A stretch of DNA of 64,000 bases, taken from positions 434,001 through 498,000 of the forward strand of contig CALUXD010000001.1 in NCBI GenBank assembly GCA_944324665.1, read 5' to 3'. The DNA is from Candidatus Proelusimicrobium volucris (lineage in GTDB: Bacteria; Elusimicrobiota; Elusimicrobia; Elusimicrobiales; Elusimicrobiaceae). The position numbers were made by a program, and so were the translations under genes. Numbering within the stretch: the first letter of the stretch is position 1; every line of letters begins with the position of its first letter. The notes under the pieces were generated by a model. The model saw nothing but the letters and a program-made list of their open reading frames with translations, did no database searches and was not told where the DNA came from. This document shows, piece by piece, positions 1 to 64,000 of the stretch.

Positions 1-145
1 TTTCTGCTTCTCCCACGAATACGATATTTACTTCGCCTTTAAACCCGGCAGCTTTGCCCAGGGCTTTTAAGACGATGTTTTTGTAGGCGGAAGTTTTCCT
101 GTAATACTTTGCTATCTGCGGGCGGTAGAAGATGTTTACTTGCAT
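1..145 (-). CDS. ybeY: Endoribonuclease YbeY, N-terminal part (cut by window edge)
   Basis: Only the first 48 codons are in the window; the gene continues past the left edge. Translation from the ATG at 143-145 begins MQVNIFYRPQIAKYY and reaches a strand-like segment (VNIVFVGEAE) typical of the start of the YbeY fold. The start lies inside the last codons of phoH (10-base overlap), and phoH-ybeY is one of the most conserved gene pairs in bacteria. YbeY is a metal-dependent RNase acting in 16S rRNA 3'-end maturation and ribosome quality control. The diagnostic three-histidine motif lies outside the window, so the call rests on gene order and the N-terminal sequence. Confidence 0.8.
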   Translation of the reverse strand, partial: MQVNIFYRPQIAKYYRKTSAYKNIVLKALGKAAGFKGEVNIVFVGEAE

Positions 146-1071
146 TTTTTCTCCCATTTGTCATAGGCTTGAATAATGTCTTTTACCAACGGGTGGCGGA
201 CAATATCCTCGTTTTCAAATTCGAAGAAGCCTATCTGCGGCACTTTGCCCAATATTTTTTTTACGCTTAAAAGCCCGCTTTGTTTGGAATTGGGCAAATC
301 TATTTGGGTAATATCGCCGGTAACTATTATCTTGGAGTTAAGCCCCATACGGGTAAGGAACATCTTCATCTGTTCGGGCTGGGTGTTTTGGGCTTCGTCC
401 AAAATGATAAAAGCATTTTCAAGTGTGCGGCCCCTCATATAAGCCAAAGGTACGATTTCTATGATATTGGCGTAACGAAGGGAGTTAAACTTTTCCGCGC
501 CCAGCATAGCCTGGAAGGCATCATATACGGGCCGCAAATAAGGGTCCACTTTCTCGTTGATGTCGCCTGGTAGAAACCCTAGCTTTTCGCCGGCTTCCAC
601 TATCGGGCGGGTAACGACTATTTTGCCTATTATGCCAAGCTGCAGCGCCCTAAGCGCGCAAGCGGCGGCAAGGAAAGTTTTGCCCGTGCCCGCAGGTCCT
701 GTGCAGATGATAAGATCCCGCTCCCAAATCAATTTGACGTATTCGTTTTGGTTTAAGGTGCGCGGCTTTATCGGGGAAGCGTGTGCGGGACGGAAAACTA
801 CTCCGTCCGCGAAAGGCACTTTTTGGGAAGCGTAGGCGTTAGGGGCGGGCGGCACTCTGAGCAATTCCAAATTTTTCTGTATTTTTGAATAGGCCTTATC
901 CACGCGGGAGTGTATCCCGCTGAGCGATAGTTCCGCCCCGCCGTCTTCGTCGGTGTGTTTCACGTTGAGGGCTATTTTAAACTCCTTTTCCAAAGCGCGG
1001 AGGTTCCTATCCTGTATTCCTAGTACGGCGTAAATTTCGTCTTTGTTTAGGAGCTTTATTTTCTTTATCAC
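136..1071 (-). CDS. phoH: PhoH-family ATPase (YbeZ)
   Basis: A 311-residue cytoplasmic P-loop ATPase of the PhoH/YbeZ family, thought to act as an RNA-associated NTPase or helicase partner of YbeY. The Walker A motif GPAGTGKT is at residues 125-132, followed by the family-typical VTRPIVEAGEKLGFLPGD, a Walker B (FIILDEAQN) near residues 221-229 and the sensor VTGDITQIDLP near 250. The N-terminal 100 residues hold a KH-like region. Length is normal for the family. The start overlaps the stop of the upstream glgC gene by 4 bases (ATGA), and its stop overlaps the ybeY start, so glgC-phoH-ybeY is probably one transcript with translational coupling. Confidence 0.95.
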   Translation of the reverse strand: MIKKIKLLNKDEIYAVLGIQDRNLRALEKEFKIALNVKHTDEDGGAELSLSGIHSRVDKAYSKIQKNLELLRVPPAPNAYASQKVPFADGVVFRPAHASPIKPRTLNQNEYVKLIWERDLIICTGPAGTGKTFLAAACALRALQLGIIGKIVVTRPIVEAGEKLGFLPGDINEKVDPYLRPVYDAFQAMLGAEKFNSLRYANIIEIVPLAYMRGRTLENAFIILDEAQNTQPEQMKMFLTRMGLNSKIIVTGDITQIDLPNSKQSGLLSVKKILGKVPQIGFFEFENEDIVRHPLVKDIIQAYDKWEKKCK

Positions 1072-2279
1072 AGAAATTTCGTCCTTCCGCGCGGTATCAC
1101 CACAATGCCCGAAGGATCGATATAGTAATTTTGGATATCGTCCTCGTGGTTTATGCCGATTTTGCTGCCCGCGGGGATATTGTTGAAACGGTCCATAATG
1201 GTCTTTTTAATATGGCAGTTTTTGCCTATCACGCAAGAGTCCATTATTACGCTGTCCTCAATTATCGCGCCGTCCATTACCACCACATTGCTGGCCAGAA
1301 CGCTGTTCTTTATCAAGGTTTTGGGGTGAATGACGCAGCCGTTGCTAAGCATGCTGTTTTCCACCGTGCCGCCCAGATAGGAAGTCGGCGGCAGATTGTG
1401 GACGGAAGTGTTTATCGGCCAATGCGGATTGTTCAAATCGAATTTAGGATTTTCGCCCAAGAGGTCCATATTAGCCTGCCAATACGCTTCTATGGTACCG
1501 ACGTCGCGCCAATAGCCTTGCTCTTCGTAAGGCCTTAGCCCGGCGAGTTTATCGGAGGGGAAATCGTAGGCGAAAGTCCTGTGCGTTTTAAGTATTACGG
1601 GTATAATATTCTTGCCAAAATCCAAAGAGGGGATATCGCAGTATTTCTGCTGAAGGATTTTTAAAAGGACGTTCTTATCGAAGATATAATTGCCCATCGA
1701 TATATAAGCATTTTTGGGGTTGCCCGGTATCGGGTGCGGATTTTTTGGTTTTTCCTCAAAGTTGATAATTCTGTTATTATCGTCGACCGCCATAACGCCG
1801 AAGGAAGAAGCCTCTTTAAGCGGTACCACATTTGCCGCGACGGTAACGTCGGCTTTATTTTTGATGTGGAAGTCTATCATTTTGGATATATCCATTCTGT
1901 AAATATGGTCCGCGCCGAAGATTACCACCAAATCGGGGTTAAAATCATTAATCAAGCTGATGTTTTGGCGTATGGAATCGGCGGTTCCTCTGTACCAATG
2001 TTCGCCAAGGCGCATTTGCGGGGGCACTACGGTGAGGAAATGATCCCTGCTGATGCCTTGCGTGGGCCAGCTTGTCCTTAAATATTCTATAAGCGACTGC
2101 GACAAATATTGCACCAATATATAGGAAGAAAATATATTAGAATTGACGAAGTTGGAAAGCACAAAGTCTATAATTCTGTACTTGCCGCCAAAAGGCACCG
2201 ACGGTTTAGATCTTTCTTTTGTCAGCGGGAAAAGCCTTTCTCCTTTTCCGCCGGCCATAATCATACCCAATACTCTCAT
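1068..2279 (-). CDS. glgC: Glucose-1-phosphate adenylyltransferase
   Basis: 403 residues. GlgC makes ADP-glucose from glucose-1-phosphate and ATP, the committed step of glycogen synthesis. The N-terminus holds the nucleotidyltransferase signature (GMIMAGGKGERLFPLT, residues 5-20, then KPSVPFGGKYRIIDF). The C-terminal third has the hexapeptide left-handed beta-helix pattern (VVMDGAIIEDSVIMDSCVIG) expected of this enzyme. Length is close to family norm. It is the first gene of the minus-strand glgC-phoH-ybeY cluster, an unusual partnership with no obvious functional link. No other glycogen genes lie in the window. An NDP-sugar pyrophosphorylase of other specificity is possible but less likely given the strong GlgC-type N-terminus. 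Confidence 0.93.
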   Translation of the reverse strand: MRVLGMIMAGGKGERLFPLTKERSKPSVPFGGKYRIIDFVLSNFVNSNIFSSYILVQYLSQSLIEYLRTSWPTQGISRDHFLTVVPPQMRLGEHWYRGTADSIRQNISLINDFNPDLVVIFGADHIYRMDISKMIDFHIKNKADVTVAANVVPLKEASSFGVMAVDDNNRIINFEEKPKNPHPIPGNPKNAYISMGNYIFDKNVLLKILQQKYCDIPSLDFGKNIIPVILKTHRTFAYDFPSDKLAGLRPYEEQGYWRDVGTIEAYWQANMDLLGENPKFDLNNPHWPINTSVHNLPPTSYLGGTVENSMLSNGCVIHPKTLIKNSVLASNVVVMDGAIIEDSVIMDSCVIGKNCHIKKTIMDRFNNIPAGSKIGINHEDDIQNYYIDPSGIVVIPRGRTKFL

Positions 2280-2309
2280 AAAGTCTCCTTAAAAAGCCGA
2301 AAAGGGCTT

Positions 2310-3002
2310 TTATTTTTTATGTAAAAGTTCAAAAGCGGCCCAAGTCCAGGGCAGTTTTTGTTTAAAAATCTTTTCGATCGCTTGCGCGTATACGCGTATT
2401 TCGTATTGTGCGTGTCCGTCGGCCCTGAGGGAGAGGAAGTTTAGCAGGCTTCTGGCGTTGACGGTCCAATAGAACTGCGTATACTGGCTTACCGGCAGCA
2501 AGCCGCGGGCCATTTCTCTGGCGACGCCGGCCTTTAACAATTTTTGATACGCTTGATAAGAGGCTTCAATACTGTCGGCATAGATTTTTAAAAGGGTTGC
2601 GTTGTCCAAGTCCTTGCTGGAGAGGGAACCTTGTTTATTGTGGGTATCCTGCACGCGGAATTCAGTCGGTATATAAAATTCGTCTTTGACTTCGGTATAC
2701 CTTGCGCTGACTTCGTTGTAGGAGGCTATTCTGTGCCTCATCCATTGCCTGGCCACGAAGATAGGGCATTTTATGTGAAATTGAAATGTGCAGTGCTCAA
2801 ACGGTGAAAGATGCTGATGCTCCATAAGATATTTTATTAAGGCTTTGTCTTTTTCCTCGCCTTTGCTTACCCCTCCGAAGGATACTCTCGCGGCGTTGAC
2901 GGTTCTTAGGTCGCTGCCCATGAAATCTATCAATTTGACGAAACCGTGGTCCAGAAGATGGACTATTTCTTCCTGTTCGGTTTGCGGGTAAGTTGTATTC
3001 AT
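2310..3002 (-). CDS. thyX: FAD-dependent thymidylate synthase ThyX
   Basis: 230 residues. ThyX methylates dUMP to dTMP using methylenetetrahydrofolate, NADPH and FAD, replacing ThyA. The defining RHR-x7-S motif is present as RHRIASYNEVS (residues 89-99), preceded by HLSPFEHCTFQFHIKCP, which fits the flavin- and dUMP-binding region. A good ribosome-binding site (AGGAG on the minus strand, about 3010-3014) precedes the ATG. It stands alone between glgC and a secreted protein gene. No thyA is visible in this window. Confidence 0.96.
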   Translation of the reverse strand: MNTTYPQTEQEEIVHLLDHGFVKLIDFMGSDLRTVNAARVSFGGVSKGEEKDKALIKYLMEHQHLSPFEHCTFQFHIKCPIFVARQWMRHRIASYNEVSARYTEVKDEFYIPTEFRVQDTHNKQGSLSSKDLDNATLLKIYADSIEASYQAYQKLLKAGVAREMARGLLPVSQYTQFYWTVNARSLLNFLSLRADGHAQYEIRVYAQAIEKIFKQKLPWTWAAFELLHKK

Positions 3003-3069
3003 AAATATCTCCTGAAGTTAAAAAGTTAAATCTAAATTGTCTGCGGGTTATCCGCTTTAATTTAATATA

Positions 3070-4419
3070 TTAAAAATTGTCCGTTGCGTAAACTGCCATA
3101 AATCCGCCTTCGGCGGTGCCATAAACGGCGGCAAGCGTGTTTTTAAACGGGCCAAAATTGCCCTGTTTCATATCGTAAAGCGTGCCTTGCAGCGGCAGTA
3201 CTTTATATTTGCCGAAATTGCTTCCCGTCCATTTAAGTATATAAATATTTGCGGAAGGATTGTCCTTATCCATATTATTTTGCGCGGCGGCTAAATAAGT
3301 TGCGCCGTCTTTGCCGTTCTTAAATATAGGCAGAGGTAGATAAAGAGAGTGTTTGGCTTTGTTAAACTCAAAAACATTTGGTGAAACGGAAAAATTATTT
3401 CCGCCTTCGGATAGCGCAAAGTCTGTCGGCTCGCCGAGGCGTGTTCTTATCTTGCCGTCTTGGGTGATGTATATGGGTGTCAATACGCCATCGCCTTCCA
3501 AATCCGCCATATTAAAACCGAAGATGGTATTCAAGCCTTTTATTTTCAAAGCCTCTCCTGCTTGATAAGCGCCGTTTTCAAAAATCAATTTGGCGGGCGG
3601 AGTAAGATTGTTCCTTTTTCCCGTTTTTACCACTTTTTGGGTATAAAGCACTCTGGGCCTGTTGTAAGGCGCAAGGCCTTGGGTCAATCCTTCGAAGGGT
3701 TTTCCCGCCTTAAGTTCGCCGCCCTCCATTGAAAGGGGGAGCGTTTCAAAGGTATTGTCCAGCGGGTTGAAAATGGTAACGAACAGCGTCGCCTTGCCGG
3801 TATCGGGCAGAGTAGCGCAGTCGAGCGCGAGTATATTTTTTACCCGCGGTATTTTGTAAGACGCTTTTTCAAGAAGTTTTTTATTTTCCGAAAGCGAAAA
3901 GATTTTTATTTCATTGTCGCGCGCAAAAGAGAGCACTGCTTCGTTTATAGCGTTGCCGTCGATGTCGCAAAGCGCGGCGAAGCGGGGCGCCTCTTTAAAA
4001 GCTGGGCTTTGCCAGAGCGATTTTACGGCATTTTGTTCTGGGAATTCGGCCTCCAGGAAAAGGACGTTTTGTTCGGCCGGGTTATTTTTACTTTTAAATT
4101 GCGCTTTTAAACCCAGTACTTCTATATCCTTACCCAATTCGCCTACGGCGAAAAGGTCTTTTACTCTGACAATAGTGCCGTTTATTCTTTCGCCTTCTTC
4201 CCTGCCGAGCGATTTGCCCGTTTTCGGGTTGATAATTTCTTCTCCCGGCAAAACTATTTCAAACAAATCCCCGCCGCGCGGAAGTTTTTTTGTGTCGGAC
4301 AAATCAAAATAAACTGTTTTTCCGTCTTGTCTTATCACTTCCGCGCCTTGCGCGAAAAGGGGCAAAGCCAAGGCGGAAAACGCCAAGAAAAAAAGCAGAG
4401 ATTTTACGGGAATTTTCAT
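3070..4419 (-). CDS. Secreted protein of unknown function, FG-GAP/VCBS-like
   Basis: 449 residues. It begins with a clear signal peptide (KSLLFFLAFSALALPLFAQ, cleavage near residue 24), so it is exported to the periplasm or cell surface. The C-terminal half contains DLEGDGVLTPIYITQDGKI and similar aspartate-rich beta segments reminiscent of FG-GAP/VCBS propeller blades. I do not recognise a named family. There is no Shine-Dalgarno sequence; instead TAGAAT ends 6 nt before the ATG, suggesting a leaderless mRNA. It diverges from nadK, whose start is only 60 bp away and has the same hexamer arrangement. Confidence 0.75.
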   Translation of the reverse strand: MKIPVKSLLFFLAFSALALPLFAQGAEVIRQDGKTVYFDLSDTKKLPRGGDLFEIVLPGEEIINPKTGKSLGREEGERINGTIVRVKDLFAVGELGKDIEVLGLKAQFKSKNNPAEQNVLFLEAEFPEQNAVKSLWQSPAFKEAPRFAALCDIDGNAINEAVLSFARDNEIKIFSLSENKKLLEKASYKIPRVKNILALDCATLPDTGKATLFVTIFNPLDNTFETLPLSMEGGELKAGKPFEGLTQGLAPYNRPRVLYTQKVVKTGKRNNLTPPAKLIFENGAYQAGEALKIKGLNTIFGFNMADLEGDGVLTPIYITQDGKIRTRLGEPTDFALSEGGNNFSVSPNVFEFNKAKHSLYLPLPIFKNGKDGATYLAAAQNNMDKDNPSANIYILKWTGSNFGKYKVLPLQGTLYDMKQGNFGPFKNTLAAVYGTAEGGFMAVYATDNF

Positions 4420-4425
4420 AAAATT

Positions 4426-4431
4426 ATTCTA
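4426..4431 (-). promoter_or_regulatory. -10-like TAGAAT 6 nt before the ATG of the 3070-4419 gene
   Basis: On the minus strand TAGAAT is followed by 6 nt (AATTTT) and then the start codon. No purine-rich ribosome-binding site fits in between, so transcription would begin at or next to the ATG. No clear -35 element is seen. Confidence 0.45.
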
Positions 4432-4466
4432 GCTTATTTGTTTATTAAATAGGAAGAGTAATTTGA

Positions 4467-4472
4467 TAGAAT
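4467..4472 (+). promoter_or_regulatory. -10-like TAGAAT 7 nt before nadK
   Basis: TAGAAT (5 of 6 matches to TATAAT) lies 7 nt before the nadK ATG at 4480, with no Shine-Dalgarno sequence. Together with the divergent copy at 4426-4431 it suggests two face-to-face leaderless promoters in a 60-bp gap. Confidence 0.45.
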
Positions 4473-4479
4473 TAAGTAT

Positions 4480-5319
4480 ATGGAAATAAATAAAGCGGCG
4501 ATATTTTTTAATCCTTCGCGCGAAAGTTGTGCGGCGGCGGCTGACGCATTGGCGCAAGCGGCGCAAAAAAGCGGGATAAATTATTATTTTGCCGATTATT
4601 CCGCGTCTTTAAACGACGTCAAATCCGATACGGATATAGTATTTTCGGTCGGCGGGGACGGAACTATTTTGAAAACGGCGCGCGCGGCGGCCAAGAGCAA
4701 TATAAAGATTTTGGGCATAAACGCGGGACATTTGGGATTTTTGGCGGCGGCGGAGCGCGGGCTTGACTTTGTTAAACTTTTTGAAGACATAAAAAAAGAC
4801 AATTTTATTTCCCAGCGCCGTATGATGTTAAATTGCCGCGTATACAGGCAAGGGCGGGAAGTATTTGGCGACTTGGCTTTAAACGAGGCCGCCGTGAGGG
4901 CGGTTTCGCCAAGGAGCGTCAAATTGAGCGCTCAATATTGTTCCTTGCCCATAAAGGAATATACGGGCGACGGGATTCTGGCGGCAACGCCCACAGGGTC
5001 TACCGCTTACAATTTGGCGGCGGGCGGGCCGATAGCCATGCCGGAACTTGACGTTTTTATTTTAACGCCGATTTGTCCGCATACTTTAAATCAGCGCCCT
5101 TTGCTGCTGCCCAGCGCGGGCGAGCTGCGCGTTAAGGTTATGTCGGAAAAGAGCCAATCTGACGCGGCGCTCAGCTTGGACGGGCAAATAAATTTTCCTT
5201 TGGATTGCGGCGACGAAATATCGATAAAAAACTATGAAGGCGGGGTAAATATTTTATTCCCTAAGGGATACGATTTCTTTAATATATTGAGCATTAAGCT
5301 CAAGTGGGACAGCAGATAA
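4480..5319 (+). CDS. nadK: NAD kinase
   Basis: 279 residues. NadK phosphorylates NAD to NADP. The catalytic GGDGT motif is at residues 58-62 (VFSVGGDGTILKTAR). The second conserved block, TGDGILAATPTGSTAYNLAAGGPI, and the following LTPICPHTLNQRPL match the NAD- and ATP-binding regions of the family. Length is typical. Its stop codon shares one base with the recN ATG. nadK-recN is a common bacterial pair, so co-transcription is likely. Confidence 0.96.
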   Translation: MEINKAAIFFNPSRESCAAAADALAQAAQKSGINYYFADYSASLNDVKSDTDIVFSVGGDGTILKTARAAAKSNIKILGINAGHLGFLAAAERGLDFVKLFEDIKKDNFISQRRMMLNCRVYRQGREVFGDLALNEAAVRAVSPRSVKLSAQYCSLPIKEYTGDGILAATPTGSTAYNLAAGGPIAMPELDVFILTPICPHTLNQRPLLLPSAGELRVKVMSEKSQSDAALSLDGQINFPLDCGDEISIKNYEGGVNILFPKGYDFFNILSIKLKWDSR

Positions 5320-6980
5320 TGCTAAAAAGTTTGGAAATAAAGAATTTTGCGATAATAAGTTCCGTAAAGGTGGCGTTTGGCGCGGGCCTGAATATTTTTA
5401 CGGGCGAAACGGGCGCGGGCAAATCGATAGTGATAGAGGCTTTGGGTTTTCTGCTCGGTGCGCGCGGCGACAGCGGCCTGATAAAACAAGGTTCTTCCAA
5501 GATGGCGGTATGCGGGGAATTTTCTTCAGATTCTCTGTCAAAAGCGCAGCTGGATAAATACGGCATAAAGGGCGCCGGTTTTACCTTAAAGAGGGAGCTC
5601 GACGTAAAAGGCCGCAACAAGGCTTGGATAAACGATAAAGCGGTATTGGTGGCGGACTTGGCGGATTTGGGAGCGGATTTGGTCGACTTCCATGGCCAGC
5701 ACGAACATCAAACATTATTTAAGGCCGCCGCTCATTTGGATTTGCTTGACGAATTTGCGGGGCTTGGCGCGGAATTGGCGTCGTTTAAAAAAGAATATGA
5801 TGCTTTTGTGGATTTAAAACATAAGCTTGCGGCTTTGGAAATGTCCTCGGAAGAAAAGCAAAGAGCTTTGGATTTGTACAAGTACCAGCTTGAAGAAATA
5901 GAAAAGCTTAATATAAGGGAAGGCGAAGACGAGGAAATTGAAGAAGTTTTACCCAAAATGAAAAACTCCGGCCGTTTATTGCAAGACGCCCAAACGGTAT
6001 ACGGCTATTTAAGTGAGATGGAAGGCTCGGCGGTGGAAACGCTGGCCAAGGCTTTAAACGCGTTAAGGCAGATGGCGGAAACGGACAAGACTCTTCAAAG
6101 CGCGGCGGAGGAATTGGAAAGCGCTCTTAACTCCGCGGAGGATACAGCCTCCACTATATCTGCGTATCAAGAGGGTTTGGACGCGGACCCGGAATGTTTG
6201 GATAAACTGCTTAGCAGACAGGAGGATCTGCGCCGCGCCAAAGCAAAGTACGGCGCAACCCTTAAAGATGTTTTGGCTTTTGCCGACACTCTGCGGGAAA
6301 AGATATCGGCGCTGGACTGCAGCGGGGAGAATATCGCCAAACTCAAGCAGGCCCTTGAAAAACAGGATAAAAAACTTCTATGCTTAAATGAGGAGCTTTT
6401 TAAACGCAGGGAGGCCGCGTCCAAAGCGCTGGCTGCGCGCATTAAGGAGGAAATATCTCCGCTCGGGTTCGGGAAGGTGCGTTTTGAGGTCAGCTTGGAC
6501 AAGCGCGGCGAAATCGGCCCGAAAGGCGACATAGCGGCGGAATTTTTGTTTTCCTCAAATGCGGGCCAGGCTTTACGGCCGCTTAGAAATATAGCCAGCG
6601 GCGGCGAGATATCCAGGCTGATGCTTGGATTAAAGACGGTGCTTGCCGGATCATGCGGGACAATGGTCTTTGACGAAATAGATGCGGGCATCAGCGGCAT
6701 TACGGGCAAGCTTGTAGGGCGCAAGATGCGGGCCTTGGCCAAGAATAAGCAGATAATCTGCGTAACGCATTTGGCGCAAGTCGCGGCCTGCGGGGAAAAG
6801 AATTTCAATATAAGTAAAAAAGAGAGCGGGCAGAGTACTGAAGTTGAAGTCCGTGCGCTTGAGGGTGAGGACGTAATCCTGGAGGTAGCCAGAATGATCG
6901 GCAGCAGCGAAGGCGCCAAAGCAGGCTACCAGCACGCGGCGGACTTGATAGCGGAAGCCCTGTCGGTAGATTTAAAATAA
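5319..6980 (+). CDS. recN: DNA repair protein RecN
   Basis: 553 residues from the ATG at 5319. An upstream in-frame GTG at 5304 exists, but RecN proteins begin like MLKSLEIKNFAI. RecN is an SMC-like ATPase acting early in double-strand break repair. Walker A GETGAGKS is at residues 29-36. Long coiled-coil segments fill the middle (around residues 150-360). The ABC signature (ASGGEISRLMLG) and Walker B (MVFDEIDAGISG) lie near the C-terminus, followed by a D-loop and switch histidine region (ICVTHLAQVAA). The start overlaps the nadK stop by one base. Confidence 0.96.
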   Translation: MLKSLEIKNFAIISSVKVAFGAGLNIFTGETGAGKSIVIEALGFLLGARGDSGLIKQGSSKMAVCGEFSSDSLSKAQLDKYGIKGAGFTLKRELDVKGRNKAWINDKAVLVADLADLGADLVDFHGQHEHQTLFKAAAHLDLLDEFAGLGAELASFKKEYDAFVDLKHKLAALEMSSEEKQRALDLYKYQLEEIEKLNIREGEDEEIEEVLPKMKNSGRLLQDAQTVYGYLSEMEGSAVETLAKALNALRQMAETDKTLQSAAEELESALNSAEDTASTISAYQEGLDADPECLDKLLSRQEDLRRAKAKYGATLKDVLAFADTLREKISALDCSGENIAKLKQALEKQDKKLLCLNEELFKRREAASKALAARIKEEISPLGFGKVRFEVSLDKRGEIGPKGDIAAEFLFSSNAGQALRPLRNIASGGEISRLMLGLKTVLAGSCGTMVFDEIDAGISGITGKLVGRKMRALAKNKQIICVTHLAQVAACGEKNFNISKKESGQSTEVEVRALEGEDVILEVARMIGSSEGAKAGYQHAADLIAEALSVDLK

Positions 6981-6994
6981 AAGGAGAGTTATTT

Positions 6995-7342
6995 ATGGCA
7001 GAAAAAGAAGAGAATATACAGGAACAGGAAACTGCTGTTACGGAATGCACCAAGGAAACTTGCTGCACGAAACGCAAATGCTGTATTACTCACAAATTAT
7101 TTGGTCTTAAAGGTTTGAGCATAATATATAAGGTATTAAGCGTGCTTGCTTTGCTTTATATGGTATATGTACTTGTGATGCTCTGGTACTATGCTTTAAA
7201 AGAGAGCGCACCTTTAATGGATTCTCTGGCGATAACTTTGCAAGTGATTATAACATACGGCTTCTTTGCTTTGGTTATGATTACGATATCCAGAGTACTT
7301 AGAGTTCTTAAGAAGATCAAACACGCGGTAGAACACAAATAA
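6995..7342 (+). CDS. Small membrane protein with cysteine-rich N-terminus
   Basis: 115 residues, preceded by a good ribosome-binding site (AAAGGAGAG) 14 bp after recN. The first 35 residues are polar and carry five cysteines (ECTKETCC ... KCC), which could bind metal or form disulfides. Two hydrophobic segments follow (about residues 43-65 and 78-98), with a basic tail. I do not recognise the family. Position suggests co-transcription with nadK-recN, but no link in function is evident. Confidence 0.7.
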   Translation: MAEKEENIQEQETAVTECTKETCCTKRKCCITHKLFGLKGLSIIYKVLSVLALLYMVYVLVMLWYYALKESAPLMDSLAITLQVIITYGFFALVMITISRVLRVLKKIKHAVEHK

Positions 7343-7358
7343 GCGTTTTTTGATTATG

Positions 7359-7386
7359 CGGCGCGGCCTTTTTAAGGGCCGCGCCG
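7359..7386 (+). terminator. Perfect GC-rich hairpin after the 6995-7342 gene
   Basis: A 10-bp perfect stem (CGGCGCGGCC / GGCCGCGCCG) with an 8-nt loop. No T-run follows on the plus strand, so an intrinsic terminator is uncertain. It may instead act as an mRNA 3'-end stabiliser or attenuator. Confidence 0.45.
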
Positions 7387-7418
7387 TCTGACGGTAAAAC
7401 AGTAAGTTTAAGCGGTTT

Positions 7419-8708
7419 ATGAAAAGATTTTTATTTTTAATTTTAGTTTTTTCCCTGCTTCCTTTGGTATCCAACGCCGAAGCCATCAAACTTAAAAACG
7501 GGACTATAATAAACGGATCGATCTTGGATAGGGGGGAATATATTTTAAGGGTGCAGACGAGCTACGGCCCCATATCGATAAATCAGGGCGAGGTTGAAGC
7601 CATAATGCCGGATTTGCACCGCGTGCTGTTGAAGGGCGGCGGGGAGTTCGTCGGAACGGTTGTCGATTTGGACGAATTTAATCTGACGTTAAATACGGAC
7701 AGCGGGATAGTAAATTTGGACGTGGCGGAGATTTCTTCGATGGAAGTCTACGATTACGAAAGTGCGGAAAAGCAAAAGAAGTATATAACCAAGAAGCAAG
7801 AACTTGAACAAGCCGCTAAGGAAGAGGCCAAAGCCGCACAGGAAAGCGGGGGTTCATCCTCCGGGGCCGCCGCGGCCGCTGCGACGGTATCATCTTCGGG
7901 ATTATCCTTCGATGAAGATTTGGAAAGGGTATTCCCTTCCAAGCCGGAAGTGATTGAGCCTAAAATAACCTACAAATATCACGTCCACAGCACTCAGCAG
8001 CAAGCGGAAGAGCCCGAAGAAGAGGAAGAAAAGCCTGCCCTGACGGAAGAAGAGAAGAAACAGCAGGAACAGGAAGACGCCTTGATTACCGATCAAATAA
8101 AGAAAAAGGATACGGGCAAAAACTATTTCGCCGTGAATCTTGGTATGATGAACAGCAGCCTTAATTTGGATTTATCCGAATATGGCGGTGCGGAAGAAAA
8201 AATCAGCGGTGCTAATGTAGCGTTTTCTTTAGCGTATATGAGGAAGATGACCAATCGTCTGTGGTTTGGCGGCTCAATAGGATACGCCATGCTGCCCGGC
8301 GGGGAATTTGAGTTCCCTTTAAGCGGAGCGGAAAAGATGTATGTGGAAACTTCCGGGCAGGTATACGATATCAACTTGTTAAGCAATTTCTATCTTAATA
8401 CTCAAAGCGCTTTAAGGTTTTATCTTACCGGCGGGCTTGGATACACCAGCTCAAGCGTGGAGGAAAGCCCCTCTAAATATGAATTGCTAAACGTTGAAAC
8501 GGGCGAATACGGTTGGACTACGCAAGAAACGCACAGTATAAGCGGCGGCAATTTCAACGCTATGTTCGGGCTTGGTGCGGAATACGCGATTGACGACGTC
8601 AATTTGGGCTTTGAGGTTAAGGGCAAGTATTTCGGCTTTAAAGACGAGTTGGAGAACAGCTCGAAGATAAGCGTTTACGCGATGTTAAAGATAAACTGGT
8701 TCTTCTGA
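7419..8708 (+). CDS. Outer-membrane beta-barrel protein with periplasmic N-terminal domain
   Basis: 429 residues. It has a signal peptide (RFLFLILVFSLLPLVSNA), then two copies of a short beta unit (IKLKNGTIINGSILDRGEY, residues about 23-60, and LKGGGEFVGTVVDLDEFNL, about 72-100). These resemble SH3-like modules that are common before barrels in Elusimicrobia-type proteins. A low-complexity Ala/Glu/Lys/Gln linker (about 110-215) follows. The last 200 residues are alternating aromatic beta strands ending in MLKINWFF, a terminal Phe typical of an outer-membrane barrel. No Shine-Dalgarno sequence is seen. The stop overlaps the next gene's ATG. Function unknown. Confidence 0.75.
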   Translation: MKRFLFLILVFSLLPLVSNAEAIKLKNGTIINGSILDRGEYILRVQTSYGPISINQGEVEAIMPDLHRVLLKGGGEFVGTVVDLDEFNLTLNTDSGIVNLDVAEISSMEVYDYESAEKQKKYITKKQELEQAAKEEAKAAQESGGSSSGAAAAAATVSSSGLSFDEDLERVFPSKPEVIEPKITYKYHVHSTQQQAEEPEEEEEKPALTEEEKKQQEQEDALITDQIKKKDTGKNYFAVNLGMMNSSLNLDLSEYGGAEEKISGANVAFSLAYMRKMTNRLWFGGSIGYAMLPGGEFEFPLSGAEKMYVETSGQVYDINLLSNFYLNTQSALRFYLTGGLGYTSSSVEESPSKYELLNVETGEYGWTTQETHSISGGNFNAMFGLGAEYAIDDVNLGFEVKGKYFGFKDELENSSKISVYAMLKINWFF

Positions 8709-9805
8709 TGAAAATTTTATTTGCGCCAAATTCTTTTAAAGGCAGTATAAGCGCGCGGGATATATGTGCCCGCGCGTCTTTTTTATCTGTCGCGCATGAT
8801 GTGAAGTTTATGCCGTTTTCGGATGGCGGTGACGGTGTGCTTGACGTCTTTTCCGCCTCTTTTCCGTCGGCTAAAATCTATAAGGTAAAAGCTAAGGACG
8901 CTTTGGGGCGGACGAAAGATGCCCCATATTTAATTTTACCGGGCGGCAATACTTGTGTGATAGAAAGCGCCAAAGTCTGCGGGCTTGGCGAGCTGAAAAA
9001 GAGCGAGCTGGATATTATGCATGCGTCTTCTTACGGTATCGGACAGGTGATAAAAGCGGCTTATAAAAAAGGCGCGCGAACATTTTATATAGGGCTTGGC
9101 GGAGTCGCTTTTAACGATGGCGGGACTGGTATGGCCAAGGCTTTGGGATATAAATTTTTTGATGCTTCGGGCAGAGAGATTGGCACAGACATTAAAACAT
9201 TACGCTCTTTGGCGGGTATTAAAAAAGGCTCTTTCTGGGGGGATATTAAAGTATACGGTTTAAGCGACGTTGATAATCCCCTTTTGGGAGAGAAGGGTTC
9301 CGCGCGGATATACGGCCCGCAGAAAGGGGCAAATGCGGCGCAAGTGGCGGAGCTTGAAGAAGCAATGGCGGCTTTATGCCGCGCAGCCAAAAAAGGTTTG
9401 GGCGTGAACATCAATACAAGGCATTGCGGCGCGGCGGGCGCTTTGGGCGCGGGCCTTAAAGGGTTTCTTGGGGCCAAGCTGGTAAGCGGAGCTCCGTTTA
9501 TAGCGGCGCGGCTTAATTTGACGAGTGCGGTAAAACAGGCGGATTTAATAATTACGGGTGAAGGGAAGTTAGACGGACAAACTTTTTACGGGAAGGGACC
9601 TTTTTATATTTGCGATACGGCCAGGCGTCTGGGCAAACCCGTAATATTTATATGTGGTCTTAACGAAATAAAAGATAAGGCTTTGCTGAGCAAATATTCA
9701 ATTGTCAAAGTAGTTGAAACAAGCCGTATGGCGGGCAGTGTGGATAAATCTTATAAAAAAGCGGGTTTTTATATACAAGCGGCGCTTAAAGATTTGTTCG
9801 GATAA
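8708..9805 (+). CDS. glxK: Glycerate 2-kinase
   Basis: 365 residues. Enzymes of this family (GarK/GlxK) phosphorylate D-glycerate to 2-phosphoglycerate. Recognised from the N-terminal MKILFAPNSFKGSISA, the PFSDGGDGVLDVF block, IGLGGVAFNDGGTGMA and the late LIITGEGKLDGQTFYGKGP. Length fits the family (about 370-380). The start shares its A with the preceding stop (TGATG), so it is translationally coupled to an outer-membrane protein gene, an odd partner. Gene symbol could equally be garK; the paralogues cannot be told apart here. Confidence 0.92.
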   Translation: MKILFAPNSFKGSISARDICARASFLSVAHDVKFMPFSDGGDGVLDVFSASFPSAKIYKVKAKDALGRTKDAPYLILPGGNTCVIESAKVCGLGELKKSELDIMHASSYGIGQVIKAAYKKGARTFYIGLGGVAFNDGGTGMAKALGYKFFDASGREIGTDIKTLRSLAGIKKGSFWGDIKVYGLSDVDNPLLGEKGSARIYGPQKGANAAQVAELEEAMAALCRAAKKGLGVNINTRHCGAAGALGAGLKGFLGAKLVSGAPFIAARLNLTSAVKQADLIITGEGKLDGQTFYGKGPFYICDTARRLGKPVIFICGLNEIKDKALLSKYSIVKVVETSRMAGSVDKSYKKAGFYIQAALKDLFG

Positions 9806-9936
9806 AAACGGGGAATTTAAGTTCTTTTCGCGGTGGATTTTGACGGCTGTGCAAATGATGCATAGCCATTTTATTTTTTAAGCGGAACTAGGAAACAGAT
9901 GTAAATTTTTTGTGTTTGGAAGGTTTTTGTTTCGCG

Positions 9937-9966
9937 TTGACAATCAGGCCCGCTAATTTTTAGACT
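9937..9966 (+). promoter_or_regulatory. Promoter upstream of tspO
   Basis: A perfect TTGACA (9937-9942) is followed after 18 bp by TAGACT (9961-9966, 4 of 6 matches). The start would be around 9973, giving a short leader that contains the GGGGGT ribosome-binding site. Confidence 0.5.
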
Positions 9967-9992
9967 AATTTATATCAAAATTGGGGGTAGCA

Positions 9993-10466
9993 ATGAAAAA
10001 CAGATATATAATGTTTTTTGTTTGTTTGATAATATGTTTCCTGCCGATGCTTGGCGGGTTCGCGATAAGCGCGGATTCATTGGAGAAATGGTACGCCGCT
10101 TTAACAAAACCGGCTTTTACGCCGCCCGGGTGGCTGTTCGGGCCGATGTGGACTTTGCTCTACATCCTTCTAAGCGTGGTGCTATACAAGTTGGTGCGCG
10201 CGGATATTGAACACGGCCTGAGAAAGCTTCTGATGGCATACTTTGGCTGGCAACTGTTTTTGAATTTTCTGTGGACGCCGGTTTTCTTTGGGTTTCACGC
10301 GGTGTTTTTGGCTTTATGTGTAATAGCTGTAATGATAGCCTTGTGTATAGATTTTATCAGGCAGGCTTGGCGGGCAAAGCCCGTATTGGCATATTTGATG
10401 ATGCCTTACACGTTTTGGCTTTGCTATGCCGGGTATCTTAACTGCGGGATATATATATTAAATTAA
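9993..10466 (+). CDS. tspO: TspO/MBR family membrane protein
   Basis: 157 residues from ATG 9993; a TTG at 9981 is in frame but would place the GGGGGTAG ribosome-binding site inside the gene. TspO proteins are five-helix membrane proteins that bind porphyrins and other ligands. The signature W-Y-x-x-L-x-K-P-x-x-x-P-P is present (EKWYAALTKPAFTPPGWLFGPMWTLLY, seen in two parts around residues 31-57), followed by four more hydrophobic helices. Length is typical. A DJ-1-like gene follows 12 bp downstream, and both could serve oxidative stress tolerance (inference). Confidence 0.92.
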   Translation: MKNRYIMFFVCLIICFLPMLGGFAISADSLEKWYAALTKPAFTPPGWLFGPMWTLLYILLSVVLYKLVRADIEHGLRKLLMAYFGWQLFLNFLWTPVFFGFHAVFLALCVIAVMIALCIDFIRQAWRAKPVLAYLMMPYTFWLCYAGYLNCGIYILN

Positions 10467-10478
10467 AGGAGAAAAGAG

Positions 10479-11015
10479 ATGAAAGTTTGTATGATAGTGG
10501 CCGACGGTTTTGAGGAAATGGAAGCTATGTCCTCTTTTTCTGTAATGACGCGCGGCGGACTGGATGTTGATTTATACGGTCTTAACGGCGCTGAGGCGCT
10601 AAGCAAGCACGGGGTGAAGGTATGCGGGCTGAAGCCTTTTGCTCTTTTTAAAGACGAAGGCTATGCCGCCTTGGTATTGCCGGGCGGGCCGCATTATGCC
10701 GCTTTGGAAAGCAGCAAAGACGTGCAATCTTTGATAAGAGATTTTTTGGCCAAGGGCAAGAAGGTGGCCGCGATTTGCGCCAGCCCTACAATACTTGGGC
10801 ATATGGGCCTATTAAAGGGCAAGAACTATACCTGCTATACTTCCATGAACGAGGATTTTGGCGGAACTTATAAAGAGGATTACGCCGTTACCGACGGCCA
10901 AATAATAACGGGCAAAGGCCCCGCCGCGGCGATAGACTTCGGTTTGGAAATAGTGAAGCAATTAAAAGGAGAAGCCGCAGCCAAGGAAGCGAAAAAGGGA
11001 ATGTATTATAGATAA
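10479..11015 (+). CDS. DJ-1/PfpI family protein (YajL/DJ-1-like)
   Basis: 178 residues. DJ-1 superfamily members act in oxidative and glyoxal stress; some are proposed deglycases or chaperones. The N-terminal MKVCMIVADGFEEMEA provides the conserved glutamate (residue 14 region), and the nucleophile elbow VAAICASPTILGHMGLL carries the conserved cysteine near residue 100. YTSMNEDFGG and the late VTDGQIITGKGPAAAIDFGL fit the family well. A strong ribosome-binding site (AAGGAG) precedes the ATG. It probably shares the tspO transcript. Confidence 0.92.
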   Translation: MKVCMIVADGFEEMEAMSSFSVMTRGGLDVDLYGLNGAEALSKHGVKVCGLKPFALFKDEGYAALVLPGGPHYAALESSKDVQSLIRDFLAKGKKVAAICASPTILGHMGLLKGKNYTCYTSMNEDFGGTYKEDYAVTDGQIITGKGPAAAIDFGLEIVKQLKGEAAAKEAKKGMYYR

Positions 11016-11071
11016 TTTTTTACGATTTGTGTAAAGAATTTTGATTAGAAAATAAAATATACTTTTGGGTC

Positions 11072-11101
11072 TTGTCAAAGCGGGTTTTATTTTGTTATAT
11101 G
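11072..11101 (+). promoter_or_regulatory. Promoter of the 11141 porin-like gene
   Basis: TTGTCA (5 of 6) at 11072-11077, an 18-bp spacer, then TATATG at 11096-11101. A strong AAAGGAGG ribosome-binding site follows at 11127-11134, fitting a highly expressed surface protein. Confidence 0.5.
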
Positions 11102-11140
11102 GAAGGGTAAGCTGTATAACACACAGAAAGGAGGAGTAGC

Positions 11141-12352
11141 ATGAAGAAACTACTTGGCTTGTTTATGGCATTAGCTATTGCGATGCCTGCAAGCGCAGAG
11201 CTGTTAAGAAACTTTGAGCTAACCGGGGATGTGCAGGTTATAGCTTCGGACGTCAGGCATAATGCCTCAGGCGAATTCACCACCGGCACCAATATGCGTG
11301 TTTTGGCGGGCGGTTCATTTGACGTGGCGGAAAATGTACGCGCCAATTTAATGTTCCAGTACCTCAATCAATGGGGTTCCGGCCCTACGATAGAGGGTTT
11401 TACGCCCGGTACCATAGGCAAGAGCGCCAATGACTATTTGGAACAAATCCGCTTGGTGGAAGCCAATGTGGAGATGAAGGAGCTCTTCGGCTGGCTGGAT
11501 ATGAAAGTAGGCCGCCAGTTCTACGGAGACGAGGACAGTACGGTAATGTATATCGGGCCGAGATATTATAACTCCGAATTACGCTACAACGATTATAACT
11601 ATGCCACCTCCATTGACGCGGTGAAATTAGCCTATGCCAATGACTTTGTAAACGCCAATGTGATTATGGGTGAGTTAGAGTTTTATAATCGTGGCGGCGC
11701 CGGGCTGGTTCCCCCTATTTCCGCTACTGGCGATAAACATTATATGTACGGTTTGGACGCAAAGTTTAGACTTAGCGATCCTTTAAGCTTCCAATTATAC
11801 GGCTATAATATAAAAGATGTTGGCGAAGACTATAATGGTTTTTACGGCGGCAAATTAACTTTCGCGCCGGAGGCTTTCCTCGTCAGCGCGGAATATGCCC
11901 GCAACCATGAGGGCAACAGGCTGATAAAAGAATCGCACGATAATCCTTACCTGTTGAAATTGGACGCCAAACTCAATATGGACGCGTTTACGCCCAGAGC
12001 GGCTTTTGTATACAGCAAAGACTTTGCATCGCCCTTTGGCAATTACAGGCCGGGCTTGTTGATGGGCGATTGGGCTCCGACGGAGATATTAGCTTATGGC
12101 AGGATATACAATGTCGGCTTGGATTACAACTGGGAGAAATGGAACTTCGCTTTGGACGGCTATGCCTTCCAGGACAGAACCGCCCAGCATTCTGCTTCTT
12201 TGGAGGCAGACCTTGTAATCAAGTATGACTATAACGACAATATCCAGCTATTCGCGGGCGCCGGTTATATCAAATATAATTCTAACGATAGCAATACATT
12301 TGATGCCGCTGACAATACCAAAGGGCAGGTTGGCGTACTCGTAAGGCTTTAA
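11141..12352 (+). CDS. Outer-membrane porin-like beta-barrel protein
   Basis: 403 residues with a signal peptide (KKLLGLFMALAIAMPASA) and alternating amphipathic strands throughout, ending in QVGVLVRL. It looks like an alginate-export/porin-type barrel, but I cannot name the substrate. The segment KVGRQFYGDEDSTVMYIGP (about residues 124-142) is closely matched in the convergent barrel gene at 13814-15007 (KLGRQYYADSDTNFAVYFGP), so the two are paralogues. It has a good promoter, a strong ribosome-binding site and its own terminator, consistent with abundant expression. Confidence 0.82.
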   Translation: MKKLLGLFMALAIAMPASAELLRNFELTGDVQVIASDVRHNASGEFTTGTNMRVLAGGSFDVAENVRANLMFQYLNQWGSGPTIEGFTPGTIGKSANDYLEQIRLVEANVEMKELFGWLDMKVGRQFYGDEDSTVMYIGPRYYNSELRYNDYNYATSIDAVKLAYANDFVNANVIMGELEFYNRGGAGLVPPISATGDKHYMYGLDAKFRLSDPLSFQLYGYNIKDVGEDYNGFYGGKLTFAPEAFLVSAEYARNHEGNRLIKESHDNPYLLKLDAKLNMDAFTPRAAFVYSKDFASPFGNYRPGLLMGDWAPTEILAYGRIYNVGLDYNWEKWNFALDGYAFQDRTAQHSASLEADLVIKYDYNDNIQLFAGAGYIKYNSNDSNTFDAADNTKGQVGVLVRL

Positions 12353-12370
12353 TATATAAGGCTTTAAATA

Positions 12371-12400
12371 AAAGCGGGGCTTTAAAAGCCCCGCTTTTTT
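12371..12400 (+). terminator. Rho-independent terminator of the 11141 porin-like gene
   Basis: Stem AGCGGGGCT / AGCCCCGCT (9 bp) with a 5-nt loop, extended by A-T pairs and followed by a T-run. Confidence 0.9.
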
Positions 12401-12769
12401 GTTGTCTGACGGATAGAAAAGTCGGTTTACAAAAAATTGCCCTGCCTTTATTTATTAAAAGAGACATCTCCGCGCCGCTTGCCGGAAAAGGGCCGCTTAG
12501 GCAAATAAAAAACTCCGCTTTTTACAACAGTTCGCAAATATATTTGAATTTTCAAAAAAAGTCTTAAAGTATAAAATATATAAATAATCTTTTTAATTGC
12601 GTCTAAATATGGGGGTAAAATGTTTTTGGCAAGGCGTCGGGCTTGTTTGAAGTGGAGGCAAAGCGCGGCGCTGGCGGAGAAGCCGCGGAAAAGTAAAAAG
12701 GCTTGCCTTTGGAGTAACTCCAAGTATTAAAATATAGGTGTCGGATATTTTTAGGAGAGGAGTTTTTTA
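12401..12769 (+). other. Long gap before the DUF362 gene
   Basis: About 370 bp between the terminator and the DUF362 gene. Its first half is unremarkable and its middle is AT-rich (12540-12600, several TATAAA-like hexamers). It then holds a possible 36-codon frame at 12620-12730. No tRNA, repeat or recognisable RNA element was seen. Confidence 0.5.
12620..12730 (+). CDS. Possible 36-residue basic peptide (doubtful)
   Basis: An ATG preceded by GGGGGTAAA opens a 36-codon frame (MFLARRRACLKWRQSAAL...) rich in Arg and Lys, ending 40 bp before the DUF362 gene. The same GGGGGT type of upstream element occurs before tspO and before the gene at 47599-48105. There is no homology I recognise and the length is short. 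It may be a leader peptide or chance. Confidence 0.2.
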   Translation: MFLARRRACLKWRQSAALAEKPRKSKKACLWSNSKY

Positions 12770-13762
12770 ATGAATAAAATTAAAAAAACGGTATTTCTTG
12801 TTTTTGGCGTATGCATATTGGCATTGGGATGCGCTAGCGCGGCGAACAAGGCGGATAATCCCGCAGAACCTTTGCCCGGCAAACAAGCTAAAGCGATAGT
12901 ATACTTTACCGAGGACATCACTCCCGAAGGGCTTGTAAAGATTTACGATAAAGTCGGCGCCAACATCAAAGGCAAGACGGCCATAAAAATACACACCGGC
13001 GAGCCTAACGGGCCAAACATAATACCGCGTGATATGGTAAAGGCCTTGCAGGCGCATGTGCCCAACAGTAATTTGGTGGAAACGAACACTTATTATAAAG
13101 GTGCTCGGCATAACACAAAAGACCATTTGGAAACTATAAAGACCAATGGTTGGGATTTCTGCGAGGTTGACATAATGGACGCCGACGGCGCCGTTATGCT
13201 GCCTATAAATGGCGGCAAGCATTTTAAGGAAATGTCGGTAGGCAAGAATTTGCTTAATTACGATTCAATGATAGCCCTTACTCACTTTAAAGGGCATGCT
13301 ATGGGCGGGTTTGGCGGTTCTTTAAAGAACATTTCCATAGGCTGCGCGGATGGTAAGATCGGCAAGAAAATGATGCACGAGAAAAGTATGCAGAGCAAAG
13401 ACGAAAGTTGGAGCGTTTCCGGCGCCGCGTTCCAGGAGAATATGGTTGAAGGAGGCAAAGCGGTGACGGATTTCTTCGGCGATAATATAGTTTACATCAA
13501 TGTGCTAAGGAATATGTCGGTAGACTGCGATTGCGCGGGGGTCGGCGCGGCGGAGCCCAAAACTCGCAATATAGGGATATTGGCTTCCACCGATATTTTG
13601 GCGGTGGATCAGGCTTCTGTCGATATGGTCTACGCTTTGCCCGACGAAGAATCCCACGATTTGAAGGAGCGCATAGAAAGCCGGGAAGGTTTAAGGCAGC
13701 TTAGCTATATGAAAGAACTCGGTATGGGCAATAATGAATACGAGCTTGTGAATATAGACTGA
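12770..13762 (+). CDS. DUF362-domain lipoprotein
   Basis: 330 residues. The N-terminus has a lipoprotein signal (VFGVCILALGC, lipobox LALGC), so it is probably anchored to a membrane on the periplasmic side. The body matches DUF362: KTAIKIHTGEPNGPNIIPRDMVKAL, ALTHFKGHAMGGFGGSLKNISIGCADG, and a late cysteine pair (CDCAG). Many DUF362 proteins carry ferredoxin-like clusters, but no classical CxxCxxC motif is seen here. It has a good ribosome-binding site and its own terminator, and lies between two paralogous barrel proteins. Function is unknown. Confidence 0.85.
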   Translation: MNKIKKTVFLVFGVCILALGCASAANKADNPAEPLPGKQAKAIVYFTEDITPEGLVKIYDKVGANIKGKTAIKIHTGEPNGPNIIPRDMVKALQAHVPNSNLVETNTYYKGARHNTKDHLETIKTNGWDFCEVDIMDADGAVMLPINGGKHFKEMSVGKNLLNYDSMIALTHFKGHAMGGFGGSLKNISIGCADGKIGKKMMHEKSMQSKDESWSVSGAAFQENMVEGGKAVTDFFGDNIVYINVLRNMSVDCDCAGVGAAEPKTRNIGILASTDILAVDQASVDMVYALPDEESHDLKERIESREGLRQLSYMKELGMGNNEYELVNID

Positions 13763-13782
13763 AAAAGAAGTTGTTTTTTGAT

Positions 13783-13812
13783 AAGCGGGCCTATTGAGAG
13801 GCCCGCTTTTTT
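13783..13812 (+). terminator. Rho-independent terminator of the DUF362 gene
   Basis: Stem AAGCGGGCCT / AGGCCCGCTT (10 bp), 6-nt loop, then a T-run. It lies between convergent genes and touches the end of the minus-strand barrel gene. Confidence 0.9.
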
Positions 13813-13813
13813 G

Positions 13814-15007
13814 TCAGAAAAGTTTATCAATACACAGGTAAAGCCCCAGCATATGAATATATTTATTTATATCGTAGCTGGATAGGGATGCCTCCTCAAG
13901 GAAGCCCGTATCGGGGTAGAAATAGGCGTAATTCAGTCTTAAAGAGAAATCCTCAAAAGCGTAGGCGGCCGACAAATTTATTTCCGAACCTATATATTGA
14001 TTAAAAGAATCTTTAAAAGAGGACGAATAGTAAAATATTTCTAAATCCAAATTTAGGCGCGCCATTGCCTGAGGGGAAATGTTTACCCCGAAGGAGAGTG
14101 CCTGTATCGCGTTGGAAAACAGCTTTTGTCCGCCCGCTATATCGCCGTAGATATTGTAAGCGGATATGGGGGTAAAAGGCTCGGAAGAGCTGTCGCTGGG
14201 GGAGGAGAAAGCCCAATTAAGAAATAATAGCGTAGATAGAGAGTCGGAAGACAAATCCGCCTCCGCATTGACGCCTAAAAAATATCCGTTGTATTTCTTT
14301 TCAAAAGAGTTGTTGAACATTTGATATTCTTCTTTTCCCGCGTTAAAAGCGAAATAGGCCGCCGCACTTAGTTTTGAGGTAAGATTGAGCCTCGTTCCCC
14401 CGCCAAAAAGATAGAGGGTTTCTTCTTTAGGCAATTGCGTAAAGTAGGAGAATAAGGAAATTTTCCAAAACGCATAGGGGGAAATATCCAATTTAAAACC
14501 GCCGGTCAAATCTTCGGCCTTTCCTAAGATGATGTCATAAGAAAGAATATCGCCCCCGAAAGAAAACGCCGCTCCGTCGATATAAGAGGGAAAGGAAAAA
14601 TCATAATTATCGTCCGGGCCGAAATATACGGCAAAATTGGTATCACTGTCTGCGTAATACTGCCGCCCCAACTTTAAGGAATATTGGCCGAAATTCAAAA
14701 GCAAAAAAGCATTGGCGAAGGCGAGTTTTTGATCTTCCTCAAAGGCCTTGGAATAGTAAGTTTTAAAATAAGGCTCCGCGTATAAGGCCGCTGGAATAAC
14801 GTCAAAAGAATATTGCAGCGGAGCATTGATAAAAAGATAGGCTAGGGAATAATCCTCCCCGTTATATATTGCCGATTTATTGTTTGATGCACCCGCATAG
14901 GATTGCAAAGACGGTTTGAACTCAAAATTGTTTATAGAGAACGAATTAGCCGCAGTTAAGAACGCCAAGACAAAAGCGGCAAACAAAAATAACCGTTTAA
15001 AGGACAT
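13814..15007 (-). CDS. Outer-membrane beta-barrel protein, paralogue of the 11141 gene
   Basis: 397 residues with a signal peptide (RLFLFAAFVLAFLTAANS) and repeated amphipathic strands rich in Tyr/Phe/Ser, ending in CIDKLF (terminal Phe). KLGRQYYADSDTNFAVYFGP (about residues 115-134) aligns with the equivalent segment of the 11141 barrel, and both continue into a DYxF/DYNY region. Overall similarity beyond that looks modest. Neither a Shine-Dalgarno sequence nor a well-spaced TANNNT is seen. Substrate unknown. Confidence 0.78.
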   Translation of the reverse strand: MSFKRLFLFAAFVLAFLTAANSFSINNFEFKPSLQSYAGASNNKSAIYNGEDYSLAYLFINAPLQYSFDVIPAALYAEPYFKTYYSKAFEEDQKLAFANAFLLLNFGQYSLKLGRQYYADSDTNFAVYFGPDDNYDFSFPSYIDGAAFSFGGDILSYDIILGKAEDLTGGFKLDISPYAFWKISLFSYFTQLPKEETLYLFGGGTRLNLTSKLSAAAYFAFNAGKEEYQMFNNSFEKKYNGYFLGVNAEADLSSDSLSTLLFLNWAFSSPSDSSSEPFTPISAYNIYGDIAGGQKLFSNAIQALSFGVNISPQAMARLNLDLEIFYYSSSFKDSFNQYIGSEINLSAAYAFEDFSLRLNYAYFYPDTGFLEEASLSSYDINKYIHMLGLYLCIDKLF

Positions 15008-15214
15008 AAAATAAAAATCCGAAAATATATTAACAAAAATATTTTAAATAAAAATAAGAAATAAATATGTAATCAAAAAATATTATAAAGACAAAAAATA
15101 TCGGTAAAAAGGAATAAAATTATAAAAAGTTTTTTGTGGTAAAGGGGTAAAAACTGTATATTTGTGAGTTGTAAACACCAAAATTTATTTTGCGTATTAT
15201 TAAATACAAAAACA

Positions 15215-15220
15215 TAAAAT
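15215..15220 (+). promoter_or_regulatory. -10-like TAAAAT 7 nt before the EamA gene
   Basis: TAAAAT is followed by 7 nt and then the ATG at 15228. No ribosome-binding site is present, so a leaderless mRNA is likely. The rest of the 220-bp gap (15008-15227) is very AT-rich with no other structure seen. Confidence 0.4.
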
Positions 15221-15227
15221 AGTATGT

Positions 15228-16175
15228 ATGCTTAGTTTTAAAGGTTTTCTGTATGCGGTAATTACTTCGGCTGCATTCGGGCTGATACCGCTGTTTACCA
15301 TTCCTCTTTTGCACGGCGGGATGAATACCCCTTCAATATTGTTTTATCGTTTTTCTATGGCCGCGGCTATGATGTGGGCATATTCTTTTTTTATGCGCAA
15401 ATCGCTGCGGATAAGCATAAGGGAGTTGATAACCTTGGCCTGGCTAAGCTTGCTTTATATAGGTTCAGCTGTTTTTCTGTTTTCATCTTATTTGTATTTA
15501 TCCAGCGGTATTGCGACTACGATGATGTTTCGTTATCCCGTATTTGTTGCGCTTATAATGATGTATGTGTTTAAGGAGAAAAAATCGCTTTGGACGATGT
15601 TCGCGATAGTTTTGGCGGTACTTGGCGTGGCTATGCTTTCTTGGAACGGCAGTGATGGCGGGGTAAGTTTCTTTGGCATTTTGCTGGCCGTTTTATCGGG
15701 GTTGTCGTACGGGGTGTATATTATAGCCGTGAACAAATCCTCTGTAAGAACAATGAGTTCCGAAAAGCTTACTTTTTACGTCTTTTTATTTACGGCCGTT
15801 TTTCTGCTTGCGGGAACTTTGTTGACGGGCTCCTTCCAAACGGTCGAGGCTTGGCAAGATATTTTTAATCTTGCGCTATTGGCTTTGGTGCCTACAATAA
15901 TTTCAAACTTAACTTTAGTTTTGGCGATAAAGGCCATAGGCTCCACCTTTACTTCCGTGTTGGGCGCGATGGAGCCGCTTACGGCTATGGCGGTAGGGGT
16001 GTTTGTTTTTTCCGAGCCGTTTACGCTTTCCACGGCTTTGGGGGTTTTCCTTATAATTGCGGCGGTAAGCGTCGTCGTTTTGGCGCCCGCATTAGAAAAA
16101 GGTTACAGAACGGGCAAGTTCTTATATATAACTAAGATAAAAAGGATTCACCCCTATATAATCCCCCACCATTGA
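15228..16175 (+). CDS. EamA/DMT-family transporter
   Basis: 315 residues, almost entirely hydrophobic with about ten predicted membrane helices in two EamA halves (residues about 5-140 and 150-290). The N-terminus MLSFKGFLYAVITSAAFGLIP and the late LGAMEPLTAMAVGVFVFSEPFT are typical of drug/metabolite transporters of the RhaT/YdcZ type. The substrate cannot be inferred. It stands alone, with a 240-bp gap to the MarR operon in which I saw nothing but the MarR promoter. Confidence 0.9.
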   Translation: MLSFKGFLYAVITSAAFGLIPLFTIPLLHGGMNTPSILFYRFSMAAAMMWAYSFFMRKSLRISIRELITLAWLSLLYIGSAVFLFSSYLYLSSGIATTMMFRYPVFVALIMMYVFKEKKSLWTMFAIVLAVLGVAMLSWNGSDGGVSFFGILLAVLSGLSYGVYIIAVNKSSVRTMSSEKLTFYVFLFTAVFLLAGTLLTGSFQTVEAWQDIFNLALLALVPTIISNLTLVLAIKAIGSTFTSVLGAMEPLTAMAVGVFVFSEPFTLSTALGVFLIIAAVSVVVLAPALEKGYRTGKFLYITKIKRIHPYIIPHH

Positions 16176-16375
16176 CGCTTTGCAAAGTACGAATAATAGA
16201 TAATAGTTAAATAACGCCGCAATATAGGCTTGCTTCTCTCATCGGTATGGCATATTATTGAAATTTGCCCCTTTTCCCTTAATATTGTTATATGGCTGCC
16301 TATGCGCGTTTGTAAGAAAGATTGGGGGTGCTTGCGTATGAGGGGCAAAACAGTATCGATATTATTTTATAGGTA

Positions 16376-16397
16376 AATAATTTACATATCAATTATT
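16376..16397. promoter_or_regulatory. Inverted repeat overlapping the marR promoter (candidate operator)
   Basis: AATAATT and AATTATT form a 7-bp inverted repeat separated by 8 bp. The total of 22 bp fits a MarR dimer site, and it covers the -35 box of the marR promoter. Auto-repression is the likely reading. Confidence 0.5.
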
Positions 16398-16409
16398 TTT
16401 TGTTACAAT
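16381..16409 (+). promoter_or_regulatory. marR operon promoter, apparently leaderless
   Basis: TTTACA (16381-16386), a 17-bp spacer, then TACAAT (16404-16409), each 5 of 6 matches to consensus. The ATG follows only 6 nt later, so the transcript would start at the start codon. Confidence 0.65.
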
Positions 16410-16415
16410 CCTTTT

Positions 16416-16916
16416 ATGGAAAAACATCTTGTAACAAAATTGATCCAAGCCAATAAGACTTTAAGGCGTTCGCGTAATTCCTCGGAGTTATTGGTTAGGG
16501 CTACGGCTTTTTTGTATGCCAAGGCGGAAAAAATCACTAGCGGATTTTTTCTTTCCCAAGGCATTACTACGGCTCAGTATAATGTTCTGGCGCTTTTGGC
16601 TGAAGAGGACAATCACATCAATCAGCTGACGATAAGCAAGAGGATGTTGGTTTCCCCCGGAAATATTACGCGTATTTTGGATAAGCTGGTATCTGCGGGG
16701 CTTATAAAGCGGGAGGAAGACCCCCGTGACCGCCGCCACAAATGCATATCCATTACGGCAAAGGGGAGGGCTCTTCATAGCAAGATAAAGCCCGCCTATC
16801 ACGCGTTTATACGCCGTCTTACGGAGTGGATATCGGAAGACGAACGCAAAGAGATGGCCTATGTTATGATAGAATGGGCGAATAAATTGGACGGTTTTTC
16901 TTATGATAAAGCGTAA
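16416..16916 (+). CDS. MarR-family transcriptional regulator
   Basis: 166 residues, a dimeric winged-helix regulator. The recognition helix and wing are clear: LTISKRMLVSPGNITRILDKLV (residues about 69-90), then GLIKREEDPRDRRHKCISITAKGRAL, where the D-R-R wing motif is diagnostic. It heads the efflux operon: its last 14 bases overlap the TolC-like gene. It probably represses its own operon and is released by a toxic small molecule, as in other MarR-efflux pairs (inference). An inverted repeat overlaps its promoter, and no ribosome-binding site is present. Confidence 0.93.
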   Translation: MEKHLVTKLIQANKTLRRSRNSSELLVRATAFLYAKAEKITSGFFLSQGITTAQYNVLALLAEEDNHINQLTISKRMLVSPGNITRILDKLVSAGLIKREEDPRDRRHKCISITAKGRALHSKIKPAYHAFIRRLTEWISEDERKEMAYVMIEWANKLDGFSYDKA

Positions 16917-18258
16917 ATTGATTTTTGTTTTATGTTTATTGTCGGCTAGCACCCTGTTCGCGAAGGAATATTCTTTTGAGCAGGCCTATGACCGCGCTTT
17001 ACAGACAAGCTACACCCTCTCTTCAGCCAAGCGGGAGCAGGAAATGTACCGTGCCCAGCTTAGCAGTGCGCGCGGCCTGTATTTGCCGCAAATAGGGGTA
17101 AAGGGCAGTTATACCGCGATTAACGATCCTATCTCGATAGATCTTAACGAAATTCGCAGCGCCATTCAGCCGCTGTATCCCGCGGGCGTAACTCTGCCGC
17201 CTTTTATGCTTAAGGTTCAAGACGAACAGTTTTTTCAGGCTCAGGCCTATGCGGCGTGGACGCTGTATTCGGGCGGGAAGATATCCTCCGCCAATAAGGC
17301 CGCGGGCGCCAATGTGGTGGGGGCCCAGGCCAAGCTGGATATGCTTAGCAATAATTTATTGGTGGAACTTACCAATAAATATTTTGGCGCTTTATTGTCC
17401 GATAAGATGGTGGAAGTGCGGGAAAAGTTTTTACAAAACGCGCGCCAAAACGCCAAGGACGGCGCGGATATGTTCCGCGTTGGTATGATAGCCAAAGTGG
17501 AAAAAATGTCCGTCGACGTGCTTCTGGCTCAGGCGGAACGCGACTATGCTTCCAGCTTAAATGACGCGCAAATGGCGCAGTCTTTGCTTAAAAGCCTGCT
17601 GAGGGAAAACGAGGATATAAAACTCGGGTCCTCTTTATTTGTCGTCGCGACAGAAAAGCTGCCCACTCTGCGGGCATTGCAGGATAAGGCTTTGGAGAAT
17701 AATCCATCGCTGGCTCTTTTGGATAGTAAAATGGTACTGTCGGAGGCGAACGCAAAAGCCCAAAAATCCGGTTTTTTGCCTTCGGTATATTTGTTTGCCA
17801 ACCGCGAGTTATACACTAACGATTTAACGGTGCTGGACCCGGATTATGCTTACGGCGTCGGCTTTGCATGGAATCTGTTTGAAGGTGGGCGGACATATAA
17901 CCAGACCAAGGCGGCCGAGAAGCAAACGCAAAGCATAATATCCCTTAAGCAACAGCAGACCAAGGATATTTTGACCGGCTTGGAATATTATTACAAGAAA
18001 ATGCAGAACGCGGAACAAAATTATCGGGCTTTGCAAAAGGAATTGGCTTTTACCGAGGAATTTTACAAGACGAGGCGTTTGGGATTTAGGACCGGCACCA
18101 GCACCTCTTTGGAAGTGAATATGGCAATGACGCAATGGCTTAAGACGCAGCTGGACAGCCTTAAGGCGCAGTATGATTTTGTTACTTCGCTGGCTATGCT
18201 GCTCAGTTTAAGCGGTCAGGCGGATTTGTTTGGCGAGTATGCAAAGCAGGCTTTATAA
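16903..18258 (+). CDS. TolC-family outer-membrane efflux protein
   Basis: 451 residues with a signal peptide (RKLIFVLCLLSASTLFA). TolC-type trimers form the outer-membrane exit duct of efflux pumps. The two-fold repeated helical pattern is evident (residues about 25-230 and 250-445). It contains the family features YSFEQAYDRALQTSYTLSSA at the start and GVGFAWNLFEGGRTYNQTKAAE in the second repeat. It overlaps marR and is followed 9 bp later by the membrane-fusion protein gene. Confidence 0.92.
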   Translation: MIKRKLIFVLCLLSASTLFAKEYSFEQAYDRALQTSYTLSSAKREQEMYRAQLSSARGLYLPQIGVKGSYTAINDPISIDLNEIRSAIQPLYPAGVTLPPFMLKVQDEQFFQAQAYAAWTLYSGGKISSANKAAGANVVGAQAKLDMLSNNLLVELTNKYFGALLSDKMVEVREKFLQNARQNAKDGADMFRVGMIAKVEKMSVDVLLAQAERDYASSLNDAQMAQSLLKSLLRENEDIKLGSSLFVVATEKLPTLRALQDKALENNPSLALLDSKMVLSEANAKAQKSGFLPSVYLFANRELYTNDLTVLDPDYAYGVGFAWNLFEGGRTYNQTKAAEKQTQSIISLKQQQTKDILTGLEYYYKKMQNAEQNYRALQKELAFTEEFYKTRRLGFRTGTSTSLEVNMAMTQWLKTQLDSLKAQYDFVTSLAMLLSLSGQADLFGEYAKQAL

Positions 18259-18267
18259 GGAGAATTT

Positions 18268-19041
18268 ATGAATAGTAAAAAATGGTTGTTTATCTTGGGC
18301 GGTGGTATAATAGCGGCGGCGGTATTGGCGGCACTGCTATGGCCTAAGGATATGTTTTTGCAGGGGGAAGTAGTTATAAGGCAGCTGAGTGTATCGCCTA
18401 GGATAGCGGGGCGCGTAGACCAAATTCTGGCGAGGGAAGGAGATATGGTCAGCAAAGGAGAGGTCGTGGCGACGCTTTACGCCCCCGATATGCTGGCCAA
18501 AGCCGCGCAGGCGCACGCCCCCCGGGAATTGGCGCAAAAAAGTTATGCCCGTATGAAGGAACTGTATGACGGGGGCGTAGTATCCGCCCAGAAATTGGAC
18601 GAAGCCCGCGCCAACGCGCAGAAAGCGATGGGCGCGGTAAACGAGGTGGAAAGTTTCGTAAACGAAATGAAATTGGTTTCCCCCGTAGACGGGGAAGTGT
18701 CCTCAGTAGTGCTGGAGCAGGGCGAATTGGCCGCGCCCGGAATAAGCGTACTTACGGTGCTGGACACTTCCGACGTATGGGTTTCTTTTAACGTCAGGGA
18801 GGATTTGCTTTCCAACTTCGCTTTGCAGAAAGAAATTATGCTGACTTTCCCTTCCTTGGGCAAAGAGTATTATCCCTTTAGGGTGACCTATATTTCCAAA
18901 CAAGGCGATTATGCCGTTTGGAGCGCCACCAAAACGAGGGGGGAATTTGACTTGAAAACTTTTGAAGTCCGCGCAAAACCCGTCAATCCCATGCCCTCTT
19001 TGCGCCAAGGCATGACGGCTTTGATGGAAATCCCTTTATGA
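18268..19041 (+). CDS. HlyD-family membrane-fusion (periplasmic adaptor) protein
   Basis: 257 residues, short for the family. An N-terminal membrane anchor (WLFILGGGIIAAAVLAALLW) is followed by a lipoyl-type half motif (SPRIAGRVDQILAREGDMVSKGEVVATLY). A short helical hairpin (about residues 72-130), the second lipoyl half (LVSPVDGEVSSVVLEQGELAAPG) and a beta-barrel with VLDTSDVWVSFNVRED come next. It bridges TolC and the inner-membrane permeases. Its ATG follows an AAGGAG site, and its stop overlaps the next gene (ATGA). Confidence 0.92.
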   Translation: MNSKKWLFILGGGIIAAAVLAALLWPKDMFLQGEVVIRQLSVSPRIAGRVDQILAREGDMVSKGEVVATLYAPDMLAKAAQAHAPRELAQKSYARMKELYDGGVVSAQKLDEARANAQKAMGAVNEVESFVNEMKLVSPVDGEVSSVVLEQGELAAPGISVLTVLDTSDVWVSFNVREDLLSNFALQKEIMLTFPSLGKEYYPFRVTYISKQGDYAVWSATKTRGEFDLKTFEVRAKPVNPMPSLRQGMTALMEIPL

Positions 19042-20213
19042 AAAATATTTGGCGCCGCATTATCCATAGGGAATGGGCTTTTATCTTTGAACGCAAAAAA
19101 AACTTCGGTTTTTTTATGCTCGCCTATCCTTTTGTAATAATGGGGCTCATACTCGCAATATTTTCCGGGAAAGTGTTGGACCAAATCCCCGTAGGAGTGG
19201 TAGATAATTCATCTGGATATTATTCCCGAGAGTTGATGCGGACATTAAAAAGCAACAGGTTTTTGTCGCCCCGTCCTTTCGCTACGGTCGCGGCCGCGCG
19301 CAAGGCTTTGGACCAGGGGCGGATATACGGAGTGGTATCAATAGATGAATCTTATGATAAAGATTTGCTAAAGAATAGCGGGGCGAGTATAAACGCCTGG
19401 ATAAATAACGAGTTTTTGCTGGTAGGCGGCAATTTGACAAAAGGCCTAAACTCCGTAGTGGGTGCACTGCAAGCCAAATACCAGCGCAGAACCCTTGCCG
19501 CATTGGGGGTGCCAGCGTCGATGGGGGATTCTTTCGCCTCTCCTGTGCAGGTAAGCGAAAATATTCTTTATAACCCGGGTATGAATTATATTTATTTCCT
19601 TGGGTTGGGCCTTTTGCCCGCAGTGTTACAGATTTTTATTTGCATAAGCGTAAGCTACGCTTTGTTATGGGATATAAAAACATATCGCGCAAGACGATTA
19701 AGACGTGTTTTTGAAGAGCACCCCTACGCTGCCTGCGCCGCGAGAATAACTTTTTACTCCGTGGGTTATTTCGCGGTTTTTGTCATAATGTTGACCGGTA
19801 TTATCGCTTTATTCCAAGTACCTGTGGAAGGAAGTCTTTTCCGAGTTATGTGCGGCGGTATTGCTTTTATTTTTATGACGGCTTGCGCAGGCCTTTTATT
19901 TGCTGGCTTTACCAATAATTTACGTTTTTGTTTAAGCATATGCGCCATTTACGCAGCCCCGGCATTTGCGTTTTACGGGGTATCTTTCCCGGTGCAGTCT
20001 ATGCCGATATTGGCGCGGGCTTGGGCCGAATTTTTGCCGGGTACGCATTTAAACCGCATTTTCGTAAATGAGTTGCTGCGCGGCGTCAACGCGGCCGGAA
20101 CCTGGCAGGATATTTTGTTTATGACGGCTGTGGGGGCGGTATGTTTTGTGCTGGGGGCCAAGGGTTATTCCCGTTGGGTAAAACAGGATAAATATTTGGG
20201 GCCAAAGTTATGA
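19038..20213 (+). CDS. ABC-2 type permease, first of two
   Basis: 391 residues. Typical ABC-2 (YhhJ/YbhR-like) architecture: one N-terminal helix (about residues 25-48), a large periplasmic domain (about 50-180) and five C-terminal helices. IPVGVVDNSSGYYSRELMRTL and YGVVSIDESYDKDLL are standard in the periplasmic domain. It overlaps both neighbours by 4 bases, so it is tightly coupled to the HlyD-like protein and the second permease. The ATP-binding partner is not encoded in this operon. Confidence 0.9.
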   Translation: MKNIWRRIIHREWAFIFERKKNFGFFMLAYPFVIMGLILAIFSGKVLDQIPVGVVDNSSGYYSRELMRTLKSNRFLSPRPFATVAAARKALDQGRIYGVVSIDESYDKDLLKNSGASINAWINNEFLLVGGNLTKGLNSVVGALQAKYQRRTLAALGVPASMGDSFASPVQVSENILYNPGMNYIYFLGLGLLPAVLQIFICISVSYALLWDIKTYRARRLRRVFEEHPYAACAARITFYSVGYFAVFVIMLTGIIALFQVPVEGSLFRVMCGGIAFIFMTACAGLLFAGFTNNLRFCLSICAIYAAPAFAFYGVSFPVQSMPILARAWAEFLPGTHLNRIFVNELLRGVNAAGTWQDILFMTAVGAVCFVLGAKGYSRWVKQDKYLGPKL

Positions 20214-21337
20214 TTGAGTTTATATTAAGAGAATTGAAGGCATTGCTTAAAGACAGCGGCTTTATCCTGCTGGCTTTTGGCGGGCCGCTGTTTTATTCGT
20301 TTTTTTATCCGTTTCCGTATGCGCGCGAGGTTGCGCGCCAAATACCGGTGGCGGTGGTAGATCAAGATAATTCTGTCCTTTCCCGCCAGCTGGTGCGCAT
20401 GATGAGAGCGGAGGAAGAAATATTCCCCGTTGCCTATCCTTCGCTGTCCGAGGCAAAGAAAGCGCTGGACCGTAGAGAAGTGTTTGCCGTAGTGTCGCTG
20501 GACGAGGATTTTGAGAGGGATATTCTCAAGCAAGTGCCAAAACGGGTACATATATATACCGATGCCAGCTATCCAGTTTACTATAAACAAGCCACTACCG
20601 CTTTGCAGAAAGCTATTAAGACGGTTTCCGCGGGCGTGGAAATTAAGAAGTTGCAGTCTCTTGGGGCAGGCAAAGCCGCAGCGCAGCTGCGCAGCCCGAT
20701 AAAAATGAATATTGTCAATTTGTATAATCCTTTGGGATCTTATAGTAATTATGTGGTGCCAGCCGTGTTTGTGGCAATGGTGCACCAAATTATGCTGATA
20801 GTAATAGGCCTTAGGGCGGGTACGTTATACGAGCGAAAGAAGGAATACTCTAAAAGGCTTAAGCCGTTTAAAATATGGCTGGGGAAGATGGCTGCTTTCT
20901 TGCTTTTTATGGCGGGCTATTTCGTGTATTTGTTTATAATAATGTATCGTCTGTACGGGTTTAGCGGCGGAGAGCGTCTTCTTGAGTGGTTCTTGTTCTA
21001 TATGATTTTTGCCGTGGCGACTATCGGTCTTGGCCTTACGATAGGAGGTTTATTTAAAGAGAGGGAAACCCCGATAGTATTTATCGTGGTAACGTCTTTG
21101 CCGCTATTGTTTATGTCTGGGGTTATTTGGCCGGTCTGGAAAATGCCTTTGGCGATACAAGCTCTAAGGCTATGCGTGCCGATGACATACGGCATTAACG
21201 GTGCGGTGCGTTTGTTTGTGATGAATGTTTCTTTAGGGGATATTTTGCCTTATGTCTGCGGCTGCACGATATTGGCGGTGTTGTTTGGTTTTACGTCTTA
21301 TTTGACGATAAAAAAGCGTTATCCTCTTGAGATATAG
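20210..21337 (+). CDS. ABC-2 type permease, second of two
   Basis: 375 residues, with the same layout as the preceding permease: one N-terminal helix, a periplasmic domain with IPVAVVDQDNSVLSRQLVRMM and FAVVSLDEDFERDIL, then five or six helices. It is distantly similar to its neighbour, implying a heterodimeric channel. It is the last gene of the operon, and no terminator was recognised after it. Such MFP-ABC-2-ABC-2 sets normally also have an ATPase (YbhF/RbbA type), which is missing here. Confidence 0.9.
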   Translation: MIEFILRELKALLKDSGFILLAFGGPLFYSFFYPFPYAREVARQIPVAVVDQDNSVLSRQLVRMMRAEEEIFPVAYPSLSEAKKALDRREVFAVVSLDEDFERDILKQVPKRVHIYTDASYPVYYKQATTALQKAIKTVSAGVEIKKLQSLGAGKAAAQLRSPIKMNIVNLYNPLGSYSNYVVPAVFVAMVHQIMLIVIGLRAGTLYERKKEYSKRLKPFKIWLGKMAAFLLFMAGYFVYLFIIMYRLYGFSGGERLLEWFLFYMIFAVATIGLGLTIGGLFKERETPIVFIVVTSLPLLFMSGVIWPVWKMPLAIQALRLCVPMTYGINGAVRLFVMNVSLGDILPYVCGCTILAVLFGFTSYLTIKKRYPLEI

Positions 21338-21477
21338 AATAATAAGTATTGCGTGAAAAACTTTGAGAAAATAAGATTTTTAAGACCATTCTTCCTTCGT
21401 GCATAAAGTAATAGAACAGCAAACAAAATTGACGTTTAAATCGGAATAAACTTTATTTAATTTGGAGTGTCGTAAGT

Positions 21478-21642
21478 TTGGCCCCACTAAAAGCGACAAA
21501 AATAGCCAAAAAGACGTATTATAAAGCACTTGCCTTGCAGATACGGGAATATATGAGGGTAAATAACCTTTCCCAGCGGGAATGTGCCGTGGCCCTTGGC
21601 ATGAGCCCCGCCCGCGTGAGCCAATTGCTTAAAAATTGTTAG
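21478..21642 (+). CDS. 54-residue helix-turn-helix protein
   Basis: Begins with TTG preceded by GGAG 10 nt upstream (21464-21467), so it is easily missed by gene finders. The protein reads APLKATKIAKKTYYKALALQ and then a helix-turn-helix (REYMRVNNLSQRECAVALGM, then SPARVSQLLKNC), ending directly after the recognition helix. It resembles a stripped-down Cro/C1-type or sigma-70 region-4-like DNA-binding unit. It is the first gene of the island, upstream of the restriction-modification operon. It could be that operon's controller (C protein-like), a recombination directionality factor for the serine recombinase, or a remnant. Confidence 0.6.
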   Translation: MAPLKATKIAKKTYYKALALQIREYMRVNNLSQRECAVALGMSPARVSQLLKNC

Positions 21643-21670
21643 ATGAGGCAGACTTTGGGAGTATCATTAA

Positions 21671-21699
21671 TTGAAACGAGCTGAGCATATAGGTATAAA
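21671..21699 (+). promoter_or_regulatory. Strong promoter of the restriction-modification operon
   Basis: TTGAAA (21671-21676), exactly 17 bp, then TATAAA (21694-21699); both boxes match consensus at 5 of 6 positions. The start would be near 21706, giving a leader of about 105 nt before the ATG at 21812. Confidence 0.7.
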
Positions 21700-21811
21700 T
21701 GAAAAAGATTTCTTGCAGACAATAAGTTAAAATATAGATAATTAAACCATGATTAAAGCAATGGATACAATGACTATAGACCGTTGCTATATTTTACCCA
21801 GGAGTGATAAT

Positions 21812-23728
21812 ATGGACAGATTTGCCATCATAAACCGCATTGGTAATAAATACCATACAGCCAATATAGAAGATGGAGAGTATAGTTATGTCGCTGCGGC
21901 TGGATCCAAAGCCAAGTTAACCAAACTTCTGGGACATGAGTATAAACATTACAAGTTGGATATTCGTTTTGAAAAAGATGATGTGGTTGTTTTAGTAGAA
22001 ACAAAACAGGACTTTACGGAGGATGATGAACCTCAGTTAGAAGCATACTTAGAAGAAGAACGGGCTGTCCATAAAAGCAAAAAAGTAATCTGCATTTTGG
22101 CCAATACGACTAATGATAAAATCAAAGTTTGGCAATCCTCTATAGATGAAGAACATGTTTTGCCCAAAGAGACCGTTTTGGATGAAATGGATCACTATAT
22201 TCACCTGTTTGAACTTAGCAAATCAAATGACCGAGAGAGGGTTCTTAAAAACACCTATAAACTCAATGAAATGCTGCATAAAAAAGATATTGATGAGAAA
22301 CTGCGGAGCCAATTTGTAGGTACGATTTTGTTACATATTAAAAAGTTAATTAATACTTGGGGTTTTCAGTTAATCGGCACAGAAGCTATTAAGAAGATGG
22401 ATGATTACCTTGATAATTTGACCACTGTACAATCCATTCGTAGTGAAATACAAAATACTTTAAATGAATTACTGGATGGATCGGAGAATAAGACGGAAAA
22501 GATAAATCTTCTTCAAAAGAATGTTCTCGGAGACCAAAAAGTTAAGAAGTTAAATAAAGCCGAATGGCAAGAGATTTTTGATACCATACTAACCGATATT
22601 TATAAGTATATTGACACAGAAAGTGATGAGGGCCAAGATATATTAAATCTGTTCTTTATTGCTTTTAATAAATATACGGGTAAAGCTGATAAAAATCAGG
22701 CTTTTACCCCTGACCATATCACGGATTTTATGTGTAAACTGACTGATGTCGACTGCCATAAAAAGGTGTTAGACCCTACTTGTGGCAGTGGTTCTTTTCT
22801 GGTACAGGCTATGGTTAAAGAACTGGCAGATGCCCGTAGAGGTAAAACCGAAAAAGTAGCAAAGGAAGCTATGCGCAAGGTAAAAGAAGAAAATATCTAT
22901 GGTATTGAAGTGGAAGAAAAAGCATATGGCCTTTCTACTACTAATATGTTAATTCACAGTGACGGTAACTCCAACATCATACATGCGAGCTGTTTTGATA
23001 GTGCGGAGTTTATCAAGAAAGCCAATCCAGACATTATCCTCATGAATCCGCCCTATAATGCTAAACCCAAAAGTATACCAGACGCATATAAAAAAAATTG
23101 GGGAAAAGCAAAAGATGGTAAAGAAGATCCAACAAAGGGTTTGGTGTTTATTCATTTTTTGTCAGACGTTATTAAACAGATGAACGAAGAAAATAAAACA
23201 CAAAAAACAGTTAAACTGGCTGTTTTGTTGCCTCTACAATGCGCCATAGGTACAAGCAGTATCATTAGTGAAGAAAAAGCGGCAATGCTGAAGGATAATA
23301 CCTTGGAAGCAGTATTTTCCCTCCCTGGGGAAATGTTTTATCCTGGTTCATCTGTCAATGCTTGTTGTATGCTATTTACGCTCGGGCAGCCGCATATTAA
23401 ACCTAATGGGCAATCTCGCTCTACCTTTTTTGGCTACTGCAAGGATGACGGTTTTGTTAAGAAGAAGAACCTGGGCAGAGTAGAACAATTCGATTCAAAT
23501 GGACATTCTAAATGGGCGGCTATAGAAAAAGAATGGCTGACCTTGTTTGAACAAAAGAAGGCTGTTGACGGTAAATCAGCCGTGCAAGTAGTTAGTGCTG
23601 AGGATGAATGGCTTTGTGAAGCCTATATGAAAACAGACTATACTAAATTGACAGAAGCTGATTTTCAGCAAACTTTAAACAACTATCTGTCTTACTTGGT
23701 AAAGGAAGGCCAAGTTTATGAATCTTAA
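21812..23728 (+). CDS. BcgI-like restriction-modification subunit A (nuclease plus N6-adenine methylase)
   Basis: 638 residues from ATG 21812, chosen because AGGAG lies 7 nt upstream; an in-frame ATG at 21749 has no ribosome-binding site. The N-terminal domain has a PD-(D/E)XK-like pattern, D50 then E63-T-K65 (LDIRFEKDD ... VLVETKQ). A helical linker follows, then the gamma-type methylase with motif I DPTCGSGSF near residue 321 and catalytic NPPY near 411. A fused nuclease and methylase with a separate specificity protein is the BcgI (type IIB/IIG) arrangement, and the size is close to BcgI A. A type I HsdM is the alternative, but no HsdR gene accompanies it. Notably AT-rich, consistent with transfer. 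Confidence 0.82.
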   Translation: MDRFAIINRIGNKYHTANIEDGEYSYVAAAGSKAKLTKLLGHEYKHYKLDIRFEKDDVVVLVETKQDFTEDDEPQLEAYLEEERAVHKSKKVICILANTTNDKIKVWQSSIDEEHVLPKETVLDEMDHYIHLFELSKSNDRERVLKNTYKLNEMLHKKDIDEKLRSQFVGTILLHIKKLINTWGFQLIGTEAIKKMDDYLDNLTTVQSIRSEIQNTLNELLDGSENKTEKINLLQKNVLGDQKVKKLNKAEWQEIFDTILTDIYKYIDTESDEGQDILNLFFIAFNKYTGKADKNQAFTPDHITDFMCKLTDVDCHKKVLDPTCGSGSFLVQAMVKELADARRGKTEKVAKEAMRKVKEENIYGIEVEEKAYGLSTTNMLIHSDGNSNIIHASCFDSAEFIKKANPDIILMNPPYNAKPKSIPDAYKKNWGKAKDGKEDPTKGLVFIHFLSDVIKQMNEENKTQKTVKLAVLLPLQCAIGTSSIISEEKAAMLKDNTLEAVFSLPGEMFYPGSSVNACCMLFTLGQPHIKPNGQSRSTFFGYCKDDGFVKKKNLGRVEQFDSNGHSKWAAIEKEWLTLFEQKKAVDGKSAVQVVSAEDEWLCEAYMKTDYTKLTEADFQQTLNNYLSYLVKEGQVYES

Positions 23729-24842
23729 TAAACAAGATTGGAAGGAATTTAAACTTGAAAAGCTATTTACTATCCGTCGTGGAGATAGAATTGTAAAAGA
23801 TGAGGACTATTTTGCTATTCCGCCTGCTCCAGATTATAAGTACAGAGTCATTACAGCAAGTGCAACTAACAATAGTGTAGATGGTGTTTATAACCAAACA
23901 AACTGTTTGGGTAATTGTTTGATTAGTTGTGGAGAAGCCAACGGGATGTTTACTACTTGGCAGGATGAGCCGTGTTGGGCCTTAGATACGGTGAGGATAT
24001 ATACACCTATTGGCTTTACATTATCTCGCAACCAAGGTTTATATCTCGCCTGTTGTCTGACATTTAATATGTATAGATTTTCTTATGGTAGAAAAGCAAA
24101 GCCTGATAATATGTATTCTTTGGATATTAATTTACCAATTCAACATCATCTAGATGGTACGCCAGTCATTGACCCCAAAAAGGAGTTTAGCAAAGATGGC
24201 TATATCCCCGATTGGCAATTCATGGAAAACTACATCAAATCCTTGCATTACAAACCTTTAACTACTTCCAGGGCTCATGCTCCTAAAAAAGAACTTAATA
24301 TTTCCAAATGGAAAGATTTTGTTGTAGGAGATATATTTAATATCCAGTACGGTATAAATATGGAGCTTAATGCCTGTGAACCTTGCAACATATATGATCA
24401 AGAGGCGGTGGCCTTTGTGGCTAGGACCGCTGAAAACAATGGGGTCTCTGCCTTTGTAAAAAAAGAACAAGGTATGCTACCACAAGCAGCTGGCACGATT
24501 ACCTGTGCTGGCGGTGGATCGGTATTATCTACATTTGTTCAGGCTCATGATTTTTATAGTGGCCGTGATTTATATCTGCTGAACACAAAAGAGAATCTGT
24601 CAGTTAAGACTAAACTTTTTTTAACCACGGTACTATTAAAGAACCAATACAGATATTCTTATGGTAGACAAGCAAATAAAACTTTGCCTACTTTGTTACT
24701 TAAACTTCCTATTCAACATCATTCCGATGGTACGCCCGTCATTGACCCTGAAAAGAAGTACAGCAAGGAAGGTTACATCCCGGACTGGCAATTTATGGAA
24801 GATTATATAAATAGTTTGCCATACAGTGATAAAATCAAATGA
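23718..24842 (+). CDS. BcgI-like specificity subunit (two target-recognition domains)
   Basis: 374 residues, overlapping the methylase gene by 11 bases. It recognises the DNA target for the restriction-modification complex. Two half-sites are clear: WKEFKLEKLFTIRRG opens the first target-recognition domain and WKDFVVGDIFNIQYG the second (near residue 200). Each ends in YRFSYGRKA / YRYSYGRQA followed by a 114-bp repeated segment encoding LPIQHHxDGTPVIDP...GYIPDWQFMExYIxSL. Such repeats form the conserved scaffold helices. Two unequal domains predict a bipartite, asymmetric target. Confidence 0.85.
   Translation: MNLNKQDWKEFKLEKLFTIRRGDRIVKDEDYFAIPPAPDYKYRVITASATNNSVDGVYNQTNCLGNCLISCGEANGMFTTWQDEPCWALDTVRIYTPIGFTLSRNQGLYLACCLTFNMYRFSYGRKAKPDNMYSLDINLPIQHHLDGTPVIDPKKEFSKDGYIPDWQFMENYIKSLHYKPLTTSRAHAPKKELNISKWKDFVVGDIFNIQYGINMELNACEPCNIYDQEAVAFVARTAENNGVSAFVKKEQGMLPQAAGTITCAGGGSVLSTFVQAHDFYSGRDLYLLNTKENLSVKTKLFLTTVLLKNQYRYSYGRQANKTLPTLLLKLPIQHHSDGTPVIDPEKKYSKEGYIPDWQFMEDYINSLPYSDKIK
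24138..24251 (+). repeat. Specificity-gene internal repeat, copy 1
   Basis: A 114-bp segment encoding the conserved LPIQHHLDGTPVIDP...FMENYIKSLHY scaffold; about four fifths of its bases match copy 2 at 24711-24824 in the same frame. Homologous exchange between such copies can swap target domains. Confidence 0.85.
24711..24824 (+). repeat. Specificity-gene internal repeat, copy 2
   Basis: Second in-frame copy of the 114-bp scaffold repeat at 24138-24251, at the 3' end of the specificity gene, 573 bp (191 codons) downstream of copy 1. Confidence 0.85.
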
Positions 24843-24980
24843 AAGTTGATTTTTGAACTTGTAAAATTAAATTTCGGGCAGTTAAATGAAGGGCAAAAGG
24901 ATATAAAGAGACCTTTTGCCATTGCTTTTGGGTCCCAAATGCGCCATAGGTAAAAATATCTGATTGGGGCTGTGTGGCCC

Positions 24981-25012
24981 AAAACAAAAAATCCCCGACG
25001 ATAGCCGGGGAT
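24981..25012 (-). terminator. Minus-strand terminator, second of two
   Basis: Stem ATCCCCG / CGGGGAT (7 bp, 8-nt loop) with an A-run on its left, read as a T-run on the minus strand. It is the second hairpin met by transcripts from gajA-gajB. Confidence 0.75.
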
Positions 25013-25032
25013 AAATAGGCCAAAATACAATT

Positions 25033-25060
25033 AAAAAATCCCGCCGAAGGTTCGACGGGA
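25033..25060 (-). terminator. Minus-strand terminator after gajB, first of two
   Basis: Hairpin at 25039-25060 (TCCCG and CGAA arms pairing with TTCG and CGGGA, one mismatch) followed on the minus strand by six T. It ends the gajA-gajB transcript. Confidence 0.8.
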
Positions 25061-25104
25061 AAATAAATGGGGTACTGTGGTCAATGCTTTTTATAATTTT
25101 TTAG

Positions 25105-26184
25105 TTAATCCATAAAGTATTCTTTTATTTCAGGAATTGTAACGTTAACATCTGTCACGAATGTTACGCTATATTTTGCTCTAGTAATAGCAACATAAAA
25201 TTTGGCAAGAGATTTCGTAATTTTTTGTTTATTATTGGAAGATAAATAATGATTTATTAACGTATTAGGTATTATTACCACCCTATCTCTGGTAATTCCT
25301 TTTACTGCTCCAAAATTCATAGTAGGGAGGCCCATTGCCTTGGGTTTTGATCTTTTGTCATAAATTAAAATTTGTGGCTTATATTTGTTGTAATACGCCT
25401 GTAGAAGGTTCGGTTTTATATAAAAAAGCCCCAAATGCTTATTGCTTTCTTGATTTTTAGAAATAGTGGAAGGAAGGTTAGGATATAAAGAATCGGCAAA
25501 CTTACAAATGGCTTCTGTACACCTATAGCACTCTCTTTGTTCTACTAATTTCCCCCAACCGTTGTTTTCCCATTCTTTAAACCACTGATACAGAGAAGTT
25601 TTTGTCTTATGTTTTGGAGAATGATGTGTTTTGTAAGTGGATTGCCTTCCATCTCCTACAAGTGTAATTTCTATATGGGATTGAAGCATTAATTCAATTA
25701 GCTCAAAGTCATACCCCGCTAAATCTTGGGCCTCATCAATAAAAATCTTACTAAAACATTTCTCTAGTCTTTTGATATAACAATTATTTCCTCTTTTATT
25801 AGCAACATAAGAAAACTTTGCTATTTTATCACTATAGATAGCTTTTTTATCTAGATTTAAATAATGATTGCTGTCTTTTTCGCGCGTATAAAGGGCCGAA
25901 ATGCCATGAACATAATGCATTTCCATAATTTTATCTTCTGAGTATATATAGTTTTGAAAAGGCCGAACCATATCTGACAGAAGAAAAGAGAACCAAGATT
26001 GAATAGTAATATTATTAGGAACTACCCCATTGAGATGTATGAAAATATTTTTGATATTGTTAATATTTTCGAGTGTAAAGGTAGTAATAAGTATATTTTT
26101 ATTTTTTTCCTCAAGAGCTTTTTTAACTAAAGTCGTTGTTTTTCCACTTCCGGCAGAAGCAAAAATAAATGTATTAGAGTTCAT
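25105..26184 (-). CDS. gajB: UvrD-like helicase of a Gabija-type pair (GajB)
   Basis: 359 residues. Superfamily 1 helicase motifs are in order: Walker A ASAGSGKT (9-16), motif II IFIDEAQDL (147-155), motif III LVGDGRQSTY (about 175-184), motif V NFGAVKGITRDRVVIIPN, and motif VI FYVAITRAKYSVTFV near the C-terminus. It overlaps gajA by 11 bases. In Gabija, GajB senses DNA ends or nucleotide depletion and works with GajA against phage. At 359 residues it is clearly shorter than well-studied GajB proteins (near 500), so the insertion domains are reduced. Gene pairing makes Gabija the best call. Confidence 0.85.
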   Translation of the reverse strand: MNSNTFIFASAGSGKTTTLVKKALEEKNKNILITTFTLENINNIKNIFIHLNGVVPNNITIQSWFSFLLSDMVRPFQNYIYSEDKIMEMHYVHGISALYTREKDSNHYLNLDKKAIYSDKIAKFSYVANKRGNNCYIKRLEKCFSKIFIDEAQDLAGYDFELIELMLQSHIEITLVGDGRQSTYKTHHSPKHKTKTSLYQWFKEWENNGWGKLVEQRECYRCTEAICKFADSLYPNLPSTISKNQESNKHLGLFYIKPNLLQAYYNKYKPQILIYDKRSKPKAMGLPTMNFGAVKGITRDRVVIIPNTLINHYLSSNNKQKITKSLAKFYVAITRAKYSVTFVTDVNVTIPEIKEYFMD

Positions 26185-27784
26185 TCACTACCTCTTGAAT
26201 ATAATCCGGTATTACAAAAGGAATATCCGTATCAAATAAAGACAAGGCACATTTTGTTTTGTTCATTTGCATATATTTTGCCAGTTCTGCTTTAGTTTGC
26301 TCCTTTCTATTTAAAATTTTATTTAAGGTACTTAGTTCGTTGCAGTCTACGATACAAGGCTCTAGAGTATTATTGTGTGGATTTTTATGATAACAAATTT
26401 TAATTGTAGAATTTTTTTCATCTAAATATTCTTGATATTTCTTCTGTAGACCATCGACATTTCCATCGTTATCTGTAATGACAAAAACAGTCTTTTTTAA
26501 TAATTTAGCTATTTCTAAAAATCGTTTAAAAGCAAGACCTACCGACATAATATCAATCCCTTTATCTAGCGGTTGCATATGATATTTTTGCATATATGCC
26601 TTTTTGACAATAAGTTCATCGGAAGGCCCTTCTACTAGAATTATTGTGTTAGATAATACGAGTCGTAGAGTATCAAAGCCAGGAAGCTTTCTGAAAAAAT
26701 CTATTGTTTCTTCGGGCAAATCAGACATAGTAACAGCATTATCCTTGTTTAATAATATAGTATTCTTTAATCCCACAGTATTCATAATAAAAGAACTGTG
26801 CGTACTAATAAATAATTGGTTGCTATTACAGTTGCTAGCAATGTGATGGACAAGTTTATTCATATTACTGAATGAAAGATTGGTTTCAGGCTCTTCTAAA
26901 AGGATGATGTGATTCTCTTCCTTGCAACCTTGTACAACCAATTTTGTTTTAATTGCATTTTGTTCTCCCTTGCCTATATTTTTAAAAGGGATATCATTTA
27001 AATAAAAGGTAAGGTTTGTTTCCCAAGTACTTTTGTTGGAAATATCTACAGATACACTGAGATTTTTATCTGTAATATCAGAACTGGATGATTGTAAGGT
27101 TTCATTGATTTTCTTAATGGCATCTTCGGTCGAAAAAGATTCTTTCAAGGTTCTATAGGTTAAATTTAGTTGAGCAGTTTCTTCCCTAGATAAAGAAGTC
27201 GAAAGAATTTCGTATAGATGTTTATCTTGAGTATTGTTATAGCGGGATTCTGTGCAGTTTAAAAAAGTACTCTGACAAGGAATCTTGGTTATTGTTAATG
27301 GGTTATTAGCAAACGAGGACCAATCATAAGTATAAAATTCAGCAGGAATGGTTTTTACTTTGGAAGGGTCTTTTATATATTCTTTATATTGCCTACTATA
27401 TTGATTATCAAAAAAAATACGCAAGAATAATCCTAGTCTGTCCTCATTCTTTGTGTTATTGTTTCCCCGAAGTCGATTTAAGTCTTGATTTTCGTCCTTA
27501 GCGAAGTAGAGCTCAATTAGAATTTCTGGAAGAGGTGCGTTAGAATTAGTTTGCAATTGCGCAATATAACTATCTACAACTTCTTTATTAAATAAATAAG
27601 GAGAAATTCCAAATCGGAGGGATTGATAATTTATCTGTAATGACAGCGCGAGGTGTATTGCTTCTAATAGGGTCGTCTTTCCTGCCTCATTATTGCCAAC
27701 GATTATATTGATATCAGAGTTGATTGGCAAATCTAATTCTTTAAAAACTTTATAATTTTTGATGAGGACTCTTTGAATTTTCAT
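26174..27784 (-). CDS. gajA: OLD-family ATPase/TOPRIM nuclease of a Gabija-type pair (GajA)
   Basis: 536 residues. The N-terminal ABC-type ATPase has Walker A GNNEAGKT (residues 30-37), a signature region near GKGEQNAIKTKLVVQG (271-286) and Walker B HIILLEEPET (292-301). The C-terminal TOPRIM nuclease has the glutamate in VEGPSDE (E385) and the D-x-D pair in VITDNDG (438-440). This ATPase-TOPRIM protein followed by a UvrD-like helicase is the Gabija (class 2 OLD) arrangement, in which GajA nicks DNA when nucleotide pools fall during infection. AT-rich, and on the opposite strand to the rest of the island, so probably acquired as its own module. No clear ribosome-binding site. Confidence 0.88.
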   Translation of the reverse strand: MKIQRVLIKNYKVFKELDLPINSDINIIVGNNEAGKTTLLEAIHLALSLQINYQSLRFGISPYLFNKEVVDSYIAQLQTNSNAPLPEILIELYFAKDENQDLNRLRGNNNTKNEDRLGLFLRIFFDNQYSRQYKEYIKDPSKVKTIPAEFYTYDWSSFANNPLTITKIPCQSTFLNCTESRYNNTQDKHLYEILSTSLSREETAQLNLTYRTLKESFSTEDAIKKINETLQSSSSDITDKNLSVSVDISNKSTWETNLTFYLNDIPFKNIGKGEQNAIKTKLVVQGCKEENHIILLEEPETNLSFSNMNKLVHHIASNCNSNQLFISTHSSFIMNTVGLKNTILLNKDNAVTMSDLPEETIDFFRKLPGFDTLRLVLSNTIILVEGPSDELIVKKAYMQKYHMQPLDKGIDIMSVGLAFKRFLEIAKLLKKTVFVITDNDGNVDGLQKKYQEYLDEKNSTIKICYHKNPHNNTLEPCIVDCNELSTLNKILNRKEQTKAELAKYMQMNKTKCALSLFDTDIPFVIPDYIQEVVNEL

Positions 27785-28080
27785 GATTTATCTCTTTTGG
27801 CTGTATATTGGTCAGTTAAATCTAATCTAAAAAGCTTATAATAAATATATTATATCTTTGAGTGTGCTTGTTTTCCAATTATATTGTGATGCCATCTTAT
27901 ATTACGAAGTATGCTGAATGTAGGATGGGATATTTTTTACCAAATTTGGGCTAAAATGGTATATTATTTATAGGAAATAATTGTATTTTCTATTATATAT
28001 CTTATTTATAAGTTATTTAATTTCGAAGGAGTATTTGTCTGGCTTTTAAGCCGTTTTGACGACTTAGACACAATTTGAGT
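27785..28080. other. AT-rich divergent gap between gajA and the structured RNA
   Basis: About 300 bp with no open frame worth reporting. It should hold the gajA promoter (minus) and the promoter of the RNA (plus). Many TATAAT-like hexamers occur, too many to choose one. TACCA (27940-27944) and TGGTA (27959-27963) can form a weak hairpin. Near the right end, TTAGACACA (28064-28072) recurs at 28160-28168 inside the RNA. Confidence 0.5.
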
Positions 28081-28284
28081 CTGTTTTTGGAACCGCATGA
28101 GGAATGCGGTGCGCTTTTGGGATACCAAAGGCTCAATCGTAGTCCAAAAACAGCCGAGTTTAGACACAGAGTAAGCGGCCTAATTACCCGCTTGTTCTGT
28201 GTCGAATGTTTCCTGCCCTCCGGGGCGGGAAACTGCGGCTGTTTATATTTGGGTTACTACGATTGGCTCGGATATAACAGCCGC
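28081..28284 (+). ncRNA. Compact structured RNA with six helices and a pseudoknot (family not identified)
   Basis: Helices: P1 28081-28091/28143-28153 (11 bp, perfect); P2 28092-28098/28104-28110 (7 bp); P3 28113-28120/28125-28132 (8 bp); P4 28163-28178/28188-28203 (16 bp); P5 28208-28218/28223-28233 (11 bp, closed by a UCCG tetraloop of the UNCG type); P6 28235-28248/28272-28284 (13 bp, one bulge). P1-P3 form a three-way junction. The strand left between P3 and P1 (28134-28142) is perfectly complementary to the P6 loop (28257-28265), giving a 9-bp pseudoknot. Four helix pairs are G-U in plus-strand RNA but would be A-C on the minus strand, so the plus strand is transcribed. Layout recalls IscB omega (HEARO) RNA, but no iscB is present. 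A cis-regulatory leader of the next gene is the other main option. Confidence 0.85.
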
Positions 28285-28351
28285 CATTTTTTATATCCTT
28301 TCCCGTTTCCTCGGTTCCGCTTTACAGATTATCTTCTAAAAGGAGCGTATG

Positions 28352-29158
28352 ATGAACTTAGGAATCCGGGTAGATACCCGCATTAAAGAAAACCTTAAGA
28401 AGTATCAAAAACAATTATTGCGCTTACAAGAGTTAGATGCTAAAGAGGCCCCTACCGAAAAAATAGCAATGGATATGCTTTGCGATGTGTTCGGCTACGA
28501 TTTGGAGCATGTTTTCGGCCAATACGGTAATAACGGGCGTTCTTGCGATGCCGTTATTAAAGACGATAAGAAAGTCTTTTATGTGTTTGAATGCAAGCGA
28601 ATAGGAACGGATAAGAAAGACTTTAACAAGCACATCCGCCAAGTGATAGAGTATTGCGCCACCCTGAATGTTCCTTGGGGTATTTTAACAAACGGGGCTT
28701 ATTGGCAGTTGTACTATGTGGATATTAAAGCCCAACCTGTAACTGCGGAATTAATTTGGGATTTTGATGTATTGGAATTAAGCCACCGCCAAGCGGCCCA
28801 TCGTGAACTATTGCTCCCTTTATGCCGGGAAGCCATTGCTAAACGCTTAAAAGAGGGTATTTTAGAAGAAAAACGGGCCTTGAGTGTGGAAAATATAGCC
28901 CGCGTCTTGTTTAGCAACGAAGTATTAAAAGCTATTAGCGGCGTTTTAAGGCGCAAAGTGGGGGCGCGCGTGGATGTGGATACCCTGGAAGCCAAAATCC
29001 GCGAATTATGCCCGAATTTGCCCGAAAATATACGGGGCTTTCGCGCGCCTAAGAAGAAAGACAAGCCCGCTCAGCCCGAAATTAAAGTCGTTACGATGGC
29101 TAAAGAGGGCGCAAACGAGGCCTTAAATGGGGAAAATCCTACGGGGGAAACAAAATGA
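28352..29158 (+). CDS. Orphan PD-(D/E)XK protein, HsdR N-terminal-like
   Basis: 268 residues from the second of two adjacent ATGs, which has AAAGGAG at 28339-28345 with proper spacing. The N-terminal half matches the type I restriction HsdR_N-type domain: TEKIAMDMLCDVFGYDLE, then a PD-(D/E)XK-like core with D66 (SCDAVIK) and E80-C-K82 (VFECKR), followed by NKHIRQVIEYCATLNVPWGILTNG. The C-terminal 100 residues are helical and polar, with no helicase domain. So it is a stand-alone nuclease-like protein, not a truncated HsdR in any obvious way. It lies 67 bp after the structured RNA and overlaps the next gene (ATGA). Function unknown. Confidence 0.75.
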   Translation: MNLGIRVDTRIKENLKKYQKQLLRLQELDAKEAPTEKIAMDMLCDVFGYDLEHVFGQYGNNGRSCDAVIKDDKKVFYVFECKRIGTDKKDFNKHIRQVIEYCATLNVPWGILTNGAYWQLYYVDIKAQPVTAELIWDFDVLELSHRQAAHRELLLPLCREAIAKRLKEGILEEKRALSVENIARVLFSNEVLKAISGVLRRKVGARVDVDTLEAKIRELCPNLPENIRGFRAPKKKDKPAQPEIKVVTMAKEGANEALNGENPTGETK

Positions 29159-29610
29159 AAAAGACGCTTATCGTTTTATGTGTATGTTTATTAAGCGAGG
29201 TTGCGTATGGCTTTGATGCGGTTAAAAACAGTGATGGTACTTGGACTATTTCCGGGCCGGAAGTAACATCCCGTACCTTTGGCAAAACGACCTATTATTG
29301 CATTAACCGGGGAGGCGCAGAGCAATGTTATACAGCGGCTGAGCTAACAGCGGATTTAGACAAGCGTTTGGAGCAGGGAAACCCGGACATAAAACCTGTT
29401 TCGGCTTCTGAAGCAGAACTTAAAGCTTCTTCCGCTACTACCCAAGAACAGACCTTTAGGAATTATATGGATACCACCTATCAGCAAGGCGTGCCTATTC
29501 CCAGAGCAGAGGATAATCAGCCCAAAGAAACCTCAGAAACCCCAAAAGAGTCAAAGAGTTTCTTGAAAAAACTGAGCGATTTCTTATCCTCTCTACTATT
29601 CTTTTTGTAA
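29155..29610 (+). CDS. Small secreted protein of unknown function
   Basis: 151 residues with a signal peptide (KTLIVLCVCLLSEVAYG). Two cysteines follow (YYCINRGGAEQC), then a polar region rich in Glu, Thr, Ser and Pro, and a hydrophobic C-terminal tail (FLSSLLFFL) preceded by lysines. Its start overlaps the stop of the nuclease-like gene by 4 bases, so the two are co-translated, an unexpected pairing of a cytoplasmic nuclease-like and an exported protein. Not recognised. Confidence 0.65.
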   Translation: MKKTLIVLCVCLLSEVAYGFDAVKNSDGTWTISGPEVTSRTFGKTTYYCINRGGAEQCYTAAELTADLDKRLEQGNPDIKPVSASEAELKASSATTQEQTFRNYMDTTYQQGVPIPRAEDNQPKETSETPKESKSFLKKLSDFLSSLLFFL

Positions 29611-29613
29611 TGC

Positions 29614-29642
29614 AAAGGCCGGCCTCAAAGTCGGCCTTTTAC
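29614..29642 (+). terminator. Rho-independent terminator after the 29155-29610 gene
   Basis: AAAGGCCG / CGGCCTTT, 8-bp stem, 10-nt loop, then TTTACTTTG. It ends the RNA-nuclease-secreted protein transcript. Confidence 0.8.
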
Positions 29643-29683
29643 TTTGTTAGAATGAGGGATATAACTAACAAAGGATGATAATT

Positions 29684-30520
29684 ATGGAAATTAAATTTGC
29701 GTTGTGGCAATACAAAAAAGATGAGTTGGGGGAATTAAAGCCCACTAATCCCATTGTGGTAAGTACGTGGGAGGAGGTGCGGGCAAAAGCGAAGGAAGGA
29801 TATAGATTGCAGGGGCTGACATATCCCGTTTTCCAAATGTTTAAAGCATTGAAATATAACGAGTATTTCCTAAAGGAACGGGAGCGATTTAGAAAAGAGT
29901 TTCAAATTCCGGCGCGGGTTAGTTTTAAAAAATATTTAGAGAATTCACGCTATTTTGCCAAAGATAAAAAGATAACAAAAAAGAACTTTATCACGAGTCC
30001 CTTTTTTAAGGAAATTTGTTTCTTGGGGAAAGTTGTGCAAAACTACCGGATGCCAAACCATATAAAGGAACTGCTGAGAGATTTATTTTATACGGGCGTT
30101 GTGCGTTTTATCCCGCCGTTTGGCGGAGATGTGCGTATTGTAATTTATCCTAAACAGCGTTGGTTACATCCTAAGGAAGTTCGTTTGGAGATAACCTCTC
30201 CCCATATGACAAAAAATGCTTTAAAAAAGTTTATTGATTTGCATTGGGAAATGTTGCAACCCTATATTTTGGCATTACCAGCGGAGAATAATCTGTTAAT
30301 TACCGAGCATGACTTGGAAGTTATGCGCTTGCGAAAAGAAAATAAAACGATTTCAAATGTAGCTACTGAAATGTATTTAGCTATGAATCCCGGTGATGTG
30401 CGTTACGGGAAAGAAAAAGAAGTCAAGGAAGCGACAGTTAAAACGGCTTATTTTAGAGCCAAAGAAAAAATAGATGAGTTATTTCGTCCCGTCGGTCAAA
30501 AGAAGAAAAAGGTGCGCTGA
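29684..30520 (+). CDS. Unknown island protein with possible C-terminal helix-turn-helix
   Basis: 278 residues from the ATG at 29684, which has AAGGA 8 nt upstream; an earlier ATG at 29675 sits directly on that site. Basic, soluble protein. The last 65 residues (HDLEVMRLRKENKTISNVATEM ... VKTAYFRAKEKIDELF, in two parts) look like a helix-turn-helix with a positively charged tail (KKKKVR). The middle (residues about 130-175) has beta segments (GGDVRIVIYPKQRW, KEVRLEITSP). No family recognised. A regulator or replication/mobilisation helper of the element would fit the position (inference). Confidence 0.65.
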   Translation: MEIKFALWQYKKDELGELKPTNPIVVSTWEEVRAKAKEGYRLQGLTYPVFQMFKALKYNEYFLKERERFRKEFQIPARVSFKKYLENSRYFAKDKKITKKNFITSPFFKEICFLGKVVQNYRMPNHIKELLRDLFYTGVVRFIPPFGGDVRIVIYPKQRWLHPKEVRLEITSPHMTKNALKKFIDLHWEMLQPYILALPAENNLLITEHDLEVMRLRKENKTISNVATEMYLAMNPGDVRYGKEKEVKEATVKTAYFRAKEKIDELFRPVGQKKKKVR

Positions 30521-30600
30521 TAAACTTGATTTTATCGTTTCCGGGGTTTGTGTAATCTTAGGAGACGAAGTAGTCTCTTTCTTTATTCTATCCTTTGTCT

Positions 30601-30804
30601 ATGAAGCACTTGGGCAAAGGATTTTTTATTACAGCGCAAGATGTCCCGGCCGACTTTATTAAAGAAACACAAAAGTTGGTCGCGGACAGCTGCGGGCGCA
30701 AAATAACCGCCGCGCAAGCGTTGCAAATAATTCAATCTTGGCTGGAATTTGCGGATATATTAGTTCGCTTAAACCAGCTGTCCGGCGCGTCAAATAAACC
30801 ATAA
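30601..30804 (+). CDS. 67-residue protein directly before the recombinase
   Basis: MKHLGKGFFITAQDVPADFI ..., with a helical C-terminal half (KITAAQALQIIQSWLEFADILVRLNQL in two parts). It lies 13 bp before the recombinase and probably shares its transcript. It has no ribosome-binding site, but TATCCT ends 6 nt before its ATG. Small acidic or helical partners encoded beside large serine recombinases include directionality factors; that role is only a suggestion here. Not recognised. Confidence 0.5.
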   Translation: MKHLGKGFFITAQDVPADFIKETQKLVADSCGRKITAAQALQIIQSWLEFADILVRLNQLSGASNKP

Positions 30805-30817
30805 AGGAGTAAAGGAA

Positions 30818-32314
30818 ATGAATAAGACTGTGATTTATTTAAGAGTCTCTAGTAAAGGACAGGAAGAAAACGGCTATTCTCTGGACGCACAGGAAAAGTT
30901 GGCCCGGGAATATGCCGCCAAGAAAGGATTAGAGGTGGTCAAAATATGGAAAGGGGCGGAATCAGCTTGGGGAAAGATTGAAAGAACCAATTTTTCTGAG
31001 ATGCTGGCTTTTATGAAAAAGCATCACGAGGTCAGGCATATTATTTTTGATGTGCTAGACCGTATGACCCGCAATGATGTGGATAAACTTAAGATTGCCC
31101 AATTAGTAAAGCAATATGATAAAGTGGTTCATTTTTCCCGCGATAATAAGATGTACAGCCGGGAGTCCAGCTCCGACGAGGAATTTATGATGGATGTGCA
31201 GGTTGCCGTTGCCAAAAAATTATCCAATGACATTTCCCGCAAAACCACAATGGGTATGACAGAAAAGGCCGAACAGGGGATTTATCCGGCCCGCGCGCCG
31301 ATTGGCTACCTAAACAACCACCGCACAAGCAAAATTGATGTTGACCCGGAACGAGCCCCTTTTGTAAAACGCTTGTTTGAAATGGCGGCCAGCGGGGAAT
31401 ATTCTTTGCAAATGATAGAGGATATCCTGTATGCGGAGGGGTTAAGGGAGCGGTTGCATAATGGCAGAGTGCGTAAAAGTACCCTGTATCGGGTACTTCA
31501 CAACCCGATGTATTATGGTACTTTCCGTTGGGGTAAAAAACTCTACTCGGGTATTCACGAACCGCTCATTACAAAAGACTTATTCGAGAGGGCCAATAAG
31601 GCCCTCTCCCTTTTTGAGCGTCCCCGTGTTACTACCCGCAATTATCCTTTTTCTAATCTGCTTCATTGCAAAGATTGCGGCTGTTCTATTGTGGGGGATT
31701 TTGCCAAAAAGAAATATATGTATTACCGCTGTTCATTTTCCAAAGGGCAACATCCGCACGAAAAATACATTCGGGAACATCAGCTGGATGAGGCGTTTGC
31801 GGCCTTGATAGATGCTATTAGTTTAAAGCCGGGAGTAGTGTCGTGGCTACAAAAAGCCATAGAAATACGCTTAAAACACTTGGAAAAGGCCCAAAACAAG
31901 GCGACGGGCGGGCTGAAAGCGGAACTAAGCAAAAAGCAAACGGAATTAGAACGCTTATATGACGAGGGCTGGGAAAAGGGCTATCCGGCGGAGTTTATAA
32001 AACGCACGGAAGAACGCTTAAAAACGGCTATTGCCGAACTTACACAGCAAATACAAGCCCAAACTATACAGCTGGACGCCGTACGGCAAAAAAGCACAGA
32101 TATTTTAAAGTTGGTATGTAATATGGGTACTATCTATCGCGCGGCTCCGCTTTCAGAAAAAAAGCCTCTTTTGCGCCATATAGCCAGCGATTTTGTATTG
32201 GACGGACACAAAATTTACCCAAAATACCGCGAACCGTTCAATATTTTTGCGCAAGGAAATAAAAAATGCTTAGAAATTAAGGGAAAATCCCCTAAAAGTT
32301 CTAAGCATTTAATA

Positions 32315-32326
<12 letters not shown>
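30818..32326 (+). CDS. Large serine recombinase (integrase of the island)
   Basis: 502 residues. The resolvase domain starts with YLRVSSKGQ, with the catalytic serine at residue 11, followed by LDRMTRND and the helix E region. The recombinase domain follows (residues about 170-290: APIGYLNN, VLHNPMYYGTFRWG). A zinc ribbon comes next (LHCKDCGCSIVGD ... YYRCS), then a coiled coil (about 350-440). The last 21 codons overlap the terminator and 3' end of tRNA-His on the opposite strand, so the C-terminus is encoded by the target junction. A strong AAAGGAG precedes the ATG. It presumably integrates and excises the island. Confidence 0.94.
32257..32310 (-). terminator. tRNA-His terminator, lying inside the recombinase 3' end
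   Basis: AAATGCTTAGAA (32264-32275) and TTCTAAGCATTT (32299-32310) are perfect 12-bp arms, with a second inner stem (AGGG/CCCT). On the minus strand a T-rich tract follows. It terminates tRNA-His while also coding for recombinase residues on the plus strand. Confidence 0.8.
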
Positions 32327-32392
<66 letters not shown>

Positions 32393-32585
32393 GTAAATCC
32401 TCTTAACGCCTTATATCACAAATACTCCTTGAAATATTTCCGGCTCAATACGCTAAACCGCTAAGGCATTATATCAATGTCTTTTAATTCTATCATTTTG
32501 CTACGCCGCCTGGCAAGATTTATGCAAAAATAAATGGCAAATAATTATCTGCCGATTGATAATCTCAACAGAATATACAAGATTT

Positions 32586-33089
32586 CTACCAACTTTCGGC
32601 GTGTACTTTCGCGGGGTCAAAACGATCTTCTTTCCCTTTTTCCTCATCGCCGTAGCCAAGCACTACTATGCCGACAGGTACTATATTTTCAGGGAGAGAA
32701 AACTCCTTTGCAATTCCGTCCGCTCTTTCTTTATTGGGATATACTCCCAGCCAGACGCTGCCAAGCCCCAAGTCTTTTGCCGCTAATAGCATATTCTGTA
32801 TAGCCGCGGCACAATCCTGCTGAAAGAAGGGTGTGCTTTCCTGCGTGTCCGCACACACTATTACGGCGCAAGGGGCTGTTTGGAGCATCATAGAATAGGG
32901 GTGCGCGTTCATTATCTTTTGTTTGCCCTCTTGCGTTTGTACTGTGATAAAGCGCCAGCCTTGCATATTCCTAGCGGTGGGGGCACTCATTGCGGCTTTT
33001 AAAATTAAGGCCAGTTTTTCCGCCTCAAGAGTTTGATTTTTATATTTACGGATACTTCTTCTGCCAAAAATAGTTTCCCTGGTTTCCAT
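32586..33089 (-). CDS. Nitroreductase-family flavoprotein
   Basis: 167 residues. FMN-dependent NAD(P)H oxidoreductase of the nitroreductase fold. It starts METRETIFGRRSIRKYKNQ (the R-R-S-x-R FMN-binding motif) and has APTARNMQGWRFITVQ, and later DLGLGSVWLGVYPN and VGIVVLGYGDEE. Length is typical of the small members. It lies 2 bp after sdaA and is likely co-transcribed. Physiological substrate unknown. Confidence 0.93.
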   Translation of the reverse strand: METRETIFGRRSIRKYKNQTLEAEKLALILKAAMSAPTARNMQGWRFITVQTQEGKQKIMNAHPYSMMLQTAPCAVIVCADTQESTPFFQQDCAAAIQNMLLAAKDLGLGSVWLGVYPNKERADGIAKEFSLPENIVPVGIVVLGYGDEEKGKEDRFDPAKVHAESW

Positions 33090-33091
33090 CT

Positions 33092-34309
33092 TTATTTTCT
33101 CCTTAAAATTTTCTCTTTAAAAAATTTGGCCAGCCCGCCTTTTGCGGTTTCGCGATAGTCGCTGTTCATATCTTTGCCGGTCTGCATCATAGTGGCTAGA
33201 ATATCGTCATAGGATACGCGGTTGTCGTCATCGGACGCTATTGCATATGTCGCGCAGTCTATCGCACGGCTGGCGGCGAGGGCGTTTCTTTCTATACAAG
33301 GGATTTGTACCAGGCCGTCAACCGGGTCGCAGGTAAGGCCCAAATGGTGTTCCAACCCCATTTCAGCCGCGTATTCTATTTGGCGGTTGTTGCCGCCTTC
33401 AAGCTGACAGGCTGCTGCGGCTGCCATCGCACAGGCCACGCCCACTTCCCCTTGGCAACCTACCTCCGCACCTGATATTGAGGCATTGGCTTTAGCCAGA
33501 TTGCCGACAAGCCCCGCCGTAGCCATTGCGCGGAGTATGGGGGTATCGTCCAATTCGTAAATTTCTTTGGTTATTCTCAGTACGGCCGGCAGTACTCCAC
33601 AGGATCCGCAAGTCGGCGCGGTAACTACTACTCCGCCGCTTGCATTTTCTTCCGAACAGGCAAGCGCATAGGAAAACAGTTTGTGCATACGTCTTACGTA
33701 CCTTGGGGAAGTATCGGATATTTTAAAATATCTTCTTGCTTTTCTTTCAAGTTGAAGGCTGCCGGGCAGAACTTCCCATTTTTTTACGCCTGTGTCTATC
33801 GTTTTCTGCATTTGGCTCCACATATCAAGCAAGTAATCCCAAATTTCGGGGCCTTCAACCTCCTCGACATATTCCCACAGGCTCATCTTTCTTTTTTTGC
33901 AATATTGGTTTATATCCTGCATGGTTTTTAGGGGATAAATCGTTTTTGGCGGATTATCAAAGTCTTTATCGTCTTTAATGTCGCCGCCGCCTACACTGTA
34001 GACTAGCCAGGAATCCAGAATATTGTCCTTTTCGTCCAGAGCTTCAAATTTCAAGGCGTTTGGATGTTTGGGCATAAAGGTTTTTTCTTCCCAGACCAGC
34101 GATACAGGTTTAGGTTCCAATCCGGAAGTTACGGCGAAGTCGGTCAGATGGCCTTTTCCGGTAAGAGCCAGCGAGCCGTAAAGATAAACTCTAAAGCTGT
34201 GGGCCGAGGGGTTTTTCTTGTTGAAAATTTCGGCGGCTTTTCTTGGCCCCATAGTGTGGCTGCTTGAGGGGCCCATACCTACTTTAAACAGTTCTTTTAA
34301 TGTCTGCAT
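33092..34309 (-). CDS. sdaA: L-serine ammonia-lyase (single-chain, iron-sulfur)
   Basis: 405 residues. Converts L-serine to pyruvate and ammonia with a [4Fe-4S] cluster. The N-terminal beta domain starts LFKVGMGPSSSHTMGPRKAAE. The alpha domain includes GVVVTAPTCGSCGVLPAVLRI with its cluster cysteines, GCQGEVGVACAMAAAA and EHHLGLTCDPVDGLVQIPCIERNA. Length matches the fused single-chain form. No Shine-Dalgarno sequence; TAACAT ends 6 nt before the ATG. It diverges from mntP across only 29 bp. Confidence 0.95.
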   Translation of the reverse strand: MQTLKELFKVGMGPSSSHTMGPRKAAEIFNKKNPSAHSFRVYLYGSLALTGKGHLTDFAVTSGLEPKPVSLVWEEKTFMPKHPNALKFEALDEKDNILDSWLVYSVGGGDIKDDKDFDNPPKTIYPLKTMQDINQYCKKRKMSLWEYVEEVEGPEIWDYLLDMWSQMQKTIDTGVKKWEVLPGSLQLERKARRYFKISDTSPRYVRRMHKLFSYALACSEENASGGVVVTAPTCGSCGVLPAVLRITKEIYELDDTPILRAMATAGLVGNLAKANASISGAEVGCQGEVGVACAMAAAAACQLEGGNNRQIEYAAEMGLEHHLGLTCDPVDGLVQIPCIERNALAASRAIDCATYAIASDDDNRVSYDDILATMMQTGKDMNSDYRETAKGGLAKFFKEKILRRK

Positions 34310-34338
34310 ACAAAAATGTTACTATATATTTTAGAATT

Positions 34339-34902
34339 ATGAACATTATTGATATTATACTTATAACATTCAGTCTTTCAATAGACAATTTCGCCGTAAG
34401 CGCGGCCAGCTCCTGCAGCGGGAAGGGCTTTTCGTGCGCTCATATTGCTAAAGTTGTCTGCACATTTTGCGCGGTTGGGGTTTTGTTTTTGTTTTGCGGG
34501 TATTTCGGCGGGGTGAAACTGCTGGGCTATATCAGCAGTTGGGATCATATAGTCGGGCCGCTGATTTTGTTTTATATCGGCGGTAAAATGATAAAGGGTG
34601 CATTTTTCGGCGGCGATGATGATTCAGAGTGTCACTCAAGGCTTGATATGCGAGGATTAAAAGTTTTGTTAGCTTTGGCCTTAGCCACCAATATAGATGT
34701 TTTGGCTGCCGGGGTATCAATGGCGGCTTTTGAGGTTAATATAACTGCGGCGGCCTTATTTTTGGTTTTGTTTGTGTGTTTGGCTGTGGCTTTAGGTTTT
34801 ACGGTCGGTTCAAGGCTTGGCCGCAGTTTCGGCAATAAGGTGGAAATAGTCGGGGGACTGGTATTGATAGGGCTTAGCGTCAAGATTTTTTTGGGAGGTT
34901 GA
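34339..34902 (+). CDS. mntP: Manganese efflux pump MntP
   Basis: 187 residues from ATG 34339; an upstream in-frame start would overlap sdaA. Six helices. The MntP signature is present: SLSIDNFAVSAASSCSG near the N-terminus (the acidic residue in the first helix) and ATNIDVLAAGVSMAAFE (second half), ending RSFGNKVEIVGGLVLIGLSVKI. It exports Mn2+. No ribosome-binding site. No yybP-type riboswitch could fit the 29-bp gap to sdaA. Followed by a second MntP-like gene. Confidence 0.92.
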   Translation: MNIIDIILITFSLSIDNFAVSAASSCSGKGFSCAHIAKVVCTFCAVGVLFLFCGYFGGVKLLGYISSWDHIVGPLILFYIGGKMIKGAFFGGDDDSECHSRLDMRGLKVLLALALATNIDVLAAGVSMAAFEVNITAAALFLVLFVCLAVALGFTVGSRLGRSFGNKVEIVGGLVLIGLSVKIFLGG

Positions 34903-34976
34903 AAGTTGTTAAAAAATGGCAATTTAATGTAAAATCTTGGTATACATTATGATAGAATAAAATATAGGATATATAT

Positions 34977-35543
34977 ATGGGAATAATATCGTTGATACTA
35001 GTATTGTTGTGCATATCGACCGGCTGTTTCGCCATTGGCGTTACGTCCGGCAGCAAGCTGGGGAGCTGCTATAAATCTTCGGTGGCTTTGAAGACGACAT
35101 TGGTATTTGTCGTGACCAGTCTATTGGCTTTATCGTTGAGTTTTATTCTCGGCAAGTTATTGTATGACAGCGTTGCGCATGTTTCGCAATGGATAGCTTT
35201 CGCGATGTTCTTCTTGATAGGCGTAAGGCTTCTTATGGAATCGATAGAGAAAGCGCCGAGTTTAAACTATACGGATATAGTTCAAAGTTCCTATCTGATA
35301 AGGGTGGCTGTACAGGCCAGCGTAGACGCTTTTATGCTGGGCTTTGTGCTTGCGCTTATAGCGCCGCGTTATTTGCTGGGGACTTTATTTTTATCGGCGT
35401 TGTTTACGTTTTTGGCTACGACTTTAGGCCTTTCGCACGGGCACAGTTTTACCAAGACGGTTTTGGGCAACAGATTGCAGCTTGTTGCCGGTATAATAAT
35501 GGTGATAATAGCAGTAAAATTCATTATTGTGGCCAACGGTTAA
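34977..35543 (+). CDS. Divergent MntP-like membrane protein
   Basis: 188 residues, six hydrophobic helices. Related to MntP by layout and by SVDAFMLGFVLALI and LGNRLQLVAGIIMVIIAVKF (compare FGNKVEIVGGLVLIGLSVKI in its neighbour). The first-half acidic signature of MntP is replaced by CISTGCFAIGVTSGSKLG, lacking the Asp. So it may transport something else or act with MntP. TAGGAT ends 6 nt before the ATG. It ends at a strong terminator. Confidence 0.75.
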   Translation: MGIISLILVLLCISTGCFAIGVTSGSKLGSCYKSSVALKTTLVFVVTSLLALSLSFILGKLLYDSVAHVSQWIAFAMFFLIGVRLLMESIEKAPSLNYTDIVQSSYLIRVAVQASVDAFMLGFVLALIAPRYLLGTLFLSALFTFLATTLGLSHGHSFTKTVLGNRLQLVAGIIMVIIAVKFIIVANG

Positions 35544-35565
35544 GCCCTGGCCTAAGAACATATTT

Positions 35566-35595
35566 AAAAAACGCTGCCAGTTTGCAGCGTTTTTT
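35566..35595 (+). terminator. Rho-independent terminator after the MntP-like genes
   Basis: AAAAAACGCTGC / GCAGCGTTTTTT, 12-bp stem including the A-T part, 6-nt loop, terminal T-run. Confidence 0.92.
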
Positions 35596-35614
35596 ATAGC
35601 AAGGAGTTTTATTT

Positions 35615-36151
35615 ATGGAATATAATCCGCCTGTAAAAAAGGTACTTATCAGCGGGGAACAGATAGATAAAAGAGTAAAGGAACTCGCCGATAAGATTTC
35701 CGAAGATTATAAAGGAAGAACGCCGATCTTAGTCGGGATCTTGCGGGGCTCGGTATTGTTCTTCTCCAATTTGGTAAAGAATTTGAGCATAGACTGCAAT
35801 TTGGATTTTATGTGTTTGGCATCGTACAGCGGCACTGAGAGCAGCGGTAAGGTGCGGTTCATTTTGGATATGCGCGAAGACGTAAAAGGGCGCGATGTAA
35901 TCATAGTGGAAGATATCGTAGATACGGGCATAACGGGGCAATATCTTTTGGATTTGCTTAAGACGAGAAATCCCGCCTCGGTGGAGATATGCTCACTTTT
36001 GGATAAACCCTCAAACCGCCAACTTGAGATAAAGCCGAAATATGTCGGTTTTGAGATAGAGAACGAATTTGTAATAGGTTACGGTCTGGATTATAACGAA
36101 CTGTACCGCAACTTACCTTATATAGGAGTGTTTGATGAAACAAAGAAATAA
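35615..36151 (+). CDS. hpt: Hypoxanthine phosphoribosyltransferase
   Basis: 178 residues. Purine salvage: converts hypoxanthine or guanine plus PRPP to IMP or GMP. The PRPP-binding motif VIIVEDIVDTGITG (about residues 95-108) is textbook, preceded by PILVGILRGSVLFFSNLV, and followed by KYVGFEIENEFVIGYGLDYNE. Ribosome-binding site AAGGAG. It overlaps ftsH by 17 bases; hpt-ftsH is a widely conserved pair. Confidence 0.95.
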   Translation: MEYNPPVKKVLISGEQIDKRVKELADKISEDYKGRTPILVGILRGSVLFFSNLVKNLSIDCNLDFMCLASYSGTESSGKVRFILDMREDVKGRDVIIVEDIVDTGITGQYLLDLLKTRNPASVEICSLLDKPSNRQLEIKPKYVGFEIENEFVIGYGLDYNELYRNLPYIGVFDETKK

Positions 36152-38060
36152 CAAAAAGCTGCCCGGCGTACCGTTAAGGCAGATACTGCTGTGGATATTA
36201 ACTTTTATAATAGTCGTAAGCATATATTCCAAGATGGGGCAGAACCAAGCCGCCAAAGAGATAGACTATTCCGATTTTAAAGCGAAGGTGACAAACGGGG
36301 AGATCTTATCTGTAACGATAACCCCCGATATGGTTACCGGTACATTTAAAGACAATGGCAAAGAATCCAAATTCCAAACGATAAAAGTAGAAGACAACTC
36401 ACTGGTGCAGGAGTTGGTCGATGCAAAGGTGCCGTTTAAAGCGCAGGCCGACAAAAGCTGGATATACAGCGTATTGTTCAATATCGGCATGGTGCTTTTG
36501 TTCGTATTTGCGTGGTGGTTTTTGTTTATCAGGCCGCAGCGCAACGACGGCAGGAGCGCTTTGAATTTCGCCAAGAGCAAGGCCAAAATGCAGGATCCTT
36601 CCAAGCAGGAAGTTACGTTTAAAGACGTTGCCGGCTGCGACGAGGCGAAGGAAGAAATGCAGGATATAATAAAATTTTTGAAAAACCCCAAAAAGTTCCA
36701 AACTTTAGGTGCGAAACTGCCCAAGGGCATATTGCTTTACGGTGCGCCGGGTACGGGTAAGACTTTGCTTGCCAAGGCGGTAGCGGGCGAAGCAAAGGTG
36801 GCGTTTTTCTCCGCTTCTGCATCGGAATTTGTGGAGATGTTCGTAGGCGTGGGTGCCGCGCGCGTAAGGGATTTGTTCAACAATGCCAAGAATAATGCTC
36901 CGGCGATCATTTTTATTGACGAGCTTGACGCCGTCGGGCGCCGTCGTTTTGCCGGCATAGGCGGCGGACATGACGAAAGAGAGCAAACCTTAAACCAACT
37001 CTTGATAGAGCTTGACGGTTTTGAAAGCAAGCAGGGTATAATTTTGATGGGCTCTACGAACCGCCCCGATGTATTAGACCCCGCCTTAACCCGCCCCGGC
37101 AGATTTGATAGACACATCAATGTCCCCGCGCCGGATATGCAAGGGCGCAAGGAGATACTGGAAGTTCACGCCAAGAAAGTCAAAATGGGCAAAGACGTTG
37201 ATTTGGGTGTAATAGCCAAAAGCACTCCGGGCTTTGTGGGTGCGGATTTGGCCAACGTGATAAACGAAGCGGCGATTTTGGCCGCGCGCGCCGATAAGCC
37301 GGCGGTAGAAACAGACGATATAGAAGAAGCGGTGGAAAGAGTAATGGCGGGCCCTCAGAGAAGGAGCCGCGTCATCTCCGAACACGAGAAGCGCGTAATA
37401 GCGGCGCACGAGGCAGGCCATACGGTAGTGGCCAAGCATTCCAAACACAGCGATCCTGTGCATAAAGTATCAATAATACCCAGGGGCCCGGCTTTAGGCT
37501 ATACTATGCAGCTGCCTTTGGAGGATAAATATCTCACCACCAAGAGCGAGATTTTGGACAAACTGACAATACTGCTCGGCGGCCGCGCTGCGGAGGAGAT
37601 ATTGTTCGACGAGATAACCACCGGCGCGCATGACGATTTGTCGCGCACTACGGCCTATGCCAGGAAAATGGTGGCGGAACTGGGTATGAGCGAGAAACTC
37701 GGCCCCATATCGGTACAGACCGACCAAAACGAAGTGTTTTTGGGTATGGATTTATCCAGGCACAAAAACTATTCCGAGGAGCTTGCCAGAGAAATTGATA
37801 ATGAAGTCAGCCTTTTAGTCAAAGAATCTTACCGCAAAGCAAAAGCCATACTTACCGAAAATAGAGCAGCTTTGGAAAAGCTTATAGAACGGCTGCTTGA
37901 GAAAGAGGTTGTCGATTCCGACGAAATCGATGAAATACTCGGTTTTAAGAAGGAATCCCAAACCGATGAAAAGGCCGCTTCCGCAGACGAGGAAAAGAAG
38001 GACGATGGCAAAACGCAAATTAGCGATAATGCCGAAAAAACGGAGGAAGAGAATGCCTAA
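36135..38060 (+). CDS. ftsH: ATP-dependent zinc metalloprotease FtsH
   Basis: 641 residues from ATG 36135 (AGGAG at 36124-36128). Membrane-bound AAA protease for quality control of membrane and regulatory proteins. Two N-terminal membrane helices (about 13-30 and 110-130) flank a periplasmic domain. The AAA module has GAPGTGKT near residue 203, IIFIDELDAVG, and the second region of homology ending NRPDVLDPALTRPGRFDR. The zinc site HEAGH is at about 425-429. The C-terminal 35 residues are highly charged. It overlaps hpt and glmM at its two ends. Confidence 0.97.
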   Translation: MKQRNNKKLPGVPLRQILLWILTFIIVVSIYSKMGQNQAAKEIDYSDFKAKVTNGEILSVTITPDMVTGTFKDNGKESKFQTIKVEDNSLVQELVDAKVPFKAQADKSWIYSVLFNIGMVLLFVFAWWFLFIRPQRNDGRSALNFAKSKAKMQDPSKQEVTFKDVAGCDEAKEEMQDIIKFLKNPKKFQTLGAKLPKGILLYGAPGTGKTLLAKAVAGEAKVAFFSASASEFVEMFVGVGAARVRDLFNNAKNNAPAIIFIDELDAVGRRRFAGIGGGHDEREQTLNQLLIELDGFESKQGIILMGSTNRPDVLDPALTRPGRFDRHINVPAPDMQGRKEILEVHAKKVKMGKDVDLGVIAKSTPGFVGADLANVINEAAILAARADKPAVETDDIEEAVERVMAGPQRRSRVISEHEKRVIAAHEAGHTVVAKHSKHSDPVHKVSIIPRGPALGYTMQLPLEDKYLTTKSEILDKLTILLGGRAAEEILFDEITTGAHDDLSRTTAYARKMVAELGMSEKLGPISVQTDQNEVFLGMDLSRHKNYSEELAREIDNEVSLLVKESYRKAKAILTENRAALEKLIERLLEKEVVDSDEIDEILGFKKESQTDEKAASADEEKKDDGKTQISDNAEKTEEENA

Positions 38061-39411
38061 ATATTTCGGCACGGACGGCGTCAGGGCTGTTGCGGGTCAG
38101 TTTCCGCTTGTAGAGGATTTTATAACAAAGCTGGGCTATTGCGCTTTGAAAGAGATAGAAAAGCAAGGCCGCGCTTTTGCAAACAGAGATGTTATCATAG
38201 CGGAAGACTCCCGCGCTTCCGGCCGAGAGATAGCGAGTTATCTTTCCAAAGGGATAAGAGCGGCGGGCTACAATGTGGTGCATATCGGTATCGCGCCTAC
38301 GCCCGCGGCGTCTTTCCTCACCCAAAAATACAAGGCGGTGTGCGGGATAGTAATATCGGCCAGCCATAACCCGGCGGAATTTAACGGGATAAAATTTTTC
38401 TCACCGCTGGGCTGTAAAATTAACGAGGATTTGGAAGCGTCTATAGAAACGGCGATAGAAAACTGTTCATCCGTCCCCGCGGAAAAGGAAGGGACCTCGT
38501 ACAGTGAGAAAGGCGAACTCGTAGACGATTATATCGCTTTTCTTAAAAGCACTTTCCCCAAGGATATAGATTTAAAAGACACAAAGATAGTTTTGGATTG
38601 CGCCAACGGCGCATCATATAAGATAGCGCCGCGCGTTTTTAAGGAACTTGGCGCGCAAGTGCTGTCTTTAAATACCTTACCCAACGGCGTAAACATAAAC
38701 GCGGGCTGCGGGGCATTGCACACGCAGGGCATGCAGGACGCGACGAAAGACAATAAAGCCTATATAGGTTTTTCTTTCGACGGAGACGCGGACAGGCTGA
38801 TCGCTTCCGACGAAAAAGGGCGGCAGCTTGACGGGGATAATATCATCGCGGCGGCGGCGCTTTATTTAAAGGGTAAAGAAGCGCTAAAAGGCAATAAGGT
38901 TGTGCTTACGATAATGGCCAATTTGGGCTTAATAAACTTTCTTAAGGCCAATGCGATAGAGCCCGTCCTCACGAAGGTAGGGGATAAATATGTCTTTGAG
39001 GAATTAGAAAAGGACGATTTATCCATAGGCGGAGAAACTTCCGGCCATATAATATTTAGGGATATATCGCAGGCGGGGGACGGTATTTTGTGCGCTTTGC
39101 AGCTTTTGGCGATAGTTAAATATTCCGGCAAGCCGGCCTCTGTTATAAAGGATTTGTGGACTAAATATCCGCTTAAACTGGTGCCCGTAAAGGTAACGGA
39201 AAAGACGCCGCTGGAACAAGTGGACGGCTTTTTGGATTATGTGGCAACCATGCAAAAGGCGATGGGCGAAAAGGGCAGAATAGTGATAAGATACTCCGGC
39301 ACTGAGCCGCTTTTGAGGATATTGGTGGAAGGCGAAGATAAAGCCTTGGTTGAAGAAACGGCGGAAAAAGTGGCGCAATACTACAAAAGCAAAGCGAGTG
39401 CGGCAGTATAA
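38053..39411 (+). CDS. glmM: Phosphoglucosamine mutase
   Basis: 452 residues from ATG 38053; the open frame extends further upstream but that part is an ftsH shadow. Converts glucosamine-6-phosphate to glucosamine-1-phosphate for peptidoglycan and LPS. Starts MPKYFGTDGVRAVAG. The phosphoserine loop is ISASHNPAEFNGIKFF (near residue 100), the metal loop SFDGDADRLIA, and the phosphate-binding site RYSGTEPLLRILVEG. The ATG overlaps the ftsH stop by 8 bases, with GAGGAAGAG upstream. Confidence 0.96.
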   Translation: MPKYFGTDGVRAVAGQFPLVEDFITKLGYCALKEIEKQGRAFANRDVIIAEDSRASGREIASYLSKGIRAAGYNVVHIGIAPTPAASFLTQKYKAVCGIVISASHNPAEFNGIKFFSPLGCKINEDLEASIETAIENCSSVPAEKEGTSYSEKGELVDDYIAFLKSTFPKDIDLKDTKIVLDCANGASYKIAPRVFKELGAQVLSLNTLPNGVNINAGCGALHTQGMQDATKDNKAYIGFSFDGDADRLIASDEKGRQLDGDNIIAAAALYLKGKEALKGNKVVLTIMANLGLINFLKANAIEPVLTKVGDKYVFEELEKDDLSIGGETSGHIIFRDISQAGDGILCALQLLAIVKYSGKPASVIKDLWTKYPLKLVPVKVTEKTPLEQVDGFLDYVATMQKAMGEKGRIVIRYSGTEPLLRILVEGEDKALVEETAEKVAQYYKSKASAAV

Positions 39412-39424
39412 AGAGGTGTATAGT

Positions 39425-40144
39425 ATGAAATTGGAATTAGGCGTAAATATAGATCATATAGCGACTTTAAGGCAAGCGCGCGGGATGAATAATCCAGTCC
39501 CGTTTGAAGCCGCACAAGCGTGTATAAGGCTTGGCGTAGAATATATAGTAATACATTTAAGGCGGGATAGACGCCATATACAGGAAAACGATCTGCGCCT
39601 GCTTACCAAAGAGTATAGGGAACATATCCACTTGGAAATGGCCGCCACGCAGGAAATGACGGACTTGGCGGTAAAATACAAACCGGGCTCGGTGTGCATA
39701 GTGCCTGAATATCCGGGCGAATTGACGACTTCCGGCGGGCTTAAACTTGACGAGAAACATATCCCCACGATACAAAAGACTGTAAAAATTTTAAAGAAAG
39801 CGGGTATAAGGGTAAGCCTGTTTGTCGACCCCAAAGCGGATAATATCCGTTGCGCAAAAAGGATAGGCGCCGACATAGTGGAATTGTGTACCAAAGATTA
39901 CAGCGAGGCCAAAACGGAAAAACAGCGCCAGTCTTTACTAGAGGAACTTTCCGTAGCCGCCATACTGGGGCGCGAACTCGGGCTTGAGGTCCACAGCGGA
40001 CACGGCCTGGATTACGATAATGTGGAAGACGTCGCAAATATAAGCGGAATGCAATGCCTTAATATAGGGTTTTCAATAATAGCCAGGGCGGTATTCGTCG
40101 GATTGCCGCAGGCCGTATTGGAAATGCGCCAAAAGATTGCTTAG
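39425..40144 (+). CDS. pdxJ: Pyridoxine 5'-phosphate synthase
   Basis: 239 residues from ATG 39425. Condenses 1-deoxyxylulose-5-phosphate with aminoacetone phosphate in the DXP-dependent vitamin B6 pathway. Starts LELGVNIDHIATLRQARG, with HLRRDRRHIQENDL, the catalytic-region CIVPEYPGELTTSGGL and the C-terminal EVHSGHGLDYDNV. 13 bp after glmM, 9 bp before glmS; pdxJ is often joined with acpS, which follows glmS here. Confidence 0.96.
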   Translation: MKLELGVNIDHIATLRQARGMNNPVPFEAAQACIRLGVEYIVIHLRRDRRHIQENDLRLLTKEYREHIHLEMAATQEMTDLAVKYKPGSVCIVPEYPGELTTSGGLKLDEKHIPTIQKTVKILKKAGIRVSLFVDPKADNIRCAKRIGADIVELCTKDYSEAKTEKQRQSLLEELSVAAILGRELGLEVHSGHGLDYDNVEDVANISGMQCLNIGFSIIARAVFVGLPQAVLEMRQKIA

Positions 40145-40153
40145 GAGCGGAAT

Positions 40154-41953
40154 ATGTGCGGAATAGTGGGATATACCGGCGGTAAAGATTGCGTAAACAT
40201 TATAATAGACGGGCTTAAAAAACTTGAGTACCGCGGCTATGATTCGGCAGGGATAGCTTTTGAGGAAGACAAAGGCATAGATATTCTTAAAGCCGTAGGC
40301 CGTGTGGAGAATTTGGAGAAGTTGGTAATAGCGGGCAAGGTTAAATCTCATTGTGCGATAGCGCATACCCGCTGGGCTACGCACGGCAAGCCAAGCGTTT
40401 TAAACAGTCATCCGCACGGCGACTGTAAAGGCGAAGTCGCCATAGTCCATAACGGAATAATAGAGAATTACGACGAACTTAAAAAAGAGCTTTCTTCCAA
40501 AGGCCACAAGTTCGCTTCGGAAACCGACAGCGAAGCCGCCGCCCATTTGATAGAAGAAGAATTAAAAAAACAAAAAGATTTTTTTAAGGCTTTCGCCTGC
40601 GCCGTAAAGAAGCTTAAAGGGGCGTATGCCCTGGCCGCGACGTATAAAAACGCGCCAGGAGTAATTTGTGTAGCCAAGAAACAGAGCCCGCTGGTAATAG
40701 GGCAGGGCAAAGGCGAATATTATTTGGCTTCCGATGTGCCGGCCTTCCTTAATCACACCAATAAGGCTATATTTTTAGAAGACGGCGATTTGGCGAAGAT
40801 AACCGCCGACTCCTGCGAGATTTACAATCTTGCCGGCGTGAGACAAAATCGCAAGGTCAATATAATAAAGTGGAATCCCGCCACCGCTCAAAAAGGCGGA
40901 TACAAGCACTTTATGATAAAAGAAATTTTTGATCAACCCCAAGCCACAAAAGATACTATTTCCACTTTGCCGCCGGACATCAAAAAGGCTTTCGGTATAA
41001 TGCCCGCGGCGGCAAGGAAAATCAAGGGTCTCTATATAGTGGCCTGCGGAACGGCTTATCACGCGGGGCTGTGCGCCAAGTATGTGATAGAGCACTTTGC
41101 GAAATTGCCGGTAGAGGTTGAAACCGCTTCGGAATTTAAATACAGGAGCATAAACTTCCAAAAAGATTGGCTGTTTATAGCGGTGTCGCAGTCGGGCGAA
41201 ACGGCCGATACCTTGGCCGCTTTAAACAATGCAAAACAGGCGGGCCTTAAGGCTTTGAGCATTTGCAATGTGGTAGGCTCCACTATAACTAGGGCTAGCG
41301 ATTATACTGTCTATACCCACTGCGGGCCGGAAATAAGCGTAGCTTCGACGAAGGCTTTTACCTCCCAGCTGGCGGTACTATACAGCTTCGCTTTGAATAT
41401 CGCCAAAGAGCATGGAACTATTACGAAAACTGCCTTTGATAAATTATATAAGGAATTTAAGGCGCTGCCCGCACTTATCGAGCAAACGCTTAAAGACGCC
41501 GCTCAAATAAAGAAACTTGCTAAAACGGTTTATAAGAGCAATTCCTATATATTCTTGGGCAGGAACGCCGCTTTCCCGATAGCGCTTGAAGGCGCTTTGA
41601 AACTTAAGGAGATATCTTATCTCCATGCGGAAGGCTTTGCAGGCGGCGAAATAAAACACGGCCCGATAGCCATAATAGACAAAGGTATGCCCGTAGTGGC
41701 TTTGGCACCGAAAGGCGAGCTGTATGAGAAGATGTTGTCTTCCTGCCAGGAAGTCGGCGCGCGCGGTGCGAAGTTGATAATCGTAACCAATGCACCTTTA
41801 AAAGGTGCGGTAGAGGTGCCTTACACAAACGAGTATTTGTTCCCTGTTTTGGCGGTGGTGCCGCTGCAGCTATTGGCTTATTACGTTTCGGATATGCGCG
41901 GGCGCGAAATAGATAGGCCGCGCAATCTGGCAAAGAGTGTTACTGTGGAGTAA
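40154..41953 (+). CDS. glmS: Glucosamine-fructose-6-phosphate aminotransferase
   Basis: 599 residues. Makes glucosamine-6-phosphate from fructose-6-phosphate and glutamine, the step before GlmM. The N-terminal nucleophile is Cys2 (MCGIVGYTGG), with HTRWATHGKPS and HNGIIENYDELK in the glutaminase domain. Two SIS domains (from about residue 280) carry VACGTAYHAG, VSQSGETADT and AEGFAGGEIKHGPIA. It ends with LAKSVTVE. No glmS ribozyme: the gap to pdxJ is only 9 bp. Confidence 0.97.
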   Translation: MCGIVGYTGGKDCVNIIIDGLKKLEYRGYDSAGIAFEEDKGIDILKAVGRVENLEKLVIAGKVKSHCAIAHTRWATHGKPSVLNSHPHGDCKGEVAIVHNGIIENYDELKKELSSKGHKFASETDSEAAAHLIEEELKKQKDFFKAFACAVKKLKGAYALAATYKNAPGVICVAKKQSPLVIGQGKGEYYLASDVPAFLNHTNKAIFLEDGDLAKITADSCEIYNLAGVRQNRKVNIIKWNPATAQKGGYKHFMIKEIFDQPQATKDTISTLPPDIKKAFGIMPAAARKIKGLYIVACGTAYHAGLCAKYVIEHFAKLPVEVETASEFKYRSINFQKDWLFIAVSQSGETADTLAALNNAKQAGLKALSICNVVGSTITRASDYTVYTHCGPEISVASTKAFTSQLAVLYSFALNIAKEHGTITKTAFDKLYKEFKALPALIEQTLKDAAQIKKLAKTVYKSNSYIFLGRNAAFPIALEGALKLKEISYLHAEGFAGGEIKHGPIAIIDKGMPVVALAPKGELYEKMLSSCQEVGARGAKLIIVTNAPLKGAVEVPYTNEYLFPVLAVVPLQLLAYYVSDMRGREIDRPRNLAKSVTVE

Positions 41954-41954
41954 T

Positions 41955-42296
41955 ATGGCGATAATCGGCATAGGTGTCGATATGGAAGAGATCTCCCGCT
42001 TTAAAAATGCGGAGGAGAAACTCCTCAAGCGCGTTTTTACCGATGCGGAACTTGCCTTTTGCTTTAAATCCGTAAAACCTTGGGAGCGTTTGGCCGCACG
42101 CTTCTGCGCTAAGGAGGCCGCTTTCAAGGCTTTGCCTTTTAAAGAAATAGCTTTTAAAAATATAGAGGTTAAAACTTCTCAAGATGGCAAGCCGAACCTC
42201 GTAATATATGACGAAAGAGCAAACGGGCTTGATATAAAGCTTTCTTTATCGCATACCGATACGGCTGCGATAGCTTTTGTAGTAGTAAGCGAGTAG
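41955..42296 (+). CDS. acpS: Holo-[acyl-carrier-protein] synthase
   Basis: 113 residues from ATG 41955, 1 bp after glmS. Transfers phosphopantetheine from CoA to acyl carrier protein. GIGVDMEEISRF (metal-binding Asp) opens the protein, and the second signature is WERLAARFCAKEAAFKAL. LSLSHTDTAAIAFVV closes it. Length is normal. Confidence 0.94.
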   Translation: MAIIGIGVDMEEISRFKNAEEKLLKRVFTDAELAFCFKSVKPWERLAARFCAKEAAFKALPFKEIAFKNIEVKTSQDGKPNLVIYDERANGLDIKLSLSHTDTAAIAFVVVSE

Positions 42297-42299
42297 CTT

Positions 42300-43187
42300 A
42301 TGCAAAAAGCCGAAAGAACTGACAACAACTTCTTTAAAAATAATTACCCGCGCAGAAGCAGAAATTCCTATAAGAATTTAAACGGGAAAGTGTTTATCGT
42401 AGCCGGAAGTAAGGATATGCCTGGCGCGGCCGTTTTGGCGGCGCGCGCAGCTTATAGGGCGGGTGCGGGCTTTGTTACGGTGGCAAGCGCGCAACAGTGC
42501 AGGGGCGCCTTGATTAAGGCTGTTCCAGAAGCTTTGATATTGGATATAAAATCGCCTAAAGGCTATCTTGGCGAAAGCGCTTTAAAAAAGATACAAAGCT
42601 ATATCAAGCAAAACAAACAAGATATAATCCTTATCGGCTGCGGACTTGGAAAAGGCGCAGATATCACCTTTAAACTTTTACGCTCCGTCAAAACGCCTGC
42701 CGTAATAGATGCCGATTCCCTCAACTTCATAGCTAAGCGCGGCATTAACCTTTTAACGAATATACCTTCGATACTTACTCCGCATGAAGGCGAAATAAAG
42801 CGGCTGCTTGGCGATATATCTTTTAATAAAGATACCGCCGCTTTGACGATATCGGATATTACCGGAGGCGTTTGCCTGCTCAAAGGCCCGAATACTCAAA
42901 TTTGTTTTAAAGGGCGTAAACAAATCAACACCAGCGGCAATGAAGGTTTGGCCAAAGCCGGCAGCGGTGACGTGCTCGCTGGCATTATCGCGGCGATATG
43001 GGCCAAATTGCTTAAAAACGCTGCGGAAGCGGACGAGCGGGAAAAAGGATTTCTCGCGGCCTGTATGGGAGTGTATCTGCACGGTTTTGCGGCCGATTTG
43101 GCCGTTAAAGGCATTTCCAAGGAATCGCTTACGGCAAGCGATGTTATAGCGGCTTTGCCCGTTGCTCTTAAAAAACTTTTGGGATAA
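42300..43187 (+). CDS. nnrD: ADP/ATP-dependent NAD(P)H-hydrate dehydratase
   Basis: 295 residues. Repairs hydrated NAD(P)H. The ribokinase-like fold is recognised from KVFIVAGSKDMPGAAVLAARAA, the LTPHEGEIKRLLG motif and the nucleotide site GLAKAGSGDVLAGIIAA. Only the dehydratase (NnrD/CARKD) part is present, without the NnrE epimerase domain that is fused to it in many bacteria. The first 25 residues are an unusual polar extension. 3 bp after acpS, the usual neighbour. Confidence 0.92.
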   Translation: MQKAERTDNNFFKNNYPRRSRNSYKNLNGKVFIVAGSKDMPGAAVLAARAAYRAGAGFVTVASAQQCRGALIKAVPEALILDIKSPKGYLGESALKKIQSYIKQNKQDIILIGCGLGKGADITFKLLRSVKTPAVIDADSLNFIAKRGINLLTNIPSILTPHEGEIKRLLGDISFNKDTAALTISDITGGVCLLKGPNTQICFKGRKQINTSGNEGLAKAGSGDVLAGIIAAIWAKLLKNAAEADEREKGFLAACMGVYLHGFAADLAVKGISKESLTASDVIAALPVALKKLLG

Positions 43188-43194
43188 AAAAATA

Positions 43195-43200
43195 TAAAAT
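43195..43200 (+). promoter_or_regulatory. -10-like TAAAAT 6 nt before the alpha/beta hydrolase gene
   Basis: TAAAAT then ATATAT then ATG (43207). No ribosome-binding site. Suggests a separate leaderless transcript start just after nnrD. Confidence 0.4.
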
Positions 43201-43206
43201 ATATAT

Positions 43207-44088
43207 ATGACGATACTTATAATCATTCTTTCTATAATACTGATAGCGCTGTTGATGGTCTTTATAGCTTATAAAGAAAGCGACAAAATTATATTGCGCA
43301 ATACAAAGCGCTCTCAAATAACGGTGTTTCCGGATCAGCTTAAGTTGGAATTTGAAAGGGTTATTTTTAAAAATTCCGACGGCATTACCTTAAAAGGCTG
43401 GTTTATACCCTCGGAACAGGAAAGCTCCAAAACCATCGTGTTTATGCACGGCTGGGGTATGAATAAAGGCACGATATTGCAAAACACGGCTTTTTTAAGA
43501 AGAAAATACAATTTGTTTTATTTTGATTTCAGAGGTTCGGGCGAAAGCGGGGAGGGATTATCCTCCATCGGCTATTTGGAGATACGCGACGCAAAAGCCG
43601 CGATAGAAAAACTTATTGAGACTCGCCCCGATGCCTGTAAGGAGATCGGCCTTTACGGCCTTTCGATGGGCGCGGCCGTAGCAATTTATGAGGGTTCTCA
43701 TAACGATTTGATCAAATGCGTGGTAGCGGAAGGATGCTATTATTCTTATGAGAAAGTGGTCGCCCGCTGGGCGCGCGTGCATAAGCATACGCCGTATTTC
43801 CCGCTTGTGGCATTAGCCTTGTATTTTGCCAAGAAACGATTGGGAATGGATCCCGAAGAATTCAGCCCTAAATATAATATCGAAAAACTAAACGGCAAAC
43901 CGGTATTTATAATAAATGGGGCTGATGATACCCTTTCGCCTCGCCACGATGCAAGGAAATTATATCGCCGCGCAAAGGAACCCAAACAAATTTGGATAGT
44001 GCCCAACGCCACTCATACGGAAGTGGCCGATGTCGCAGGGCAGCAATACAAAAACAGATTAAATGAATTTTATGATAAGTATTTATAA
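43207..44088 (+). CDS. Membrane-anchored alpha/beta hydrolase
   Basis: 293 residues. One N-terminal membrane helix (LIIILSIILIALLMVFIAY) followed by an alpha/beta hydrolase: oxyanion region FMHGWGMNKG, FDFRGSGESGEG, nucleophile elbow GLYGLSMGAAV (Ser), Asp in INGADDTLSPRHD, and His in PNATHTEVAD. Similar to the BEM46/YfhR-type group. The substrate is unknown; the active site probably faces the periplasm (inferred from the N-terminal anchor). Confidence 0.88.
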   Translation: MTILIIILSIILIALLMVFIAYKESDKIILRNTKRSQITVFPDQLKLEFERVIFKNSDGITLKGWFIPSEQESSKTIVFMHGWGMNKGTILQNTAFLRRKYNLFYFDFRGSGESGEGLSSIGYLEIRDAKAAIEKLIETRPDACKEIGLYGLSMGAAVAIYEGSHNDLIKCVVAEGCYYSYEKVVARWARVHKHTPYFPLVALALYFAKKRLGMDPEEFSPKYNIEKLNGKPVFIINGADDTLSPRHDARKLYRRAKEPKQIWIVPNATHTEVADVAGQQYKNRLNEFYDKYL

Positions 44089-44111
44089 TATCCAATTTGT
44101 TTAAAGGCAAT

Positions 44112-44137
44112 AAATCCCGGCTTTAAGGCCGGGATTT
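44112..44137 (+). terminator. Rho-independent terminator after the hydrolase gene
   Basis: AAATCCCGGC / GCCGGGATTT (10 bp), 6-nt loop, then TTATTT. It lies between convergent genes. Confidence 0.88.
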
Positions 44138-44159
44138 TATTTGTCGGTGTAGGATTTAT

Positions 44160-45710
44160 CTAGAAAAAGTTTTTGTTTAATCCCTTTTCAAAGCGTTCTA
44201 AATCCTTCTTGCTTATCTTTATGGCTTTCGTTTTGAAGTCCTTATGCGGATAATATTTTTGTAAATATCCTTGCCAACGGGTAGCTTGCAGAATATGCTT
44301 ATCCGTTGTGGTTCCACTTTCAAAAGTACCGTAAAGCCAACGGCGCCCTTTGTTGATGAAATCTCTTATCTTTTTTGCTTCTTCCGGGGTAATCAATTCC
44401 TGATCTGACGAGGAGATTTTATTATCTCGGCTTTGTATTATGGCGAACTTGTTATAATTGCGCATATTGTAAACGAACATGGTTCTGTCCGTTACGGCGT
44501 ATGCCAATGCTCTTTGATCGTCCAAAATGGCGTACACATAAAGGAGTCTGCCTTCATTGTTTTTTATTTTCACCATCGTGCGAGATACTTCATTGTTAAA
44601 AGTTATTTCCCGGATTATTCCGCCCGGGGCATATTCATATACGATGGTGTTTTTATCTGCGGGCACTTTTTTTCTTTTATCCGATGTTAAGTCCACAAGG
44701 ATATATTTGTGCCCGTCGTCTTTAGGAAGGTCTGGCACCTTTAAGGTATAGGGTATGGCGTCGCACTCCGTGCGCGTAGTTTTTTCCAAAAGGTCGAGAG
44801 GAGCCCTAAAATCTATTTTTAGGGAAGATTTTATTTGTCCGGTTTTGCAAAATTCGGTAATGTAATAACAACCGTTAAAAAAGTTCAACATCGGTTTCTT
44901 GTTTGTTTGCATGCCGTTGCGGAAAGATATTCTTTCGCCATTTTCGTTAGGACAAAAAGATTTAAACTCAAAATTGTTTGCCAAATCCTGGTAGTCTTGG
45001 GGTATTTTGTTTGTTTTTCTCATTGTAAGATAGATGGCATTTGCCAGCGCGTCTGCGTCATCGCAGGTAAGATCTCTTGCCCTATCCATTATTGACGGGC
45101 GTAAATCGCTACTGTATACGATGTCTTTCAATTTAGCGCCGCCTCCGTAAGAGTCGGCTATCCCCAAACTGTGGCCGACTTCGTGTATTAGTACCTGTTG
45201 CATAATGGCGGGGGAAGCTTGTCTTAAATATATGAATGTGCTAAGAAGGCCTTTGTCAAAAGAGCCGGAAGCTAAAGTTTTCAAACGGTTCCAGTAAGGG
45301 TCATCTGTTTCCAAAATGCCAATGGATAATCCTGCGTTTATGCTTACAAGTTCCTCATCTGCATGGTAAAGTACCTTTTCCGACATTCCAAATTCTATTA
45401 TATCCCGCATAAAGGAAAATTCTTCCTTGCGGTTTTGGGCTGTTATTAAATCGTTAAGATTTTCGAACCAGGCATTATAAGCTTTAGTCGGATTTACGGG
45501 GGCTTTATCCGGTGTCAGCGGCGTTTGCGTGTTGTTTTGCCTTATGAATATTAGGTAGGCAATACTTTCTTGGTTCACGATATGGTCAATGGCGTATCTT
45601 TGGCTGCCGCGAATATCGGAATCTAAATGCGATTGCAAAAGCACATAGGGCGCCGCATAAAGGGCCGACGACGTAATTGCAAATAAAAGAGAAAATAAAA
45701 GTCTATTCAT
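44160..45710 (-). CDS. Secreted zinc metalloprotease-like protein (metzincin type), first of two
   Basis: 516 residues with a signal peptide (LLFSLLFAITSSALYA). The zinc site is HEVGHSLGIADSYGG (HExxHxxGxxD), followed by a Met-turn-like SIMDRA about 30 residues on. Together these point to a metzincin whose third ligand is Asp, as in snapalysin-like enzymes. The 300-residue C-terminal half is of unknown fold. Paralogous along its whole length with the next gene (45848-47488). No ribosome-binding site; TAGACT ends 6 nt before the ATG. Substrate unknown. Confidence 0.8.
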   Translation of the reverse strand: MNRLLFSLLFAITSSALYAAPYVLLQSHLDSDIRGSQRYAIDHIVNQESIAYLIFIRQNNTQTPLTPDKAPVNPTKAYNAWFENLNDLITAQNRKEEFSFMRDIIEFGMSEKVLYHADEELVSINAGLSIGILETDDPYWNRLKTLASGSFDKGLLSTFIYLRQASPAIMQQVLIHEVGHSLGIADSYGGGAKLKDIVYSSDLRPSIMDRARDLTCDDADALANAIYLTMRKTNKIPQDYQDLANNFEFKSFCPNENGERISFRNGMQTNKKPMLNFFNGCYYITEFCKTGQIKSSLKIDFRAPLDLLEKTTRTECDAIPYTLKVPDLPKDDGHKYILVDLTSDKRKKVPADKNTIVYEYAPGGIIREITFNNEVSRTMVKIKNNEGRLLYVYAILDDQRALAYAVTDRTMFVYNMRNYNKFAIIQSRDNKISSSDQELITPEEAKKIRDFINKGRRWLYGTFESGTTTDKHILQATRWQGYLQKYYPHKDFKTKAIKISKKDLERFEKGLNKNFF

Positions 45711-45847
45711 AATTAAAGTCTATATAAAAGAAAATAAAAAATACAGGGTAAAAAGACCTAAATTCATTTGGGCCTTTAGGGCGTAAAAATGATACTGTTA
45801 AAGCGGACGCAATATTCAGAAGTTGTTTTAAGCAATATCAAAGTGTT

Positions 45848-47488
45848 CTATATTCTTGTTAAACCTTTAATGTTCTTGCCAAAAGCCGCGATATCCTTAT
45901 CAGTTATTTTCAGATCCTCACAGTTGACGGCTGCGTTGCTGTGCGGATAATATTCGTTAAGATATTCCTGCCAGCGTATTCCTTGTTGTAAAATCTGTTC
46001 GGGTGCTGCGCCCGTTTCAAAAACGCCGTAGGGTTTTTCCCCGTCGTATCGGAAAAGGTTATAAACTTTGCGCAGTTCTTGCCGCATAGCCGGATTGTTT
46101 ATGCCTATTTCTTCAATGGGCTGACTGCTGTAATAAAATTTCATTCCCACAAAAGATGAAGGGTTGAGGCTATCGTATAGCATTGCCACTCTTTCCGCAA
46201 GCGAATATAAGAAAGCGTATCCGTCATCTAAAAGAGCATAGATATATAATAACCCTCCGTCTTTATCTTTGACTCTTACGGTTGTTTTGGCCGTTCCGTC
46301 TTTAAATCTTATTTCCCGTATAATATTGGCTACGTGTTCATAGATGACGGTATTCTTTGCGGCGTGTATTTTCTCTTGGGCGCCTGAGTATAAGTCTACA
46401 AATTTGAAAGTTAAATTCTGCTCCAAGGATATATCTGGTTTTTCCGCTTGATATGGAATAGACTCGCAGACCTTTTTTACTTCTTTTTTAAACATATTTT
46501 TGGGTTCTGTCGCTTCTATTTCCAAAGTGCTTTTAATGTCGCCGTTTTTGCAAAACTCCACTATATAGTAATGCCCTTTTACGTAAGAGATGATAGGCTT
46601 CCTGTTAATTTGTTTAGTATCTCTTAAAATTACAGGTTCTTGATTTTCGGTTCGGCAAAACGATTTGAACTCAAAATAGTTTATAAGTTTTGCTTTAAAC
46701 TTTTCCTGTGTTTTTTTATTGTCCTTAAGTGCTTTGAGGGGTTGATCTGCTTCTTTGATGAAATACTGGGGCAGCTTGTTTTTATATCGTAAGGTTTTAT
46801 ATATAACATTCATTAAGGCGTCGGCATCATCGCAGGTGAAAGTTAACTCCTTTCCCATTAAGGAAGGTTTTAAGTCGCTGCCGTATTCTATTTCTTTTAA
46901 AAGAGGTCCGCCCATATAAGCATCGCTTATTCCCAGGCTGTGGCCTACCTCGTGGGCGAGTACATTTTGAAGGCCTTTTCTGCTTTCCATATTGATGTAT
47001 ATAAAGATTTTGTCGTAATCTCTTAAAAAAAGCCCGCCCGCCAAAGTTTTTATTGTTTTCCAATAAGGATCGCTTTCCAAAGCGAGATATACCGTAAGTC
47101 CGTTTGCTTTGTCTATGTCATTTTCGTATTCCGGATATACTACTTTATCCGACATCCCGAAATCTATTATATCTTGAAAAAAGGAAAACTCTTCCTGCCG
47201 CCCTTGTTTGACTATGAAGTCGTTAAGATTTTTAAACCAATCGTTATAGGCCTTTGTGACGTTTACCGGGCTGTTTTCCTGGCTTATGGGTATTTCTGCG
47301 CCGCTTCTTTTGTCTATAATTTTGAAAGGTGCGGGAGTCATGTCGACTATATGGTCTATGATGTATTCTTTTTGGCCCTTATTGCGGTAGAAATCGCTTC
47401 GTGTTTTCAAGAAATACTGGCTGCTCGCGGCGAAGGCCGGGCAGGCACCGTAAAGGGTAGCGAACAATAGTAATAAAAAACTCTTCAT
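45848..47488 (-). CDS. Secreted zinc metalloprotease-like protein (metzincin type), second of two
   Basis: 546 residues. Signal peptide (FLLLLFATLYGACPAFAA), then YIIDHIVDMTPAPF and WFKNLNDFIVKQGRQEEFSF, both matched in the paralogue (YAIDHIVNQES, WFENLNDLITAQNRKEEFSF). Zinc site AHEVGHSLGISDAYMGG, Met-turn-like SLMGKE. A 25-residue insertion (PLKALKDNKKTQEKFKAK) after the active site distinguishes it. TAAATT ends 6 nt before the ATG. The 137-bp gap to its paralogue holds no terminator I could see. Confidence 0.8.
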   Translation of the reverse strand: MKSFLLLLFATLYGACPAFAASSQYFLKTRSDFYRNKGQKEYIIDHIVDMTPAPFKIIDKRSGAEIPISQENSPVNVTKAYNDWFKNLNDFIVKQGRQEEFSFFQDIIDFGMSDKVVYPEYENDIDKANGLTVYLALESDPYWKTIKTLAGGLFLRDYDKIFIYINMESRKGLQNVLAHEVGHSLGISDAYMGGPLLKEIEYGSDLKPSLMGKELTFTCDDADALMNVIYKTLRYKNKLPQYFIKEADQPLKALKDNKKTQEKFKAKLINYFEFKSFCRTENQEPVILRDTKQINRKPIISYVKGHYYIVEFCKNGDIKSTLEIEATEPKNMFKKEVKKVCESIPYQAEKPDISLEQNLTFKFVDLYSGAQEKIHAAKNTVIYEHVANIIREIRFKDGTAKTTVRVKDKDGGLLYIYALLDDGYAFLYSLAERVAMLYDSLNPSSFVGMKFYYSSQPIEEIGINNPAMRQELRKVYNLFRYDGEKPYGVFETGAAPEQILQQGIRWQEYLNEYYPHSNAAVNCEDLKITDKDIAAFGKNIKGLTRI

Positions 47489-47528
47489 ATTTAAAATTTA
47501 TATAAATAAAAGCGTAATAAAAAGAGCT

Positions 47529-47556
47529 AAAAGGCCCATTTAAAGGTGGGCCTTTT
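47529..47556 (-). terminator. Hairpin terminating the 47599-48105 gene
   Basis: AAAAGGCCCA / TGGGCCTTTT (10 bp) with an 8-nt loop between the two minus-strand genes. T-rich on both sides. Confidence 0.75.
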
Positions 47557-47598
47557 GGCACGAAGACTAGTTGCGATCTTGCGCTTAAAGGTGAAAGA

Positions 47599-48105
47599 CT
47601 ATTTCTTTTTTGCTTGTTCTTCTTTTTGTCTGAATACGCTTATAAGCTGTTGGCTGTAAGCGTAGAATTTGTAAAAGTCGCCAGCGGTATTTCTTGCCGC
47701 CAGCTCATCAATGGTAATATAGAAGGTCTTGTTTTTATTTATGGCGAAAAGCGTTATTTTGGATGGATCCTTTGGCTCAGGCAGAATGTCGCAAGGCATC
47801 ATTTTGTCGCAGAGTTTCGCGCCTTCTTCTATAAAAGTCAGGGCGGCTTTCTTTACGCTTTCCTCGTTCTCCCCGATAAGCCCGCCTATGCCGGCGGGGC
47901 TGTTGTTTTCGAAGTAGAGGCTGGCGTTGCCCAATACGGAGGCTGCCAAGATGATATTTTTTAGTATGCCGTTATGGTCCTTCATACAATATTCCAGCCC
48001 GGCCACCAGGATTTCTTCCTTGCCGATGCCTTTAAGTTCTTTTTTGCTTTCCAAATTGTTTACGTCCAGCCAGAAGCCTCTCATATTTTTATAGGCGTTA
48101 TTCAT
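47599..48105 (-). CDS. Cytoplasmic protein of unknown function
   Basis: 168 residues from the ATG at 48103-48105, preceded on the minus strand by GGGGGTAGCT, nearly identical to the element before tspO. No signal peptide or membrane helix. Helical (KMRGFWLDVNNL-like start, EYCMKDHNGILKNIILAASVLGNASLYF) with a lysine-rich tail. I do not recognise the family. Divergent from deoB. Confidence 0.6.
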   Translation of the reverse strand: MNNAYKNMRGFWLDVNNLESKKELKGIGKEEILVAGLEYCMKDHNGILKNIILAASVLGNASLYFENNSPAGIGGLIGENEESVKKAALTFIEEGAKLCDKMMPCDILPEPKDPSKITLFAINKNKTFYITIDELAARNTAGDFYKFYAYSQQLISVFRQKEEQAKKK

Positions 48106-48171
48106 AGCTACCCCCTTGCTAAGCAAATCTTTTTAATATACATTGAAATTATATCAGTTCTCGGAGGTTTT

Positions 48172-49374
48172 ATGCAGGCTAAAGGCAGAGTTGTTATCTT
48201 GATGATGGATTCTTTCGGCATCGGCGGCGCTAAGGATGCGGCTTCTTTTGGAGATGAAGGTGCAAACACTTTTTTGCACATAGCCGAAAACTATAAAAAT
48301 CTTAGGGTGCCTAATTTAAAGAAACTTGGTCTTGTAGAGGCGGGCAAGGCTTCTTGCGGAGTATCCGCCCCTACCGACGAAAGCGCGAAAGCGGATTTTG
48401 ATTTGCCTTCAAAATATGGATATATGAAGGAAGTAAGCAAAGGGAAAGACACTTCTTCCGGCCATTGGGAAATGGCTGGCGTGCCGGTAACTTTTAATTG
48501 GGGTTATTTTAAACCGGAGTATCCGTCTTTTCCGGAGGATTTGATAAAAGCGATATGCGAGGAAGCCGGCCTAAAGGGAATACTGGGCAATAAGGCGGCT
48601 TCGGGCACGGTGATAATAAACGAACTTGGCGAGGAGCATATAAAGACGGGTTTACCGATATGCTATACTTCGGCCGACAGCGTGTTCCAAATCGCGGCGC
48701 ACGAAAAATATTTCGGTTTGGATAAATTATATCGTCTTTGCGAGATAGCTTTCAAACATTTAAAGCCATACAATATAGCGCGCGTAATAGCGCGGCCTTT
48801 TGAGGGCGAGAAAGCGGGCGAATTTAAACGCACTAAGAACCGCCACGATTATTCCGTCAAGCCGCCCGCTCCCACGGTGCTTGATATTATGAAAGAGGCT
48901 GGCGGGCAGGTAATATCTGTCGGAAAAATATCCGATATTTTCGCCGCGCAGGGCATTACCCGCGCGGTAAAAGCCAGCGGTCTTGAGGAGCTTTGGGATG
49001 TAACTTTAAGCGAAGTTAAATCCGCGCCCAAAGGCAGCATAATATTTACCAACTTTGTGGATTTCGATATGACTTGGGGCCACCGCCGCGATATAAAAGG
49101 CTATGCCGAAGGTTTGGAATATTTTGATTCCAGATTAAAAGATTTGGCGGCGATACTTGAAGATGAAGACATCGTCTTTATAACCGCCGACCACGGCTGC
49201 GATCCTCATTATAAAGGCAGCGATCATACCCGCGAGCAGGTGCCGGTGATAATGTTCGGCAAGAAGGTTGAACCTGGCTTTATCGGCGGGCGGGAGAGTT
49301 TTTCGGATATAGCCGCGACGGTAGCCGATTATTTTAAGCTCAAAGCGCCCTTAAACGGAAAGAGTTTCCTCTAA
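48172..49374 (+). CDS. deoB: Phosphopentomutase
   Basis: 400 residues from ATG 48172 (CGGAGGT upstream); the frame is open further upstream but only as a shadow of the divergent gene. Interconverts (deoxy)ribose-1- and -5-phosphate in nucleoside catabolism. Alkaline-phosphatase-fold motifs: ILMMDSFGIGGAKDA, GKDTSSGHWEMAGVP (active-site Thr region), NRHDYSVKPP, and the metal ligands in ITADHGCDPHYKGSDHTREQ. Length is typical. Confidence 0.96.
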   Translation: MQAKGRVVILMMDSFGIGGAKDAASFGDEGANTFLHIAENYKNLRVPNLKKLGLVEAGKASCGVSAPTDESAKADFDLPSKYGYMKEVSKGKDTSSGHWEMAGVPVTFNWGYFKPEYPSFPEDLIKAICEEAGLKGILGNKAASGTVIINELGEEHIKTGLPICYTSADSVFQIAAHEKYFGLDKLYRLCEIAFKHLKPYNIARVIARPFEGEKAGEFKRTKNRHDYSVKPPAPTVLDIMKEAGGQVISVGKISDIFAAQGITRAVKASGLEELWDVTLSEVKSAPKGSIIFTNFVDFDMTWGHRRDIKGYAEGLEYFDSRLKDLAAILEDEDIVFITADHGCDPHYKGSDHTREQVPVIMFGKKVEPGFIGGRESFSDIAATVADYFKLKAPLNGKSFL

Positions 49375-49395
49375 GCAATTAAATCATAAAAAGAT

Positions 49396-49421
49396 AAGCC
49401 CCCGCGGTTATGCGGGGGTTT
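49396..49421 (+). terminator. Rho-independent terminator of deoB
   Basis: CCCCCGC / GCGGGGG (7 bp plus wobble and A-T extension), 6-nt loop, T-run. It lies between convergent genes. Confidence 0.88.
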
Positions 49422-49446
49422 TCGCGTTTAAATTTTGTCGGCGCCA

Positions 49447-50469
49447 TTATCCCAACAATCTGCGCCCGGCAAGAATTGCCGCCAAGGGGCGGGTAGGCTT
49501 ATATCTTTCAAAAATCATTTTGGCTATAGAGGTAAGCGGTACGGCCAGCAAGGCGCCCATAACGCCCCAAACCAAAGCCCAAAAGATTAAACAGGCTATA
49601 ACTATTACGGGGTCAAGATCCATACCTTTGCCCAGCCATTTCGTTTCAAGTATATTGCCGATAATAAAATGTATCGTAATCAACAAGGAAATCGCCAATA
49701 TTATATGCCAGTCAAACCCGTATTGCAGGAAAAGCACCGGTATCGGCAGCATAGTGGCTATAAAAGGCCCGATGTTTGGGATAAAATTCAGCGCGAAGGT
49801 AATAAACGCTATCATTAAAGCCAGCTCTGCCCCGACCAAAGTAAGCGTAAGCCAGGTAAAGAAACCCGTCAATAGAGAAACGAGGATTTTTATTATCAGG
49901 TAATAGGAAATTTGCTTTTCTATATTGCTTACGAAATTTGTTTTTTCCTTGGTGCTGCTCATAAAAATAAATATTACGAACAGCGAAATTAAACCCGCAT
50001 TGGTGAATATGGAAACAATATTGCTGCCCATGGTTTTGACCATATTGAAAACGGGTATATTGTTAAGGTAGTTCATCAGCACTTCTGAGTTTAACACTAT
50101 GCCCATTTTTTGCGCCGTCAAAATAAACCAGTCGATGGTATCATTAAGTTTTGAGGCGTAAATATCGGTGCTTTGGATAAAAGATTCTATTGAGGCGGAA
50201 ATGAAGAATATCGAAAGAACCGAAAGGCAAACGAACAACAATACCGTAGCCAAAAGGCCCAGAAAGGTAGGGACGTGCCATTTTTCTTTCATATACGCCG
50301 CGGCGGTATTTAAAAGCATGTAGATAAAATAAGCGATTACGAAAGGCATTAAAATGACTCTCGTGTAAACCAGAAACGCCGTAAGCGCGCCCGCGGCGAG
50401 TATCATCAGGCAGACATTATTTACCGCGGCGAACTGTTCCAACTTTTTATTTATATTATTTGTCTTCAT
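49447..50469 (-). CDS. AI-2E family membrane transporter
   Basis: 340 residues with about eight hydrophobic helices. Family features: two N-terminal helices (MILAAGALTAFLVYTRVILMP), a mid-protein amphipathic stretch, and the C-terminal FIPNIGPFIATMLPIP and VWGVMGALLAVPLTSIAKMIFER. Members have been linked to autoinducer-2 export or sodium/proton exchange. Its start overlaps the nadE gene end by 14 bases. Confidence 0.92.
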   Translation of the reverse strand: MKTNNINKKLEQFAAVNNVCLMILAAGALTAFLVYTRVILMPFVIAYFIYMLLNTAAAYMKEKWHVPTFLGLLATVLLFVCLSVLSIFFISASIESFIQSTDIYASKLNDTIDWFILTAQKMGIVLNSEVLMNYLNNIPVFNMVKTMGSNIVSIFTNAGLISLFVIFIFMSSTKEKTNFVSNIEKQISYYLIIKILVSLLTGFFTWLTLTLVGAELALMIAFITFALNFIPNIGPFIATMLPIPVLFLQYGFDWHIILAISLLITIHFIIGNILETKWLGKGMDLDPVIVIACLIFWALVWGVMGALLAVPLTSIAKMIFERYKPTRPLAAILAGRRLLG

Positions 50470-52378
50470 CTATATCCTTAAGCCATAAATCTCCGCCGAT
50501 GTCGCTTGGCAGGCGCAGGTCCGCGCGCGGGCTTATGGCGGCGGAGCCTATTTTCGGGCCGTCGGGCAGGCAGGAACGTTTAAACTGCTGGGTGAAAAAT
50601 CTTCTAAAAAACACTCTAAGCCATTTGCTTATTTGCCCTTTGGAATATTTCCCTTGAAAAGCGTTTTGCGCCAGGAATAGTATCTTTTTCGGCTCGAAGT
50701 TATATCTCAAAAAATAATACAGGAAGAAATCATGCAGCTCATACGGTCCGACCAAATCTTCCGTCTTTTGCGCAATTTTTCCGCTTTTGTCCGCGGGCAG
50801 AAGCTCGGGGCTGATCGGCGTGTCGATAATATCGAGCAATATATTCTTTACGGCTGAGTTATCGCTCTTTTGCGCCAAATATTTGACCAAATGTTTTACC
50901 AAAGTTTTTGGCACACCGCAGTTGACGCCGTACATAGACATATGATCCCCGTTGAACGTAGCCCAGCCCAAAGCCAATTCCGACATATCGCCCGTACCTA
51001 TTACCAGCCCGCCGTATTTGTTGGCGAGGTCCATCAGTATTTGCGTGCGTTCGCGGGCTTGGGCGTTTTCGTAAACGGAATCTTTCACGTTTTTGTTATG
51101 CCCTATATCTTTAAAGTGCGTTAGGCAGGCTTGTTTAATGTCTATCTCCTTAAAATCCGCGCCCAGCAGTTTGATTAGTTTTACGGCGTTGCGGTAAGTC
51201 CTGTCCGTGGTGCCGAAACCTGGCATTGTAACGGCCAGGATATCGCTTGCGGGCAAATTGAGTCTATCAAGAGTTTTTTTGCAGATTAAAAGCGCCAAGG
51301 TGGAATCCAGCCCGCCCGAAACCCCTATAACCAGTTTGCGTGCTTTGGTGTGCATGATGCGTTTTGCCAAAGCGGCGGCTTGGATTTCCGTTATTTCGGA
51401 AAATCTTTCTTCCGCGGCGAAGCCCTGCGGTACGAAAGGAGATGAATTTATTTTTCTGCTTAGTTTTATTTCTTTAGAGCCTGAGTTTATTTCAACAGTT
51501 CTGTATTCTTTTTTGCAGTTTGACGCGCAGTCTTTAAAAGTGGTATTGGCGAGTCTTTCATTCCTTAAGGCTTGGACGTCAATTTCGCTCATCATTATTT
51601 GCGGTTTTAGACTGAAGCGTTCGGATTTTTCAAGCAAGGTTCCGTTTTCAAAAATAAAGGCGTTGCCGGCAAAAACGGCGTCGCTTGTAGATTCTCCGAA
51701 GCCGCAAGAGGCATAGACATATCCCGCCAGGCACCTTGCCGATTGCTGGCTTGCCAAACTTTTAAGATATTGATATTTGCCGGTAAGCTCATCGGAGGCG
51801 GAAAGATTGAAAATGATTTCCGCGCCCGCCTGCGCCGCGAAGGAAGAAGGCGGTATAGGGGCCCAAAGGTCTTCGCATATTTCTACGGTGAAAGCGGCGT
51901 CTTTTGTCTTAAAGAGCAAATCCGTGCCGAGAGGTACTTCTTTCCCGCCGATGATTATAGTTTTGTTTTGTATATCGGCGGCGGAAGAAAAATATCTTTT
52001 CTCGTAAAATTCTTTGTAGTTTGGCAGGAAGGTTTTTGGGGATATCCCCATTATTTCGCCTTTATGCAATACGGCCGCGGCGTTTATCAGTTTGCCCTCA
52101 AACAACAAAGGCAAACCCAATATCGTCACGATATCCAAGGCTTTTGTTTGTTTTGCCGTGATTAAAAGTTGTTCAAGGGCGGAGTTTATCAATAGCGGAT
52201 TAAGAAACAAATCCCCGCAGGTATAACCCGTCAAAGAAAGCTCTGGCAGCAGGGCGAAGTTTGCCCCGCGCGAAGCGGCCTCTTTAACCGCTTTGACTAT
52301 TTCCTCTCGGTTAAATTCCGTATTTGCCGGCAGCACTTGCGGTATTATCGCGGCCGCCTTTATAAAACCGTAATTCAT
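50456..52378 (-). CDS. nadE: Glutamine-dependent NAD+ synthetase
   Basis: 640 residues from the ATG at 52376-52378 (MNYGFIKAAAIIP); an upstream in-frame start would add 15 hydrophobic residues with no support. The N-terminal nitrilase-type glutaminase (Glu in LLPELSLTGYTCGD; catalytic Cys in VEICEDLWAP) supplies ammonia to the C-terminal synthetase, which has the P-loop VIGVSGGLDSTLALLI near residue 300 and GTGDMSELALGW. It makes NAD from deamido-NAD. TAATTT ends 7 nt before the ATG. Confidence 0.95.
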   Translation of the reverse strand: MNYGFIKAAAIIPQVLPANTEFNREEIVKAVKEAASRGANFALLPELSLTGYTCGDLFLNPLLINSALEQLLITAKQTKALDIVTILGLPLLFEGKLINAAAVLHKGEIMGISPKTFLPNYKEFYEKRYFSSAADIQNKTIIIGGKEVPLGTDLLFKTKDAAFTVEICEDLWAPIPPSSFAAQAGAEIIFNLSASDELTGKYQYLKSLASQQSARCLAGYVYASCGFGESTSDAVFAGNAFIFENGTLLEKSERFSLKPQIMMSEIDVQALRNERLANTTFKDCASNCKKEYRTVEINSGSKEIKLSRKINSSPFVPQGFAAEERFSEITEIQAAALAKRIMHTKARKLVIGVSGGLDSTLALLICKKTLDRLNLPASDILAVTMPGFGTTDRTYRNAVKLIKLLGADFKEIDIKQACLTHFKDIGHNKNVKDSVYENAQARERTQILMDLANKYGGLVIGTGDMSELALGWATFNGDHMSMYGVNCGVPKTLVKHLVKYLAQKSDNSAVKNILLDIIDTPISPELLPADKSGKIAQKTEDLVGPYELHDFFLYYFLRYNFEPKKILFLAQNAFQGKYSKGQISKWLRVFFRRFFTQQFKRSCLPDGPKIGSAAISPRADLRLPSDIGGDLWLKDIDEDK

Positions 52379-52425
52379 AATATATAAATTAGCAAAAAAG
52401 GGGGGAAACGGCAATTTTGCCAATA

Positions 52426-52629
52426 TTATTTTATCCCCGTTACTTTATAACCCGCGTTTTCTACCGCGCGGATAATATCTTGGTCCGAAATGTTTTGCGG
52501 TATTTGGGCCGCGGCGGTTTTTGCGTTCAAGTCTATTTCGGCCTCTATTCCCAATGCCGCCAGCGCGGTTTTGACTCTGCCCGCGCAGTGTTGGCAGGCC
52601 ATACCTTCAATATGGATAATTTTTGTCAT
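52426..52629 (-). CDS. Possible internal CopZ-like copper chaperone within copA
   Basis: An in-frame ATG at 52627-52629 is preceded, 6 nt upstream, by AAGGAG (52636-52641 on the minus strand). It would give a free 67-residue heavy-metal domain starting MTKIIHIEGMACQHC, exactly the size and layout of CopZ. Either copA once had a separate copZ and lost its stop codon, or two products are made from one gene. Not provable from sequence alone. Confidence 0.5.
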   Translation of the reverse strand: MTKIIHIEGMACQHCAGRVKTALAALGIEAEIDLNAKTAAAQIPQNISDQDIIRAVENAGYKVTGIK

Positions 52630-54864
52630 ACAATTCTCCTTGTTTTTTACGGGATTAAAATTGACGAGTCTTAAAGAGTTTAAAACTACGCAAACGGAAC
52701 TTAAGGCCATCGCGCTGGCGGCGAACATGGGGTTTAGCTGCCAGCCCAAGGCTTTATAGAAAACGCCTGCCGCCAGCGGTATGCCCGCGGCATTATAAAA
52801 CAGCGCCCAAAACAGGTTTTGCTTGATGTTGGTTATGGCCGCGCGGCTTAGTTTAAGGGCGTAGGCAGCGTCGGAAAGTTTATCGTGCATAAGCACTATG
52901 TCGGCAGAGTCTGCGGCGATATCACTGCCTGCGCCGATGGCTATGGCGAGGTCTGCCCGGGCGAGGGCGGGGGCGTCGTTTATGCCGTCGCCTATCATCG
53001 CGGCGGTTTTGCCCTGCTTTTGAAGATCTCGGACGAAATTTTCTTTATCCGCGGGCAATACTTCCGCTTTAAAATTTTCTATTCCCAGTTCTTTTGCCAA
53101 AGCCGAAGCGGTAAGTTCATTGTCGCCCGTAAGCATATATACTTCAAGCCCCATTTCCCTAAAGGCTTTTAAAGCCTCTTTGGCGTCGGGTTTGATTTGG
53201 TCGGCCAAAGCGATTAGCCCCAATGCGGATTTCTCTTGAGCGAAAAACAAAACCGTTTTGCCTTGCTCGGAAAGCGTGAGGGCTTTTTGTTTAAATTCCG
53301 ATACGTCTACGCTTTCTTTATCCATCAATTTTAAATTGCCGGCTAAAGTTTCTTTGCCTTGGCACAATGCTTTTACGCCGAAGCCTTCTCCGTAGCGGAA
53401 GTTTTCGGCCTTAAACGGGGTTATGTTGTTTTGCTTTGCGTAATCGGTTATGGCTTTGGCCAAGGGGTGGGAGGATAAAGCCTCTATGCCGGCGGCGGCA
53501 GAAAGGAGTATATCTTTATCCTTTGCGACGATATCCGTTACCGCGGGCTTGCCTTGCGTCAGTGTGCCGGTTTTATCCAAGACTATACAGTCTATTTTTA
53601 TACCCGTCTGAATACTTTTGGCGTTTTTTATCAAAACGCCGTTTTTTGCGCCGCTGCCCGTGGCGCACATAATGGCGGTAGGCGTTGCCAGCCCCAAAGC
53701 GCAAGGGCAGGATATTACCAATACCGCAACGGCGCAGTTAAGCGCGAAGGGGAAAGAATACCCCGCCAAAAGCCAGATAACTGCGCTTATTAATGCTATG
53801 GCGATTACCGCGGGTACGAAAACGGAGCTTATTTTATCGGCCAGTTCGGCTATCGGCGGCTTTGAGGCGTTGACGTCCCTCATTAATTTGATTATTTGGG
53901 CCAGGGTGGTATTATCGCCGACTTTTTCCGCCTTAAAAATAAAATATCCGTCGGTGTTTATCGTCGCGCAAATTACTTTGTCGCCCGCTTTTTTGTGTAC
54001 GGGGACGCTTTCGCCGGTGACGAAGGATTCGTCCATAACGCCTTCGCCCTTATCAATAATACCGTCCGCGGGGAGGCGCTGCCCGCTTCTTATGACTATC
54101 AAATCGCCTTGTTTGAGTTGGGCTACGGGTATATTTTGGTTTTTGCCGCCGCGGATAACCTCCGCCGTTTGGGGCGCCAAATCGATAAGTTTCTCTATGG
54201 CTTTGGAAGTGCTGCTTTTGGCGCGTTCCTCCAGAAATTTGCCCAGACTTACAACGCTTAGGATCACTGCCGCGGATTCAAAATACAGGCTGTGCGACAG
54301 ATGTTCGGCGCGGCCGTAGTCGCCCTCTTTCGCCGCCAGCAATATCCCCGCTAAGGAGTATAAACTGTAAAGCAAAGCCGCGCCCGAACCTATCGCTACC
54401 AGGCTGTCCATATTGGGCGAGCCTTTAAAAAGGCTCCTAAAGCCGGATAGAAAATATCTAAAATTCAGGCCGACTATCGCCAGAGTAAATAAAGCCTGCA
54501 GACAGCCGTTCAAGACGGGCGAAAGGGCTTTTGCCAAGGGTAGGCCGAACATCGCCCCCATGGATATATACATCAGCGGGATTAGAAGAATAAAGGAAAG
54601 AATAAGCCTTTTCTTCGTGGGGGATAAATCTTTTTTTGCGGGCGCGGCGTTATTTTGCAGGACGCTTGCGCCGTAGCCCGCCCGTATTACGGCGGAGATA
54701 ATATCCCGCTCCGATACGGCGTCTTCCTCAAATTGTACGCTTAGCGTGTTAAGCAACAAGTTCACGCGCGCTTCTTTGACGCCTTTAAGGGCGCGTACGC
54801 TTCTCTCCACCGCCGCCGAGCAGGCGGCGCAGGACATTCCAGTAATCAAAAAAGTTTGTTTCAT
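52426..54864 (-). CDS. copA: Copper-exporting P1B-type ATPase with N- and C-terminal metal-binding domains
   Basis: 812 residues. The N-terminal heavy-metal domain has GMSCAAC (residues 8-14). Eight membrane helices follow, with the copper-selective CPC in VISCPCALGLATPT (near 385), the phosphorylation site DKTGTLTQG (near 430), TGDN and GDGINDAPALA. At the extreme C-terminus is a second, complete metal-binding domain (IEGMACQHCAGRV), unusual for CopA and looking like a fused CopZ chaperone. The codons between the two (KNKEN) spell a ribosome-binding site for an internal ATG (see 52426-52629). The gap to nadE is 47 bp. Confidence 0.95.
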   Translation of the reverse strand: MKQTFLITGMSCAACSAAVERSVRALKGVKEARVNLLLNTLSVQFEEDAVSERDIISAVIRAGYGASVLQNNAAPAKKDLSPTKKRLILSFILLIPLMYISMGAMFGLPLAKALSPVLNGCLQALFTLAIVGLNFRYFLSGFRSLFKGSPNMDSLVAIGSGAALLYSLYSLAGILLAAKEGDYGRAEHLSHSLYFESAAVILSVVSLGKFLEERAKSSTSKAIEKLIDLAPQTAEVIRGGKNQNIPVAQLKQGDLIVIRSGQRLPADGIIDKGEGVMDESFVTGESVPVHKKAGDKVICATINTDGYFIFKAEKVGDNTTLAQIIKLMRDVNASKPPIAELADKISSVFVPAVIAIALISAVIWLLAGYSFPFALNCAVAVLVISCPCALGLATPTAIMCATGSGAKNGVLIKNAKSIQTGIKIDCIVLDKTGTLTQGKPAVTDIVAKDKDILLSAAAGIEALSSHPLAKAITDYAKQNNITPFKAENFRYGEGFGVKALCQGKETLAGNLKLMDKESVDVSEFKQKALTLSEQGKTVLFFAQEKSALGLIALADQIKPDAKEALKAFREMGLEVYMLTGDNELTASALAKELGIENFKAEVLPADKENFVRDLQKQGKTAAMIGDGINDAPALARADLAIAIGAGSDIAADSADIVLMHDKLSDAAYALKLSRAAITNIKQNLFWALFYNAAGIPLAAGVFYKALGWQLNPMFAASAMALSSVCVVLNSLRLVNFNPVKNKENCMTKIIHIEGMACQHCAGRVKTALAALGIEAEIDLNAKTAAAQIPQNISDQDIIRAVENAGYKVTGIK

Positions 54865-54902
54865 AACGCTTTAAAGCAGGCTTTGTTTTTTGAAAACCGC
54901 TT

Positions 54903-57179
54903 TTACTTGTTTTCGGAACGAAGCTTCATTCTGTCGGAAAAGTCATTGTTCCTTAACATTTTGCGGAATTCTTCTATCGGTACGGGCTTGGAGAACAGAT
55001 AACCCTGCCCCATATCGCAGCCTATTTCCTTTAAAAATTGTGCCTGTTCGCAAGTTTCCACGCCTTCGGCCACTATGGTAATCCCCAGGGACTTCATCAT
55101 CTTGACCGTTCCGGCGATAATATCTTTCGCTCTTTGGGGGTCTCCTTGCGTTTTGAGAAATTCTTTATCCATTTTCAAAGTGTCAAAATGCAGGCTTTTC
55201 ATCACGTTGAGCGAAGAATACCCCGCCCCAAAATCGTCTATAGCAATTAGGTATCCTTCATTGTGGAATTGTTTGATTACTTCTTCCATCTTGTCCAAAT
55301 TGTCCAGCAAGGTGCTTTCGGTAATCTCGGCCTCAAGCAGGTTTGGCGGAATTTTGTAAAAATCCGCCGTTTGTTTAAATTCTTGACAGAATTTTGGATT
55401 GTTTATATGCAGCCTGGAAAAATTTATGGCCAAGTGCACCGGTTCCAATCCCTCATCAATACAGGCGCGCAATTCTTTGGCTGCGCTTTCCAGCATAAAC
55501 ATATCCAAATCCAAGATAAAACCGTTGCTTTCAAATATCGGGATAAAGACGTCAGGCATTATCATTCCTTTAGCGGGGTGCTGCCAGCGTACCAATATTT
55601 CCGCGCCTTCCATCTTTAAAGTATTCAAGTTAACTTTAGGCTGAAAGTATATTTTGAATTGCTCATTGGCGAGGGCTTCCCGCATGCCGTTTTCTATGGC
55701 TTTTTCCGTAAGGATTTGCTTTATGGAAAAGTCGCGGTAAAAGGCGAAATTTGCAGATTTATTCTTTTTTACTTCCGAACACGCCAAATTGACTCTGTCT
55801 AGCATAAGGTAGAAAGGCAAGCCTCGCTCTACCGGGAATATTCCGCAGTTTGTTATTATTTCATAATTCAAATCTGTGGAGGCATAACAGTTTTTTATTT
55901 CTTTGCATATTTCGCGTATGCGTTTTTCTATTTCCTCTTTCTCTTTGTATTCTATTATCAGCAGGAACTTGTCGCCGGAAAATCTGGCGAAAGTTTCGTG
56001 TTCTTTTAAATGGTCTTTTAATACATTGGAAATATGTATAAGCACCATATCGCCCTGCCTGAAGCCGTAAAGCTCGTTGATTACCTTAAATTTATCTATA
56101 TCAAGCAGTACCATGGCGTAATTTGCCTCTTTGTTTTCCGCCAGCAGTTTGGAAAGATCCATCTTGAGCTTATTTAGATTGCCGCTTTCGGTAAGCGGAT
56201 CTATGAACGCGCTTTGATAAAAAGCTTTTTTGCTTTTTGTTTCCGTTCTTTTGATATGCATCATCAGCAGGGTGAAAATCAATATAATTTCCAGGCACAG
56301 CGCAATTGACATCAACATTACTTGGTTTACCCTGCCCATAAAAGGTTCCGTAGGCAGAACGAAAAGCAAATACCAGTCGTTTACGCCCAGCGGCATATAG
56401 GCCATAAACTTATGTTCCCCTTTTACTTTCAAGCTGGCAATTCCGCTTTTGCCTTGCAGCAGTTCCTTGACAAAAATATCTATATTTTTTGGTTTCTCGA
56501 ATTTGATGCCCTGCATGTATTCCAGCAAGTTCTTTGCCGTTTTTACCGCTTGGTGATGGGCGGACTTAATAATAAGGGTTCCGTCATTATTGACGATATA
56601 GGAATAGCCGTGCCCTCCGAATTTGGAGACTTCCAAAATCCTTTCATAATAGAAAGTTGGGTGCGTGGCGAATATCGCTGCCTGAGGCTTGCCGTATACG
56701 AACACTGGCGAAGCTATAACTACAAGCTGCTTGTCGCTGTAAGGGTCGGCAATGGGGCCCGCTATTACGGTTTGGCCGTCCAATATCTTTTCCATATCCT
56801 CTTTGGGCAGGAAGTTTTTAACTATGGAATGATCGTGAAAATAGGCTTCGCCTTCATCGAGTATTATGCCCATCTGCGTAAAATCGTTGTTGCGGGTTTC
56901 TTCGTCGAGGATATCTATAAAGGTATCAAGGTCGGTTATATTATAGTATTGTGCCATAATGCCGGCAACAGCCTTTACCGTTTGTGTTTCTTCTTTAAGT
57001 TTTGAACTTAAGGCGTTTGCTTCCATTTCAGCTATTTCGGTAATATTGCCGCGCATATCTTTTTTCAGATTTCTCTGCAGAATATCAAGATAGGCGAAAA
57101 GGCTCGCCACCAGCAGAATTACCGTAATTGAAATAAAAAACCAAAAATTTTTATAAATTGCTTTCGTTTTTTCGTGCAT
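54903..57179 (-). CDS. Membrane Cache-GGDEF-EAL protein, probable c-di-GMP phosphodiesterase
   Basis: 758 residues. Membrane helix at about 10-30, a periplasmic Cache sensor (about 40-270), a second helix (about 285-305), GGDEF (about 330-480) and EAL (about 490-740). The GGDEF active site reads SGDKF, so cyclase activity is probably lost; that domain may bind GTP as a regulator. The EAL domain keeps its catalytic residues: EILVRW, INFS, EITES, IDDFGAGYSSL, the Lys in LKMDKEF, AEGVET and GQGYLFSKP. AGAGG lies 7 nt before the start. It probably lowers c-di-GMP in response to an external ligand. Confidence 0.92.
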   Translation of the reverse strand: MHEKTKAIYKNFWFFISITVILLVASLFAYLDILQRNLKKDMRGNITEIAEMEANALSSKLKEETQTVKAVAGIMAQYYNITDLDTFIDILDEETRNNDFTQMGIILDEGEAYFHDHSIVKNFLPKEDMEKILDGQTVIAGPIADPYSDKQLVVIASPVFVYGKPQAAIFATHPTFYYERILEVSKFGGHGYSYIVNNDGTLIIKSAHHQAVKTAKNLLEYMQGIKFEKPKNIDIFVKELLQGKSGIASLKVKGEHKFMAYMPLGVNDWYLLFVLPTEPFMGRVNQVMLMSIALCLEIILIFTLLMMHIKRTETKSKKAFYQSAFIDPLTESGNLNKLKMDLSKLLAENKEANYAMVLLDIDKFKVINELYGFRQGDMVLIHISNVLKDHLKEHETFARFSGDKFLLIIEYKEKEEIEKRIREICKEIKNCYASTDLNYEIITNCGIFPVERGLPFYLMLDRVNLACSEVKKNKSANFAFYRDFSIKQILTEKAIENGMREALANEQFKIYFQPKVNLNTLKMEGAEILVRWQHPAKGMIMPDVFIPIFESNGFILDLDMFMLESAAKELRACIDEGLEPVHLAINFSRLHINNPKFCQEFKQTADFYKIPPNLLEAEITESTLLDNLDKMEEVIKQFHNEGYLIAIDDFGAGYSSLNVMKSLHFDTLKMDKEFLKTQGDPQRAKDIIAGTVKMMKSLGITIVAEGVETCEQAQFLKEIGCDMGQGYLFSKPVPIEEFRKMLRNNDFSDRMKLRSENK

Positions 57180-57239
57180 AACAATAACCTCTAGCCTCTT
57201 TAATTTATATTAGCAAAAATAGAGGCTTGATTAAAAAGG

Positions 57240-57263
57240 GAACTATATTTTGTACAATAGTTC
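57240..57263. promoter_or_regulatory. Inverted repeat over a -10 box before the 57303 gene
   Basis: GAACTAT (57240-57246) and ATAGTTC (57257-57263) are perfect 7-bp arms around a 10-bp centre that includes most of TACAAT (57253-57258). It is placed to act as an operator for the 57303 gene. Confidence 0.4.
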
Positions 57264-57302
57264 TGCTTGAGTTTTATTTGAAAAAAACGGAGGTCGTTTG
57301 AA

Positions 57303-58004
57303 ATGAAGAAATTGTTAGCGTTAATGGCAGGGTTTGGCTTGTTAACGGTTTTTGCCTATGCCGCACAAGATACTTGCACTTGCCACAAGACGGATCTTAC
57401 CTGCAGGACTATGTGTATTGAGAAACTTTCCAAAAACTGCAATAAAAAAGATTGTGCCAAAAAAGTGGAAGCCCAAAAGGCGGCTATCAGAGCCGAAGTA
57501 AAGAATAAAAGGAATCAAGTCAAACAGCTTAAGGAGAGCTTGAAAACCTCATCTCAGAGCGGAAGCTCATCGGTAAAGGCCAAATATGAAGAGGCCAAAG
57601 CCGGTGCCAAAGCGAAAAACGAGCAGTCCAAAGCCAAGGCCGAGCAAAAAATAGCCGACGCCAAAGCCCAGTATAAAGAGGCCAAAAGCAATATAAAAGA
57701 AGCCGCGGCGGAAAATAAAGACTCGGTAAAAGCGCGCTATGAACAAGCTAAAGCCGACGCCGAAGCCGCTAAAGCCAAGGCCGAGGAAAAAGCCGAGCAA
57801 AAAATAGCCGACGCCAAAGCCCAGTATAAAGAGGCTAAGGCCAAAGCTGAAAATAAAGAGCAAAAAGAGCAGGCTAAAGCCAAGTATGAAGAGGCCGTTG
57901 CCAAAGCCAAAGCCGATAAAGAAGCCGCAAAAGCCAAGGCTAAACAAGCCAAAGCCGATGCCAAAGCTGAATTTGAAGCTTGGGAAAACGCTTTTAAGAA
58001 ATAA
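57303..58004 (+). CDS. Secreted Lys/Ala/Glu-rich coiled-coil protein with cysteine-rich head
   Basis: 233 residues. A signal peptide (KKLLALMAGFGLLTVFAYAA) is followed by a short segment with seven cysteines (TCTCHKTDLTCRTMCIEKL, then CNKKDCAKK). The last 185 residues are a long, almost uninterrupted helix of AKAxYEEAKA-type repeats. A 44-bp stretch is duplicated exactly, 153 bp apart. Probably a periplasmic or surface coiled coil, perhaps anchored or linked through its cysteines. Not recognised. Ribosome-binding site GGAGGT; own terminator. Confidence 0.75.
   Translation: MKKLLALMAGFGLLTVFAYAAQDTCTCHKTDLTCRTMCIEKLSKNCNKKDCAKKVEAQKAAIRAEVKNKRNQVKQLKESLKTSSQSGSSSVKAKYEEAKAGAKAKNEQSKAKAEQKIADAKAQYKEAKSNIKEAAAENKDSVKARYEQAKADAEAAKAKAEEKAEQKIADAKAQYKEAKAKAENKEQKEQAKAKYEEAVAKAKADKEAAKAKAKQAKADAKAEFEAWENAFKK
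57639..57682 (+). repeat. 44-bp exact repeat, copy 1
   Basis: Identical to 57792-57835 and in the same frame (offset 153 bp, 51 codons). Encodes AEQKIADAKAQYKEA. Points to recent internal duplication of the coiled coil. Confidence 0.95.
57792..57835 (+). repeat. 44-bp exact repeat, copy 2
   Basis: Second exact copy of 57639-57682 within the same coiled-coil gene. Confidence 0.95.
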
Positions 58005-58025
58005 AGCTTAATCGGATAGAAATTG

Positions 58026-58052
58026 AATCCGCCCGTCAATTACGGGCGGATT
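58026..58052 (+). terminator. Rho-independent terminator of the coiled-coil gene
   Basis: AATCCGCCCGT / ACGGGCGGATT (11 bp) with a 5-nt loop, then TCTGTTTT. Confidence 0.88.
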
Positions 58053-58114
58053 TCTGTTTTGGAAAGAAAGCAAACAAACCTGTTTTTGTATTGTGTGGAA
58101 ATATTGCAAATGAT

Positions 58115-58702
58115 CTATTCTACGTACGGTTTTATGCGTTTGTGTATGCGTTGAGCGATAATCGCATATCCTTTGGCGTTGGGGTGTATCATATCGGATT
58201 TAAGAGAGCGGTCCGTAAAAATGCCGGCCATTATCGCAGGAACGAACAGAGCCTTCTTTTCCTTAGCTAAGTTCTTCATCAAATCCGTATACTTGCCCAT
58301 GCCCGGCCCGCCGGTATCCACTATCACGGCTATTGCGCCTTTTCTTTGAACATGGTCGACGATATCGGTTAAGGCCTGCTTTGTTTGTTCAAATGGGCGT
58401 TTGCGCATATAATCGTTTGCGCCAAACTCTATCAAGACCATATAAGGGTTATAATCGTCCAATTCGGCGATTCTTTCAACTCCGTCTTGGGCGGTATCGC
58501 CGCTTACGCCCAAGTTGATGATTTCCCGGCCGATTATTCCGCCCAGCACTGCGGGGTAACTTTCATCTTTTGGGGCGCCGTAGCCGTAGGTCAGGCTGTC
58601 GCCGAAGGCGATAATGTCGCTGCCGCTATTGCCCATATTGGCGGGTTTGCCGGAGCAAGCGCTTATCAGGAGTAACATAAAGGCTAAATAATAAAATCGC
58701 AT
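58115..58702 (-). CDS. SGNH/GDSL-type esterase lipoprotein
   Basis: 195 residues. Lipoprotein signal (LAFMLLLISAC). Block I is IAFGDSLTYGYG (catalytic Ser), block II NLGVSGDTAQDG (Gly), block III EFGANDYM (Asn), and block V SDMIHPNAKGY (Asp, His). It resembles TesA (arylesterase/lysophospholipase) but its substrate is open. No ribosome-binding site; TAATAT ends 7 nt before the ATG. Divergent from dapL across 52 bp. Confidence 0.92.
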   Translation of the reverse strand: MRFYYLAFMLLLISACSGKPANMGNSGSDIIAFGDSLTYGYGAPKDESYPAVLGGIIGREIINLGVSGDTAQDGVERIAELDDYNPYMVLIEFGANDYMRKRPFEQTKQALTDIVDHVQRKGAIAVIVDTGGPGMGKYTDLMKNLAKEKKALFVPAIMAGIFTDRSLKSDMIHPNAKGYAIIAQRIHKRIKPYVE

Positions 58703-58754
58703 ACAAGGAATATTACCATTTTTTATATACTATTAGTAAATAAGGAGTATCCCC

Positions 58755-59951
58755 ATGGTTAAAATAAACGAAAATTATCTTAATTTGGAACAAAATTATC
58801 TTTTCCCGGCCATTGCCAAAAAGGTGAAGGAATATAAGGAAAAACATCCTTCGGCCGATATTATCAGTTTGGGCATAGGCGACGTTACCCGCCCTCTGCC
58901 CAAGGCCTGTGTGGAGGCGCTTCATAAAGCGTCCGATGAGATGGCTGACGAAAGAACTTTCCGCGGCTACGGCCCCGAGCAGGGATATTCCTTTTTAATT
59001 GAAGATATTATAAAGAACGATTACGAAGCCTTCGGTATAGAACTTTCCCCGCAGGAGGTTTTTGTAAGCGACGGCGCCAAGTGCGACGTGGGCAATATAC
59101 AGGAGATTTTCTCGGCCGATATTACGGTCGCGGTGGCCGATCCGGTATATCCCGTTTATTTGGACACGAATATAATGGCCGGGCGCAAAGTGTTAAAACT
59201 GCCCTGCCTGGCGGAAAATAATTTCGCGCCAAAAATACCTGATTTTAAGGCTGATTTAATCTACTTGTGTTCCCCCAACAATCCTACCGGCGCGGTTTTG
59301 AGCAAGGCTCAACTTAAAGAATGGGTGGATTATGCCAAAAAGAACGGTTCGGTAATAATATTTGATTCCGCCTATAAAGAATACATTCGCCAGCCAGATT
59401 TGCCGCGTTCGATTTATGAGATTGAAGGCGCCAAAGAAGTGGCGATAGAGGTTCGTTCTTTCAGCAAGACGGCGGGCTTTACTGGCCTTAGATGCGCCTA
59501 TATGGTTGTTCCGCTGGCTTTGAAGGGTGCGGGCAAAGGCAAGGAAGTTCTTTTAAACGATTTATGGCGCAGGCGCCATTGTACCAAGTTCAACGGCGTC
59601 CCCTATATAGTTCAGCGTGCGGCGCAGGCAGTATACAGCGAGCAGGGCAAAGCGGAGGTAAAGCAGCTTATAGAATATTATATGACCAATGCTTCAATAA
59701 TAAAAAAGGGGCTTTCCTCTTTGGGCCTTACGGTATACGGCGGGGAGAACGCGCCTTATATTTGGCTTAAGCTGCCTAGCGGCGTAAAGTCTTTTGATTT
59801 TTTTGATATTTTGCTGAGCCAAGCCAATGTCGTGGGTACGCCCGGCAGCGGGTTCGGCGAATGCGGGGAGGGCTTTTTCAGGCTGACCTCGTTTGGCTCG
59901 CGCGAGAATACCGTAAAAGCCGTAGAGAGGATAGAAAAACTTAAATTATGA
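58755..59951 (+). CDS. dapL: LL-diaminopimelate aminotransferase
   Basis: 398 residues. Makes LL-diaminopimelate directly from tetrahydrodipicolinate, the short lysine/peptidoglycan route. Starts [20 protein letters not shown], then [35 protein letters not shown] and the PLP lysine in [16 protein letters not shown]. Length is typical (about 400). AAGGAG ribosome-binding site. It overlaps dapF by 4 bases, the next enzyme of the same pathway. Confidence 0.96.
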
Positions 59952-60760
59952 AGAAAATACCCTTTATCAAAATGGACGGCTTGGGCAATGATTTTTTTAT
60001 TATCGAGCCCGCAAACTGCGGCATTAAACTCAGTGCCAAAGATATACAGCGCCTTGGCGACAGGAAAACGGGAGTCGGGTTTGATCAGCTTTTTATCTTA
60101 AAACCTTCAAAGAAGGCCGATATCAAAATGGTTATCTATAATTCCGACGGGAGCGAAGCTGGCGCCTGCGGCAACGGCGCGCGCTGCGTGGCGGACTGGG
60201 TATTTAAAAATAGGGGCGTAAAAGAGTGCACCATAGAAGCGCCCGGGGAAAAGATTCTTAAAGCATATAACGGCAAAATGGTAACCGTAAATATGGGCCC
60301 GGCAAAAACCAATTGGGACGAAATACCGCTAAGCCAGAAAGTGGATACGCTTCGTCTTCCGCAGATATTGCCCGCTTTTGACGCGCCTTGCGCGGTATCG
60401 ATGGGCAATCCGCACTGCGTATTTTTTGTCAAAGACATAAAGAAAATAAATTTGGCGCAAAACGGCCCGGAAGTGGAATGGCATCCGCTGTTTCCTCAGC
60501 GTACCAATGTGGAGTTTGCCCAGATAATAACACCATCAAGAATACGTATGCGTGTTTGGGAGCGAGGCGCGGGCATAACTTCCGCCTGCGGCAGCGGCGC
60601 TTGCGCGGTGCTGGTAAGCGCGGTAAGACGGGGCCTGACAAAGAATAAGGCCGAAATCATAGCCGACGGCGGAACTTTGGTGATAGAAATAAATAAAGCG
60701 GGTGATGTGCTTATGAGCGGGCCCGTCCATACCGCTTTTACTGGTGCGGCCTATCTGTAA
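59948..60760 (+). CDS. dapF: Diaminopimelate epimerase
   Basis: 270 residues. Converts LL- to meso-diaminopimelate. Both catalytic cysteines are present: GACGNGARC (near residue 76) and [12 protein letters not shown] (near 218). [14 protein letters not shown] opens it and [11 protein letters not shown] lies mid-protein. Starts on the dapL stop (ATGA), ends before a strong terminator. Confidence 0.97.
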
Positions 60761-60790
60761 AACCCGAACAATCTGCTTTTAGGCAATAAA

Positions 60791-60817
60791 AAACCGCGCG
60801 TATTTTACGCGCGGTTT
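60791..60817. terminator. Bidirectional terminator between dapF and the 60835 gene
   Basis: AAACCGCGCGTA / TACGCGCGGTTT (12 bp, 3-nt loop) with a T-run after it on the plus strand and an A-run before it, so it can serve both convergent genes. Confidence 0.9.
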
Positions 60818-60834
60818 CTGTTTATGGCTTTAGT

Positions 60835-61593
60835 TTAAAATAAATATCTGGCGTTTAAGCCCCATACCGCCGAGGTGGTGACATCCTTGGTGTGTTTTTC
60901 TATGTTGTAGTAGGGCGTAAGGGCGAATCTGTCCTGTATGATTTCGCGAGAATAGTCTATGCCGAAAGCAAATCCGAAGAAATCTTCCTCAAAGCCGAAA
61001 TATCCTTTTAGCCCCAAGGAAAACCCGAAAGAATTATAATCGTCCCAATAGTATTTCGCCAAACCGGTTAAATCCCATACCGATCCGGCAGACATGGCGT
61101 CGGTGGAGCTCATATATTTAAAGCCGAAGCGAGAGCCCAAAGTAAAATTGTCAAGCAGGCTCGTTGAGCCTATTGTGCCGTGCATCGCGAAATCGGTGGA
61201 GCCTTTGGCCGCGCCTTCGTCGCCGTTAAAAGGGGAATCAAACATCTTAGGGCTGAAGTAGACATCCAAGTCCAAAAATCTGCCGTGGCTGATTTCGTTC
61301 ATAAATCTATACTTGCCGTATATGGCGATGTCCTGAAGGCCGCTGTCTTCGTGTTTTATATCCGCCCAGCCGAAAGATAAGCCTATCATCAAATTGTCGC
61401 GAAATCCGGCGCTAAGGCTTTCGTAAAGGCCCCAGCTTTTGTCAAGTTTAAACGCATTGTTCGTAAACCCCAAAGAGGTATCCGATATTATTTGGCCTTG
61501 CGCGGGCATAAAAAACGGATCAGTAATATTTAGCGCTTTGGCGTTTGCCGGCAAAATTAAAGCCGCGGCAAGAAGCAGAATATACTTTTTCAT
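60835..61593 (-). CDS. Small outer-membrane beta-barrel protein
   Basis: 252 residues. Signal peptide (KYILLLAAALILPANAKA) and repeated amphipathic strands (DLDVYFSPKMF, FGFSLGLKGYFGFEEDFFGFAFGIDYSRE), ending GLNARYLF with a terminal Phe. Probably a 10-12-strand barrel. Not assigned to a family. AGGAG ribosome-binding site. Neighbours give no hint of function. Confidence 0.78.
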   Translation of the reverse strand: MKKYILLLAAALILPANAKALNITDPFFMPAQGQIISDTSLGFTNNAFKLDKSWGLYESLSAGFRDNLMIGLSFGWADIKHEDSGLQDIAIYGKYRFMNEISHGRFLDLDVYFSPKMFDSPFNGDEGAAKGSTDFAMHGTIGSTSLLDNFTLGSRFGFKYMSSTDAMSAGSVWDLTGLAKYYWDDYNSFGFSLGLKGYFGFEEDFFGFAFGIDYSREIIQDRFALTPYYNIEKHTKDVTTSAVWGLNARYLF

Positions 61594-61659
61594 GGCAACT
61601 CCTATTTTTTAGATTAAAATTATATACTTATAATATCATTTTAAGGAGGTTATGCAAGA

Positions 61660-62859
61660 ATGATTTTTATAGAAACCTTATTTCCCACCCTGCCGCCTCA
61701 GCTCAAATATCTTATAGGCGTGGCTCTGCTGATTGTATGTATAGCGCTGTCCAAATATATAGCCAAGGGCCTTCAGATTGCTGCGGAGAAGCTGCTGGAA
61801 AAGAGAGCTGTTATATCCAAAGGGTGGCTGCCCCTAATGTCAAAGCACAAATTGTTCAGCAATATCTTCTTCGCGTTTGCGGTTTCTTTCCTGGCTTCTT
61901 CTTTGCCGTTTTTTATAGGGGAATATTATCCCAATATCAGTTCAATGATATCGCGCGTATTAAGCTGCTTGGGGATTATTATGTTCACCTTGGTTTTCTG
62001 TTCGGCTTTGAGCGTAGTTTCCGATAAATTTTCGCGCAGCATAAAATTGCCGGTTAAAGGGATAGTACAGGCCATAAAGGTGATATTGTGGATAGTGGCC
62101 ATTATTCTGATGATGTCGGCGCTGCTTAACAAAGAACCTCTTTACTTCCTGGGCGGCTTGACCGCTTTATCGGCCGTAATATTGTTGATTTTTAAAGATT
62201 CCATATTGGGTTTAACCTCGGGCTTTCAGCTGCTTCTGAACGATTTGGTAAGGGTCGGCGACTGGATAGAAATACCCAGCCAAGGCGCGGACGGCGAGGT
62301 CGTAGACATTTTGCTTACGACTATCAGGGTGCGCAACTGGGATAATACGATAGTCAATGTGCCCGCTTATGATTTGATAGCCCATTCTTTCACCAATTGG
62401 CGCGGAATGACGGAATCCGGCGGGCGGCGCATAAAGCGGGCGATAAACATAGATATGAAGAGTATCCGTTTCCTTAAGGAAGAGGATATAGAAAAACTGA
62501 AGCAGATAAATCTGCTTAAGGATTATCTCGCCGCTAAGGAAAAGGAAATAGAAGAAATCAACAAAAAACGCGGCGTTAAGGAAGATAATTATAATGCGCG
62601 GCGCCTTAGCAATATAGGTACTTTTAGGGCGTATTGCTACAATTATCTTAAACAAAACCCCAATATATCTGACAAATTTACCTGTATGGTAAGGCAGCTG
62701 TCGCCGACTACCGAGGGCTTGCCTTTGGAAATTTACGCCTTTTCCTCCAATACCAATTGGACCGATTATGAGGGAATACAGGCGGATATTTTTGATCACT
62801 TCCTTTCCATAATAGATGTTTTTGACTTAAGAGTTTACCAACGCTACGGAACGGATTGA
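61660..62859 (+). CDS. MscS-family mechanosensitive channel (YbdG-like)
   Basis: 399 residues with five membrane helices in the first 190 residues, a pore-lining helix (LGLTSGFQLLLNDLVRVGDWIE) and the cytoplasmic MscS beta domain (DGEVVDILLTTIRVRNWDNTIVNVP). FTNWRGMTESGGRRIKR and the C-terminal LPLEIYAFSSNTNWTDYEGIQADIFDH are characteristic of the YbdG (MscM) subgroup. Protects against osmotic downshock. AAGGAGGT at 61644-61651, about 9 nt before the ATG. Confidence 0.93.
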   Translation: MIFIETLFPTLPPQLKYLIGVALLIVCIALSKYIAKGLQIAAEKLLEKRAVISKGWLPLMSKHKLFSNIFFAFAVSFLASSLPFFIGEYYPNISSMISRVLSCLGIIMFTLVFCSALSVVSDKFSRSIKLPVKGIVQAIKVILWIVAIILMMSALLNKEPLYFLGGLTALSAVILLIFKDSILGLTSGFQLLLNDLVRVGDWIEIPSQGADGEVVDILLTTIRVRNWDNTIVNVPAYDLIAHSFTNWRGMTESGGRRIKRAINIDMKSIRFLKEEDIEKLKQINLLKDYLAAKEKEIEEINKKRGVKEDNYNARRLSNIGTFRAYCYNYLKQNPNISDKFTCMVRQLSPTTEGLPLEIYAFSSNTNWTDYEGIQADIFDHFLSIIDVFDLRVYQRYGTD

Positions 62860-62917
62860 ACGGTTTAATAAGTTCGCTTGAATTGGCCAAGGCGATATTA
62901 AAATGGTAAAATTATAT

Positions 62918-62949
62918 ATAAGGCGCCAGCAATAAAGCCGGTGCCTTAT
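62918..62949 (+). terminator. Terminator after the MscS gene
   Basis: ATAAGGCGCC / GGTGCCTTAT (10 bp, one G-U), 12-nt loop, then TATTTT. Confidence 0.82.
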
Positions 62950-62955
62950 TATTTT

Positions 62956-62975
62956 AAGCGCGTTTTCGCGCGCTT
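62956..62975 (+). other. Hairpin abutting the ribosome-binding site of the FadL-like gene
   Basis: AAGCGCG / CGCGCTT (7 bp, 6-nt loop) ends right at the TAGGAGG ribosome-binding site (62975-62981). It may stabilise the 5' end or modulate initiation. Confidence 0.5.
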
Positions 62976-62985
62976 AGGAGGAATA

Positions 62986-64000
62986 ATGAATAAAATGTTT
63001 CGACTTGCCGCGTTTGTTGCGCTTTCCTGTTTTTGTACGACAACCACTCTTGGCGCGGGTTTTGGACTGTATGAATTTAGTGCCAGAGGCAATGCCATGG
63101 GCGGTGCCGTCTTGGCCGGAGAAGCGGAGCCTGCCTCATTGGCTTTAAATCCCGCTTTGATAACCGATCTGAAAGGTACGCAGCTTCAGCTGGGCGTTAC
63201 CGAAATTACGGCTTCCGCCAAGGTAACCTATAACGGCGAGAGCCAATCGCCGGACAGAGTCTGGTGGACTTTACCCACGTTTTATTATACCCAACAGCTT
63301 TTTGAGGATTGGTACTTCGGCTTGGGCGCGTTTCCGCGTTTTGGACTTAGCGGAACTTATCCCGATAGAAATTGGGCCGGTTCGACTGATGTTTATGACG
63401 TTGATGTTCAGTCCTACTCGGTGCAGCCCACGATAGCATTCCAGGCGACAGACAGATTTTCCGTCGCCGCGGGTGCGGAAATTATGTATTTTGAGTTCAG
63501 CGAAGGCAAAAGAATACCTTTAGGCCCTTTAGGTCATAACGATCTTGAAGTCGAAGGCGACAGCTGGGGCTTGGGGGCCATTTTGGCTATGGCTTATAAA
63601 GCCAACGATAAGGTAAATTTGGGAGCCAGCTTTAGGACCAGAGTCAAACAAGGCTTAGACGGAACCAGCAAATTTTCCAACCCGATGACGATTCCCGGCG
63701 TAGGGGCTTTTATCGACGGTTCGGCTCACGGCGATATTATGCTGCCGGCGCAGCTCGCTTTGGGTATTTCTTACAGGCCTATCGACGATTTATTGATAGA
63801 GTTTAACTGGACCAATATTTTCTGGAGCAGTTTTGACGATTTGACTATCTCTTTTGAACATATGCCCGGTACCGGCGCTTCGGGTTCCAGCAGACAGAAG
63901 AAAGAGTGGAAAGATACTTACAGAATGGGTTTGGGCGCGGAATACACGTTATCCAATGTCGTTAAACTCAGAGGCAGCTATATCTTTGACAAGACCCCGA
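62986..64000 (+). CDS. FadL/OmpP1-like outer-membrane transporter, cut by the right edge
   Basis: 338 codons are visible, open to the window end. Signal peptide (RLAAFVALSCFCTTTTLGAG), then GFGLYEFSARGNAMGGAVLAGEAEPASLALNPA, here in two parts: the G-LYE-S-RGNAMGGA block and the A-S-ALNPA block, which together mark the hatch of FadL/TodX barrels. Long-chain fatty acids or other hydrophobic compounds are the usual substrates. AGGAGG ribosome-binding site 6-7 nt before the ATG. The C-terminus is missing. Confidence 0.9.
   Translation, partial: MNKMFRLAAFVALSCFCTTTTLGAGFGLYEFSARGNAMGGAVLAGEAEPASLALNPALITDLKGTQLQLGVTEITASAKVTYNGESQSPDRVWWTLPTFYYTQQLFEDWYFGLGAFPRFGLSGTYPDRNWAGSTDVYDVDVQSYSVQPTIAFQATDRFSVAAGAEIMYFEFSEGKRIPLGPLGHNDLEVEGDSWGLGAILAMAYKANDKVNLGASFRTRVKQGLDGTSKFSNPMTIPGVGAFIDGSAHGDIMLPAQLALGISYRPIDDLLIEFNWTNIFWSSFDDLTISFEHMPGTGASGSSRQKKEWKDTYRMGLGAEYTLSNVVKLRGSYIFDKTP

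Follow-up and report, generated by a model that had tools for sequence, protein, structure and literature searches.

Locus-private complementary segments in an undescribed leader-RNA family upstream of pilin and other surface genes in gut Elusimicrobia

Introduction

Transcription attenuators, such as those of the trp/his type and the expression platforms of riboswitches, are 5' leaders with a terminator before the gene, built on the pairings 1:2 and 3:4 and a possible conserved 2:3 pairing. The leader RNA described here shares this layout. In contrast to those attenuators, it shows no sign of a leader peptide and has no known ligand, and its leader pairs with the terminator loop through two hypervariable, private segments, here called keys, in more than 100 copies in one genome. 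In the antisense systems of copy number and incompatibility, ColE1 RNA I/RNA II and IncFII CopA/CopT, RNA-RNA recognition takes its specificity from short loops, and changed loops create new specificities that are blind to one another. The likeness to our RNA lies in such short loop sequences setting pairing specificity; however, the sense and antisense RNAs of these systems come from overlapping genes, whereas here both partners lie in one RNA that leads pilin and other genes. IscB omega RNAs (HEARO) are also multi-helix RNAs 5' of a nuclease gene with many copies. Unlike them, the RNA here has no iscB and no guide and is not nuclease-specific.

Pili, surface proteins, capsule and DNA methyltransferases are gene classes that phase-vary in other bacteria and are often stochastically expressed. 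Phase-variable promoters with homopolymer tracts have been described (PMC5084427, PMC6389960). The same classes (pili, surface, capsule and DNA methyltransferase genes) are found here, and one genome, G045, has a second class of pilin genes with a T-tract. In contrast to those promoters, RNA-led genes are mostly without a tract and their variable part is a complementary RNA pair. In Clostridioides difficile, c-di-GMP riboswitches lie upstream of type IV pilus genes (PMC6200980). These are likewise structured leaders on pilus genes, but our RNA is unrelated to them (no Rfam match), with one leader per pilin and private keys. To our knowledge, no described leader RNA family has a different, strictly Watson-Crick, self-complementary and fastest-evolving key in every copy of a genome, and none is described in the papers searched.

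Results

A multi-helix RNA ending in an intrinsic terminator

The window is a stretch of 64,000 nucleotides from Candidatus Proelusimicrobium volucris. An earlier note, made from its letters alone, had placed a multi-helix RNA at 28060-28300 and a PD-(D/E)XK protein behind it. Both proved real. The + strand at ~28040-28293 is predicted to fold into a multi-helix RNA of -130 kcal/mol compared to -85 +/- 5 for shuffles (z = -9.2), and none of 100 shuffles folded as well; homologous copies exist, hundreds of them in relatives, with strong covariation. Helix P1 starts at 28081, as had been claimed. The protein matched Pfam HSDR_N_2 (E = 6.7e-8) and had no RuvC or HNH match. Two features had been overlooked: P4, with strands at 28236-28255 and 28266-28283 and a U-tract at 28287-28292, forms an intrinsic terminator, and 10 nt in the P1 multiloop are complementary to the P4 apical loop. 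With the Rfam 15 covariance models at gathering score, the sole match in the window was tRNA-His, and a relaxed scan gave a best E of 0.16, to an unrelated family. The RNA is one copy of an undescribed leader-RNA family in gut Elusimicrobia that is absent from Rfam. Its parts, in window coordinates, are:

28047-28067, +: 5' hairpin AAGCC...GACTT (AAGCC...GGCTT in relatives), from an alignment of 31 copies and G045 upstream regions
28081-28091, +: strand 1, CTGTTTTTGGA, 5' arm of P1, partner of strand 2; 10/10 pairs in 197/211 copies, strand-swap -0.83 kcal/mol
28092-28110, +: hairpin X, ACCGCAT...ATGCGGT, within P1; helix 3 of the A2/A3 alignments, 99% of cells paired, compensatory changes
28113-28131, +: hairpin Y, TTTTGG...CCAAAG, within P1; helix 4 of A2/A3, 94-97% paired, compensatory changes in all pairs
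28134-28143, +: key 1, CAATCGTAGT, hypervariable and locus-private, complementary to key 2
28144-28156, +: strand 2, CCAAAAACAGCCG, partner of strand 1 (P1) or alternatively of strand 3
28163-28203, +: hairpin P2; helix 8, 94-96% paired, compensatory changes
28208-28233, +: hairpin P3; helix 10 of A3 and helix 9 of A2, 94-97% paired, compensatory changes
28236-28255, +: strand 3, CGGCTGTTTATATTTGGGTT, 5' arm of terminator hairpin P4; 3:4 strand-swap -4.6 kcal/mol
28256-28265, +: key 2, ACTACGATTG, P4 apical loop, complementary to key 1
28266-28283, +: strand 4, GCTCGGATATAACAGCCG, 3' arm of terminator hairpin P4
28284-28293, +: U-tract of the intrinsic terminator; at least 4 T within 8 nt past strand 4 in 179/179 scorable copies, mean 6.3
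28349 (or 28352)-29158, +: orphan HSDR_N-type PD-(D/E)XK gene, 269 aa

The 5' hairpin is missing from many pilin leaders. The HSDR_N gene has its own Shine-Dalgarno sequence (aaaaggagcg).

Distribution of the family

Matches to the RNA were found by blastn in 62 of 199 relatives and with the covariance model R1 in 81 of 150, nearly all of the latter from two genera of one Elusimicrobia family; the genomes compared are mostly metagenome assemblies, and covariance-model E-values are rough. At E <= 0.1, where part of the matches are incomplete, the copy number was 14 in G030, 23 in G042, 52 in G014, 59 in G034 and 130 in G045. For G045, 129 copies were recovered at E <= 1e-7 from sequence covering ~92% of the genome. 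The window's own genome has two good copies in total, the second at C1:145945-146167 (78% identical), and a weak third (C2:115332-115521, 37 bits).

A second model, R2, found one divergent copy each in G018 and G023, which belong to a different genus of this family, and in G117, from a different family in the order. These copies are weak (E 1e-4 to 3e-3), and each, read by eye, keeps an 8-10 bp key pair in place. The one in G018, a one-contig genome of 1.6 Mb from a neighbouring genus, lies at L274 (C1:1543527) and has yet another key. The gene behind it is apparently orthologous to the zinc-ribbon gene downstream of copy 2 in the window's genome; this locus is possibly the ancestral site. If G018 is a cultured strain, its divergent copy may give access to the RNA. 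A blastn search of GenBank phages with the RNA gave no match. Among 67 viral contigs sharing the 15-mer CTGTTTTTGGAACCG, none had a covariance-model match, and we regard them as chance matches, not phage copies.

Genes behind the RNA

In the first inspected set, most copies are followed, after 30-90 nt, by a gene for a type IV prepilin (FTLIELLVVVLIIGIL) or for a secreted protein. In the 1.7 Mb gut genome G045, a prepilin ORF stands downstream of 121 of the 129 copies (119 by pattern and two by eye) and begins ~40 nt past the RNA. At least 223 pilin-like ORFs were counted in this genome, of which ~105 lack the RNA, exposing an extraordinary pilin repertoire in a poorly studied phylum; no paper on pilins, leaders or phase variation in Elusimicrobia was found in the literature. 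Restriction-modification and nuclease genes led by the RNA encode an EcoRI-type methylase, a type III methylation subunit, a GmrSD endonuclease and HSDR_N-like proteins. Surface and other products are an outer-membrane barrel, a polysaccharide pyruvyl transferase, a sulfatase-fold membrane protein and a DUF4823 lipoprotein-like protein, with further lipoproteins and glycosyltransferase-like ORFs recognised by eye. The HSDR_N gene of the window fits this list of contingency genes.

Many of the G045 pilin genes without the RNA share a promoter-like block, TTGAC-n-T12-GATATT...TATAA. We counted 87 such blocks with a T-tract between the TTGAC-like box and GATATT, 79 of them with exactly 12 T, making these genes a candidate slippage-variable pilin set. 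At L165, L171 and L173 of this genome, the region upstream of the RNA-led pilin gene also contains a T-tract promoter that points away from it on the opposite strand. A homopolymer of at least 8 occurs in only 11 of the 129 RNA-led loci of G045.

Terminator, promoter and alternative folds

A U-rich tract follows strand 4 in every scorable copy (179/179), and the median distance from strand 4 to the start codon is 44 nt. Since an intrinsic terminator closes each copy that could be scored, the RNA is most likely a transcription-attenuating 5' leader; of the options in the earlier note, that of a cis-regulatory leader is the one supported. With promoters called by consensus, TATAAT was found upstream in 99 of 196 leaders compared to 42 expected, and inspection of the window copy revealed no clear promoter. 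An SD-like motif followed by ATG, the one start codon counted, occurs in just 2 of 196 leaders. With no sign of a leader peptide, a ribosome-mediated attenuator of the trp/his type was rejected.

In a strand-swap test on 161 copies, 1:2 gave -0.83 +/- 0.12, 3:4 gave -4.6 +/- 0.3 and key 1:key 2 gave -10.9 +/- 0.2 kcal/mol, and the control pairings 1:3 and 2:4 gave about 0. At the level of sequence, this shows that strands 1 and 2, strands 3 and 4 and above all the two keys are matched to each other in each copy. If the kissing pair is left out, the predicted fold with P1 and P4 comes to within 1.35 +/- 4.4 kcal/mol of the minimum. Strand 3 offers strand 2 a second complementary partner, and a single continuous duplex would result from key 1 plus strand 2 pairing with strand 3 plus key 2; RNAalifold chooses this nested fold of key and 2:3 pairing. 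The 2:3 complementarity is 98-99% paired in helix 7 and 75-87% in helix 6. Its covariation outside the keys is weak (-0.29 +/- 0.13), and 1:4 covariation is absent. The 2:3 pairing is therefore a candidate antiterminator, and the antiterminator half of the scheme rests on conserved complementarity.

Strict pairing and rapid turnover of the keys

The key helix is almost free of non-Watson-Crick pairs. Across its seven central pairs in G045 (894 cells) there were 0 unpaired cells and 2 G-U, with all four Watson-Crick types common, and a mixed set of 101 copies (688 cells), which has 30 loci in common with the G045 set, had 0 unpaired and 0 G-U. P2 and P3 of the same RNAs have roughly 12-15% G-U and some mismatches. 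These figures bear on the possibility that the leader senses a ligand or protein in the manner of a riboswitch, the key helix being just a stem of irrelevant sequence. The conserved multi-helix core and terminator do resemble riboswitches, and c-di-GMP riboswitches lead pilin genes elsewhere (PMC6200980). However, stems that are indifferent to sequence, such as P2 and P3, hold G-U pairs and drift slowly, whereas the key helix holds almost none and has the fastest turnover; moreover, no Rfam family matches. We consider such a sensor rather improbable.

No two of the 110 gapless keys in G045 are the same. With random keys, 0.07 exact duplicates are expected, so the observed privacy is at the random level, and within G045 we saw no avoidance of near-identical keys and instead a slight excess of near-matches. 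For this reason selection for orthogonality is inferred from turnover and not from spacing: random keys would also nearly all differ, which makes turnover the stronger evidence. Key identity is near random even between copies whose remainder is 80-98% identical. At the window's locus, G046 and G071 are 98% alike outside the keys (4/200 other columns differ), and their keys share 2 of 8 letters and differ at 6 of 8, both keys having changed together. Ordinary compensatory drift, passing through G-U or mismatched intermediates, does not predict this joint replacement.

Perfect, private inverted repeats could also be crossover sites of a DNA-level switch, in which inversion of the segment between the keys alters the terminator. 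Privacy would then prevent recombination between loci, and contingency genes often use inversions. However, none of 128 G045 copies scored higher against the inverted than against the native arrangement (the inverted one was worse by a median of 54 bits), and the inverted model had one short match outside native copies. Key replacement is what was observed between the related genomes G046 and G071. An inversion switch is thus very unlikely.

We also looked for the keys elsewhere. In 1.57 Mb of G045, key 10-mers occurred 192 times compared to 216 +/- 22 for shuffled keys, and key 11-mers 16 times compared to 21; near their own element, with 43% of the genome covered, keys had no match. As key k-mers show no excess elsewhere in G045, no guide, target or key library was found. 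The earlier note had offered a stranded omega RNA, with a guide in the ~16-20 nt before 28081, as one option. An omega-type RNA (HEARO/IscB-like), dispersed as an element after loss of its nuclease, would account for the many structured copies scattered over a genome. Against it, pilin, surface, capsule and restriction-modification genes, and never iscB, stand behind the inspected copies, at a fixed distance from the start codon and with a terminator between; the variable segment is internal and self-complementary with no genomic target found, and the region upstream of strand 1 is a hairpin and/or promoter and not guide-like. The probability that we leave to an omega-type origin is negligible.

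One copy, L008:250-470 in G058, has a key 1 (CATTCTGAGT) that does not match its key 2 (the partner of CATTTTCCCT). It looks like a chimera of two key types and lies 250 bp from a contig end, as an assembly artefact or through recombination. Identical 10-nt keys recur between genomes (L054, L041, L063, L042, L056, L062 and L038; e.g. CATTCAGACT, CAGCTCTAAT and CAAGACAAGT), sometimes at loci with different downstream genes, which is rarely expected of random keys. This suggests that leaders moved between loci.

A proposed mechanism

The anatomy, gene context and terminator of the RNA, and the complementarity, privacy and turnover of its keys, are shown by the sequences compared. Our preferred reading, held with moderate confidence, is a cis attenuator whose termination decision would use a pairing that only the RNA of its own locus can make. 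Transcription would start just upstream of the RNA, and the nascent RNA would fold P1 (1:2, enclosing X, Y and key 1), P2 and P3. The polymerase would then meet the terminator hairpin (3:4 and the U-tract) ~40 nt before the start codon. Key 1 could pair with key 2 in the apical loop of the terminator as a pseudoknot. Strand 2 lies directly beside key 1 and strand 3 directly beside key 2, so the key duplex may extend into the 2:3 pairing, destroying the terminator and causing antitermination. Private keys would be addresses that keep more than 100 similar leaders per cell from mutual interference, and each pilin or contingency gene might thereby be switched ON or OFF without regard to the others. 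The gene led in this way in the window would be that of an HSDR_N-type nuclease, carried by a small integrative element. What we infer is that the promoter is used, that the leader attenuates, that 2:3 pairing antiterminates and that the keys serve independence.

A purely intramolecular pairing needs neither privacy nor strictness, so these two properties favour some trans component or trans hazard. In one such scheme, self-recognition would act in trans: a short terminated leader would pair by its keys only with nascent leaders from its own locus. The resulting locus-specific feedback would give each gene a bistable ON/OFF memory, with the key as an RNA self-tag. This would account for private, strictly Watson-Crick, fast-evolving keys; both keys are displayed unpaired in the predicted P1+P4 fold, and the gene set is of a kind often stochastically expressed in other bacteria. 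Pairing in cis is, however, kinetically much favoured, and we regard action in trans as unlikely. A broader claim, which we offer tentatively and would not ourselves expect to hold in full, is that of an addressing system: more than 100 surface and contingency genes would be set ON or OFF, possibly with memory, via locus-specific RNA self-recognition, with no DNA rearrangement or protein regulator making the choice and with keys replaced rapidly in evolution.

If the key sets termination, the cis attenuator would be a new way for a bacterium to run more than 100 paralogous surface genes independently, and the leaders would be ready-made orthogonal RNA switches for synthetic biology.

The nuclease gene as cargo of a small element

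The remaining option of the earlier note was that the PD-(D/E)XK protein is the dedicated partner of the RNA. An RNA-guided or RNA-controlled nuclease would fit the RNA directly upstream of the HSDR_N gene in G000, G046, G071 and the rumen Elusimicrobium MAG RUG12698, and of a distant homologue in G045. These loci include the 97-99% homologues and, in RUG12698, a 77% homologue. However, 121 of 129 G045 copies precede pilins, hundreds of copies lack the protein, G007 keeps the RNA with the HSDR_N gene absent, and most of the distant (~30-35%) homologues are without the RNA. The note had set such a partnership against independent occurrence of RNA and protein in other genomes; independence largely holds, but not at the four loci with 77-100% homologues or before the distant homologue in G045. 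We consider a dedicated partnership most improbable.

Homology of the window to G046, which belongs to another genus, runs from 27945 through tRNA-His at 96%, and homology to G071 and G007 begins at the same left point (27941-27945) and is interrupted. These limits mark a small element of ~4.4 kb, whose contents are the RNA and genes for the HSDR_N protein, for a secreted protein, for a 281-aa protein and for a serine recombinase next to tRNA-His. Since G007 keeps the RNA without the gene and the RUG12698 homologue is also RNA-led, the nuclease is cargo under the leader RNA.

The small integrative element (27945-32320) is 96-97% identical across two genera. A search for a flanking direct repeat of at least 14 bp found none at the element. 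Its serine recombinase (30818-32326) abuts tRNA-His (32315-32391, - strand); it is unusual to find a serine recombinase at a tRNA 3' end. Beside the element lies a variable defence island (21749-27784), with a IIG/type I-like methyltransferase and a specificity subunit at 21749-24842 and Gabija GajB/GajA on the - strand at 25105-27784 (PADLOC E 4.6e-112 and 2.5e-191).

What the first reader, a model, noticed from the sequence alone, without database searches (positions are those of the whole stretch)
28081..28284. Compact structured RNA with a pseudoknot, family unidentified
Six helices of 7-16 bp and a 9-bp pseudoknot (28134-28142 with 28257-28265) pair roughly 150 of 204 nt with almost no linker sequence: P1-P2 0 nt, P2-P3 2 nt, P4-P5 4 nt, P5-P6 1 nt. 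The pseudoknot strand exactly fills the gap between P3 and the 3' side of P1. Four internal pairs (28115/28130, 28171/28195, 28172/28194, 28214/28227) are G-U only in plus-strand RNA. P5 has a UNCG-type tetraloop. This is far beyond what chance or a leader would give. I cannot name the family with certainty.
Basis: seen in the sequence. Interest (0 to 1): 0.88.

Follow-up and report, generated by a model that had tools for sequence, protein, structure and literature searches.

The report
New self-switching RNA leader in Elusimicrobiota
This stretch is one copy of a previously undescribed RNA switch found in the 5' leaders of well over a hundred genes (above all pilus-like and other surface-protein genes) of gut Elusimicrobiota bacteria; two competing, both conserved foldings would stop or allow transcription of the gene behind it, and one of its loops looks built to pair with its own twin.

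Summary
The structured RNA is real (z = -10.4), has no Rfam match, and belongs to a large family. A covariance model finds it in 97 of 341 Elusimicrobiota genomes, up to about 25 copies each. It is not an omega/HEARO RNA: it is a cis-acting leader. In 104 of 114 copies a same-strand gene with a ribosome site starts within 260 nt (median 43), against 17 of 112 on the divergent side. About half the sampled downstream genes are type IV pilin-like; others encode outer-membrane proteins, glycosyltransferases and restriction enzymes. P6 is an intrinsic terminator (U-run in 116/118 copies). The reported 'pseudoknot' covaries superbly but continues without a break into a 23-bp antiterminator (28134-28156 with 28236-28265) that excludes P1 and the terminator. 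Both states are conserved with compensatory changes; 51/54 truncated transcripts fold to the antiterminator, 49/54 full-length ones to the terminator. So it is a riboswitch-like transcription attenuator; trigger unknown. No leader peptide. Unexpected: the P4 loop carries a 4-nt self-complementary sequence at one fixed place in 88/92 copies, with seven different sequences (78/81 unique loops; shuffles average 22, maximum 35), the geometry of the HIV-1 dimerisation loop, suggesting the leaders pair with themselves. Function is predicted; nothing was tested at the bench.

The parts
27991..27996 (+). -10-like hexamer TATTAT, the window's counterpart of the TTTTTATAATAAAT box conserved upstream of many copies (likely promoter)
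   Evidence: alignment of upstream flanks, flank listing, consensus scan; weak on its own, inferred
28047..28066 (+). small upstream hairpin (TAAGCC..GGCTTA in most own-family copies; one mismatch here)
   Evidence: seen in flank alignment; not in all copies
28068..28290 (+). whole leader RNA as covered by the covariance model (234.8 bits)
28081..28153 (+). P1 (28081-28091/28143-28153) enclosing P2 and P3; terminator-permissive domain, putative sensor
   Evidence: 96.4% of cells paired in 102 copies, 6 of 11 pairs with double changes
28092..28110 (+). P2 hairpin
   Evidence: 7 of 7 pairs with double changes
28113..28132 (+). P3 hairpin
   Evidence: all modelled pairs with double changes
28134..28156 (+). 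antiterminator 5' strand: the 'pseudoknot' strand 28134-42, P1 3' strand 28143-53 and 28154-56
   Evidence: 23 pairs with 28236-28265; 90.4% of cells paired, 358 double-change cells against 101 shuffled and at most 90 slid; truncated-transcript folding
28163..28203 (+). P4 hairpin (absent from the short form)
   Evidence: 16 of 16 pairs with double changes
28181..28186 (+). self-complementary loop motif U-AAUU-A in the 9-nt P4 loop (28179-28187)
   Evidence: 4-nt palindrome at this place in 88/92 copies, 7 different palindromes; unique loops 78/81 against null mean 22, maximum 35; fixed +0.5 nt offset from the stem centre in 83 of 89
28208..28233 (+). P5 hairpin, UNCG-type loop here
   Evidence: 11 of 11 pairs with double changes
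28236..28265 (+). antiterminator 3' strand = 5' arm and loop of the terminator
28236..28290 (+). P6 intrinsic terminator hairpin and U-run (here CCA then UUUU)
   Evidence: P6 pairs 96.7% paired; U-run of 4 or more in 116/118 copies
28349..29158 (+). downstream gene presumably controlled by this copy: HSDR_N-domain protein, 269 aa
   Evidence: Pfam PF13588 6.7e-08; a 78%-identical protein also follows a leader in another genus (L123)

Best explanation
The element is a 5' leader RNA that decides, during transcription, whether RNA polymerase goes on into the gene behind it. P1-P2-P3 forms first. When the 5' arm and loop of the terminator have been made, they can pair with the 3' strand of P1 and the adjoining 9-nt strand to form a 23-bp antiterminator that opens P1 and blocks the terminator (gene ON). 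If P1 is held, the terminator hairpin P6 plus U-run forms (gene OFF, short RNA released). SHOWN by comparison: both pairings are conserved and covary, the U-run is there, and position and orientation relative to genes are fixed. INFERRED: that switching happens in vivo, that OFF follows from stabilising P1, and that a signal (metabolite or second messenger about 0.45, RNA-binding protein about 0.3, no signal but a fixed or random read-through probability about 0.2) sets the balance. The self-complementary P4 loop may let two leaders (or a leader and a released terminated RNA) pair. It is a regulon-wide switch for pilin-like and other surface or defence genes in gut Elusimicrobiota.
For: z = -10.4. 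Covariation of the terminator state: 102 copies, 94.1% of cells paired, 64 of 71 pairs with double changes, 1035 double-change cells against 265 shuffled. Covariation of the antiterminator: 23 pairs, 90.4% paired, 358 double-change cells against 101 shuffled, although the model used for the alignment did not contain this helix. Swap tests of real against exchanged strands: P1 -12.1/-9.3, antiterminator -11.1/-9.3, P6 -14.5/-11.7, outer antiterminator -9.9/-1.6 kcal/mol, always better than every one of 300 swaps, while a control pair was not. Transcript cut before the terminator's 3' arm: antiterminator is MFE in 51/54; full length: terminator in 49/54 (window). U-run 116/118. Same-strand start codon with SD within 260 nt 104/114 (median 43.5) against 17/112 divergent. 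Downstream genes 55/104 pilin-like, 6 outer-membrane barrels, glycosyltransferases, LicD, HSDR_N, methylases. No conserved leader peptide: 22/118 against 28 expected.
Against: No transcript, termination or ligand data. RNAfold is an equilibrium method and does not model kinetics or pseudoknots. Few unpaired nucleotides in P1-P2-P3 are strongly conserved, unusual for a metabolite aptamer. In the window copy the U-run is separated from the stem by CCA, so termination may be weak there; the generic terminator scan did not call it (its loop limit of 8 nt excludes P6). The gene associations are broad and name no pathway. Relatedness among copies inflates the shuffle controls, though the slid controls keep relatedness.
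Confidence: 0.86

Rival explanations
1. A trans-acting small RNA: each copy is an independent sRNA gene with its own promoter and terminator, folding into a stable pseudoknotted form, and the gene behind it is incidental.
For: A -10-like box lies upstream in many copies and the RNA ends in a terminator; a released 220-270-nt RNA is expected in the OFF state anyway; the 9-bp helix could form as a pseudoknot in it.
Against: Fixed position and orientation 5' of a gene in 104/114 copies. Conservation of an antiterminator that only matters during transcription. Dozens of copies per genome in front of different genes.
Confidence: 0.08
2. A mobile DNA repeat (MITE- or REP-like) or a guide RNA of a transposon (HEARO/omega, bridge RNA).
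For: Dispersed multicopy element; some copies, the window's included, lie on apparent mobile elements (recombinase next to tRNA-His).
Against: Strong orientation and distance bias to genes, mutually exclusive covarying helices, no transposase or IscB/TnpB family reported among downstream genes or window neighbours, no Rfam match, none in phages, plasmids or viral contigs.
Confidence: 0.03
3. Translation-coupled attenuation: a ribosome on a short leader ORF decides between P1 and the antiterminator.
For: A conserved GGAG lies upstream of P1 in many own-family copies.
Against: SD plus start codon plus short ORF in 22/118 copies, shuffled sequences give 28; no conserved frame.
Confidence: 0.03

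Closest known systems
Terminator/antiterminator riboswitches (e.g. orphan riboswitch classes, PMC7266159)
   Same: 5' leader, one strand shared between a closing helix P1 and an antiterminator, intrinsic terminator with U-run, many copies in front of unrelated genes
   Different: no ligand known; no strongly conserved single-stranded aptamer core; antiterminator includes a freely varying 9-bp segment; self-complementary loop in P4; no Rfam match
c-di-GMP-I (GEMM) riboswitches, which control surface and motility genes in several bacteria (review PMC6366702)
   Same: regulon of pilins and surface proteins, transcription-level switch; GGDEF proteins are encoded in 59 of 60 relatives including the own genome
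   Different: no match to the Rfam models; different architecture
HIV-1 dimerisation initiation site kissing loop (PMC4066764, PMC7357161)
   Same: 9-nt apical loop, six-nt centre with two nt before and one after, palindrome half a base off the stem centre
   Different: seven different palindromes, many A-U rich and therefore weak, some self-complementary over 4 nt only; in bacterial mRNA leaders; dimerisation not shown
OLE/GOLLD/ROOL RNAs (PMC12286853)
   Same: ornate bacterial RNAs; those three form homo-oligomers
   Different: this one is much smaller and cis-regulatory, with an intrinsic terminator
HEARO / omega RNA
   Same: dispersed structured RNA of about 200 nt
   Different: no Rfam match, no IscB/TnpB

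Membership tests
cis-acting transcription attenuator | lies in the 5' leader on the coding strand of a gene | tested here: met
   104/114 against 17/112 divergent
cis-acting transcription attenuator | intrinsic terminator with U-run | tested here: met
   P6 96.7% paired; U-run 116/118
cis-acting transcription attenuator | conserved antiterminator mutually exclusive with the terminator | tested here: met
cis-acting transcription attenuator | termination and read-through observed in transcription | not testable with these tools
   needs Term-seq or in vitro transcription
riboswitch | direct binding of a ligand | not testable with these tools
   needs in-line probing or in vitro transcription
riboswitch | conserved aptamer core with conserved unpaired nucleotides | tested here: inconclusive
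   conservation sits mostly in switching helices; few conserved junction bases
c-di-GMP riboswitch (GEMM) | match to the Rfam covariance models | tested here: not met
   no match at gathering or E of 10; divergent copies none
T-box leader | match to the Rfam T-box model | tested here: not met
HEARO/omega RNA | match to Rfam HEARO model | tested here: not met
HEARO/omega RNA | adjacent IscB/TnpB gene | tested here: not met
   none among the 25 families shown for 104 downstream genes; none among the eight window neighbours; flanks of other copies not scanned in full
leader-peptide attenuator | conserved short leader ORF with SD | tested here: not met
   22/118 against 28 by shuffling
DIS-like kissing dimer | self-complementary apical loop at fixed position | tested here: met
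   88/92; 78 of 81 unique loops, null maximum 35
DIS-like kissing dimer | RNA dimer in solution or cell | not testable with these tools
   native gel or proximity ligation needed

The most novel reading that the evidence does not exclude
A new class of bacterial attenuator whose leader RNAs pair with themselves (or with released terminated copies of the same type) through a DIS-like loop, with different palindromes keeping co-existing leaders apart, so that the ON/OFF choice of pilin, envelope and restriction genes depends on leader-leader contact or on a dimeric ligand or protein site.
Probability: 0.35. Interest if true: 0.9.

Novelty: new variant of a known kind. Interest (0 to 1): 0.76.

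Why it matters
It is a large, undescribed regulatory RNA class spread over at least three families of a poorly studied gut phylum, controlling expanded pilin families and other surface and restriction genes, the kinds of genes that face hosts and phages. Both switch states are visible in the sequences, so the mechanism can be tested at once. If the P4 loop dimerises, it would be a rare case of a bacterial mRNA leader that works as an RNA dimer.

Tried and rejected
Rfam at gathering and relaxed thresholds, including divergent short forms: only chance matches such as mir-6 and MAT2A_F. Phages, plasmids and viral contigs: nothing. Pilin-specific control: rejected, because the own genome has 18 pilin-motif matches but its three copies precede non-pilin genes. 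Leader peptide: rejected. Intramolecular partner for the P4 palindrome: a copy's own palindrome is not more frequent elsewhere in its leader than other palindromes. DNA dyad for the P4 palindrome: less likely, as it is half a base out of register with the stem. GGDEF as a ligand clue: present almost everywhere in the order, so uninformative. Literature searches found no description of this RNA in the open library. A strict pattern scan of genome contigs returned only Elusimicrobiota-labelled or unnamed MAGs; other phyla were not searched with the covariance model.

Full report
The finding. They are there. The plus strand folds at -108 kcal/mol, z = -10.4 against dinucleotide shuffles. Nothing in Rfam matches.

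A family. BLAST of the stretch finds a second copy in the same 1.5-Mb genome and copies in 62 of 150 relatives. From 24 diverse copies I built alignment A1 and covariance model R1. R1 finds three copies in the own genome (C1:145946, C1:462068 = this one, and a divergent short one at C2:115333), matches in 83 of 150 relatives, and in 97 of 341 genomes of the phylum, in 10 of 100 genera and three families, up to 22-25 copies per genome when scored fully. Named contigs show the phylum is Elusimicrobiota, mostly gut MAGs, among them Candidatus Avelusimicrobium. Family f21 is probably the Endomicrobia (inference). A short form without P4 (about 175-190 nt) exists in several genera, including the own genome.

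Structure by comparison. In 24 copies 94.7% of cells are paired, 43 of 80 pairs have double changes, and all nine pairs of the 9-bp helix do. In 102 copies (alignment A5) the P1-P6 structure has 94.1% of cells paired and 64 of 71 pairs with double changes; slid controls stay below 45% paired. A5 was fitted to P1-P6, so those counts lean towards that structure; the antiterminator was not in the model, so its counts do not have that bias.

A switch rather than a rigid pseudoknot. P6 followed by a U-run is an intrinsic terminator (116/118 copies with at least four U). The strand 28134-28156, which is the 'pseudoknot' strand, then P1's 3' strand, then three more bases, pairs over 23 base pairs with 28236-28265, the terminator's 5' arm plus loop. 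These pairs exclude P1 and P6. They are 90.4% paired in 102 copies with 358 double-change cells (shuffled 101, slid at most 90). Exchanging strands between copies weakens P1, antiterminator and P6 duplexes beyond all 300 exchanges, while an unrelated strand pair shows no such effect. In divergent copies the antiterminator changes together with the terminator, e.g. AAUAAUCGUC/GGCGAUUAUU in the own short copy and AAAUAGUCAU/AUGGCUAUUU in L168, against AACAGYCG/CGGCUGUU in the long form. A telling detail is that G28252 makes a G-U pair in the terminator in 85 of 101 copies but a C-G pair in the antiterminator in 90 of 102, as expected of a base kept for the antiterminator. Folding transcripts cut before the terminator's 3' arm gives the antiterminator in 51 of 54 copies; full-length transcripts give the terminator in 49 of 54.

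Cis-acting. With a uniform rule (ATG with SD within 260 nt, at least 60 codons), 104 of 114 copies have a same-strand gene downstream, median 43.5 nt, against 17 of 112 divergent genes upstream. Of 104 downstream proteins, 55 carry the type IV pilin N-methylation motif; others are outer-membrane barrels (6), glycosyltransferases, LicD, polysaccharide pyruvyl transferase, HSDR_N and DNA methylases. The sample is weighted towards genomes with many copies, so 55/104 is not a phylum-wide rate. The window copy precedes an HSDR_N protein on a stretch with a serine recombinase next to tRNA-His.

What sets the switch is open. No conserved leader peptide exists. Unpaired conserved bases are few: A28092, A28162, A28205 and the P4 loop U28181. 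A metabolite or second messenger is my first guess because c-di-GMP riboswitches control surface genes elsewhere (PMC6366702) and GGDEF proteins are present, but this is weak; a protein, or an unsignalled fixed read-through probability, remains possible.

The P4 loop. At one fixed place after an almost invariant U the loop has a 4-nt palindrome in 88 of 92 long copies. Counting the 4-mers alone over all 92: AAUU 38, GAUC 24, UAUA 13, CAUG 6, AGCU 5, UGCA 2, UCGA 1 (one GAUC copy lacks the U). Among 81 unique loops 78 are palindromic; shuffling columns gives 22 on average, 35 at most; other offsets give 0-13. The loop is 9 nt in 83 of 89 and there the palindrome sits half a base off the stem centre, the layout of the HIV-1 DIS loop (PMC4066764). 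No partner elsewhere in the leader follows the type, and one genome can hold several types. This points to leader-leader kissing. Against it: several types are A-U rich or only 4 nt long and would be weak unaided; a local loop fold with the outer two bases paired could explain part of the pattern but not the always self-complementary middle two bases.

Verdict. A new class of riboswitch-like transcription attenuator in Elusimicrobiota with a possible dimerisation loop. The attenuator reading is strong, the trigger unknown, dimerisation a hypothesis.

Noticed in passing
28179-28187 and alignment A5: P4 loop palindrome at a fixed place in nearly all long-form copies, seven different sequences.
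   Followed up: partly
window 25105-27784 (-): Gabija defence pair GajB and GajA (PADLOC E 4.6e-112 and 2.5e-191), with an N6 methylase and specificity subunit at 21749-24842.
   Followed up: partly
window 30818-32391: Large serine recombinase whose end overlaps a tRNA-His gene (32315-32391, -), as in integrative elements; the leader and its HSDR_N gene lie beside it and probably inside the element.
   Followed up: no
downstream of the U-run in many non-pilin copies (e.g. L002, L008, L011, L012, L020): A second conserved box TGTTAT..TTTGAGCC(CG), complementary to the terminator's 3' arm, lies before the start codon; it could refold the read-through mRNA. Not counted.
   Followed up: no
L168/L184 (G315:C15:6738-7169): Two leaders in tandem about 40 nt apart, like tandem riboswitches.
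   Followed up: no
own-family genomes: Very large expansion of pilin-motif genes, up to 80 or more (capped) per 1.5-Mb genome against 3-14 in the sister family.
   Followed up: no
L004 (G007:C7:173236): The same element seems to lack the HSDR_N gene, so the leader stands directly before the remains of the next gene.
   Followed up: no
L189 (G018:C1:1543524) and L002: The same zinc-ribbon gene family (MALIKC.EC.KE.SD) follows the leader in two genera.
   Followed up: partly
upstream flank, e.g. L006, L002, window 28026-28031: A GGAG motif is conserved between the promoter and the RNA in many own-family copies without a start codon behind it.
   Followed up: partly
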